Source: an uncultured Anaerolineae bacterium (GTDB taxonomy: Bacteria; Chloroflexota; Anaerolineae; Anaerolineales; Villigracilaceae). From it: 37,907 nt of DNA. Shown piece by piece: positions 1 to 37,907 of the stretch. Every line of letters begins with the position of its first letter. Within the stretch, counting starts at the first letter, position 1. The translations under genes were made by a program, and so were the position numbers. The notes below the pieces were generated by a model. The model saw nothing but the letters and a program-made list of their open reading frames with translations, did not search any database and was not told the origin of the DNA. The stretch is from the NCBI GenBank assembly GCA_937120535.1, contig CAKZJX010000035.1, forward strand, positions 1 to 37,907, read 5' to 3'.

Positions 1-1
1 C

Positions 2-640
2 GGGGCCCGCTTCGATTTCAAGAACTCGGCGACCTGGGGCCCGCCCGACGAAGTGGTCGAGTGCGAGGACGAACGGTATGGACAGGTACGCCTGGAGCGT
101 TGGAATGGCCTGCACGAGCGTAAGGCGCCCACCCTGGTCTATGATGTGGTGCGGGCGAGCGTGCATCGTGAACGGCAGAAGCCACCTGCTGCCGTCTGGT
201 TTGCCTGGCTGTCGCCGCCAACGCTGCCGCCCGACATCACCGTCACCGCCGCCACGATCTGGAGCGCCTATGTCCACCGCTGGCCAATCGAGCCGGGGGT
301 GCGCTTCCGCAAGGAGAACCTGGGCTGGACCCTGCCCCGCTTTCAGCACGCCGAGACCAGCGATACCTGGACCCTGCTGGTGGCGTTGGCGCATTGGATG
401 CTCTTCCTGGCGCGTCCGCTGGTCGAGGATATGCCTTTGCCCTGGCAAAAGCCCCAGACACGCCTTACGCCCCAGCGGGTGCGGCAGAGCCTGAAGCCGA
501 TTTTCGCGCTGATCGGCTCGCCGGCTCGAGCACCCAAACAGCGCGGAAAACCGCCCGGCTGGCCCAACGGCAAGCCGCGCACGCCCAAACAGCGCTACAA
601 AGTGGTCAAGAAGGGCGCTGCGGCGGCGCAGCCGGCCTGA
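2..640 (+). CDS. DDE transposase, IS4-type, C-terminal part (5' end outside window)
   Basis: The reading frame is open from base 2, so the gene enters from the left edge and only its last 212 codons are visible. The fragment holds a clean Y-(2)-R-(3)-E-(6)-K signature (Y90, R93, E97, K104 of the visible part, in the context YVHRWPIE), which is the hallmark around the third catalytic acidic residue of IS4-related transposases. The tail is rich in Lys/Arg/Pro, as in many such enzymes. The first two catalytic Asp residues must lie outside the window, so intactness cannot be judged. No terminal inverted repeat could be recognised downstream of the stop. Family-level call is good; the exact IS subgroup is not determined. 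Confidence 0.8.
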   Translation, partial: GARFDFKNSATWGPPDEVVECEDERYGQVRLERWNGLHERKAPTLVYDVVRASVHRERQKPPAAVWFAWLSPPTLPPDITVTAATIWSAYVHRWPIEPGVRFRKENLGWTLPRFQHAETSDTWTLLVALAHWMLFLARPLVEDMPLPWQKPQTRLTPQRVRQSLKPIFALIGSPARAPKQRGKPPGWPNGKPRTPKQRYKVVKKGAAAAQPA

Positions 641-774
641 AAATGCGATTGGTAAGGTGCAAGTTCTTACCCTGATGAACCGTCAGGACGATAGCGTTTG
701 TCTAAACTCGAGCATAGAACGATCGCTTATTATACCCGACCAGGCCAATCGGCTTCGATTGTAGCTCATCTGGG

Positions 775-1110
775 GGGAGTGGATAAAAAGGGGATTTTTT
801 CACACAGAGACACAAAGACGCGGGGAGGCTCTGTGGTCTACGCGTTGCGTTCCCATGCGACTCACGTTGCACGGCGGAGTGGAGGCAGGGTCCCAAACAC
901 AGGCCGACCCCGAAGGGAAGAACGCCGAGGTAGGCCATGAGTCTCGCTCGCCTGGCGCGACGCTCGCGCTGTTTTTCGCGTGGTCCAGAAGCCTGAAAGG
1001 CAGCCTGGAAGATTTTTCTGTACTGCTTCCACTGCCGTCCATGGCGCAAGCAGCGTTTTCTGAACTATCCAGCTCATGTGTTTCAGTTTATCAACCCATA
1101 ATTTAGCCGC
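775..1110 (-). repeat. Dispersed repeat R1, copy A (long copy)
   Basis: Read on the minus strand, this runs from GGCTAAATTATGGGTT to the motif CCCCTTTTTATCCACTCCC. It matches 26137-26448 (plus strand) over nearly its whole length with scattered mismatches. Its distal about 75 bp, containing TCTGTGTCTCTGTGTGAAAA, recur at 2520-2588 and 16240-16316. No intact ORF is conserved between copies. It is most likely a decayed or non-autonomous mobile element; its family is unknown to me. Confidence 0.75.
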
Positions 1111-1115
1111 TCCCC

Positions 1116-1315
1116 TCATCTGCCTTCCCACTCCTCGGCCGGCGGTTCCTGCTCCCAACCGCGCAGGGTTCCCGTTTCGAGGATCTCGATCCCAGCCCGA
1201 GCGAAGTCTCGGCCAGGCGTCGGCCGAACGAGACGTCGGCGCCGCAGTCAACCAGGGCCTGGGTTTGCAGGCGGCCAAGGGCGACCAGGGACTCCGGCGC
1301 GTCTAGCCGAGGTGC
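1116..1315 (-). pseudogene. Decayed C-terminal fragment of a SAM-dependent methyltransferase
   Basis: Directly after the phosphatase stop, the minus strand stays protein-like: a segment reading RLDAPESLVALGRLQTQA, then GADVSFGRRLAE. The sense continues in another frame as DFARAGIEILETGTLRGW and EPPAEEWE, ending at TGA 1118-1116. The pattern (G-R-x-L, then FxxAG, then E-x-GTLRGW, then EEWE) resembles the C-terminal end of class I methyltransferases. One apparent single-base deletion near 1205 breaks the frame, and the R1 repeat cuts it off at about 1110. No start codon or SAM-binding motif remains. It reads as debris, not a gene. The family assignment is from memory of such C-termini and is tentative. 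Confidence 0.45.
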
Positions 1316-1840
1316 TCATTCATGCCAGGTGCGAACGAAGTTCACCTGTTCGTCGGTTTCAGGGGTGCGAGGGTAGTAGGGGCGGCGTGGATCGTCTTCC
1401 CACCAGCGCGCCAGTTGGCGCAGGGCTTCTTCACCGCTCAGACCATGACGCACCAGGTAGCAGCCCACGGCTGTGCCCGTGCGGCCGATCCCGCCCCAGC
1501 AGTGCAGGTAGACGTTGCGGCCACGAGTCAGGGCATCGTCGATCGTGTCGAGGATGACGAGCATTTCTTCGCGGCTGGGCAGGCCGAAGTCGCGAATCGG
1601 CAGGTGAAAGGTCTCGATGTTGAGGTTGAATTTGCGGGCTTGTTCACGCAGCAGGGGTTCGTATGGAGGAAGCTCGTCAGGTTGGGTCAAGTCAATGTAG
1701 GTATCTAGCCCTACTTTGAGGCAAGCGTTCAGCCGCTGTAGGACGCGCTCGCGATTGAACCCGCCCGGATATTCGCCGGCAAGGAAACGCTTGGGGATGA
1801 CCCAGTAGGAGTTGGGGATGGGGAGGTAACGCCGGTGCAT
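1316..1840 (-). CDS. Dual-specificity/tyrosine-type protein phosphatase
   Basis: A 174-residue cysteine-dependent phosphatase. The P-loop signature HCxxGxxRT is intact (H113, C114, R120, T121 in HCWGGIGRT), and an upstream PIRDFGLPS segment offers D84 as a candidate general acid. The product should be cytoplasmic: no signal peptide or membrane segment is visible. The ATG at 1840 was chosen over a TTG at 1855 because it gives the usual N-terminus and sits one base past the methyltransferase stop (TGA-T-ATG), suggesting translational coupling. Neighbours are a methyltransferase and a radical-SAM-like protein on the same strand. The substrate is unknown and could be a protein, nucleotide or phosphoinositide-like compound. 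Confidence 0.8.
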   Translation of the reverse strand: MHRRYLPIPNSYWVIPKRFLAGEYPGGFNRERVLQRLNACLKVGLDTYIDLTQPDELPPYEPLLREQARKFNLNIETFHLPIRDFGLPSREEMLVILDTIDDALTRGRNVYLHCWGGIGRTGTAVGCYLVRHGLSGEEALRQLARWWEDDPRRPYYPRTPETDEQVNFVRTWHE

Positions 1841-1841
1841 A

Positions 1842-2444
1842 TCACTTCTGGGCAACCGCCCACATGTTCAGCATGAATTCAAAGTAGCCAAATTTTAGTT
1901 TGGTCATTTCGAAGCCGGCACGCCCAAAATACCAACCGATCAGGGGAAGGGTGTAGGCGAAGACGTGTTCGCCGATCTCTTCGGCGCTCACTAGCCCCAG
2001 CCGGGCCATAAGCTTGAGCAGCCCGTCGGACCAGGCGGCCGGAGTGGTCAGGATCACGACCCCGCCCGGCCGAAGCACACGGTAGGTTTCTTGGAAGAGC
2101 AAGACCAGGCTGTTGGGATTCAGATGCTCTACTACGGCCAGCAGGGTGATGACGTTGAAGAAATTGTCTTCAAATGGCAGGCGGGGTGTGGAGTTCAGGT
2201 CCAGTGTGTGCCATTTGATGTTCAGACGACGGCCGTCCTCGCTGGGCGGCAGTTGGTCTACAGCAAATTTTTGTTTGAAGACGGTGTGAGCTAGGAAATA
2301 GGGATAGGAGCCGCAACCGATGTCGAGGATGCGACCATCACGTAGGTGAGACGGGATGAGGGCGTTGGCTTGCTGGGCACGCAGTTTGGCCAATAGGGGC
2401 TCGAGCAAACCCTTGCCACGGGTGAAACGGGATGGTTTGGACAT
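1842..2444 (-). CDS. Class I SAM-dependent methyltransferase
   Basis: A 200-residue protein with a Rossmann-type SAM fold: motif I LDIGCGSYP (about 40-48), acidic end of beta-2 near D63, VVEHL at about 104-108 and RVLRPGGVVILTTP at about 122-135. These features place it in the Methyltransf_11/25-like group; the substrate is not predictable. ATG 2444 was chosen although the frame is open further upstream, because the upstream part is encoded by the R1 repeat fragment and lacks motif content. No strong Shine-Dalgarno is visible. The gene is coupled to the phosphatase downstream. The R1 fragment (2520-2588) separates it from the radical-SAM-like gene, so co-transcription with that gene may have been altered by the insertion. 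Confidence 0.8.
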   Translation of the reverse strand: MSKPSRFTRGKGLLEPLLAKLRAQQANALIPSHLRDGRILDIGCGSYPYFLAHTVFKQKFAVDQLPPSEDGRRLNIKWHTLDLNSTPRLPFEDNFFNVITLLAVVEHLNPNSLVLLFQETYRVLRPGGVVILTTPAAWSDGLLKLMARLGLVSAEEIGEHVFAYTLPLIGWYFGRAGFEMTKLKFGYFEFMLNMWAVAQK

Positions 2445-2519
2445 GAGTTGGTAAGGTGAGGGTTTGGTGGAAGGGGATTTTATCATGTTTGTGCCACAGA
2501 TTGGCCACGGTTGCACAGA

Positions 2520-2588
2520 GGGAGTGGATAAAAAGGGGATTTTTTCACACAGAGACACAGAGACACCAGGAGGTTCTGTGGTCTACGC
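2520..2588 (-). repeat. Dispersed repeat R1, copy B (terminal fragment)
   Basis: On the minus strand the segment runs from GTAGACCACAGAACCTCC to CCCCTTTTTATCCACTCCC, nearly identical to the end of copy A. It lies 10 bp after the stop of the radical-SAM-like gene and upstream of the methyltransferase, inside what would otherwise be an operon. Only the terminal about 70 bp of R1 are present. Confidence 0.8.
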
Positions 2589-2597
2589 AAGGAGCTT

Positions 2598-3743
2598 TTA
2601 GTGTGAGGCGGGGTAGATGTGTTCCCATGAGTCGGTGAGTAGGTTGCCCAATACGCGGCCGGCATGGCCTTGGGCCGGCAACACGTCGCCGTCAGGTTCG
2701 ACGTAGAGCCAGGCGCAGCCGGCCCCATCCGGTAATCCTTCTTCGGCGGTTTCTAGGGCGGCCGGATGGGCCGCAGAGTAGGGCACGGGCAAGTCCCAGC
2801 GCAGGGAGAGCTGTAGCTCGGCGGCACGGTGACGGGCGGCGTGAAGCTGTTCGGCTAAGGCGGGATCGGAAGCGCTCAGCGAGAGGCTGTTCACGCCAAG
2901 CGAGGCCAGATGCTCGAGGATGGCCGGGTAGTCTTCGACGTTTTCTGGGGTTAAGGTGAGATGGACGGTGGTATATAGGTCTTCGGGAAGAACAACGCTC
3001 AGCGCTTGCCAGGAGAGGGGAAGGGTCGGCTGTAGGACAAACATCAGGTGATCTAAACCGGTTTGCAGCAGCGTTTCTAGGTAGGACCGCTCGGCTAGTT
3101 TCAGACCGTTGCTCAGTAGACCACAAACCATGCCAAGCGACTCGGCGTGTTGAATGAGAAGCGATAAGTCGTCGCGCAGGGTGGGTTCACCGCCGGTGAA
3201 GGTGACATGGGGAATGCCAAAGCTCCAGGCTTTGTTGAGGATGAGCCGCCATTCGTCAGTGGTCATTTCACGGGTGACACGCTTGGTTGGGGCAAGTTGA
3301 GAGGGGATGCCTTCGGGTAAGCGGTAGGTGAGGGCGCAGTCGAGACGCAGCGGGGCGGTGAGATTGGCTGAGTGCGGCGCGACCCGCTCGAGGTCCAAGA
3401 AGGAGACCGGGTCCAGGTCGGGGGTTTCGATCAGAGTTTGGATGCGATGGGCAAAATCGGTGTAGTCTTCAAGGGCTCGTTGCTTGCTGATGCGGTAGCG
3501 CGAAGCGATCGTTTGAGCCACTTGCTCGATCGGCGTGCCCTTGATGTAGTGATAGGCGTATTCAGCGGCCGTTCGGTTGAGGCGCAATACGGTGGAGGCA
3601 TTTAGGATGAGTAGACCGCTGCCATCCTGGTGAAGGCGCAGGTGAATGCGCAACGGTTTGTTCTCTGGATGTAGGTGGTAGAGGCCGGCCGGAAGGGGCT
3701 TAATCGGTTTGAAGGAATCTGCAAGGCGATTGAAGATTTTCAT
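2598..3743 (-). CDS. PqqD-domain radical-SAM-like protein lacking the iron-sulfur cysteines
   Basis: A 381-residue protein. Residues about 30-105 look like a PqqD/RRE-type winged-helix domain. Residues about 130-330 resemble a radical SAM barrel of the SPASM peptide-modifying type, with the diagnostic FTGGEPTLRDDL at about 182-193 and LLSNGLKL at 209-216. The C-terminus (EPDGDVLP, then GNLLTDSWEHIY) looks like a SPASM tail. However, the CxxxCxxC motif that binds the [4Fe-4S] cluster is absent: around 133-146 only C136 remains, and the protein has three Cys in total (C136, C207, C343). The SPASM cysteine expected after DVLP is Ala/Gln. It is probably a pseudoenzyme or a peptide-binding partner. 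Start ATG 3743 has an ideal AAGGAGG. Confidence 0.7.
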   Translation of the reverse strand: MKIFNRLADSFKPIKPLPAGLYHLHPENKPLRIHLRLHQDGSGLLILNASTVLRLNRTAAEYAYHYIKGTPIEQVAQTIASRYRISKQRALEDYTDFAHRIQTLIETPDLDPVSFLDLERVAPHSANLTAPLRLDCALTYRLPEGIPSQLAPTKRVTREMTTDEWRLILNKAWSFGIPHVTFTGGEPTLRDDLSLLIQHAESLGMVCGLLSNGLKLAERSYLETLLQTGLDHLMFVLQPTLPLSWQALSVVLPEDLYTTVHLTLTPENVEDYPAILEHLASLGVNSLSLSASDPALAEQLHAARHRAAELQLSLRWDLPVPYSAAHPAALETAEEGLPDGAGCAWLYVEPDGDVLPAQGHAGRVLGNLLTDSWEHIYPASH

Positions 3744-3846
3744 AGGCCCTCCTTACGGGATAGGATGAGCTGGAGCAAGCATCGGAAGCGCCTGGGCCGG
3801 GAAAGACGATCGCTGCTCCAATGGACAACAGGGTTTTGGCGTTCAT
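3700..3846 (-). CDS. Small ORF (48 aa) overlapping the radical-SAM-like gene; possible peptide precursor
   Basis: ATG 3846 is preceded by AGGAGA at a 9-base spacing, and a candidate promoter lies just upstream, so translation initiation is plausible. The product starts MNAKTLLSIGAAIVFPGPGA, continues with ACSSSSYP, and has Cys residues at positions 24 and 42. It overlaps the first 44 bases of the next gene in another frame, which fits translational coupling. Small Cys/Ser-containing peptides next to PqqD/SPASM proteins are often modified-peptide precursors. Here that is only a suggestion, because the adjacent protein lacks its catalytic cysteines and I do not recognise the peptide. It could instead be a leader used only for coupling. 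Confidence 0.35.
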   Translation of the reverse strand: MNAKTLLSIGAAIVFPGPGASDACSSSSYPVRRAYENLQSPCRFLQTD

Positions 3847-3867
3847 CCGTTTTGTCTCCTGATTAAC

Positions 3868-3897
3868 AGTGTAGCACGGATAGTGGGGATTGAACAA
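3868..3897 (-). promoter_or_regulatory. Candidate sigma70-type promoter for the 3846/3743 genes
   Basis: Minus strand TTGTTC (3897-3892), an 18-base spacer, then TACACT (3873-3868). The start site would fall just before the AGGAG of the small ORF, giving a very short untranslated leader. Confidence 0.45.
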
Positions 3898-4181
3898 TAG
3901 ACGTTTGTCGTGAAAGTTTCCTGGATGTAACGCGTATTGTTCCAGCCGCCCATGTCCTTTTATCACCCGTACCATCTTGGCAGCGCGTTGACCAGGCGCA
4001 AGCGATGTCATCCGCGGCGGTGGCCACTTCCTCCCCGCTTTCGATTGCGCCTTCCTTCAGCCGGCTCAGTACTGTCCAGAACGTGCTCAAACTTTGTGAG
4101 TATGCTACAAAGTTAGATTTTGAAAAGCCCTGCTGGGTGGTAGGGGAGGGCAGAGATGTGCATCTTTCGGCTCTTACCCTC
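3898..4181. other. Intergenic region downstream of leuB
   Basis: No gene can be supported. A weak terminator candidate for the leuB operon lies at 4127-4151 (minus: GCCCT, 15-base loop, AGGGC, then TTTT). A perfect 7-bp inverted repeat ACTTTGT/ACAAAGT with a 9-base loop lies at 4091-4113. A TTG-initiated minus frame from 4090 begins in a protein-like way (MSTFWTVLSRLKEGAIE) but then loses sense, and an overlapping frame from ATG 4011 picks up. This could be a broken small gene, but it is not called as such. Confidence 0.4.
4091..4113. repeat. Perfect inverted repeat, 7-bp arms
   Basis: ACTTTGT, 9-base loop, ACAAAGT, about 70 bases past the leuB stop. It has no T-tract on either side and could be a processing hairpin or an operator. 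Confidence 0.4.
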
Positions 4182-5240
4182 TCACAGGTGCGCTACAATG
4201 GCGTCGGTCATTTGGGTGGTTCGCAGAGTGCCCCCCAGGTCAGCGGTGCGCGCCCCATCGGCGATGGCCCGTTCGACGGCTTGCTCGATGGCTGTCGCTT
4301 CAGCCTCTAGCTGGAACGAATAGCGCAACATCATGGCTGCTGAGAGGATGGCCCCGATGGGGTTGGCGATCCCTCGGCCGGCGATGTCGGGCGCAGAACC
4401 ATGGATGGGTTCATAGAGGCCGGGCCCTTGCTCGCCCAGGCTGGCTGAGGGCAGTAGCCCCATCGAGCCGGCCAAGACCGAGGCTTCGTCGGTCAAAATA
4501 TCGCCAAACATGTTTTCGGTGACCACCACATCCAGAGCGGCCGGCGAGGCGATCAGCCGCATTGCAGCGGTGTCTACCAGCACGTGTTCGAGCGTGATCT
4601 CGGAGTGTTCTCGACCGACTTGAGTGGCGATTTGTCGCCATAGGCGCGAGGACTCGAGAACATTGGCCTTGTCCACCGAGGTGACCTTTTTGCGTCGTCC
4701 GGCAGCCAACCGGAAGGCCAATTCGATCACCCGCCGAATCTCGTAGTCGTAGTATTCCAGCGTATCTACCGCCCACTCATAGCCGTTGCGCAAACGGCGT
4801 TCTTTGGGTTGACCGAAGTATAAGCCGCCTGTCAGTTCACGCACCACGATCAGATCTACACCGGCCAGCTTCTCCGGCTTGAGCGGAGAGGCGTCGATCA
4901 ATGGTGGATGCGCCTTTACCGGCCGCAGGTTGGCAAACACCCCAAGCCCCTTGCGCAGGGCCAGCAGGCCGCGCTCCGGGCGGTCTTTGGCGTTTAGATC
5001 GTCCCACTGGGGGCCGCCTACTGCGCCGAGCAAGACGGCGTCGGAGGCTAGGCAATCGGCTAGGGTTTCTTCGGTGAGCGATTGGCCGAAGCGGTCGATC
5101 GAACACCCGCCGATCAGGCGTTCGGTATAGCGGATCGTATGGTTATAGCGAGCGGCAATGGCGTCGAGCACGCGCACTGCTTCGGCTATGACTTCTGGGC
5201 CGATGCCATCGCCGGGGAGGAGGGTGATGTGCAGGTTCAT
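4182..5240 (-). CDS. leuB: 3-isopropylmalate dehydrogenase
   Basis: A 352-residue NAD-dependent decarboxylating dehydrogenase that oxidises 3-isopropylmalate to 2-oxoisocaproate in leucine synthesis. In the citramalate route, the same enzyme type turns 3-methylmalate into 2-oxobutyrate. Visible family marks are LLPGDGIGPEV at the N-terminus, VRELTGGLYFGQPKERR in the substrate region, VDKANVLESSRLWR, and the cofactor region EPIHGSAPDIAGRGIANPIGAILS. Length is normal. It is the last gene of the operon, 5 bases after the cimA stop. ATG 5240 is preferred over a TTG at 5249 that would overlap cimA; no clear ribosome binding site is seen, so translation is probably coupled. Confidence 0.95.
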   Translation of the reverse strand: MNLHITLLPGDGIGPEVIAEAVRVLDAIAARYNHTIRYTERLIGGCSIDRFGQSLTEETLADCLASDAVLLGAVGGPQWDDLNAKDRPERGLLALRKGLGVFANLRPVKAHPPLIDASPLKPEKLAGVDLIVVRELTGGLYFGQPKERRLRNGYEWAVDTLEYYDYEIRRVIELAFRLAAGRRKKVTSVDKANVLESSRLWRQIATQVGREHSEITLEHVLVDTAAMRLIASPAALDVVVTENMFGDILTDEASVLAGSMGLLPSASLGEQGPGLYEPIHGSAPDIAGRGIANPIGAILSAAMMLRYSFQLEAEATAIEQAVERAIADGARTADLGGTLRTTQMTDAIVAHL

Positions 5241-5245
5241 CGTGT

Positions 5246-6802
5246 TCAATGAGCCATCAACAGGCCATATTCAATGGCATCTGCCAGGGCGCGCCAGGAG
5301 GCTTCGATGATGTTGGTGCTAGCTCCCACGGTGCTCCAGCGGTGGGTGCCGTTCTGCATGTCAATCAGCACGCGCGTCATAGCAGCCGTGCCGTTGTTGC
5401 CGTCTAAGATGCGGACTTTGTAGTCAGCCAGTTGGAAGGAATTCAAGATCGGGTAATAGGGGAGCAGGGCCTTGCGTAGGGCCAAGTCGAGAGCGTTGAC
5501 CGGGCCGTTGCCTTCAGCAGCGGTGTGCAAGATTTCGCCGTTTACCCGCACTTTGACGGTGGCCTCGGCGAAGATGCCGCGTCCGTAGCGATGTTCTACG
5601 TTGACCAAGAAGTCAATCAGTTCAAAGGGCGGCCGGTAGTTCGTCTCCTGACGTTTGAGCATCATCGCTACAGAGGCTTCAGCGGCTTCAAAGGAGAAGC
5701 CCCGCGCTTCGAGTTCTTTGATCTCTTTGAGCACCGGCAACACTTCCTCGCCTTCCATTTCTATACCGTGCTCCTCGGCCTTGGAGAGCAGGTTGCCGCG
5801 GCCAGAAAGGTCGGAGACCACTACTCGCATGCGGTTGCCCACTTTTTCGGGCCGGATGTGTTGGTAGGATTGGGGCGAACGGCGCATGGCCGCCACATGG
5901 ACGCCGCCTTTGTGAGCAAAAGCGCTCTTGCCCACATAGGGCAGATGATCGTTGGGGGTCACATTGGCCACTTCGTCCACAAAGTGAGAGAGCTCGGTGA
6001 GTTTGACTAGGTGACCAGGCGGGAGACACTGGTAGCCCATCTTGAGTTCTAGATCGGGGAGGATCGAGCATAGGTTGGCATTGCCGCAGCGTTCTCCCAC
6101 GCCGTTGATTGTGCCCTGGACCTGAATGGCGCCCTCGCGCACAGCAATCAGGGAGTTCACTACGGCGCATTCAGCATCGTTGTGGGCGTGGATGCCAAAG
6201 GGGAATGGAATGGCCTGCTTGGTCTCTCGTATTATGCGCTCGATTTCCCAAGGGAGGGTTCCGCCATTCGTGTCGCATAGGACCACAATCTCAGCGCCCC
6301 CACGGATGGCCGCCCGCAGGGTTTCTAGAGCATAAGAAGGATCGGCTTTGTAGCCATCGAAGTAGTGTTCTGCGTCGTAGATCACCCGTCGGTTGTGGGC
6401 GCGCAGGTAGGCTACCGATTGTTCAATGATGCGCAGGTTGTCGTCTAGCGTGGTGAGCAGGACATCGGTCACGTGCAGCGTCCAGGATTTGCCGAAGAGG
6501 GTGCAGACCGGCGCCTTGGAGGCGAGTAGGGCTTGGATGTTAGGGTCGTCTTCAGGGCCGGCCTTTGCCCGACACGTCGAGCCAAAGGCAGCAATCAGGG
6601 CGTGTTTCCATTCCAGGTCGGCGGCACGGCGAAAGAATTCAGCATCTTTGGGGTTCGATCCCGGCCAACCGCCCTCGATGAACGCTACACCGAGATCGTC
6701 GAGCCGCTGGGCGATCCGAATTTTGTCATTGGCCGATAGGTTAAAGCCTTCCGATTGTGTTCCATCACGCAAGGTGGTGTCGTAAATCTGAATGTATGTC
6801 AT
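5246..6802 (-). CDS. cimA: (R)-citramalate synthase
   Basis: A 518-residue member of the HMGL/DRE-TIM metallolyase family. The N-terminus YDTTLRDGTQSEGFNLS and the inserted GGWPGSNPKD motif mark the CimA subgroup, distinct from LeuA, which reads DGEQSPGA. It condenses acetyl-CoA with pyruvate to citramalate, the first step of threonine-independent isoleucine synthesis. The metal-site HAHND is seen at about residue 205. The C-terminal part carries a LeuA_dimer-like regulatory domain, as expected for isoleucine feedback. ATG 6802 follows AGGAG at a good distance. Lying between leuD and leuB, it shares these downstream enzymes, which explains the gene order. Confidence 0.93.
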   Translation of the reverse strand: MTYIQIYDTTLRDGTQSEGFNLSANDKIRIAQRLDDLGVAFIEGGWPGSNPKDAEFFRRAADLEWKHALIAAFGSTCRAKAGPEDDPNIQALLASKAPVCTLFGKSWTLHVTDVLLTTLDDNLRIIEQSVAYLRAHNRRVIYDAEHYFDGYKADPSYALETLRAAIRGGAEIVVLCDTNGGTLPWEIERIIRETKQAIPFPFGIHAHNDAECAVVNSLIAVREGAIQVQGTINGVGERCGNANLCSILPDLELKMGYQCLPPGHLVKLTELSHFVDEVANVTPNDHLPYVGKSAFAHKGGVHVAAMRRSPQSYQHIRPEKVGNRMRVVVSDLSGRGNLLSKAEEHGIEMEGEEVLPVLKEIKELEARGFSFEAAEASVAMMLKRQETNYRPPFELIDFLVNVEHRYGRGIFAEATVKVRVNGEILHTAAEGNGPVNALDLALRKALLPYYPILNSFQLADYKVRILDGNNGTAAMTRVLIDMQNGTHRWSTVGASTNIIEASWRALADAIEYGLLMAH

Positions 6803-6811
6803 GGGCTACTC

Positions 6812-7405
6812 CTAAGAGGGAAATGATGTGCGTTGTTCAAAGGCGGCAATTTCGTTTTCAAAGCGCAGGAGATAGCCGAGTTCGTCGATGCCGTTGAGCA
6901 GGCAGGTTTTGTTGAAGGGATCGATGGGGAAGGTCACCTGTCCGCCTGGGAAGGAAAGGGTCTGGGAGGCCAGGTCGATGGTCAACCGAGCGTTCGGGTC
7001 GGCTCGTACCTGTTCGATCAGGTGACGATGAGTGTCGGGGTCTACCACAACAGGCAGCAAGCCGTTTTTCAGGGCGTTGTTGCGGAAGATGTCGGCGAAG
7101 GAGGTGCTGATCGCCGCCCGAATGCCAAAGCTCAACAACGCCCAGGGCGCATGTTCGCGGCTGGAGCCGCAGCCGAAGTTGTCGCCGGCAATCAGGATCT
7201 GGGCGCCGGCTGCATCGGGCTTGTTCAGCGGAAAATCGGGGTTGGGCCGGCCATCGGGCAGATAGCGCCAATGGTAGAACAGGGCGTCGGCCAGGCCGTT
7301 TTTGTCGGTAATTTTCAGAAACTGGGCCGGGACGATCTGATCGGTGTCAATATCGTTGATAGGAAGAAGCACAGCGCGTGAAGTAACGGTTGTGAATTGG
7401 GGCAT
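6812..7405 (-). CDS. leuD: Isopropylmalate isomerase, small subunit
   Basis: A 197-residue swivel-domain subunit of the LeuCD aconitase-family isomerase. Visible motifs are [15 protein letters not shown] near the N-terminus, [17 protein letters not shown], and [21 protein letters not shown], all typical. It pairs with LeuC to isomerise 2-isopropylmalate and probably also citramalate. ATG 7405 (MPQFTTV) with GGAG six bases upstream is preferred to a further upstream start. It lies 22 bases after the leuC stop and 9 bases before cimA. Confidence 0.95.
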
Positions 7406-7427
7406 AGGGACTCCGATAAGCAAGGGG

Positions 7428-8831
7428 TTAGAGCATGGTGCGGGGATCGGTGATCACGCCGCGCAGGGCGGTGGCAGCGGCGGTGAGCGGACTGGCTAGG
7501 AAGGTGCGTCCGCCTTTCCCTTGGCGTCCTTCGAAGTTGCGATTGCTGGTGCTCACTGCGTATTGGCCGGGCTCCAGTTGATCGCCGTTCATAGCGATGC
7601 ACATGGAGCAGCCGGGTTCGCGCCATTCGGCGCCGGCCTGGCGGAAGATACGATCCAGGCCTTCTGCCTCGGCCTGTCGCTTGACCTGCTGTGAGCCAGG
7701 CACCACCAATACACGCAAGCCATCGGCAACTTTGCGCCCCTTGAGAAGGGCAGCCGCTTGGCGTAGGTCTGAAATGCGAGCGTTGGTGCAGCTGCCAATG
7801 AAGACCACATCTACTTTCTTGCCCAGCAGGGATTGGCCGGGTTGCAAGTCCATATAGGTCAGGGCCTTCTGCAGAGCGCGCTTCTGGCCGGGATCGCTGA
7901 GGGAATCAGGATCGGGGATACGTTCGCTGATCTTCATGCCCATGGCCGGCGTGGTACCGTAGGTGATCATCGGCTCTAGGGAAGAGACGTCCAGGGTGAT
8001 GGTTTTATCGTAGGTGGCGCCTTCGTCGGTAGGGAGGGTGCGCCAGTAGGCCACTGCGCGGTCCCAATCAGCGCCTTTGGGGGCGAATTCGCGCCCGTAG
8101 AGATATTCAAACGTCACGTCGTCAGGCGCTACCATGCCGGCCCGGGCGCCGCCCTCGATCGACATGTTACAGATCGTCATCCGCTCTTCCATAGAAAGCG
8201 AGCGAATGGTTGAGCCGGTGTATTCAAACACATGTCCAATCCCTCCACCGACGCCGATCTGGGCGATCAGAGCCAGGATGATGTCTTTGGCCGTGACACC
8301 GCGCGGCAGGATCCCTTCGATGCGCACTTCACAGGTCTTGGGTTTGCGTTGCAGCAGACACTGGGTCGCCAGCACGTGTTCCACTTCGCTGGTGCCAATG
8401 CCAAAGGCCAGGGCGCCGAAGGCGCCGTGGGTGGCGGTGTGGCTATCGCCGCAGACAATGGTCAGGCCGGGTTGGGTCAAGCCGAGCTCCGGCCCGATAA
8501 CGTGTACGATGCCGCGTTGTGGACTTTGGAGGCTGTATAGGCGGAAGCCGAATTCGCGAGCATTGTCTTCCAGCTTTTGGATCTGGGCGGCTGCCAGGGG
8601 ATCAGTGATCGGCACGTCGGGCGGGGTGGTGGGCACGGAATGGTCTATGGTAGCCACGGCGCGATCGGGCCGGCGCACCTTCAACCCGCGGCGTCGCAGG
8701 CCATCGAAGGCCTGAGGTGAGGTCACTTCGTGGAGCAGGTGTAGGTCAATATACAAGATAGCGGGCGAGTCCGGCTCTTGAGCGATGACGTGAGCGTCCC
8801 AGACTTTTTCAAAGAGCGTTCTCGGCTTCAT
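7428..8831 (-). CDS. leuC: Isopropylmalate isomerase, large subunit
   Basis: A 467-residue [4Fe-4S] hydro-lyase. The N-terminus [16 protein letters not shown] and the motifs [35 protein letters not shown] and [14 protein letters not shown] show the three cluster cysteines. It works with LeuD on 2-isopropylmalate and, given cimA nearby, probably citramalate. ATG 8831 was chosen because AGGAG stands upstream and the protein then has the normal start; the longer frame to 8900 encodes no conserved sequence. The start overlaps the stop of the preceding 50-aa ORF (ATGA), so translation is coupled to it. Confidence 0.95.
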
Positions 8832-8980
8832 TCTTTGTCTTTCTCCTGAAGGGAGGTGGTGTTGTCGGCATCGGCGCTCAGGAGCACGGTCACGTCCCAT
8901 TGGGAAGGATAGGTGCGAGGTTCAGGAAAGGGATCGGGGTATAGGCGTTCTGAGGGGGAGGGAGTCGCTTGTGGGTTCAT
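8828..8980 (-). CDS. Small protein (50 aa) between leuA and leuC, unknown function
   Basis: ATG 8980 is preceded by AAGGAG at a six-base spacing (AAAGGAGATGACCATG). The frame encodes 50 residues and ends in an ATGA overlap with leuC, the classic arrangement for translational coupling. The sequence is acidic and Pro-rich at the N-terminal half (segment [20 protein letters not shown], about 11-30), followed by TVLLSADAD and a charged tail. It has no Cys, His or membrane segment. The unusual, non-random [11 protein letters not shown] motif and the good initiation signals argue that it is expressed. I do not recognise the family. It may help LeuC or LeuCD assembly, or only feed ribosomes to leuC. 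Confidence 0.6.
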
Positions 8981-9033
8981 GGTCATCTCCTTTAGTGGGT
9001 GAGGTGGGGCATGGGTGAGGTAGGGTTCACCAG

Positions 9034-10668
9034 CTAGCCGAGCATCACGCCATAGTCATTGGTGACCATGTGGCGTGTTTCGCTTTGGGCAACAAGCAGT
9101 TTGTTGAGGGCCGCCAGGTATGCCTTGGCGCTGGCCACGATGATGTCGGTGTCGGCTCCATGACCACCGAAGACGCGCTCGTATAGGACCTCGTGTTGGG
9201 CATCTAATTTTTGCATGCCATCTTTCGGCTGGATGCGCACGGTGACTTCGCCAATAGCGTCAATTCCTTCGGTGACGGCATGGACGTTGAACTCGAGCAG
9301 AGTGTTGGGGGCGCGCACAATGTGGTCAATGGCCTTGTAGGTAGCGTCCACCGGGCCGGTGCCGATGGCAGCATGCACATGGACTTTGCCGTCGGGGCCG
9401 CGCAGGCGCACTGTGGCGGTGGGCAGGCCCATGGTCCCGCAGCTTACCTGGAGGCTGTCCAGGGTGTACACTTCGCGGGGCTGGTAGAACTCGTCATTGA
9501 CCAGGGCCTCTAAATCGGCATCGGTGATCACCTTCTTGCGGTCGGCTAGGGCTTTGAAGCGGGTGAATAGCCGGTCGAGCTCGGCTTCGTCGAGCGAGTA
9601 GCCCATCTGAGCCAGGCGAACGCGCAGGGCATGCCGGCCGGAGTGTTTGCCGAGCACCAGCCGCGATTGGCTGATGCCTACGTCTTCGGGACGCATGATC
9701 TCATAGGTCAGTGAGTGTTTGAGCATTCCATCTTGGTGGATGCCGGCTTCGTGGGCAAAGGCATTGGCTCCGACGATGGCTTTGTTGGGTTGAACAGGGA
9801 TGCCGGTATAGTTGCTGACCAGCTTGCTCACGCGAGCGATCTGGCGGGTGTCGATGCCGGTTTCCAAGCCGAAGATGGGGGAGCGGGTTTTGAGGGCCAT
9901 CACGACTTCTTCGAGAGCGGTGTTGCCGGCCCGTTCGCCGATGCCGTTGATGGTCACTTCGGCCTGACGCGCCCCGGCGCGAATGCCGGCCAGGGTGTTG
10001 GCGGTGGCCAGCCCCAAGTCGTTGTGGCAGTGGACTGAGATGGTGATGCCGTCGTGCATGCCGGGGGTATTCTTGATGATGCCGGCGATCAAGGCTCCGA
10101 ACTCGTCTGGCGTGGTATAGCCGACCGTGTCGGGGATGTTGAGGGTGGTAGCGCCGGCCCGGATGGCCTCTCCTAGCACTTCGTACAGGAAGTTGGGATC
10201 GGAGCGGCCGGCATCCTCTGGGCTGAATTCCACGTCCTCACACAGGCTGCGGGCGTAGGCCACCATTTCCCGCACGCGCTGAATCACCTCCTCGCGCGTC
10301 ATCTTGAGCTTGTGTTGCAGGTGGATGTCGGACGTGGCCAGGAAGGTGTGGATGCGAGGATGGGCAGCCTGACGGACGGCTTCCCAAGCCCGATCGATAT
10401 CGGCCTTACTCGCCCGGGCCAGGGCGGCGATCACCGGAACTCGAGCGTGCTCTTTGCCCCGCGGCGGGTTGCCCACTTCGATCGCAATCCGTCGCACCGC
10501 TTCTAAGTCGTCGGGCGAGGCTGCCGGGAAACCGGCTTCGATGATGTCTACGCCCAAGCGCGCTAGGGCGCGCGCAACCTCCAATTTCTCGGCCGAGGTC
10601 ATGGTGGCGCCAGGGGATTGTTCGCCATCGCGCAAGGTGGTGTCGAAAATCTTTACGTAATTGTTCAT
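9034..10668 (-). CDS. leuA: 2-isopropylmalate synthase
   Basis: A 544-residue enzyme that commits 2-oxoisovalerate and acetyl-CoA to leucine synthesis. The N-terminus [19 protein letters not shown] is diagnostic for LeuA. The metal-binding HCHNDLG and the NGIGERAGN segment follow, then [14 protein letters not shown]. The C-terminal third (from about residue 390) is the LeuA_dimer domain that binds leucine for feedback inhibition. ATG 10668 has a weak GAGG upstream. It lies 47 bases after ilvC and 53 bases before the 50-aa ORF. Confidence 0.95.
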
Positions 10669-10715
10669 AGCACTTCCCTCACACAGGTAAAGTTATGGAC
10701 AAATGAGCGTAGTCG

Positions 10716-11768
10716 CTATTTCTTCCAGTTTTCCGGGCGCAGGGCGCGCACCGCTGCGCCGGCCTTCCACATCTCCGAATTGCGCATAACGGCCAGCTCT
10801 TTCTCCAGTTGTTCTCGGTAATCAGGGCGTGAATTGGCTTCGAGCACAATGCGCGCTTCGTTGCCGCTAGCGACGCTGTCGTAGAGTTCACGAAACAGCG
10901 GTTCGACGGCTTGGCGGAAGCGATCTTTCCAGTCCAGGGCGCCGCGCTGGGCAGTGGTGGAGCAGTTGGCATACATCCAGTCCATGCCGTTTTCGCCAAC
11001 CAGGCGAATGAGCGATTGGGTGAGTTCTTCGACCGTTTCGTTAAAGGCTTCGCTGGGGCTATGGCCGCGGCGGCGCAATTCGTAGTATTGGGCTTCCATC
11101 ACGCCGGCCAGCGCTCCCATCAAGACGCCGCGCTCGCCGGTCAGGTCGCTGTAGACCTCGTTCTCGAAGGTGGTGGGGAATAGGTAGCCGGCCCCGATGG
11201 CGATGCCGAGCGCCACGGTTCGCTCCCAAGCGCGGCCGGTGTAATCCTGATAGATGGCAAAGCTGGCGTTGATGCCGCTGCCCGCCAGGAAGTTGCGCCG
11301 CACGCTGGTTCCCGATCCCTTGGGGGCGACCAGGGAGACGTCCACGTTGGAGGGAGGGATCACGCCAGTCTGGTCTTTGAAGGTGATGGAGAAGCCATGG
11401 GAGAAGTAGAGCAGGTTGCCTTCGTTCAGATGCTCCACGATCTTGGGCCACTGTTCGCGCTGGCCAGCATCGGAGAGCAGGTATTGGATGATGGTGCCGC
11501 GCTCGGCCGCTTCTTCCAACGAGAAGAGCGTTTCGCCGGGCATCCAGCCGTCGGCGATGGCCTTCTCCCAGTTTTTGGTGCCCGGGCGCTGACCGACGAT
11601 GACGCGAATGCCGTTGTCGCGCATGTTCAGCGCCTGGGCCGGCCCTTGCACGCCGTAGCCCAACACGGCCACCACTTCGTCTTTCAACACCTGGCGCGCC
11701 CGTTCGAGGGGAAACTCTTCGCGAGTAACGACCTCTTCAATTACGCCGCCGAAATCAATTTGAGCCAT
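10716..11768 (-). CDS. ilvC: Ketol-acid reductoisomerase, Bacteroidetes-like variant
   Basis: A 350-residue KARI that converts acetolactate and acetohydroxybutyrate to dihydroxy acids, using Mg2+ and NAD(P)H. It has GYGVQGPAQALNMRDNG instead of the common GYGSQGHAHALNLRDSG, a longer GQRPGTKNWEKAIADGW cofactor loop and VAPKGSGTSVRRNFL. These match what I recall of the Bacteroidetes-type enzymes rather than the usual Gram-positive or cyanobacterial type. ENEVYSDLTGERG and the C-terminal ENGMDWMYANCSTTAQRG complete the active site. ATG 11768 follows AGGAGA. It lies 53 bases after ilvN. A variant origin by ancient transfer is possible. Confidence 0.93.
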   Translation of the reverse strand: MAQIDFGGVIEEVVTREEFPLERARQVLKDEVVAVLGYGVQGPAQALNMRDNGIRVIVGQRPGTKNWEKAIADGWMPGETLFSLEEAAERGTIIQYLLSDAGQREQWPKIVEHLNEGNLLYFSHGFSITFKDQTGVIPPSNVDVSLVAPKGSGTSVRRNFLAGSGINASFAIYQDYTGRAWERTVALGIAIGAGYLFPTTFENEVYSDLTGERGVLMGALAGVMEAQYYELRRRGHSPSEAFNETVEELTQSLIRLVGENGMDWMYANCSTTAQRGALDWKDRFRQAVEPLFRELYDSVASGNEARIVLEANSRPDYREQLEKELAVMRNSEMWKAGAAVRALRPENWKK

Positions 11769-11821
11769 AAGGTTTCTCTCCTGAGTGGGGATAGGTCTAG
11801 AAAGGATCGGCGGGGATCCGA

Positions 11822-12385
11822 CTAGAATTCCGCCAATCCTATCTCCTCTGGATCGCGTTCGTACCAGCCGTTGCCGTTAGCGCCAGGGGTGCGGCGTTCA
11901 CCTTGGTAGGATCCACGCGTCATGGCGATCTGACCGGTGCGCACCATCTCCAAGATGCCGATCGGGCGCAACAGCTCGATCATGCTCTCGATCTTGTCTT
12001 CGGTACCAGTCACTTCCACGATCACTGAGTCGGGGGCTACGTCTACGATGCGGGCGCGGAAGATGGCGGCCAGGTTGTTGATCTCGGCGCGCTGCTCGGG
12101 GCTCGCTTTGACCTTGATCAGGGCCAGATCGCGCGTCACCGTAGGTTTGTGAGTCACGTCCTGAACGTCGATCACGTTGATTAGCTTGTAGAGGTTGGCT
12201 TCGATCTTGTGGGCATCGGTTTTGTCTTGACAGTCCACCACGATGGTCATGCGTGAGATGTCTGGGCGTTCAGTCCGCCCCACAGCCAACGATTCGATGT
12301 TGAAGTTGCGGCGGCGGAACAGCGAGGCGACGCGGTTTAACACGCCGGGTTTGTTTTCGACCAGGGCAATGAACGTGTGTTGCAT
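11822..12385 (-). CDS. ilvN: Acetolactate synthase, small regulatory subunit
   Basis: A 187-residue ACT-domain subunit that binds valine and stimulates and feedback-regulates the large subunit. The N-terminus TFIALVENKPGVLNRVASLF followed by RRRNFNIESLAVG is the standard ACT signature, and a second ALS_ss C-terminal domain follows. The frame is open to 12484, but that extension overlaps ilvB and is not conserved-looking; ATG 12385 has AAAGGAG in place. It lies 19 bases after ilvB. The tail after about residue 160 (Gly/Asn-rich) is somewhat longer than usual. Confidence 0.95.
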   Translation of the reverse strand: MQHTFIALVENKPGVLNRVASLFRRRNFNIESLAVGRTERPDISRMTIVVDCQDKTDAHKIEANLYKLINVIDVQDVTHKPTVTRDLALIKVKASPEQRAEINNLAAIFRARIVDVAPDSVIVEVTGTEDKIESMIELLRPIGILEMVRTGQIAMTRGSYQGERRTPGANGNGWYERDPEEIGLAEF

Positions 12386-12404
12386 AGCCCACTCCTTTCT
12401 GCGC

Positions 12405-14099
12405 TCACGATTGCGGTTGACGGATCGGTCGGCGCAGCATCTCGTGCAACGAGGCGCCGGCCGGCACCATCGGATAGACAGCATCTTCTTGCTCGACGAC
12501 GAACTCCAACACCACCGGACCGGGGGTTTGTCGTGCCCAGGTGATGGCCGGCCGCACCTCTTCGGGTTTGGTCACCCGTCGCGCTGGCACGCCGTGAGCA
12601 TCGGCCAATTTCACGAAATCCGGGTTATGTAGGTACACCGCCGAATAGCGTTTTTCAAAGAAGAACTCTTGCCATTGCCGCACCATGCCCAAGAAGCTGT
12701 TGTTCATGATCGCCACTTTCACATTGGCTCCTTCTTGCACGGCGGTGGAGAGTTCAGCCGCCGTCATCTGGAAGCCGCCATCGCCCACGACGGCCCAGAT
12801 TTCCTCGTTCTTGTGAGCGAACCAGGCGCCGATGGCCGAGGGCAGACCGAATCCCATGGCGCCTGCGCCGCCGGAGGTGATCCAGCGCTTTGGCTTGTCC
12901 ATGAAGTAGTATTGGGCTGCCCACATCTGGTGTTGGCCGACGTCGGTGGTCACGATAGCGCCGCCTTGGGTCATCTCCCATAGGTCGTGGATCACGTGAG
13001 CAGTGTGGAGTTTGCCGTCGTTGGGCCAGTTCATGATCGAGCGGGCGTCTCCTTCGGCTTTCCATTCGGCAATCTGTTGTAGCCATTCGTCGTGGTCATA
13101 TTCGTCCACCATGGGGAGGAGATCGCTGACGATGGCTTTCAGGTCACCGATCAGCGGCACGTCGACGCGCACGTTCTTATGCACTTCGGAGGGGTCAATT
13201 TCCACATGTATCTTCTTGGCATTGGGGGCGTAGGTCTTCAGATTGCCAGTCACGCGGTCATCAAAGCGCATGCCGAAGGCCAGAAGCAGGTCGGCGTTCT
13301 GGATGGCCAGATTGCAATGGGCTTCACCATGCATACCCATCATGCCCAAGCTGAGCGGATGCGAAGCGGGGAAAGCCCCCAAGCCCAGGAGGGTCATCGC
13401 CACCGGAATTTGGGTCTTGATGGCAAAATGCTGGATCACTTGCTCGGCGCCGGAGATGATCGCGCCATGGCCGAGCAGGATCACCGGGCGTTTGGCGTTC
13501 TCAATCAGCTTCACTGCCCGCTGTAGGGCCTCGCGTGGCGCACGGATGGGTGGACGATAGCCGGGCAGGCGCACTTCCTCGGGATAAACGAACTCAGTCT
13601 TCTCGATCTGGGCATTCTTGCAGATGTCGATCAGAACCGGACCCGGGCGACCGGTGCGGGCGATGTAGAAGGCCTCGCGCACCACTTGGGCGATCTCATC
13701 GGCGCGGGTGACCAGGTAGTTGTGCTTGGTGATCGGCAGGGTAATGCCCGTCACGTCGGTTTCCTGGAAGGCGTCGCCGCCGATTAAGTGGGCTGCCACC
13801 TGTCCGGTGATGAACACCACTGGCGAAGAGTCCATCATGGCCGTCGAAATACCGGTTACCAGGTTGGTGGCGCCAGGGCCTGAGGTGGCCATGGCCACTC
13901 CCACCTTGCCCGAGGCACGGGAATAACCATCGGCCATATGGGCGGCTCCTTGCTCGTGACGCACCAGTACGTGATGGATCGGATAATTCAACATGGCATC
14001 GTAGACCGGCATAATCGCCCCGCCGGGATAACCGAACACCACCTCCACCCCCTCACGGATCAAACATTCCCACAAGATTTCTGCTCCACTCAGTTTCAT
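12405..14099 (-). CDS. ilvB: Acetolactate synthase, large catalytic subunit
   Basis: A 564-residue ThDP enzyme that joins two pyruvates, or pyruvate with 2-oxobutyrate, in the first common step. Visible are FGYPGGAIMPVYDA, RHEQGAAHMADGYSRASG with the catalytic Glu, TSGPGATNLVTGI, and the ThDP/Mg motif VVGDGGFQMTAAELSTAV followed by NNSFLGMVRQWQ. FAD-binding residues in the middle domain are implied by length. ATG 14099 has GAGGAG upstream. It lies 21 bases after ilvD and is followed by its regulatory subunit, as in most genomes. Confidence 0.96.
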   Translation of the reverse strand: MKLSGAEILWECLIREGVEVVFGYPGGAIMPVYDAMLNYPIHHVLVRHEQGAAHMADGYSRASGKVGVAMATSGPGATNLVTGISTAMMDSSPVVFITGQVAAHLIGGDAFQETDVTGITLPITKHNYLVTRADEIAQVVREAFYIARTGRPGPVLIDICKNAQIEKTEFVYPEEVRLPGYRPPIRAPREALQRAVKLIENAKRPVILLGHGAIISGAEQVIQHFAIKTQIPVAMTLLGLGAFPASHPLSLGMMGMHGEAHCNLAIQNADLLLAFGMRFDDRVTGNLKTYAPNAKKIHVEIDPSEVHKNVRVDVPLIGDLKAIVSDLLPMVDEYDHDEWLQQIAEWKAEGDARSIMNWPNDGKLHTAHVIHDLWEMTQGGAIVTTDVGQHQMWAAQYYFMDKPKRWITSGGAGAMGFGLPSAIGAWFAHKNEEIWAVVGDGGFQMTAAELSTAVQEGANVKVAIMNNSFLGMVRQWQEFFFEKRYSAVYLHNPDFVKLADAHGVPARRVTKPEEVRPAITWARQTPGPVVLEFVVEQEDAVYPMVPAGASLHEMLRRPIRQPQS

Positions 14100-14120
14100 A
14101 CTTATTTCTCCTCAATATTT

Positions 14121-15788
14121 TCATTGTGTGATTGCGCCGCGAGCCGCCGAAGACACCGTGCGGGCGTATTTGCCCATCACGCCGCGCTCGTAGCGCGGTT
14201 TCGGTGGACGCCATTCCTTGCGCCGAGCTTCTAGGGTGGCTTCGTCTACTTCCAGGCGCAGTTGGCGCTTTTCGACGTCAATGGTGATCATGTCGCCGTC
14301 TTGTACCAAGGCGATCGTTCCGCCGACGGCTGCTTCGGGAGCGATGTGACCGACCGAGATGCCGCGCGTAGCGCCGGAGAAGCGCCCGTCGGTGAGCAGG
14401 GCAACCTGCTCACCTAGGCCGGCCCCGGCGATGGCCGCCGTCACGCCCAGCATCTCACGCATCCCCGGTCCGCCTTTCGGCCCCTCGTAGCGGATCACCA
14501 CCACATCGCCTGGGCGGATTTTCTGCGACGTCACGGCAGCCATGGCATCCTCTTCGCAATCGAACACCCGGGCCGGCCCTCGGAAGTAGGCGACCTGATT
14601 GGCGGCGATCTTGTGCACACATCCCTCCTCGGCCAGGTTGCCGTGCAAGATAACCAAGCCTCCATTGGGTTTGAGTGGCCGATCCACTGCATGGATCACC
14701 TGCTGGCCGGGTGTTTCTACGGCAGATTGGGCAGCCTCAGCCAAAGTCTTGCCGGTGACCGTCAGGCAATCACCGTGCAGGTATCCGCCTTCCAGCAGGC
14801 GCTTGACCAACAGTGGGATGCCGCCAGCGGCGTGCATTTCGGCTGCGGTGTAGCGCCCGAACGGCTTGAGGTCGGCGATCAGGGGAGTGCGTGCAGAGAT
14901 GCGATCAAAGTCATCGATCTCTAGGTCTACGCCGACTTCCCAGGCGAGCGCCAGAAGGTGTAATACAGCATTGGTTGAGCCGCCGCTAGCTGCCACTGCT
15001 GTGATAGCATTTTCAAAGGCTCGGCGGGTAAAAATGTGAGAGGGGCGCAGATGGGCTCGTAGCAGATCGATCACCATTCGGCCGGTCTCGTAGGCAGCTT
15101 GTTCTTTCTCCGGAGCTGTGGCAGGGATGCTATTGAACCCCAGGGGCGAGATGCCGATCACCTCCATAATGGTGGACATGGTGTTGGCGGTGAACTGCCC
15201 TCCGCAAGCACCCGGCCCAGGGCAGGCGTGATTTTCGATGGCGGCAAATTCTTCGGCGCTGATCTTGCCGCTGGTGTAGGCGCCGACGGCTTCGAATACG
15301 TCCTGGATGGTCAGCGTGCGATCACCCAATTTGCCCGGCTGGATCGAGCCGCCATAAAGCACCAGCCCAGGGATGTCAAGCCGGGCGAGGGCCATCATCA
15401 CCCCTGGGTTCGTCTTATCACAGCCGGAGAGGCAGACCAAGGCGTCGAAGTGATTGCCGCGCGCCACCAGTTCGATCGAGTCGGCAATCACCTCGCGGCT
15501 GATGAGCGAGGCCTTCATTCCCTCAGCGCCCATGCTGATGCCGTCTGAGATGGATACGGTGTTGAATTCCAGAGGCGTTCCGCCGGCGGCGCGAATCCCC
15601 TCTTTGACCTTGGCTGCCAGGCGGTTCAAGTGATAGTTGCACGGGCCGATTTCAATCCACGTATTGGCGACCCCGATAATCGGGCGGCGTAGATCGTCGT
15701 CGGTGAGGCCGGTCGCCTTGAGCATAGCGCGCGCCGGAGCGCGGTGGGGTCCTTCTGTGATCACGTAACTGTTGGGTTTCCAGCTCAT
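14121..15788 (-). CDS. ilvD: Dihydroxy-acid dehydratase
   Basis: A 555-residue iron-sulfur dehydratase for the third step of Ile and Val synthesis. Cys-containing motifs [19 protein letters not shown] and [17 protein letters not shown] are both present, as is [15 protein letters not shown]. The start at 15788 ([13 protein letters not shown]) matches the family; the open frame upstream to 15845 runs through the attenuator hairpin and is not coding. GAGGAAAG and AAGG precede the start. It is the first enzyme gene of the operon, directly behind the leader peptide and terminator, so it is the gene immediately exposed to attenuation. Confidence 0.96.
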
Positions 15789-15819
15789 CCTTGCTTTCCT
15801 CGACTCGGGTGAAAATAAA

Positions 15820-15843
15820 GAGCCGCCCTGGGTTGGGCGGCTC
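15820..15843 (-). terminator. Intrinsic terminator (attenuator) of the ilv operon
   Basis: Minus strand: GAGCCGCCC, six-base loop AACCCA, GGGCGGCTC, then TTTATTTTC. The 9-bp stem is perfect and ends 32 bases before the ilvD start. No promoter fits between it and ilvD, so it must act in the leader RNA. Confidence 0.88.
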
Positions 15844-15868
15844 ATGTGTTCCTCAAACTGGTGTGCTG

Positions 15869-15985
15869 CTATGATGCTGCACGTACCCTGGCTTTCGCCG
15901 TCCCAACCACAAATAGGCCCTTAATGATGATAAGGACCGCAAGCAGGACAACGATAAGCGAGAGGAAGTGCAGTACGTTTGGCAT
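15869..15985 (-). CDS. Leader peptide of the branched-chain amino-acid operon (38 aa)
   Basis: Between a strong promoter and the attenuator lies a 38-codon ORF with 18 branched-chain codons: V4 L5 L8 L10 I11 V12 V13 L14 L15 V17 L18 I19 I20 I21 L24 V26 V27 V34. The densest stretch is codons 10-21, and the C-terminus is basic (K31, R33, R35). The composition, position and terminator/antiterminator mimic the ilvGMEDA and ilvB leaders of enterobacteria. The peptide itself probably has no function; its translation senses charged tRNA-Ile, -Val and -Leu. The ribosome binding site is weak (CAGAG) and the untranslated leader is only about 13 bases. The main alternative is a single-span membrane peptide, since the sequence is hydrophobic. 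Stop TAG lies 25 bases before the terminator stem. Confidence 0.78.
15897..15938 (-). promoter_or_regulatory. Antiterminator and pause-hairpin segments of the ilv leader
   Basis: Inside the leader-peptide coding region the segment GGTTGGGACGGC (15908-15897) can pair with GCCGCCCAACC (15841-15831), which is the 5' arm and loop of the terminator. This gives 11 bp with one bulged A. Just upstream, GGTCCTTA (15938-15931) and TAAGGGCC (15923-15916) form an 8-bp hairpin (one G-U pair) over the Val-Leu-Ile-Ile-Ile codons and could act as the pause hairpin. A ribosome stalled on the Ile/Val/Leu run would leave the antiterminator arm free. Pairings were found by hand; no energies were calculated. Confidence 0.7.
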
Positions 15986-16004
15986 AGCTCTGAAGTTTGG
16001 TATG

Positions 16005-16032
16005 ATTATAGGCAGATTTGCGATTCCGTCAA
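16005..16032 (-). promoter_or_regulatory. Sigma70-type promoter of the ilv-leu operon
   Basis: Minus strand TTGACG (16032-16027), a 16-base spacer, then TATAAT (16010-16005). The start is expected near 15998. The MITE-like element begins about 10 bp upstream of the -35 box, so any upstream activator site has been replaced or displaced. Confidence 0.8.
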
Positions 16033-16041
16033 GGGGAAAAG

Positions 16042-16330
16042 GGCTTGTTCAATAAGCCTCTTTGGATGGTACGAACTGTCTCTAAAAGAGCCGCAAGCAG
16101 GCCGTTTGACCCTTGAATCGGCGGCTGATTCCATCGCTGATCCCCTCCCATGCCTGCTCCACTGGGCTCTCCTTTCGCACCATCGGCCTGTGCTTGGGAT
16201 CCGGCCTCCACCCTGCCGTGCAACGTGAGTCGTATGAGAACCCAACACGTAGACCACAGAGCTCCCCCGTGTCTTTGTGTCTCTGTGTGAAAAAATCCCC
16301 TTTTTTATTCACTCCCTATTGAACAAGGCC
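16042..16330. mobile_element. MITE-like element with inserted R1 end (chimeric)
   Basis: It starts with GGGCTTGTTCAATAAG and ends with the inverted CTATTGAACAAGGCC. The first about 140 bp match 36680-36815 closely, including AAGCAGGCCGTTTGACCC. The remainder (from about 16190) is instead the end of repeat R1. No ORF is supported. A 32-bp imperfect direct repeat, AGGGGAAAA then CTTGTTCAATAAG, flanks it (16032-16063 and 16331-16362). Non-autonomous; the helper transposase family is unknown. Confidence 0.7.
16190..16316 (+). repeat. Dispersed repeat R1, copy C (terminal part)
   Basis: Plus strand from CTTGGGATCCGGCCTCCA through TCTTTGTGTCTCTGTGTG to CCCCTTTTTTATTCACTCCC, matching the distal third of copies A and D. 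It forms the right half of the chimeric MITE-like element. Confidence 0.8.
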
Positions 16331-16343
16331 AGGGGAAAAAGCC

Positions 16344-16372
16344 TTGTTCAATAAGTCTTTTTATTGTATGAT
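16344..16372 (+). promoter_or_regulatory. Candidate promoter of the class IV aminotransferase, -35 from repeat end
   Basis: TTGTTC (16344-16349), a 17-base spacer, then TATGAT (16367-16372). The -35 hexamer is part of the repeat's TTGTTCAATAAG end. Confidence 0.5.
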
Positions 16373-16487
16373 GCTCCTTGCTGCTTGATGATCATGTCTA
16401 CATGGTATCATGAAAGCGTTGCAAGCAAAAGTCCTGATCATAAACATTCCGAGAATCTCACGAGGGGAATGGAGCATTTCTCAAACT

Positions 16488-17465
16488 ATGTTGACCTATC
16501 GCCTTACTGCTTCTGGTCTACACGCCTATACAGTCCCGGGCGCATCGAGTTTGGACGAGTTTACCCGTCTTTTGCCTGCGGGGTTTTATACCACGTTTCG
16601 CACCTATGACGAGCGCCGACGTGTGCTTGGGTTGTGTGGACACCTGGATCGTCTGTATGTGCCGGCCCAGAAGTATGGGATTATCCCAGCGGTTGAGGAA
16701 AATCGGCTGCGCTTTCTTCTAGCGCAGGCTCTGGCCGATCTACAGGGTGAAGCGCGGGTGCGTCTGGTGCTCACCCGACAAGGTGAGATATATCTGGCCA
16801 TGGAGCCGTTGAAGCCCTTGCCGGCAGAGGTGTATCAACACGGGGTCAAGGTGATCACGTTGCCGTTGCACCGTCGGCGACCGAGTGAGAAGGCGACGGA
16901 TTTTATTGTTCTGAGCCAGCAAGCTCGCCAAGCGGTGCAACAGGCAGGGGCGTTTGAGGGGATGATGGTTTGGCGCGATCGTATCCTGGAGGGACTAACC
17001 AGCAACTTTTTTTATGTGGATCAAGGGCGGCTGGGCACGGTGCGACGCGGGGTGTTGCCGGGGATGACACGGCGGATAGTGTTGCGCTTGGCAAGGCGGG
17101 CCGGCTTGGAGGTGATTTGGCAAGCGTTGTCGGTTGTGGAAGGAGATCGAGAGATGGCGATGGAGGCGCAGGACAGTGCGCGAGATTTTCGTGTAGCCGT
17201 CGAGACCGGCGCGCCGAACCGGCCGAACCGCTCGCAAAAATTTCGTGTAGCCAGGACAACCAACCCCAAATCCAAAACAAACAACAAAACCAACATATCC
17301 GAAGCATTCCTCACCAGCAGCTCACGCGGCATAGTGCCGATCGTACAGATAGATGATTGGAAAGTAGGAGATGGGAAAGTAGGGCCGATCACGCGCTATT
17401 TGCAGCAGGCCTATGAGACGTATGTGATGGAAAAGGCAGAGGAGATCGTAAGAAGGAGAGGTTGA
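16488..17465 (+). CDS. Class IV PLP aminotransferase, branched-chain aminotransferase-like, with insertion
   Basis: A 325-residue fold-type IV enzyme. The PLP Lys lies in RRRPSEKATDFI (about residue 135), followed by LEGLTSNFFYV, GVLPGMTRRIVL and SEAFLTSSSRGIVPIVQID. The next step for the neighbouring operon is transamination of the oxo acids to Val, Leu and Ile, so a role as branched-chain aminotransferase fits; aminodeoxychorismate lyase or D-amino acid transaminase are alternatives. Residues about 230-269 (nt 17175-17294) are an in-frame, low-complexity insertion with two copies of TTTCGTGTAGCC; without it the length (about 285) is normal. ATG 16488 was chosen for its family-like N-terminus; the ribosome binding site (GGAG, 13 bases away) is poor. 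Confidence 0.8.
   Translation: MLTYRLTASGLHAYTVPGASSLDEFTRLLPAGFYTTFRTYDERRRVLGLCGHLDRLYVPAQKYGIIPAVEENRLRFLLAQALADLQGEARVRLVLTRQGEIYLAMEPLKPLPAEVYQHGVKVITLPLHRRRPSEKATDFIVLSQQARQAVQQAGAFEGMMVWRDRILEGLTSNFFYVDQGRLGTVRRGVLPGMTRRIVLRLARRAGLEVIWQALSVVEGDREMAMEAQDSARDFRVAVETGAPNRPNRSQKFRVARTTNPKSKTNNKTNISEAFLTSSSRGIVPIVQIDDWKVGDGKVGPITRYLQQAYETYVMEKAEEIVRRRG
17175..17294 (+). repeat. In-frame repeat-like insertion in the aminotransferase gene
   Basis: 120 bases encoding a segment unlike the family, with FRVAVETGAPNRPNRSQ and TTNPKSKTNNKTN. Two direct copies of TTTCGTGTAGCC (at about 17187 and 17241) bracket GC-rich sequence. Base composition changes to A/C-rich at the 3' end. The length is a multiple of three, so the frame survives. 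Confidence 0.6.
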
Positions 17466-17502
17466 GAGCGAGAGAGTGGAGAGGAGGCAATTCGTCTAAT
17501 TC

Positions 17503-18513
17503 CTATCGGTCTTCATGCCGATCTGTTTTGTGTTCAAAAATCTCATGATACCTGCGGTCAAGTTCATCGTCCGAAAGGTGGGCGTAACGCTGAGTGACTT
17601 GGATGCTAGCATGTCGCGCAAGAGCTTGGGCTAACTTGAGATTGCCGCTGGCGCGCAGCACGGTGGTGACGAAATAATGACGGAAAGAGTGGGGTGTGAT
17701 ACTGCGAGCGGCTTCCTCGCCCAGAGCCTGTCGGGCACGCTCATTCACGATATTACGCCCCGTGGCTGTCGTGATCGGCTTGACTTTCCTGCCGGCGCCT
17801 CTGTCGTGACGGGCGAAGAGAGGCAGAGAGGAAAGGGGACGTCCCGAAGAGCCGTCCAGCGCAGCGCGGGCGGAGAGGTAGTCCTTGAGAGCTTGCAGAC
17901 TACGGGTCGAGAAGCGAACGACGGCCTGCTTGTCGCCTTTGCCGATGATAATCGCCCGATGTTCCTGCCAATCTATATCGCCACGGCGCAGACTACAGGC
18001 CTCGTGGACTCGCAGGCCAGTATCGGCTAGAGTCAGGAGAAAAGCGCGATCCCTTAATGCGCGTAATCGTTCGATCGGGTTGTCAGACAAATTATTCGTG
18101 AAATTATTCACAAATTTGAGTAGTCGTTCGATATCTTCCCGAGGGAATTGGGGCATGCGTTGACCAGTCCGACGGCTGCGCCGGCGGATGAGTTGCTCGA
18201 GGCGCGAAAGATTGATTTCGCTTAGTTGCTCAGCCGCTAGGTACTGGTAGAAACCTTTGACAGCTTGTGTATAGAGATGTTCGGTGGCGGAGGAGAAAAC
18301 GTTGAGGTAAGAGAGCAACCAGATAATGCCGTTTTCATTCAACGCTGAGACGGGGGACTCTGGCTCCAATTGGTATTCTCGCAATACGCGCAGGAAAGCA
18401 GCCATGGCGTTAGCATAGGTGCGGGCGGTGTTTCCGCTGCGGGCGGCGCGGACGGCCTCCAGGTAGCCCTGAGCGGCTTCGGCGATGGTTTTGCCAGTTT
18501 CGGGGGTTTTCAT
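17503..18513 (-). CDS. Tyrosine recombinase (XerC/D- or integrase-like)
   Basis: A 336-residue site-specific recombinase. The N-terminal SAM-like core-binding domain covers about 8-100; the catalytic domain shows R168 (TGLRVHEA), Lys in GKGDK (about 191-195), H275/R278 (HSFRH), H301 (ARHASI) and the nucleophile Y310 (TQRYAHL). All six are present, so it should be active. No second integrase, excisionase or att duplication is visible nearby, so it is an orphan, possibly a dimer-resolution enzyme or a remnant of an island. ATG 18513 follows AAGGAAG. It converges with the aminotransferase gene and has its own consensus promoter. Confidence 0.9.
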   Translation of the reverse strand: MKTPETGKTIAEAAQGYLEAVRAARSGNTARTYANAMAAFLRVLREYQLEPESPVSALNENGIIWLLSYLNVFSSATEHLYTQAVKGFYQYLAAEQLSEINLSRLEQLIRRRSRRTGQRMPQFPREDIERLLKFVNNFTNNLSDNPIERLRALRDRAFLLTLADTGLRVHEACSLRRGDIDWQEHRAIIIGKGDKQAVVRFSTRSLQALKDYLSARAALDGSSGRPLSSLPLFARHDRGAGRKVKPITTATGRNIVNERARQALGEEAARSITPHSFRHYFVTTVLRASGNLKLAQALARHASIQVTQRYAHLSDDELDRRYHEIFEHKTDRHEDR

Positions 18514-18532
18514 ATGGGCTTCCTTATGTTTG

Positions 18533-18550
18533 TGATAAGGTTACTTATCA
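18533..18550. promoter_or_regulatory. Palindromic operator-like site upstream of the recombinase
   Basis: TGATAAG, four-base centre GTTA, CTTATCA: a perfect 7-bp palindrome between the transcription start and the recombinase ATG. It could be a repressor operator, or the recombinase's own binding site, since Xer-type sites are short palindromes with a central spacer (usually 6-8 bp). Confidence 0.5.
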
Positions 18551-18561
18551 AAAACATTTTT

Positions 18562-18590
18562 ATTATACGACCGAAACCGCCGTCTGTCAA
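18562..18590 (-). promoter_or_regulatory. Perfect consensus sigma70 promoter of the recombinase
   Basis: Minus strand TTGACA (18590-18585), exactly 17 bases, TATAAT (18567-18562). The palindrome at 18533-18550 would lie at about +5 to +22. Confidence 0.85.
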
Positions 18591-18696
18591 TCTCCCTCTG
18601 AGGTGTGTTTCGGTGCCCTGATTGGCACAAGCGCCATCAACGAATTGTGACGACGAATAAACAAATGTCCATCCTCCCTCGACCGCTGACCGACCA

Positions 18697-19476
18697 TTAG
18701 ACACTGATCCGCCCCACCTCTTCCCTGATCAACCCCAACAACCGCCTTCGCAACGCCAAAAACTCAGGCGACGTCTCCATCTCCACTGTGCGCGGGCGCG
18801 GCAACGGTACAACAACCTCAGCCTTGATCGTCCCCGGCCGCGCAGTCATCACATACACCCGATCCGAGAGCAGCAACGCCTCCTCGATATCGTGCGTCAC
18901 AAACAACACCGTCGTGCGATGGGTCTCCCAAACCTGGAGCAAGAGTTCCTGCATCAAACGGCGCGTCTGGGCATCCAAGGCGCCAAACGGCTCATCCATC
19001 AACAACACCTGAGGACGATACACCAACGCCCGAGCGATCGCCACTCGCTGACGCATTCCCCCCGAAAGTTGATTAGGATACGCCCGCTCAAACCCTTGCA
19101 GCCCCACCAGCGCAATATACTCCTCCACCAACGCCTTCTGCTCCGTCGGCCCCAGGGACGACTTCTGCAACGCAAAGCGGATGTTCTCCTCCACGTTCAA
19201 CCACGGATACAGCGTATACGTCTGAAACACCATCCCCCGCTTTGCGCTCGGGCCGCGCACCGCCTCCCCCTCAAAAAGCAACTCCCCGGCTGAAGGCTCG
19301 TCCAACCCTGCCGCCATCAACAAAAACGTAGACTTGCCACACCCCGACGGCCCGATGATCGAGACAAACTCATTCTCCCCCACAGCCAAGTTCAGATCGC
19401 GGATCGCCACCAAGGGGCGCCTCTCCCCCACCCCATACACCTTCCAGACATGAATCGCTCGCAAGACCTCCCTCAC
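18697..19476 (-). CDS. ABC importer ATPase, SsuB/TauB type
   Basis: A 259-residue nucleotide-binding subunit: Walker A GPSGCGKST (42-50), Q-loop Q85, signature LSGGMRQR (137-144), Walker B VLLMDEPFGALDA (157-169) and H-loop VTHD. Sequence style is that of the nitrate/sulfonate/taurine family. The GTG start at 19476 overlaps the permease stop (GTGA), so the two are translationally coupled. It is the third gene of a binding protein-permease-ATPase operon. Confidence 0.93.
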   Translation of the reverse strand: MREVLRAIHVWKVYGVGERRPLVAIRDLNLAVGENEFVSIIGPSGCGKSTFLLMAAGLDEPSAGELLFEGEAVRGPSAKRGMVFQTYTLYPWLNVEENIRFALQKSSLGPTEQKALVEEYIALVGLQGFERAYPNQLSGGMRQRVAIARALVYRPQVLLMDEPFGALDAQTRRLMQELLLQVWETHRTTVLFVTHDIEEALLLSDRVYVMTARPGTIKAEVVVPLPRPRTVEMETSPEFLALRRRLLGLIREEVGRISV

Positions 19477-20303
19477 GCCTGGTTCCTCCCTTCCATCCAG
19501 CGGAACAGCGCCCGATACGCAAACTTAAAAAGATAATCCGTGACCAACCCCAACAGACCGATCACCAAAATCCCCAGCAAAATCGTATCCGTTTGCAAAA
19601 AACGCTGGGCACGCATAATCCGATACCCCAACCCCACATTGGCCGCCACCAGCTCGGCCACCACCAAATACGTCCAGGCCCAGCCCAGCGTGATGCGCAG
19701 CGTATCCCAGATCCCCGGCATAGCGGCCGGCAACACCACCTTGCGCAACACCTCCCACTTGCTCAGGCCGAACGTGTAACTGACCTGGATCATCTCATAC
19801 GGCACCGTCTTGACGTTATCCATCACCATCAACACCTGCTGAAAGAACGTGCCGATGAATAGGATAACAAACTTCTGCCCATCATCCACCCCGGCCCACA
19901 GAATCGTGAGCGGCACAAACGCCACCGCCGGCATATACCGAACGAAATCAATAAACGGCTCAAACAACCCCTCAAAAAACCGGAAATTGCCCATCAAAAT
20001 CCCGATCGGCAGCGCAATCGCCGTCGAAATCAACCATCCGACCGTGATGCGATACACACTAGCGCGCACATCCATCCACAACGTTCCATCCCCCAATTGG
20101 CGCAAAAACTCCTGCCACACCGCGGCCGGCGACGGCAAAAAGATCGGCCCCACCCATCTCAACGCCGTCACCAACCACCACCCCACAAAAAACACTGCAA
20201 TGAACCCTAGGCCGGCCATCCAATACATGATCGGCGAGATCTCGGCTCGCAAATCCAACCACCCGCGCCGGCGCTTACGCAAAGGAGGCAGAGAAACACT
20301 CAT
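19473..20303 (-). CDS. ABC importer permease, SsuC/TauC type
   Basis: A 276-residue integral membrane subunit with about six hydrophobic segments after a basic N-terminus. The coupling EAA loop is visible around 185-200 (WEVLRKVVLPAAMPGIWDTL), the usual place and form for the BPD_transp_1 family. ATG 20303 has a modest GGTGAAG. It overlaps the ATPase by four bases. Substrate is set by the binding protein. Confidence 0.92.
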   Translation of the reverse strand: MSVSLPPLRKRRRGWLDLRAEISPIMYWMAGLGFIAVFFVGWWLVTALRWVGPIFLPSPAAVWQEFLRQLGDGTLWMDVRASVYRITVGWLISTAIALPIGILMGNFRFFEGLFEPFIDFVRYMPAVAFVPLTILWAGVDDGQKFVILFIGTFFQQVLMVMDNVKTVPYEMIQVSYTFGLSKWEVLRKVVLPAAMPGIWDTLRITLGWAWTYLVVAELVAANVGLGYRIMRAQRFLQTDTILLGILVIGLLGLVTDYLFKFAYRALFRWMEGRNQA

Positions 20304-20430
20304 ACTTCACCCGCAATCCGATCCCAAACACTCCGCTCATCCAATGCTCTCCCCCTCCCTTCCGACGGCAGCATCCCCGCCGCAGCGGCCTTCCCACCAC
20401 GACGGGAATGCTGCACCAACTACTGACGCT

Positions 20431-21387
20431 CTACGGATAGACCGACACATCCACGATCTTCGTCAAATCGGGAATACCCTCGATCAAACCGATCGCAAGC
20501 GAAACTTCGGCTACATCCTTCAAGATCGCCGCAAACTCGCCCTGCAAGCCAGCCCGATTGTCCTCCAGCGTATAAAACTCCACACCGTCAAAAGCGGTCT
20601 TCAACTCCTCCGGCGTAGAGCCCACCGCCTTAGCGATGATCGCCTTCCCCTCCTCGGGATTGCTGTTATAGAAAGCCATCGCCTCATCCCACACCCGCAA
20701 CAACGCCGTCGCCACCTTGGGGTCCAGATTAGCGCGGATCACCAACACATCCGAGATCAACCCTGGTCGCTCGGCCGCCGTATAAAGCAAGCGCAGGTCC
20801 GGATTGTCCGCCAACGCCGCCGAGATATACGGCTCATACGTCACTGCGACATCCACTTGGCCGGCGATCAACGTCGCCCCGGCGTCGGCGGCCGGCATGA
20901 ACACTGGCGTAATATCGGCCAAACTCATCCCGTTTTGCGCCAGCGCATAATTCAATAACAAATCGCTGGTCGTGCCCTCCTCATACGCGATCTTCTTGCC
21001 CTTCAAATCGGCAATCGACGTGATTGCGCTCGGCGCAAGGATCGCATCTGCCTCATACGAAGCGTCCTCAAACAGAATAATCCGCAAATCCACGCCGGCG
21101 GCAAACAACTTAATTGCCGTATGCGTCGCCAAGTTCGCTGCGTCCATCTGGCCCGAAGCAAAAGCGGCGTTCACCTCCTTATCCTCGACAAAATCCACCA
21201 ACTCCGCCGTCAGGCCATACTTCTCGAAAATCCCCTTCTCCTTAGCGATCCACCACGGCCCATAACCGATCCAGGGCTGGGTGCCGATACGGACCACGGT
21301 CGGTTGCTCAGCCGCTGGTCCACAGGCGGCCAACACTAAGGCAGCCGCCATCAACCACATCAACAAACGAGAGAGACGGACTATCAT
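20431..21387 (-). CDS. ABC importer substrate-binding lipoprotein, SsuA/NMT1 family
   Basis: A 318-residue periplasmic-type binding protein with a lipoprotein signal: hydrophobic run then LAAC with C22 as the lipidation site. The mature N-terminus VRIGTQPWIGYGPWWIAKEK is typical of the SsuA/TauA/ThiY group, and IADLKGKKIAYEEGTTSD follows. The ligand could be a sulfonate, nitrate, taurine or a pyrimidine; the sequence alone does not decide, and no sulfur or thiamine genes lie nearby. ATG 21387 was chosen because AAGGAG is seven bases upstream; the GTG at 21393 is too close to it. Confidence 0.9.
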   Translation of the reverse strand: MIVRLSRLLMWLMAAALVLAACGPAAEQPTVVRIGTQPWIGYGPWWIAKEKGIFEKYGLTAELVDFVEDKEVNAAFASGQMDAANLATHTAIKLFAAGVDLRIILFEDASYEADAILAPSAITSIADLKGKKIAYEEGTTSDLLLNYALAQNGMSLADITPVFMPAADAGATLIAGQVDVAVTYEPYISAALADNPDLRLLYTAAERPGLISDVLVIRANLDPKVATALLRVWDEAMAFYNSNPEEGKAIIAKAVGSTPEELKTAFDGVEFYTLEDNRAGLQGEFAAILKDVAEVSLAIGLIEGIPDLTKIVDVSVYP

Positions 21388-21644
21388 ATCCACACTCCTT
21401 ACAAGAAGATACCCTCACGACAGACGAACTGCCGAAACAGGGCTTAACCAACGGGCAAAACAGGCCGGCCAAACGCCTGCCCGAGCCAACTCCCACCTTC
21501 CGAGCGTCTTCGGACGGCCCATGGCTACTTCCTGGCGGTTCACCCTACCGAACAGCCGGCCGGCCCCGTCTCCAAGCCGCTTCCACGCCCGATCGCCTTC
21601 CAGCCGCCTCAGCGCAGCGATGCAGGGCCAAGGACATCTCCGCC
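21388..21644 (-). other. Leader region of the ABC operon, no known element
   Basis: 257 GC-rich bases between hisD and the binding-protein gene, with the Shine-Dalgarno AAGGAG at the 3' end. No TPP, cobalamin or SAM riboswitch core was found. A minus-strand open frame crosses the region but shows no recognisable protein. The promoter was not located with confidence. Confidence 0.5.
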
Positions 21645-22970
21645 CTATACGCGTCGATCGGCCGCTCGTGCGTGGGCCTCCAGGCCCTCCGAGCGGGCCA
21701 AAACCGCCGCCGGCCCAGAGAGCGCTCGGCCGGTCGTCTCGTCCAATGCCACCAAACTGATGATCTTCACAAAATCCCACACGTTCAACGGCGAAGCAAA
21801 GCGCGCCGTCCCACCGGTAGGCATCACATGGCTTGGGCCGGCGAGATAATCGCCCAACACCTCAAACGAATACTCGCCCAAAAACACCCCGCCGGCGGCC
21901 GTGATCTTGCGGCTCACCTCCCATGGATCGTGCACCGCCAAACACAAATGCTCTGGCGCATACACATTCGAAAGCTCGATCGCCTCCTCCAAATCGCGAG
22001 TGACCACCAACCCACTGCGGTGCTGTAGGGATTGCTCAAAAATCTCCTGCCGCGGCAACGTTTCCAACTGTCGGCCGATGGCGGCCTGCACCGCCTCGGC
22101 CAACGGGCGCGATGGCGTGAGCAAAATAGCCGAGGCCAACACGTCGTGCTCGGCCTGGGCCAACAGATCGGCGGCCACCCATTCTGGGCGAGCCGTATCG
22201 TCGGCGATGACCACTGTCTCAGTAGGGCCGGCCAGGCCGTCAATGCCCACAACGCCAAACACCTCACGCTTGGCCAACGTCACGAACAAATTACCCGGCC
22301 CGAAGATCTTATCCACCGGGCGAATGGAGGCCGTTCCATAAGCCAAAGCGCCGATGGCCTGAGCGCCGCCCATCGCATACACCTCATCCACGCCGACGAT
22401 AGCGGCTGCTGCCAGGATGATCGGCGCGATCTGTCCCGTCCCGCGCTGAGGCGGCACGGCCAAGGCGATCTCCCTCACTCCAGCCACCCGGGCCGGCGCC
22501 GCCGACATAATCACACTCGACGGCAAAGGCGCCGTCCCTCCCGGCACATACAATCCCACTCGTTCGATCGGTCGGATCAACTGCCCCAGCACCCCCCCCA
22601 TCTCCTGCGTCAACCAAGAAATCAAGGGCTGCTTCTTATAAAACGCCTCCACCCGTTGAGCAGCTTGCTCCAACGCAGCTTGCTCCTCGGCAGAGATCAT
22701 CCGACGAGCTGCGTCCAGCGTCTCCTGGGAGACGCGGAAATGCTCCGGAGCCTTGCCGTCCAGTTTCTCGGTCCAAAAGCGAAGCGCCTCATCGCCTCGG
22801 CGACGAATATCGGCCAAGATATGTTGGACCGCCTGCTGGGGCGTCAGGCGTTGACCGAAAGTAGCTTCGATTCGATCGAGCAGTGAGGCCGGCACCTCTG
22901 CATCGTCCCAGGGCCGGCGTTTCAGAATCGTCGTTCGAGCGATTTGTGAGTCGAGAATAGGGATCATCAT
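21645..22970 (-). CDS. hisD: Histidinol dehydrogenase
   Basis: A 441-residue zinc enzyme that performs the last two steps of histidine synthesis. Family motifs are complete: [52 protein letters not shown] with [15 protein letters not shown] (catalytic and metal His) and YAPEHL. It stands alone: no other his genes adjoin it. ATG 22970 is used; a second ATG at 22967 has a slightly better spacing from AAAGG. The terminator 26 bases upstream leaves no room for another promoter, so transcription must pass the attenuator. Confidence 0.95.
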
Positions 22971-22995
22971 TGCCTTTTCTGCAGCGTATAAAAAA

Positions 22996-23013
22996 CTCCC
23001 GCTACAGCGGGAG
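22996..23013 (-). terminator. Intrinsic terminator (attenuator) before hisD
   Basis: Minus strand CTCCCGC, loop TGTA, GCGGGAG, then TTTTTTATA. It lies 26 bases before the hisD start. It could also terminate readthrough from the LamG gene upstream. Confidence 0.88.
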
Positions 23014-23034
23014 CCAGATGAGTGAAAAAACTCT

Positions 23035-23103
23035 TTAGGACACGCCCAGGCCGCCTGCTGAGGCAGATCGAGTCAAACGATGAGAAAAATGCAGGTGGCC
23101 CAT
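23035..23103 (-). CDS. Probable histidine leader peptide before hisD (22 aa)
   Basis: ATG 23103 opens a 22-codon ORF ending at TAA 23037-23035, 21 bases before the terminator. It encodes three His in the first eight residues (H3, H5, H8 in [10 protein letters not shown]), far above the usual frequency. The codons sit exactly where a His-starvation sensor would be needed, overlapping the first arm of a three-segment switch. Ribosome binding is weak and the untranslated leader is very short (about 4-9 bases), so near-leaderless initiation is assumed. With only three His codons, not in a run, the sensing is less obvious than in enterobacterial his leaders; chance is not excluded. Confidence 0.55.
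23049..23100 (-). promoter_or_regulatory. Attenuator segments 1 and 2 of the hisD leader
   Basis: Segment 1, GGCCACCTGC (23100-23091), overlaps the first two His codons and pairs with segment 2, GCAGGCGGCC (23058-23049), with one mismatch. Segment 2 (extended, CAGCAGGCGGCC) can instead pair with the terminator region GGCTCCCGCTG, with one bulge and one mismatch. This is the 1:2 / 2:3 / 3:4 logic of a ribosome-controlled attenuator. Found by hand; not energy-tested. Confidence 0.55.
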
Positions 23104-23113
23104 GCTGGGCCAT

Positions 23114-23143
23114 ATTCTATTGTAAAGACACAAAGATTGTCAA
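23114..23143 (-). promoter_or_regulatory. Promoter of the hisD transcript
   Basis: Minus strand TTGACA (23143-23138), 18 bases, TAGAAT (23119-23114). The -35 box overlaps the stop codon of the LamG gene. An alternative pair, TTGCCT and TACAAT with 18 bases between, lies a few bases upstream. Confidence 0.65.
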
Positions 23144-24072
23144 GGCAAAACCGCACCCTGTGAAACCTGTAACCAATCTCCAATCGCTGGCTGCCAGGTG
23201 ACGCTGGCAAATGGCGAGACGGTGGTGTACACCGGGCCGGCCGGCTCACTCCCCCCGTAGCTACAGCTCCCATCACTTAGGCCGCTCGGCGAAGCATCCA
23301 GGATCGTCCCTCGGCAGGGACCCACCGGCCCTTCGTCGAAATGATATAGAGCCACCGTATTGCTATCGGGTTGAAAGGGCCGGCTAGGCCGGGTGAAATT
23401 CTTGGTGTAACGAATCACCTTAGAAATGCGCAACTCATCCAAATAGCCATTGTAAGAAGGATACTCTGGGCCGGCATCATGCTTTTCGGCGCCCAACACC
23501 AAGAAGGGGTCCGAATTCGGATACGACGTCGAGCGCTCGTTGCGATAACTGATATTTCCCGTCGGGCCAAAGCCAGAGCCATCCAGGCGGCCGTTCACAA
23601 AAATGCGCATCCGGCCGGTGGTGGCATTGCGGGTTACAGCGATATGATTCCACTTCCCATTGGCCACATTCGTAGAGCCGCAAATGGTTTGGCTGTTGCT
23701 GCCGCGAGCAACCCCAAAGGCAATGCGGCCGTTGGCAATAGAAATACCAAAGTCGCCATAGTCGCCCCCGCCGTAGACATCCCGATCCACGATAATATTT
23801 CCGTTGATCCAATTATCCCCACCGGGGACGCACGGCCCGCTCGAATTATCCGCCAGCCTAGCTTTCATCCAGAACTCGAGAGTAAAATTGCCCCCCACAT
23901 CGGCCGGCGCATGGGGATCGATGCGGATCTTAACCCGGTCAATATCGTTCACCCCATGACCATAAAATCGCAGAGAAAGATTGGGAGAAGAAGCTTGCGC
24001 CTGAACAATGGCTCCACCATCCCAGAGGACGAGAAACGACAAAACGATCAAGAAAAACAACAAAATTCGCAT
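23140..24072 (-). CDS. Secreted LamG/concanavalin-like domain protein
   Basis: A 310-residue exported protein. Residues 1-26 form a Sec signal (FLIVLSFLVLW, ending AQA), with no lipobox. The rest is a LamG-like jelly-roll: FTLEFWMKA (about 63-71), GKWNHIAVTRNATTGRMRIFVNG (about 137-159) and YNGYLDELRISKVIRY with ALYHFDEG. Such domains bind carbohydrates or serve as adhesion modules; no catalytic partner domain is fused. Cysteines at about C81, C130, C253 and C271 may form disulfides. ATG 24072 has AAGGAGG. The stop overlaps the hisD -35 element. Confidence 0.85.
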   Translation of the reverse strand: MRILLFFLIVLSFLVLWDGGAIVQAQASSPNLSLRFYGHGVNDIDRVKIRIDPHAPADVGGNFTLEFWMKARLADNSSGPCVPGGDNWINGNIIVDRDVYGGGDYGDFGISIANGRIAFGVARGSNSQTICGSTNVANGKWNHIAVTRNATTGRMRIFVNGRLDGSGFGPTGNISYRNERSTSYPNSDPFLVLGAEKHDAGPEYPSYNGYLDELRISKVIRYTKNFTRPSRPFQPDSNTVALYHFDEGPVGPCRGTILDASPSGLSDGSCSYGGSEPAGPVYTTVSPFASVTWQPAIGDWLQVSQGAVLP

Positions 24073-24149
24073 CGCTACCTCCTTCGGCCAAGAAACAATC
24101 CGATAACTGCTCTAGATTACCCCTCTTATAAAACATTTCTTGTCAGAAG

Positions 24150-24162
24150 GGAATAGTATTCC
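24150..24162. promoter_or_regulatory. Palindrome upstream of the LamG gene
   Basis: GGAATA-G-TATTCC, perfect 6-bp arms, about 80 bases before the LamG start. Two copies of CCGATAACT lie near 24099 and 24180. Operator-like, regulator unknown. Confidence 0.35.
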
Positions 24163-24191
24163 GGTACGGATTAACAAAACCGATAACTATG

Positions 24192-24571
24192 CTATTCCCT
24201 CCACCGAACCGGCTTCAGCAATGTTCGGTCCATCTCATGGATGCGCTCCGGCCCGAGGTGCTTCCAGTGCTCGATAGCGCTCGTCAAGTCGGCGCGTAGA
24301 GTCGCCAAGTCAATGCTGCAATACTCAATCGGGCCAGGAGGCGAGCCGCCTCATACACATACATCTTACATGCGCCGGCATAATTGCCGCGTTGAATATG
24401 CAAGTAAGTAACCGCCGCTTGCAACAAACCACGATACAGTTCCCGAATCGGGCGGAGATCCTCGTTCCATGCCGCTTCCAGCGCCTCATGCGCCTCAAAA
24501 TAATGACCTGCGTTGAATAAGCGCAGCCCTTCCCAAACCTTAGGATGCAAGGAAAGTCGCTCCTCAACCAT
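24192..24571 (-). pseudogene. DUF309 protein gene with a frameshift
   Basis: From ATG 24571 the frame encodes a DUF309 N-terminus: FNAGHYFEAHEALEAAWNED, then YRGLLQAAVTYLHIQRGNYAGA. The frame ends early at 24284 (95 aa). In the neighbouring frame the sense continues with EYCSIDLATLRADLTSAIEH and ends at TAG 24194-24192. The two parts are joined by one missing base near 24335, in CTCCTGGCCCGATTGAG. The restored product is about 126 aa, normal for DUF309. A recent mutation, programmed shift or sequencing error are all possible. Function of the family is unknown. Confidence 0.7.
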
Positions 24572-24596
24572 AGCGGCTCAACCTCATTAAAACTTC

Positions 24597-24625
24597 TTGT
24601 CAGTTTCTCCAATTCCGTCTATACT
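24597..24625 (+). promoter_or_regulatory. Promoter of the CBS-domain gene
   Basis: TTGTCA (24597-24602), exactly 17 bases, TATACT (24620-24625). Confidence 0.7.
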
Positions 24626-24657
24626 CTCACCATCTGCTATCTCCAAAGGAGGCTGAC

Positions 24658-25092
24658 ATGATCACAGTTCGCGAGATGATTCGCAAGAAAGGCGATCAGA
24701 TCTGGTCAGTGCGTTCAGATACGACGGCCTTCGAGGCCATGAAGCTGATGGCCGATAAGAACGTCGGCGCTGTGCTCGTGATCGACAAAGGAAAAGTGGT
24801 TGGCATCCTATCTGAACGCGACTGCCTGCGTCGGCTAGACCTTCAGGGACGCAACTCCCGCGAAACCAAGGTGGGCGAGATCATGACCACCAAAGTCTTC
24901 TATGTGGACGCCGATCGTTCGATAGAAGAGTGCGTGGCCATCATGATCGACAAAAACATCCGCCATTTGCCGGTCTACGACGGCGGCAAGTTGATCGGGA
25001 TCATCTCGGCGCGCGATGCATTGAAAGAACTGGTAGATTATCAGAAATTCATGCTCAGTCAACTCGAACGGTACATCACAGGCGGACACTAG
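24658..25092 (+). CDS. Stand-alone CBS-domain pair protein
   Basis: A 144-residue cytoplasmic protein made of two CBS motifs: residues about 8-62 (VGAVLVIDKGKVVGILSERD) and about 72-130 (IRHLPVYDGGKLIGIISARD). CBS pairs bind adenine nucleotides or SAM and regulate partner proteins. No enzymatic domain is fused. ATG 24658 follows an ideal AAGGAGG. It has its own promoter and converges with the aldo/keto reductase gene. Confidence 0.92.
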   Translation: MITVREMIRKKGDQIWSVRSDTTAFEAMKLMADKNVGAVLVIDKGKVVGILSERDCLRRLDLQGRNSRETKVGEIMTTKVFYVDADRSIEECVAIMIDKNIRHLPVYDGGKLIGIISARDALKELVDYQKFMLSQLERYITGGH

Positions 25093-25125
25093 CCGGCCCG
25101 CTTGGCTAGCTGCCTGGCAACCGCT

Positions 25126-26064
25126 TTACCCGGCCATCACCTCATCGCTCATGCGATCAAGCTCGGCAACCTGCTCAGGAGACAAACGCCAGCCCAGAGC
25201 GCCGGCGTTTTCAGCGGCTTGTTGGGCGTTCTTTGCGCCGGGGATAGGAAGTGTCCCCTTACAAATGCACCAATTCAACGCTACCTGCGAAACAGTCTTT
25301 CCGCCGCAATCCTGAGCGATGCGCGTCATTGCTCGGATCAGCGGTTGAATGCGCCTTAGCGTAGCCGCAGCCTGCAGCGCGCGCGGCCCAGGCGGGAGAC
25401 GCTCCGGCGAATACTTGCCGGTCAAAAAGCCCTTGGCCAAGGGAGAATAGGCGATCGCCCGTATCCCTAGCTCCTGGCAGCGCGCCAACAAACCGTTTTT
25501 CTCAATCGCACGGTTAAGCAAATGGTATTCCACCTGATTGGATGCCAATAGAATGCCGTGGCGCATCAAGGTCGTATATGCCTGCACCGTCTGGGTCGGG
25601 TTAAAGTTCGAGACCCCCACAGCGCGCACCCATCCCTCCTTGACCAAATCCACCATCCATTCCATCAAGGTCTCCACAGAGAACAAGGGCATGGGCCAGT
25701 GAATCTGATACAGATCCACGCGTTCCCGTCCTAGGCGTTCCAAGCTGTGGCGCAGGGCGCGTCGCATAAACGAGCGATGCACCCGCCAAGGGAAAGGAAA
25801 GTACTTCGTCGCAATCAGGATCGGCTGATCGATGGTTCTCAAGAATTCACCGATAAACTGCTCTGACTTTCCCATCCCATACACTTCAGCGGTATCCACA
25901 AAGCCAATCCCTTGACGAACGCTGGTCTCGAAGGCCGCTCGAATGTCTTCCTCATTGTGCGTCTGACCAAAATTCCAAAACACACGATCGCCAAACTGCC
26001 AAGCCCCTAATCCCATTTCTACAGCGTGAAGAAATCGCACATCATTGACAGTATCGTTCATCAT
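25126..26064 (-). CDS. Aldo/keto reductase
   Basis: A 312-residue NADPH-type oxidoreductase of the AKR barrel family. The catalytic tetrad is visible: D57 and Y62 (FVDTAEVYG), K87 (IATKYF) and H122 (YQIHW). VGVSNF and the cofactor-binding IPGAKNAQQAAEN are present. The substrate is unknown. Two adjacent ATGs (26064, 26061) follow AAGGAGG; the first has a tight spacing, so the second may be used. Confidence 0.92.
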   Translation of the reverse strand: MMNDTVNDVRFLHAVEMGLGAWQFGDRVFWNFGQTHNEEDIRAAFETSVRQGIGFVDTAEVYGMGKSEQFIGEFLRTIDQPILIATKYFPFPWRVHRSFMRRALRHSLERLGRERVDLYQIHWPMPLFSVETLMEWMVDLVKEGWVRAVGVSNFNPTQTVQAYTTLMRHGILLASNQVEYHLLNRAIEKNGLLARCQELGIRAIAYSPLAKGFLTGKYSPERLPPGPRALQAAATLRRIQPLIRAMTRIAQDCGGKTVSQVALNWCICKGTLPIPGAKNAQQAAENAGALGWRLSPEQVAELDRMSDEVMAG

Positions 26065-26136
26065 AGCCTCCTTGGACAGCGGGATTTTACCACGCCCAGC
26101 TGAGAACGTATTTCACCCTTCTTCCGCCCCTCCGGA

Positions 26137-26448
26137 GTGGCTAAATTATAGGTTCGATAAACTCATGAGCAGGATAGCTGGAAAAACGCTGCTTGTGCCA
26201 TGGACGTCGGTTGAAGCAAGACATCAAACGTTTCAAGACTGCCTGCAAGGCTTCTGGACCACGCGGCAAGAAAAACAGCGCGAGCGTTGCGCCAGGCGAG
26301 CGAGATCATGGCCTAACTCGGCGTTCTTCCCTTCGGGGTCAGCCTGTGCTTGGGATCCGGCCTCCACTCCGCCGTGCAACATGACTCGCATGGGAACACG
26401 TGGATCAAAGAGCCTCCCCGTATTTTGTGTCTCTGTATGAAAAATCCG
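26137..26448 (+). repeat. Dispersed repeat R1, copy D (long copy)
   Basis: From GTGGCTAAATTATAGG to TTTTGTGTCTCTGTATGAAA, nearly collinear with copy A in the opposite orientation. Several substitutions and small indels separate them. Followed directly by a truncated transposase gene. No ORF is conserved between copies. Confidence 0.75.
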
Positions 26449-26498
26449 CCCCTCAACTTCGTTTGAAAATCCCCAAGAAAAGTGGTAAAATTAAGGCC

Positions 26499-26867
26499 AT
26501 GAAACGCGACACCCCAAACTTCCAATTCCCACCCGGAAAACCTCCTCGCTCTTCGCTTACGCTTCAGCAACTATATCAACTCGCCCAGCATTTCGCCCAA
26601 GAATACCCTATCTCCCCTTCCAAGCGTGGGCGGCCGACCCGTTATTCTGAACCGATGATCCTCGCTCTATGGCTTTTTAAGCAGCTCAACCAGCTTTCCT
26701 ACCGCCAACTTCATTGCCAAATCAAATCTCTTTCTGAAACCATCCCCAACTTTTCTACCCTGCATTACCGCTTCGACCGCATATCGGCAGATCGGCTGGC
26801 TAAGTTCAACCTATGGGTCACCCAGCAACTCGCTGAGGAGGAAACATCACCTTCGGCTTCGGAATGA
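26499..26867 (+). pseudogene. Truncated transposase, N-terminal part
   Basis: 122 residues resembling the N-terminal domain of IS5/IS982-like transposases: SKRGRPTRYSEPMILALWLF followed by QLSYRQLHCQIKSL and FSTLHYRFDRI. The DDE catalytic core is missing: the frame ends at 26867 and no continuation is visible in other frames. ATG 26499 is a plausible start. It is probably a deletion remnant. Confidence 0.65.
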
Positions 26868-27075
26868 TGATTGGCCTCACCAGCGCAAGATGCAACTCGT
26901 TGATGGGTGAAATGCTTGTCCGATGTTGATTAGATCAAACCAGAGCACGATCTGGGCGTGAGATCACAAAGTGAGCGAAGAAACCGGTCGTTTTGTAATC
27001 CAGGATTTCGCCGCTGCACGATATAGGCCAGTGGCGAATAGTTTCAATACTTTAAAGTCCATGCTGGAGGTTGTC
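26868..27075. other. Intergenic region upstream of the molybdenum hydroxylase operon
   Basis: No gene. A palindrome TTGAT-TAG-ATCAA lies at 26926-26938 and could be an operator. The frame of the FAD subunit is open through part of this region but shows no family sequence. Confidence 0.4.
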
Positions 27076-27816
27076 GTGATCATAGCCTATCATCGCCCTC
27101 GTAGCCTGGAGGAAGCCCAAGCGCTCCTGGCGCAACCGAACACTCGGCCTCTCGGTGGTGGAACCGTGCTCGCTCGCTGGAGCGGTGCTCCCATCGCCGT
27201 AGTAGACCTGCAAGCCCTTGGATGGAACCGCATCGAACTTCGGGGGAACGAACTAGATGTTGGTGCAACCGTTACCCTACAACAGTTACTTGAATCGGGA
27301 TCCTGTCCGCCAGCATTGAAGAAGGCGATTTATCTAGAAATGCCGCTTAACCTGCGCAATGTTGCCACAGCAGCCGGCACCATCGTTGCTTGCGACGGCC
27401 GCTCGCCCTTTGTGACTGCCCTGCTAGCTCTGGACGCAAAGCTGATCCTAGCCGATGAACAGGAAACCGTGCTGCCGATCGGAGAATACTTGCCCTTCCG
27501 GCCGGCCGGCCTGATCTGCCGCATCGTCCTTCCCATGCACGTCCGATTCGCATTTGAACACGCGAGCCGCACGCCGTCCGACCTGCCTCTCTTGTGCGTC
27601 GCCCTAACGCAATGGATGACAGGACGAACGCGGATAGCCGTGGGCGGCTGGGGCACATCGCCAGCGCTGGCCATGGACGGCCCTGAAGCCAGCGGCTACG
27701 ATGCCGCCGTATACAACGCATGCTATCACGCCAACGACGAGCGCGCCTCCGCCGAATACCGCAAAGAGATTGCGATGGCCCTAGCTCGGCGCTGTCTGGC
27801 AACGATTGAAGCTTAA
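27076..27816 (+). CDS. Molybdenum hydroxylase FAD-binding subunit (CoxM/YgfM-like), short form
   Basis: A 246-residue homologue of the flavin subunit of xanthine dehydrogenase-type enzymes: IAYHRPRSLEEAQALL at the start, RPLGGGTVLARW as the first FAD loop, LRNVATAAGTIVA as the second, then LLALDAKLIL. In usual members the second loop reads IGGNL; here it is AAGTI, which may weaken FAD binding. The C-terminal domain is short. GTG 27076 was chosen because GGAGG stands five bases upstream and the family sequence starts there. It is 30 bases before the large subunit, so they form one operon. Confidence 0.8.
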   Translation: MIIAYHRPRSLEEAQALLAQPNTRPLGGGTVLARWSGAPIAVVDLQALGWNRIELRGNELDVGATVTLQQLLESGSCPPALKKAIYLEMPLNLRNVATAAGTIVACDGRSPFVTALLALDAKLILADEQETVLPIGEYLPFRPAGLICRIVLPMHVRFAFEHASRTPSDLPLLCVALTQWMTGRTRIAVGGWGTSPALAMDGPEASGYDAAVYNACYHANDERASAEYRKEIAMALARRCLATIEA

Positions 27817-27846
27817 CCGTTTTAATCGTAAGAAATGGAGCAGTCT

Positions 27847-30800
27847 ATGAACATCACCTTACACATTAACGGCCTAGATCACACCTTAGACGTGCCCCCT
27901 CATACCACCCTTTTGACCGCCGTGCGCTCCCTTGGCTACCACAGCGTGAAATTTGGGGATGAACACGGTCTCTCTGGCGCCGATACGGTCTTGCTCGATG
28001 GACGTCCCATAAACGCTGCCGTCATGCTCGCTGCACAAGCCGAAGGCCACAAGATCGCCACCATCGAAGCCCTCGGTCAACACCCAGAACAGGGATGGAA
28101 GAAAACCGAAGGCCTTCATCCCTTGCAACGCGCCTTTTTGGAAACTGGCGCTATCCAGTGCGGTTATTGTACGCCAGCCCAAATCTTGGCTGCCAAAGCC
28201 TTGTTGGATCGCAATCCAAACCCCACCGAAGAAGAAGTGCGCCAGGCAATTGCCGGCGTGCTCTGCCGCTGCACAGGATACCTGAAACCGGTGCAGGCCG
28301 TCTTGCGCGCAGCCGCCGAAATGCGGGGTGAGATCGTCCCCGAGCAACCCCAGGATGTGGCAGGTGTAGCCTTCCTAGATACGTCTGCCGAAGAGTCGTC
28401 CTCACCTGCGCCGGATAGCCGGCTTCCCCAGGTGGCTACACGGATAATGCCGAAAGTGATCCTCGCTCCAGAGGCCAAAACCTGGCAGACGGTAGGCAAG
28501 CCTGAGGTCAAAGTTGATGCGGTCAAGTTGGTCCAGGGTAAGCCGGCCTTTACCGCCGATATAGAAAAGCGCGGCTTGCTCTACGCCAAAGTGCTGCGCT
28601 CTCCCCATGCTCATGCCCGCATCAAGCACATCGACGTGAGCAAGGCCAAAGCCCTGCCGGGTGTAGCTGCCGTCTTGACCTGGAAAGACCTGCCGAGGGT
28701 GGTCTATTCCACCGCCGGGCAGTCCGACCCCATTCCAGGTCCGCTGGACACGTTTTCGCTGGATAACAAAGTGCGCTTTGTGGGCGACCGGGTGGCCTTC
28801 GTAGCGGCTGAGACGCCCGAGATCGCCAAGCAAGCGCTCTCTCTGATCGACGTGGAATACGAGATATTGCCGGCCATCTTGGACATGCGTCAAGCGATCG
28901 ACAACCCGCCTGTGATCCACGACGAGCCGGAATACGTCAACTTTGCGAATTCCCAACCTCACCGCAATCTGGCGGCCGAGATTCGGATTGACATCGGCGA
29001 CGTGGAAAAGGGCTTCCGCCAAGCTGACATGATCTTTGAGGGCGAATATGTGGTGCCCAAGGTCCAGCAAGCTCATATTGAACCCCATGTCGCCCTGACC
29101 TACTGGGATGAAGACGATCGATTGGTGATCCGCACTTCGACTCAGGTGCCCTTCCACGTGCGACGCATCCTGGCGCCGGTGTTGGGGCTGCCCATCAAGC
29201 GTATCCGCGTGATCAAACCCCGCATCGGCGGCGGCTTTGGCGGCAAACAAGAAGTGCTCATTGAAGACATCCCGGCCCATCTGACGATCGCCACCGGCCG
29301 GCCGGTCCTCTACGAATACACTCGTGAAGAAGAGTTCATCGCAGCGCGATCGCGTCACCCCATGCGCATCCGCCTGAAAACGGGCGTCAAGCGCGACGGA
29401 ACCATCACCGCCAATGAAATGTACGTTCTCTCAGATACCGGCGCCTACGGCTGCCATGCCCTGACAGTGACCGGCAACACCGGTCACAAAGCCATGGCGC
29501 TCTACGTGGGCGATGGAGAATATCGCAAGTCGCCGAATATTCGCTTCTACGCCGATGTGGTGTACACCAACACGCCACCGGCCGGCGCCTACCGCGGCTA
29601 CGGCGTGCCTCAGGGTTATTGGGCCGTGGACCGGCACATGGAAAAGATCGCCCGCTCTTTGGGCATGGACCCGCTAGAGTTCCGGCTAAAGAACGCTCTA
29701 CGTTCAGGAGAATACCATCCCTTCAGCACCGCCTGGAATGAGGGGCGCGAACCCCGTCCTGAGATCATCCACACCGTCGGGCTAGAGCAGTGCGTCGCCC
29801 AAGGCAAGGCCGCCATTGGCTGGGATGACAAGTTCGGAAACGAGGCTTGGCATCGCTCGGCCGGCCCCAACAAGCGCAGGGGGATCGGTGTCGCGCTGGT
29901 CATGCAGGGCACCGCTATCCCCTACCTGGACATGGGCGGCGCATCGATCAAAATGAACGACGATGGCTCGTTCAACCTGCTGGTCGGCGCCACCGATTTG
30001 GGCACCGGCTCTGACACCGTCTTGGCCCAGATGGCCGCCGAAGTGCTCGGCGTACCAGTCGAAGACATCCTCTGCTATTCATCCGACACCGATTTCACGC
30101 CCTTCGATAAAGGCGCCTATGCCTCTTCTACCACCTATATCTCCGGGACAGCGGTGGTCAAGGCAGCCCAAATGGCCGCTGAGCGCATCAAGCTTCGAGC
30201 GGCAAAAATGCTGAATCGGGAAGCCAACGGCCGGCCCCCCGTTCAGCCCGACAAGATCCGCCTGGCCGACCGCAAGGCTTGGGCGCCCGATGGCCGCTTT
30301 GTGCCGCTGGCCGAGATCGCCCTGGACACGCTGCATCGCAGCGAGCAAGAGCAGATCATGGGCGTAGCATCCTACGTCTCCCCCTCCTCGCCGCCCCCCT
30401 TCGCCGCCCAGTTTGCCGAAGTAACCGTAGACCTGGAAACCGGCGCAGTCACCGTAGACAAGCTGGTCATGGCCGTAGACTCGGGCGTGATCGTCAACCC
30501 GCTCACTGCCTCCGGCCAAGTCGAGGGCGGCATGACTCAGGCTCTGGGCTACGCTGTATGCGAGGAGATGACCTGGGACGCAAACGGGCGTATGTTCCAG
30601 CGAGACTTCCGCAATTACCACATCTTCCGAGCCGACGAGATGCCCGAGCTGGGCGTGATCTTTGTTGAGACGTTCGAGCCGACTCACCCCTTTGGAGTCA
30701 AGGCTGTAGCCGAAATTCCTATGGACGGAGTCGCGCCGGCGGTGGGCAACGCCATTTTAGAAGCAGTCGGTGTGCAGATCGACGACATCCCGATCACCCC

Positions 30801-30858
30801 TGAGAAAGTCTGGCTCGCTCTGCGCGCTCAAGCCGGCCAAAGCGAGAGCAGGATATAG
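27847..30858 (+). CDS. XdhD-like molybdenum hydroxylase, fused Fe-S and Mo domains, one cluster lost
   Basis: A 1003-residue protein with [2Fe-2S] domains (1-160) and a xanthine-dehydrogenase-type Mo-cofactor part (about 225-1000). The helical-domain cluster is intact: C105 and C108 (QCGYC), C140 and C142 (LCRCTGY). In the plant-ferredoxin-like domain every ligand is gone: where GCxxGxCGAC is expected there is GDEHGLSGAD (37-46), and the fourth Cys is Ala in INAAVM. Mo-site marks are present: RIGGGFGGKQE, ATDLGTGSDTV and the catalytic Glu in KAVAEIP. From memory, E. coli XdhD has similar losses. ATG 27847 has GGAG upstream. The substrate is unknown, possibly a purine or other N-heterocycle. 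Confidence 0.85.
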   Translation: MNITLHINGLDHTLDVPPHTTLLTAVRSLGYHSVKFGDEHGLSGADTVLLDGRPINAAVMLAAQAEGHKIATIEALGQHPEQGWKKTEGLHPLQRAFLETGAIQCGYCTPAQILAAKALLDRNPNPTEEEVRQAIAGVLCRCTGYLKPVQAVLRAAAEMRGEIVPEQPQDVAGVAFLDTSAEESSSPAPDSRLPQVATRIMPKVILAPEAKTWQTVGKPEVKVDAVKLVQGKPAFTADIEKRGLLYAKVLRSPHAHARIKHIDVSKAKALPGVAAVLTWKDLPRVVYSTAGQSDPIPGPLDTFSLDNKVRFVGDRVAFVAAETPEIAKQALSLIDVEYEILPAILDMRQAIDNPPVIHDEPEYVNFANSQPHRNLAAEIRIDIGDVEKGFRQADMIFEGEYVVPKVQQAHIEPHVALTYWDEDDRLVIRTSTQVPFHVRRILAPVLGLPIKRIRVIKPRIGGGFGGKQEVLIEDIPAHLTIATGRPVLYEYTREEEFIAARSRHPMRIRLKTGVKRDGTITANEMYVLSDTGAYGCHALTVTGNTGHKAMALYVGDGEYRKSPNIRFYADVVYTNTPPAGAYRGYGVPQGYWAVDRHMEKIARSLGMDPLEFRLKNALRSGEYHPFSTAWNEGREPRPEIIHTVGLEQCVAQGKAAIGWDDKFGNEAWHRSAGPNKRRGIGVALVMQGTAIPYLDMGGASIKMNDDGSFNLLVGATDLGTGSDTVLAQMAAEVLGVPVEDILCYSSDTDFTPFDKGAYASSTTYISGTAVVKAAQMAAERIKLRAAKMLNREANGRPPVQPDKIRLADRKAWAPDGRFVPLAEIALDTLHRSEQEQIMGVASYVSPSSPPPFAAQFAEVTVDLETGAVTVDKLVMAVDSGVIVNPLTASGQVEGGMTQALGYAVCEEMTWDANGRMFQRDFRNYHIFRADEMPELGVIFVETFEPTHPFGVKAVAEIPMDGVAPAVGNAILEAVGVQIDDIPITPEKVWLALRAQAGQSESRI

Positions 30859-30860
30859 GC

Positions 30861-31700
30861 GTGTTGCCTATCAAAGACACCATCCCTTCCCGTTCCTTTC
30901 CCTTGGTCAACTGGGCTCTGATCGCCATCAATGTCGTCGTGTTCCTGGAGATGGCTTCGGCCGGCCCATGGGTGCAGGAAACGGTGTTGACCTACGCCTT
31001 GATCCCACGGCGGTTCTTGCTTGGCCTGGACGATCCTCACCAATATCTCACCTTGTTCACCTCCATGTTCATGCATAGCGGCTGGGCGCACTTGCTGAGC
31101 AACATGCTGGCGTTATCCATCTTCGGCGATAACGTCGAGGACCGAATGGGCAGCTTGCGCTTCTTGATCTTTTATATACTGTCCGGCGCAGCCGCTGCGC
31201 TGGCTCATATCTTCTTTAACTCCTTCTCGATCATTCCTACCGTGGGAGCCAGCGGTGCCATTAGCGGCATATTGGCTGCTTACTTCATCTTCTTCCCTCA
31301 CTCACGCGTGATCACTCTGTTGCCTTTCTTCTTCCTACCCTGGTTTGTGGAGATCCCGGCCTTGTTCTATCTAGGCTTTTGGTTTCTCTCGCAACTGATG
31401 AACGGCATGTTCACTGTGATCTCGGGCGTTCAAGCCCTGGGCGGCGTGGCCTGGTGGGCCCATGTCGGTGGCTTCGTGGCCGGCTTGATCTTGGCCCCCT
31501 TCTTCGGATACCGTCGCCATGTGCGACGAGTCTACCTTCGAGGAGAAATCATCCATGGACTTCTAGCGCATGAGTTGGGGCTGCCAGTGAGCACCGACAT
31601 GCCAGAAGAGGTCTACCAGATCATAGCACTCTATCCCCAAACGGCTCAGCGCCAGCCCTGTGTGGAAGACATCCTGGCGCTGCGCACACGACAGCAGTGA
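30861..31700 (+). CDS. Rhomboid-family intramembrane serine protease
   Basis: A 279-residue multi-span membrane protein. Catalytic Ser131 lies in VGASGAISG and His201 in WAHVGGFVAG; the oxyanion-region HLLSNM (H77, N81) is present. Six hydrophobic segments are visible between residues 15 and 215, followed by a cytoplasmic tail. GTG 30861, two bases after the hydroxylase stop, implies coupling. The tail overlaps the Shine-Dalgarno of the next gene. Substrate unknown. Confidence 0.9.
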   Translation: MLPIKDTIPSRSFPLVNWALIAINVVVFLEMASAGPWVQETVLTYALIPRRFLLGLDDPHQYLTLFTSMFMHSGWAHLLSNMLALSIFGDNVEDRMGSLRFLIFYILSGAAAALAHIFFNSFSIIPTVGASGAISGILAAYFIFFPHSRVITLLPFFFLPWFVEIPALFYLGFWFLSQLMNGMFTVISGVQALGGVAWWAHVGGFVAGLILAPFFGYRRHVRRVYLRGEIIHGLLAHELGLPVSTDMPEEVYQIIALYPQTAQRQPCVEDILALRTRQQ

Positions 31701-31708
31701 GGAGACGG

Positions 31709-33052
31709 ATGCCCGAACCAATCTATGTCATCGGTCATGTGAATCCGGATACCGACACAGTGGCTTCGGCCATGGGATATGCCTGGCTCCTGCGCGAGCG
31801 CGACGGCCTAGATACCATCCCGGTCCGGGCTGGCCCCCTCAATCCCCAAACTGCCTGGGTGTTGCGTACCCTGGAACTCGAGCCGCCCGTCCTGCTCACC
31901 GATGCCTCGCCGCGCTTCTCTTCGGTCACCAAGCGCCTGGATACCATTCCGCCCGATGTTCCCCTGGAGGAAGCCTGGGCCCTGGCCAGCAGGACCGGCG
32001 GAATCGCGCCAGTGGTCACCGATGACGGCTGGCCCTACGGCCTGATCAACGGCTTGAGCCTGTTCCGCTACTTCAGCCAGGTGCTCGGCCCCCATCCCGG
32101 CAGGATTACCGTGCACGACATGATGTCCGTCCCGTGCAAAGAAGCCGCCGACGTCAACGTCCCGAAGTATCAAGCCAACGCTCACATTCGGGATTTCCTG
32201 GATAAGATCCTGCGCAGCGAATACGACGACTTCTGGGTAGTAGACGAGCACGGCTTCTACCTCGGTGTGGCTCGCCAGCGCGATGCCTTGAACCCACCGC
32301 GCTTGAAGGTGATCCTGGTAGACCACAACGAACCCAGTCAATCGATCGCCTCACTGGAAGAAGCCGAACTGCTCGAAATCCTGGATCACCACCGCCTGGG
32401 CAACCCCCACACTCATGCCCCGATCCGCTTCACCGTAGACATCGTGGGTTCCACCTCGACTCTGGTCGCCGAACGAGTAGCGGAGGCCGGCCTGGCCCTG
32501 CCCCCTGCCTTGGCCGGGGCGCTTCTAGCCGGCCTTCTATCCGACACGCTGAACCTGACCTCGCCCACCACGACCCCGCGCGACCGAACAGCAGCCGAGA
32601 AGCTAGCCCGCTGGGCTTTCGTGGCGGGCAGCCCGCTCAAAGGCGAGACCCTTCAATCATACGGTCAAAGCATTCTCACAGCCGGCGTCGGCCTGGCCAA
32701 TCGTCGGCCAGAGGAGATCGTCAGCACCGACATCAAGCAGTTCGAGGCCGGCGGATTGAAATTTGCCATCGCCCAGGTCGAAGTGACCGACTTACTGCAG
32801 ATCGGGGAACATCTGGAACCATTGCGCCAAGCCCTAGATGCCCTAAAAGACAAGCGCGGCTTGGATTTTGCCATTTTGCTGATCACCGATGTGGTGCGCA
32901 GCACCAGCCGCCTGCTGCTCACCTCCTCGCCTCCACCCATCCTCAACGATCTACCTTACCCACCGCTCTCCGATGGCACTCGCGATGCCCCAGGCGTTGT
33001 CTCACGCAAGAAACAGTTGCTGCCGATAGTGTTGGGTTTGTTGGAACGCTAA
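31709..33052 (+). CDS. Manganese-dependent inorganic pyrophosphatase with CBS domains (family II)
   Basis: A 447-residue DHH-superfamily enzyme that hydrolyses pyrophosphate. Metal ligands are seen in GHVNPDTD (H10, D14, D16), VDHNEPSQ (D205, H206) and ILDHHRLGN (227-229). Residues about 75-190 are inserted and form two CBS motifs (GIAPVVTDDGWPYGLINGLS and FWVVDEHGFYLGVARQRDAL), which in this class give nucleotide regulation; no DRTGG domain is seen. The C-terminal DHHA2 domain ends SRKKQLLPIV. ATG 31709 has GAGGAG. It is the last gene of the plus-strand operon. Confidence 0.93.
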   Translation: MPEPIYVIGHVNPDTDTVASAMGYAWLLRERDGLDTIPVRAGPLNPQTAWVLRTLELEPPVLLTDASPRFSSVTKRLDTIPPDVPLEEAWALASRTGGIAPVVTDDGWPYGLINGLSLFRYFSQVLGPHPGRITVHDMMSVPCKEAADVNVPKYQANAHIRDFLDKILRSEYDDFWVVDEHGFYLGVARQRDALNPPRLKVILVDHNEPSQSIASLEEAELLEILDHHRLGNPHTHAPIRFTVDIVGSTSTLVAERVAEAGLALPPALAGALLAGLLSDTLNLTSPTTTPRDRTAAEKLARWAFVAGSPLKGETLQSYGQSILTAGVGLANRRPEEIVSTDIKQFEAGGLKFAIAQVEVTDLLQIGEHLEPLRQALDALKDKRGLDFAILLITDVVRSTSRLLLTSSPPPILNDLPYPPLSDGTRDAPGVVSRKKQLLPIVLGLLER

Positions 33053-33074
33053 GAGCAACCATCGACCGATCAAA

Positions 33075-33112
33075 AAACAGCAGCCTTCCCAAGAGCGAGA
33101 AGGCTGCTGTTT
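33075..33112. terminator. Bidirectional terminator between pyrophosphatase and ileS
   Basis: AAACAGCAGCCTTC, 10-base loop, GAAGGCTGCTGTTT: a perfect 14-bp stem between convergent genes. On the minus strand it runs into a T-tract (from AAAAAA at 33072-33077). Confidence 0.9.
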
Positions 33113-33135
33113 GCTTGGCTAAACCAACCACGTAT

Positions 33136-36100
33136 TCACACCGCTTTGACCAGACCAACCGTCAGCGTTTCGCCGTCGAAATTGTCTTGCAGGGTGGCAG
33201 CCTCAGCCGGCGGGGCGGCAAATTGCAAATCGACCGTCAACGTCTCGGTCATGATATATTTCCGATGGGCGTTGACTGCCTCTTGCAATCCATCACTGGC
33301 AGTGACGAACAGCCGGATGCGATCGGCCACGTCTAGGCCGGTCGTCTTGCGCAAGTCCTGAACGCGGCGCACGAACTCTCGCGCCAAGCCCTCGCAAACC
33401 AACTCAGGGGTCAGCTCGGTCACCAGGGCAGCCACATACGCCCCATCTTCGGCAACAGCGAAGCCGGCCTTGGCTTGGGCTTTGATCTCCACTTCCTCCG
33501 GTAGGATCGAATACGTCTCGCCGTCCACAGAGATCTCCAGGGGGCGGCCAGAAATCAGGGTGCGGACAACCTGCTCCGGGTCTAGGGAGAGAATCGCCTG
33601 ACGAATGGCCGGGAAGCGATTGCCGTATTTCTGGCCGAGTTGTTTGGGCAGGGGTTTCACAGTGTGAAAAACCGCTTCGGTAGCGGCATCCAGCAGGCGG
33701 ACGTGTTTGACGTTGAGTTCGTCGGCAATCAGGTCGGCGAAGGCCTCCACTGCCCGCCGTTCGGCGGGGTTGCCCACCGAGAACGCCGCCTCTTTCAAGG
33801 GCTGGCGCACGCGGCGGTTGGCCTTTTGCCGCGCCGAATGCCCTAGGGAGACCAGCTTGAGGACCACGTCCATATCGCGGTTGAGGGATTCGTCAATGCG
33901 GGCGGCGTTGACTTCTGGCCAGAAAGCCAGGTGCACCGATTCAGGGGCCGTCGGGTCCACGCTGCGCACCAGGTTTTGATAGAGTTCCTCGGCGAGAAAG
34001 GGCATGGACGGGGCCAGCAGTTTAGACAGGGTCACCAGAGCAGTGTAGAGGGTGGAGTAGGCCGCCTGCTTGTCGGCGTCGGATTCGGATTTCCAGAAGC
34101 GGCGTCGAGAGCGGCGCAGGTACCAGTTGGAAAGTTTCTCGACGAAGTCTTGAATCGGACGGGTGGAGCACGGGGCGTCGTAGGTCTCGTAGCCTTCGGT
34201 CACCTCACGGACCAAGACGTTCAACTCAGAAAGCAGCCAGCGATCTAACACCGTGAGCGAGGTGTGACCGTGGCCCTCGGCTAAGCCAGGTGAAGGTTTC
34301 CAGCCATCAAGATTGGCATAGGTAACGAAGAAGGAGTAGACGTTCCACAGGGTGAGGACGAAATCGCGCACCACAGCGCCAACCAGGTTGACCGAGAAGC
34401 GACGTTCTTGTCCAGGCGGGCTGGCCGTGTATAGGTACCAGCGAAAGGCGTCGGCGCCATGAACATTGAGCACATCCCATGGATCAACGACGTTGCCCAA
34501 GCTCTTGGACATTTTGCGTCCTTGCTCGTCTAAGACCAGGCCGAGGCAGATCACGTTCTTGTAGCAAGCGGTATCCATCAGGAGGGTACTGATGGCATGG
34601 AGCGAGTAGAACCAGCCGCGGGTTTGATCGACGGCCTCGCAAATGTAATCGGCAGGGAATTGGCGACGGAACATCTCCTGGTTTTCAAAGGGATAATGCC
34701 ACTGAGCATAGGGCATGGCACCGGAGTCAAACCAGCAATCAATCACTGCCGGCACCCGTTCCATGCGGCCACCGCAGGCTTTGCAGGTCCAGGTGATCTC
34801 GTCTACATAAGGGCGGTGTAGGTCGAGGTCCGAGAGGTCGCGGCCGGCCCGTTCAGAGAGCTCAGCCACCGAGCCGATGCACTCGCGCTCCCTGCAATCC
34901 ACACATTCCCAGATCGGCAAGGGGGTTCCCCAATAGCGTTCGCGGGAAAGGGCCCAATCAACGTTATTAGCCAGCCAATTCCCGAAGCGACCCTCCTTGA
35001 TGTGAGCAGGGACCCAGTTGATGGTGCGATTCAATTCGACCAGGCGATCTTTGTATTGGCTGGTGCGAATGTACCATTCATCGCGAGCGTAATAAATCAG
35101 CGGGGATTTACAACGCCAGCAGAAGGGGTAGGTGTGAGTATAGGTTTCGGCGCGGAGCAGCAAGCCGCGGGTCTGCAGGTCTTGGATGATGTATGGGTCG
35201 GCGTCCTTCACAAGCATGCCACGCCAAGGCTTGACTTCAGGGATGAAGGTGCCGTCGGGCAAGACAGTGATCAGGACCGGAAGATCGTACTCCAGGGCCG
35301 CTTCCATGTCTTCAGCGCCGAAAGCCGGGGCAATATGCACCAGACCAGTGCCGTCTTCGGTGGTCACGAAGTCGCCCAGCACTACATAGTGGGCCGGCTT
35401 GTCGGGCGGCAAGAAGGTAAACAAGGGATGATACTTCAATCCTTTGAGCTTCTTCCCCTTCATGCTCTCCACCACCCGCACCGCTTCGTCGCGGAAGACC
35501 CGCTTGAGCAGCGACTTTGCCAAGATCAATTTTTCGCTGCGGCCATCTACAGAGCGCTCCACGACCACATATTCTTCTTCTGGGTGAGCTGCCACGGCCA
35601 CGTTTCCGGGCAACGTCCAAGGGGTAGTCGTCCACACCAGGAGAGATGTATCTGGCCGGTCCACCAAAGGGAAACGGACAAAGATGGAAGGGTCAACTGC
35701 CTCGTCGTAACCTAAAGCGACTTCATGATCCGAGAGGGTGGTGCCGCAGCGCGGGCAATAGGGCACCACTTTGTAGCCTTTGTAGAGCAGATCGCGCTCG
35801 TAGAAGTTCTTGAGGATCCACCATTCTGTCTCGATGTAATCGTTAGTGTAGGTGACATAGGCCGTCTCCAAGTCTACCCAGAAAGCGATGCGCTCGGTCA
35901 AGCGCTCCCAGTCCTGGATGTAATCGAAGACCGATTTTCGGCATTCGGCGTTGAAGCGAGCGATCCCATACTCCTCGATCTGCTGTTTGCTCGTCCAGCC
36001 GTGCGTTTTTTCGACTTCAATCTCGACCGGAAGGCCATGCGTATCCCACCCACCCCGGCGGATGACGTGGTACCCACGCATGATCTTATAGCGGGGGAAC

Positions 36101-36303
36101 ATGTCCTTGAACGCACGGGCTAGGACGTGGTGCACCCCCGGCTTGCCGTTAGCGGTGGGCGGGCCTTCGTAGAAGACGTATTCTGGGCCACCTTCACGCT
36201 GCTCCAGGGTTTTTTGGAAGATACGCTCGCGCTTCCAGAATTTTAGGATCGCCTCTTCCATGGCGACCACATCGAGTTTTGGGGATACCGGTTTAAAGGC
36301 CAT
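33136..36303 (-). CDS. ileS: Isoleucyl-tRNA synthetase, type 2
   Basis: A 1055-residue class I synthetase. The HIGH-type motif appears as GKPGVHHVLAR and KMSKS as GRKMSKSLGN; the editing domain (TTTPWTLPGNVAV) is present. PPTANGKPGVHH with the long C-terminal extension and no zinc-finger end is the pattern of the eukaryote-like type 2 enzymes, often mupirocin-resistant. ATG 36303 (MAFKPV) with GGAGG four bases upstream is preferred to 36327, which would start before the Shine-Dalgarno. It is controlled by a T-box. Confidence 0.95.
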   Translation of the reverse strand: MAFKPVSPKLDVVAMEEAILKFWKRERIFQKTLEQREGGPEYVFYEGPPTANGKPGVHHVLARAFKDMFPRYKIMRGYHVIRRGGWDTHGLPVEIEVEKTHGWTSKQQIEEYGIARFNAECRKSVFDYIQDWERLTERIAFWVDLETAYVTYTNDYIETEWWILKNFYERDLLYKGYKVVPYCPRCGTTLSDHEVALGYDEAVDPSIFVRFPLVDRPDTSLLVWTTTPWTLPGNVAVAAHPEEEYVVVERSVDGRSEKLILAKSLLKRVFRDEAVRVVESMKGKKLKGLKYHPLFTFLPPDKPAHYVVLGDFVTTEDGTGLVHIAPAFGAEDMEAALEYDLPVLITVLPDGTFIPEVKPWRGMLVKDADPYIIQDLQTRGLLLRAETYTHTYPFCWRCKSPLIYYARDEWYIRTSQYKDRLVELNRTINWVPAHIKEGRFGNWLANNVDWALSRERYWGTPLPIWECVDCRERECIGSVAELSERAGRDLSDLDLHRPYVDEITWTCKACGGRMERVPAVIDCWFDSGAMPYAQWHYPFENQEMFRRQFPADYICEAVDQTRGWFYSLHAISTLLMDTACYKNVICLGLVLDEQGRKMSKSLGNVVDPWDVLNVHGADAFRWYLYTASPPGQERRFSVNLVGAVVRDFVLTLWNVYSFFVTYANLDGWKPSPGLAEGHGHTSLTVLDRWLLSELNVLVREVTEGYETYDAPCSTRPIQDFVEKLSNWYLRRSRRRFWKSESDADKQAAYSTLYTALVTLSKLLAPSMPFLAEELYQNLVRSVDPTAPESVHLAFWPEVNAARIDESLNRDMDVVLKLVSLGHSARQKANRRVRQPLKEAAFSVGNPAERRAVEAFADLIADELNVKHVRLLDAATEAVFHTVKPLPKQLGQKYGNRFPAIRQAILSLDPEQVVRTLISGRPLEISVDGETYSILPEEVEIKAQAKAGFAVAEDGAYVAALVTELTPELVCEGLAREFVRRVQDLRKTTGLDVADRIRLFVTASDGLQEAVNAHRKYIMTETLTVDLQFAAPPAEAATLQDNFDGETLTVGLVKAV

Positions 36304-36362
36304 CGAGCCTCCATAAGAATAGAACATGATGTCAGATAGGCAGCAAGTAGGACTAAGTAACG

Positions 36363-36632
36363 AAAAACTCCCGTCTCTATATCAGAGACGAGAGTGTCAC
36401 TCCCGCGGTACCACTCTGATTCCTGCCCGAGAGGACAGGCGCTCTGCCGAGGTCCATCAACCCCGCGCCCGGGTAACGGCGGGCGAAGCCGTCGCCCCTA
36501 CTCGGCCATGATTCAAGCCTTTCAGGTTGCCGCTCCGGGAGGATTTTCGCCCTGGTTCACCGACCTGCTTCACACCAGCCGCAGGCTCTCTGGCGGATCC
36601 ACAGGGGTACTCGTTCCCATCATTGCGTTTGG
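36363..36632 (-). promoter_or_regulatory. T-box riboswitch sensing tRNA-Ile
   Basis: Minus strand leader with Stem I marks GGGAACGAGTA, CCAGAGAGCC and GGCTGGTGTGAAGC. The specifier loop, GCGAAAATCCTCCCGGAGC, carries ATC (36544-36542), the Ile codon, in the same context as in Bacillus ileS leaders. The conserved T-box AGAGTGGTACCGCGG is at 36417-36403. Uncharged tRNA-Ile would pair with the T-box bulge and stabilise the antiterminator. Confidence 0.93.
36367..36395 (-). terminator. T-box terminator of ileS
   Basis: Minus strand ACTCTCGTCTCT, five-base loop, AGAGACGGGAGT, then TTTTT: one mismatch in a 12-bp stem. It ends about 60 bases before ileS. Confidence 0.9.
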
Positions 36633-36636
36633 GACG

Positions 36637-36665
36637 ATTATGCCATAAAGCGCAGAATTTGACAA
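36637..36665 (-). promoter_or_regulatory. Promoter of the ileS transcript
   Basis: Minus strand TTGTCA (36665-36660), 17 bases, CATAAT (36642-36637). The MITE starts about 10 bp upstream, as at the ilv promoter. Confidence 0.7.
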
Positions 36666-36674
36666 CTGCCCGAG

Positions 36675-36839
36675 GGTTTGTTCAATAAGTCTCTTTGGAT
36701 GGTGCGAACCGTCTCTAGAAGAGCCACAAGCAGGCCGTTTGACCCTTAAATCGGCGGCTGATTCCTATTGCTGATCCCCTTCCATGCCTGCTCTACCGGG
36801 CTCTCCTTTTGCGTCAAGGGTGCTTATTGAACAAGCCCA
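36675..36839. mobile_element. MITE-like element, complete copy
   Basis: About 165 bp bounded by inverted ends GTTTGTTCAATAAG and CTTATTGAACAAGC. Its interior matches the left half of 16042-16330 (CTCTTTGGATGGTGCGAA, AAGCAGGCCGTTTGACCC, AATCGGCGGCTGATTC) with scattered changes. It has no coding capacity, so it must rely on a transposase elsewhere. Confidence 0.75.
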
Positions 36840-36877
36840 CGGCAAATTGACTGACCACTCAACATACCCAAAACGTT

Positions 36878-37390
36878 TTATCGGTCTGCTGGAATGTATG
36901 GGATCAATCCTTTTTCGTAAGCAATCACTTGGATTTCACGAGGCATGTGACGAATATCTACCATCACCCCGTTGACCTGTAATATCCAAACCATAGGGTT
37001 ATCATCTATTTTGCTTGGCAAGCACCAGTTTGGATCAAGTGGATACATTTTCAGCATATCACGGATGAGTTTGGCCTTGTTTGAGGCACTGCTTTGACGG
37101 ACGCCAAATACGGCGCATAATTCATCGGCCCGCATGTGTGGAGTTTGTGATTTATCAAAAAGAAAATTGACTTGGCCGAGGGCATAGATGATAGCACAAG
37201 CCCAAATTTCAGGTTTTCCCCGAACAATAGGGGACGGGCGTTTTCTTGCAAGCGTTGCCGCTAAGCGACGAGAAAGTTCTGCATATTCGCTGTTCAAATA
37301 TTGATGGCACACAGCGTCTGTCAAATTCACAATTGCCGAATAGAACGGTTCTACGGAACTTGGGACGGACTTGGATTGTCTCTCTGACAT
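36878..37390 (-). CDS. DUF6398 family protein
   Basis: A 170-residue cytoplasmic protein. Its core, VNLTDAVCHQYLNSEYAELS then ARKRPSPIVRGKPEIWACAI, FLFDKSQTPHMRADELC and VFGVRQSSASNKAKLIRDML, agrees with what I recall of DUF6398, often fused to plasmid pRiA4b-like domains or alone. The HMRADELCAVFGV part looks like a helix-turn-helix, so DNA binding is possible. ATG 37390 was chosen because the family sequence starts there; the longer frame upstream is not family-like. Function unknown. Confidence 0.75.
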   Translation of the reverse strand: MSERQSKSVPSSVEPFYSAIVNLTDAVCHQYLNSEYAELSRRLAATLARKRPSPIVRGKPEIWACAIIYALGQVNFLFDKSQTPHMRADELCAVFGVRQSSASNKAKLIRDMLKMYPLDPNWCLPSKIDDNPMVWILQVNGVMVDIRHMPREIQVIAYEKGLIPYIPADR

Positions 37391-37831
37391 TCGAGTTAAC
37401 CTATGAAATCGAATTGCGCTTGTGTTGCACATCAGCCGCCCAGAGGCTGGCGCTTCAGCCGCAGCGCCGAAGGCGCTGTCGGCTGCAACATCCCTCGGCG
37501 GCAGGGCCGTCGTTCCTCCAGGGGGAAACAGGGGCGCGGCTCCCAATCCACATTATACTCAAAAACGGCAGGCACGCAAGCCGTACAATTCGCATTGGCG
37601 CAGGCGTAAGCCGCCCGAGGTGCAACGTGGTTTCCGGCTGCGATGATTTATCCATTGGTGGCGCCCCAGGCGACCCCGTTCAGAAAGCTGATTTTCTCCT
37701 CGACGCCGTGCCGTTCGCGCCGAAAAATTGATTCAGATGGACAGGCTTGGCCGAAAAAGGGCGGTGAGGCCTTTTTGGGGTTGTGCAGCAGGCGCAAATT
37801 CATCCAAAAAACGGCTTTTTGTGTTTCCCAG
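37391..37831. other. Region without a supported gene
   Basis: A GC-rich inverted repeat with an imperfect 12-bp stem and a GAA loop lies at 37457-37484. A minus-strand frame (37648-37863) has a protein-like C-terminus (GVEEKISFLNGVAWGATNG) but no recognisable family. It might be the exon interrupted by the group II intron. Confidence 0.4.
37457..37484. repeat. GC-rich inverted repeat
   Basis: AGCCGCAGCGCC, GAA, GGCGCTGTCGGCT: 12 bp with one bulged base. No T-tract follows on either strand, so it is not a clear terminator. Confidence 0.45.
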
Positions 37832-37907
37832 GTTACGGTCGGTGGGGCGGTCACCCGCCCCACCGCCGATTCAGAACCGGACGTGAGCGTTTCCCCTCAT
37901 CCGGCTC
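37832..37907 (-). mobile_element. Group II intron, 3' end (domains V and VI)
   Basis: The last 34 bases (37907-37874, minus) are a canonical domain V: GAGCCGGATG at one end with the AGC triad, GGAAAC in the loop region and CGTCCGGTTC at the other. Domain VI follows (37865-37840: CGGTGGGGCGG, GTGA, CCGCCCCACCG), with a bulged A at 37839 above a GG/CC base. The 3' splice site should be near 37832. The rest of the intron, with any reverse transcriptase, lies outside the window. Confidence 0.85.

Follow-up and report, generated by a model that had tools for sequence, protein, structure and literature searches.

What controls a hisD gene that stands apart from the rest of its operon? The question is raised by a locus on the minus strand of the window, by which we mean the whole stretch of 37,907 nucleotides analysed here, contig 35 of a 3,110,644-base genome (G000). 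The gene presumed to be controlled encodes histidinol dehydrogenase (hisD, 21645–22970; PF00815, E 2.4e-156), and its best named relatives, at 75–77% identity, come from Anaerolineales MAGs of Chloroflexota (L032, L033). A sequence-only reading of the region upstream had described a promoter, a short His-containing ORF, two pairing segments and a terminator, and had proposed an attenuator of the enterobacterial type. The promoter is present as described, with a −35 element TTGACA (23138–23143) and a −10 element TAGAAT (23114–23119) separated by an 18-nt spacer and together giving 11 of 12 matches, as is the leader ORF of 22 codons with His codons 3, 5 and 8 (23103–23035). The leader ATG lies 10 nt downstream of the −10 element, and the usual spacing would place the transcription start at about 23108–23106, which implies a 5′ UTR of only some 3–5 nt. 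Segment 1 (GGGCC-A-CCTGC, 23091–23101) begins inside the start codon, spans the first His codons and pairs in the predicted fold with positions 23058–23048, which form part of segment 2 (TCAGCAGGCGGCCT, 23048–23061). The terminator search likewise bore out the intrinsic terminator, GGCTCCCGCTGTAGCGGGAGTT followed by a T run (22994–23015), which ends 23 nt ahead of the hisD ATG at 22970. Upstream lies a LamG-like ORF of the same orientation, whose stop codon (23142–23140) overlaps the −35 element; transcripts that read through from it, and so have a long 5′ part, are possible.

Judging from these parts and from their relatives in other genomes, we consider it very likely that hisD is controlled by a ribosome-mediated transcription attenuator that senses charged His-tRNA. 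The DNA itself shows the parts, that they are conserved and that they recur across the class; from them we infer a start site, translation, stalling and a switch that would work as follows. RNA polymerase would start a few bases ahead of the leader ATG, and the ribosome would therefore load on a 5′-terminal AUG without a Shine–Dalgarno sequence. When His-tRNA is scarce, the ribosome would stall on His codons 3–8 and cover segment 1, segment 2 would be free to capture the 5′ arm of the terminator, and transcription would enter hisD. When His-tRNA is plentiful, the ribosome would reach the stop codon and cover segment 2, the terminator would form, and transcription would end after about 110–120 nt. 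If the leader is not translated, pairing of segments 1 and 2 would favour the terminator.

The simplest competing explanation is that an ordinary promoter and terminator happen to flank a chance ORF that contains some histidines, in which case the only control, if any, would be constitutive partial termination. To this explanation the hisD leader offers some purchase, as it has only three spaced His codons, and these alone are poor evidence: when 107 hisG upstream regions are shuffled, 8.4 on average still have a short ORF with at least 3 His within 8 codons. The arrangement as a whole is rarer. Among 20,000 dinucleotide-preserving shuffles of the hisD upstream region, a comparable promoter appeared in 1116, a promoter followed 6–12 nt after the −10 element by an ATG that opens an ORF of 8–50 codons in 47, and the full combination, in which the first 12 codons also include three His, in none.

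The 124-nt leader folds better than expected (z = −2.85; 0 of 200 shuffles equally good), and the proposed pairing of segments 1 and 2 ahead of the terminator was recovered in a leader fold of −24.3 kcal/mol. As for the further claim that segment 2 can pair with the terminator 5′ arm, the duplex between 23061–23048 and 23015–23004 does form in the calculation, at −14.9 kcal/mol, but 35% of the arms of other leaders pair equally well, and the antiterminator is thus individually not significant. In addition, when the full terminator is available, the fold of lowest energy contains it even with the ribosome stalled, so that the switch would have to be kinetic. Modelled capture of the 5′ arm in the hisD leader is 0.85 with a stalled ribosome, 0.21 with a ribosome at the stop codon and 0.65 in naked RNA, the last value suggesting that protection by 1:2 pairing is weak here. 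Since the antiterminator and the three His codons of this single leader are weak, it is the comparative evidence that carries the case.

For this comparison the class was taken as Anaerolineae, and HisG was searched in 298 of its genomes, 105 of which gave a match. Upstream DNA came from 30 loci retrieved automatically and from 60 of the other 75 HisG matches (L201 was dropped as too short); loci from HisD and HisG searches of the family and of named contigs were added, so that the sample is not even. Of the resulting 118 upstream regions, 51 contain a short ORF with 4 or more His among 8 codons, and 18 more contain one with 3 His. After removal of three short regions (G043, G127, G253) and eight redundant ones, at least 4 His in 8 codons occurred in 44 of 107 hisG upstream regions, as against a mean of 0.9 (maximum 2) in ten shuffles and 2 of 107 on the reverse strand. 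The same ORF test gave 25 regions for Ala (11.4 shuffled, 15 on the reverse strand), 8 for Val (1.0 shuffled) and 5 for Lys (0.7 shuffled); these residues exceed their shuffles far less than His, which is the outlying amino acid. A clear His leader was absent from more than half of the 107 regions, and no Rfam family reached its gathering score upstream of hisG in 20 loci chosen for lacking one. For an outside comparison, 109 genomes had a HisG match, 94 of them lay outside the class, and 40 of these were sampled: none of the 40 upstream regions from other Chloroflexota had at least 4 His, and one had 3. This class-wide His enrichment argues against a chance ORF before hisD. Seven of the hisG leaders (G020, G052, G055, G068, G079, G273 and L036) share the peptide tail HGREVYVRVP, or one that is one or two residues off, which may be kept because its codons also serve as an antiterminator segment, or because the peptide itself has a function.

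The same leaders bear on where translation begins. For each, the start was placed, without regard to the promoter, at the most downstream ATG that still leaves the His cluster inside the ORF, and 43 of the 107 regions qualified. With this ATG as the reference point, TTG recurs at positions −39 to −37 of the 43 leaders and a word resembling TATAAT at −16 to −11. In 23 leaders the best −10 element ends exactly 10 nt before the ATG, and in 34 it ends 7–11 nt before it; of the remaining nine, four (G014, G017, L037, G336) have, by eye, an earlier in-frame ATG 9–10 nt after the −10 element. A Shine–Dalgarno-like word was present in 1 of the 43. The promoter spacing implies a 5′ UTR of about 0–5 nt, with no Shine–Dalgarno sequence, and it lends support to the earlier suggestion of a nearly leaderless start at hisD; the leader ORFs of the His attenuators probably start at or near the 5′ end of the RNA and would be leaderless. 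As far as is known, the phylum in general does not share this property, since a computational survey put leaderless genes in Chloroflexi at 4.7% for the 4 of 12 genomes in which any were detected (PMC3160421). That attenuators of the class are leaderless as a rule is not supported by trpE: two Trp among 8 codons of a short ORF were found ahead of it at 4 of 30 loci (four of the 30 were shortened, and the region scanned there is approximate), and only one locus, L262, looked leader-like by eye. In G000 itself the TrpE N-terminal family had no match. Between the −10 element and the ATG, a G+C-rich stretch with GCCCA was seen by eye in 8 of the 9 hisD and hisG leaders of G000, G020, G055, G079 and G043. 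It could bear on promoter control; it was rejected as a defining feature, being present in only 11 of the 43 leaders class-wide, and is a family-level trait.

Terminators were assessed in a set of 48 leaders, comprising the 43 hisG leaders, that of G043 and four hisD leaders. By an automatic rule, 44 of the 48 have a terminator, 19–59 nt past the ORF, compared with 2–9 of 48 in ten shuffled sets. This bears on a further alternative, that the leaders act through a translational switch or a trans-acting peptide rather than by transcription attenuation. Leaderless leader peptides with other outputs are indeed reported, namely the mycobacterial polycysteine ORFs and peTrpL of S. meliloti as described in the sources cited below, but an intrinsic terminator so regularly placed after the ORF, and the 64 nt that separate the leader stop codon from the hisD ATG, make this alternative very improbable.

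How specific the antiterminators are varies. When each terminator 5′ arm was matched with its own leader, at most 5% of foreign arms did equally well in 15 of 44 leaders (median 17%), a modest specificity; the own arm of some hisG leaders was even worse than the average mismatched arm. None of the four hisD leaders is among the 15; the fraction of mismatched arms doing as well is 26% for G020, 72% for G079 and 79% for G055, and the terminator arms of the four hardly vary. A model of ribosome states, with the stall at the first His of the cluster and run on 45 leaders (the G000 hisG leader being added by hand), gave a median 5′-arm capture of 0.74 when stalled, 0.27 at the stop codon and 0.55 in naked RNA; part of the effect at the stop codon is trivial in such a model, because less RNA is free. 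With the intervening segment shuffled, median capture was 0.49, compared with 0.74 for the stalled state (Wilcoxon p 4e-12), which speaks for the switch at the level of the class. Segment 1 pairing reached 0.80, and 0.60 when the tails were shuffled (p 7e-6). Pairing of the first nine nucleotides, among them the start codon, was 0.32 as against 0.21 in the control. The leaders are related, and the p values are therefore optimistic.

We also asked whether other hisD genes outside the operon carry such a leader. A search for HisD gave a match in 33 of 61 family genomes, and from named genome contigs the best 80 loci were kept. At 22 of 30 family loci hisG lies directly upstream of hisD, and in G020, G055 and L033 (which is genome G079) hisD is separate as in the window. 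The leaders of these three genes read MRNQMHPRHHAN..., MRTCQINRHHHV... and MRTFRLHHHHST... and encode the peptides MRNQMHPRHHANTLLPGRAA, MRTCQINRHHHVSPPSPGRAA and MRTFRLHHHHSTTPSTGRVV, so that the His codons for which relatives were to be examined are there, three to four of them at the same place (HHHH, HHH and HPRHH), a recurrence that a chance ORF would hardly produce. Their layout is TTGACA, then TAGAAT, TAAAAT or TACAAT, then an ATG 8–12 nt after the −10 element (counted by hand), and the terminator arms CTCCCGCT and GCGGGAG are identical in all four hisD leaders. Together with the class-wide hisG leaders, the three displaced hisD leaders support the enterobacterial type of logic that had been proposed for this locus, and the hisD leader of the window is one member of a set of probable Anaerolineae His leader-peptide attenuators, here on a displaced hisD. 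That every displaced hisD carries a His leader is ruled out: at seven further hisD loci with no hisG neighbour detected, at least 3 His in 8 codons occurred in none of the 450-nt stretches scanned, and the hisD leader is thus known from four genomes only.

A DNA search with the window leader in 41 genomes (its own and 40 relatives) and plasmids found only itself, because the transcribed part diverges fast, and its relatives were reached instead from matches to the HisD and HisG proteins. When the first 100 nt of each transcript are compared, the leaders of the other three hisD genes align with each other (z 20–27, single-base shuffles) and with hisG leaders (z 3.4–9.7, single-base shuffles). 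Such similarity points to copying, and the probable origin of the hisD leaders is a copy of the hisG-operon attenuator made when hisD left the operon. The leader of the window shows no significant alignment over this length, either to the other hisD leaders or to those of hisG (z −1.2 to 1.7), and its kinship rests on promoter, spacing and terminator. This divergence, like the antiterminator that is not significant by itself, would also be expected of a chance ORF; with the shuffles, the other hisD leaders and the class-wide enrichment all pointing the other way, we regard that explanation as quite improbable.

The divergence of the window leader raises another reading, in which it is a degenerating copy of a hisG leader that is losing its His codons and switch strength in this species. 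Three spaced His compare poorly with the runs in the other hisD leaders and with HAHAHHH in the hisG leader of the same genome. HisG and IGPD have one match each in G000, both on contig 114, where the hisG operon opens with its own leader MAQRHAHAHHHPISRLAGWCWRVGM (MAQRHAHAHHH...), with the ATG 11 nt after TATAAT and followed by a hairpin of −18.8 kcal/mol, whose T run begins some bases later, so that the automatic rule missed the terminator. Elsewhere, hisG leaders with HHHH or more occur in G020, G055 and G079 and one with HVHH in G043, and no His leader was seen upstream of hisG in G080. The genus context also fits decay: HisG and IGPD had no match in 7 of 7 same-genus genomes examined (G001–G007), and HisD none in 5 of 5, some of these genomes being 84–98% complete. 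The species of the window, unlike G001–G007, keeps HisG and IGPD. Against degeneration, the promoter, the ATG spacing and the terminator are all kept, as is the modelled contrast between the stalled state and the stop codon. We think decay unlikely; a leader that still switches, but weakly, would fit both this reading and the main one.

The window holds other leader elements, among them a T-box (105.8 bits; 36381–36632, minus strand) closely preceding a gene for a class I aminoacyl-tRNA synthetase of the tRNA-synt_1 family (33136–36327, minus strand). The presence of this T-box elsewhere in the window might suggest that the hisD leader, too, is a T-box or another catalogued RNA element, a notion to which we give practically no weight: no Rfam family reached its gathering score in the hisD leader, and both T-box and His_leader are absent from the 14 matches up to E 10 at seven leader loci. 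Identity with the His_leader family RF00514 was accordingly rejected, as it had no gathering-score match in the window and none up to E 10 at those loci. A leader peptide also precedes ilvD of an ilv-leu operon (whole feature 15869–16010, minus strand), with TATAAT at 16010–16005 and an ORF at 15985–15869 that ends 23 nt before the ilvD ATG. Its ATG lies 19 nt after the −10 element, unlike in the probably leaderless His leaders, and no terminator was seen by eye in the 23 nt before the ilvD ATG, so that control there may be translational or by coupling. At the contig end, a match to a group II intron is truncated (37832–37907, minus strand).

Leader-peptide attenuation is a textbook mechanism for Proteobacteria. 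The Anaerolineae leaders share with the enterobacterial his attenuator a short His-rich peptide, alternative hairpins and an intrinsic terminator before his genes. They differ from it in their phylum, Chloroflexota, in a leader ATG that is apparently at the RNA 5′ end without a Shine–Dalgarno sequence, in a second copy on a lone hisD and in the missing match to RF00514. A paper by Lopatovskaya and others (2010), cited in an earlier survey, may contain predictions of a related kind. RF00514 is described as the his operon attenuator of enterobacteria, and as absent from the his attenuators of Firmicutes (PMC9413887); leader-peptide attenuation has been reported in some Actinobacteria and Firmicutes (PMC9413887, PMC2965389). 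The his and hisS/hisZ leaders of Firmicutes likewise combine runs of His codons with a terminator and an antiterminator, but belong to another phylum, and the passages on them in these papers mention neither leaderless leader ORFs nor a displaced hisD (PMC9413887, PMC2965389). An attenuator RNA that begins with the leader-peptide ATG is described for trpL (rnTrpL) of S. meliloti, where the amino acid is Trp and the organism an alphaproteobacterium, whereas here it is His, recurrent in one class of Chloroflexota (PMC7298713). The mycobacterial polycysteine ORFs (Canestrari 2020) are likewise short and leaderless, lie ahead of an operon and contain runs of the codon that is sensed (PMC13236596, PMC9031893); a citing review has them regulate downstream translation, whereas in the Anaerolineae leaders an intrinsic terminator is conserved. 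In C. glutamicum, as in the window, a long leader precedes a separate hisD operon and there are leaderless his transcripts, but that leader is described as lacking a His-containing ORF, with a T-box proposed, and the leaderless transcripts are those of his genes and not of a leader peptide (PMC3896937). As for surveys, an Rfam-based one with five Chloroflexi genomes suggested a possible gammaproteobacterial origin of amino-acid attenuators (PMC3766115), the text of one on premature terminators lists His leaders of hisS genes in bacilli with no occurrence of 'Chloroflex' (PMC2965389), and one on leader genes has too few Chloroflexi genomes to judge by (PMC4833913). Among the matches listed in our searches of open-licence literature, none described a leader-peptide attenuator in Chloroflexota.

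What distinguishes the Anaerolineae set thus appears to be a start codon apparently at the 5′ end of the RNA. In many leaders the region of the start codon would lie inside segment 1, so that the ribosome would have to load on the 5′-terminal AUG before segment 2 is made. A bolder view, which we put forward tentatively and hold to be rather doubtful as a whole, is that the class has its own His attenuator built on leaderless initiation, which would report both His-tRNA charging and the capacity for initiation at 5′-terminal AUGs and which was copied along with the departing hisD. If true, His leaders at the RNA 5′ end throughout the class would show that the coupling of attenuation works without a 5′ UTR, and they would offer a natural series in which to study how the switch depends on the moment at which the ribosome loads. 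An attenuator would also, if this is true, have been copied so that a split pathway stays co-regulated.
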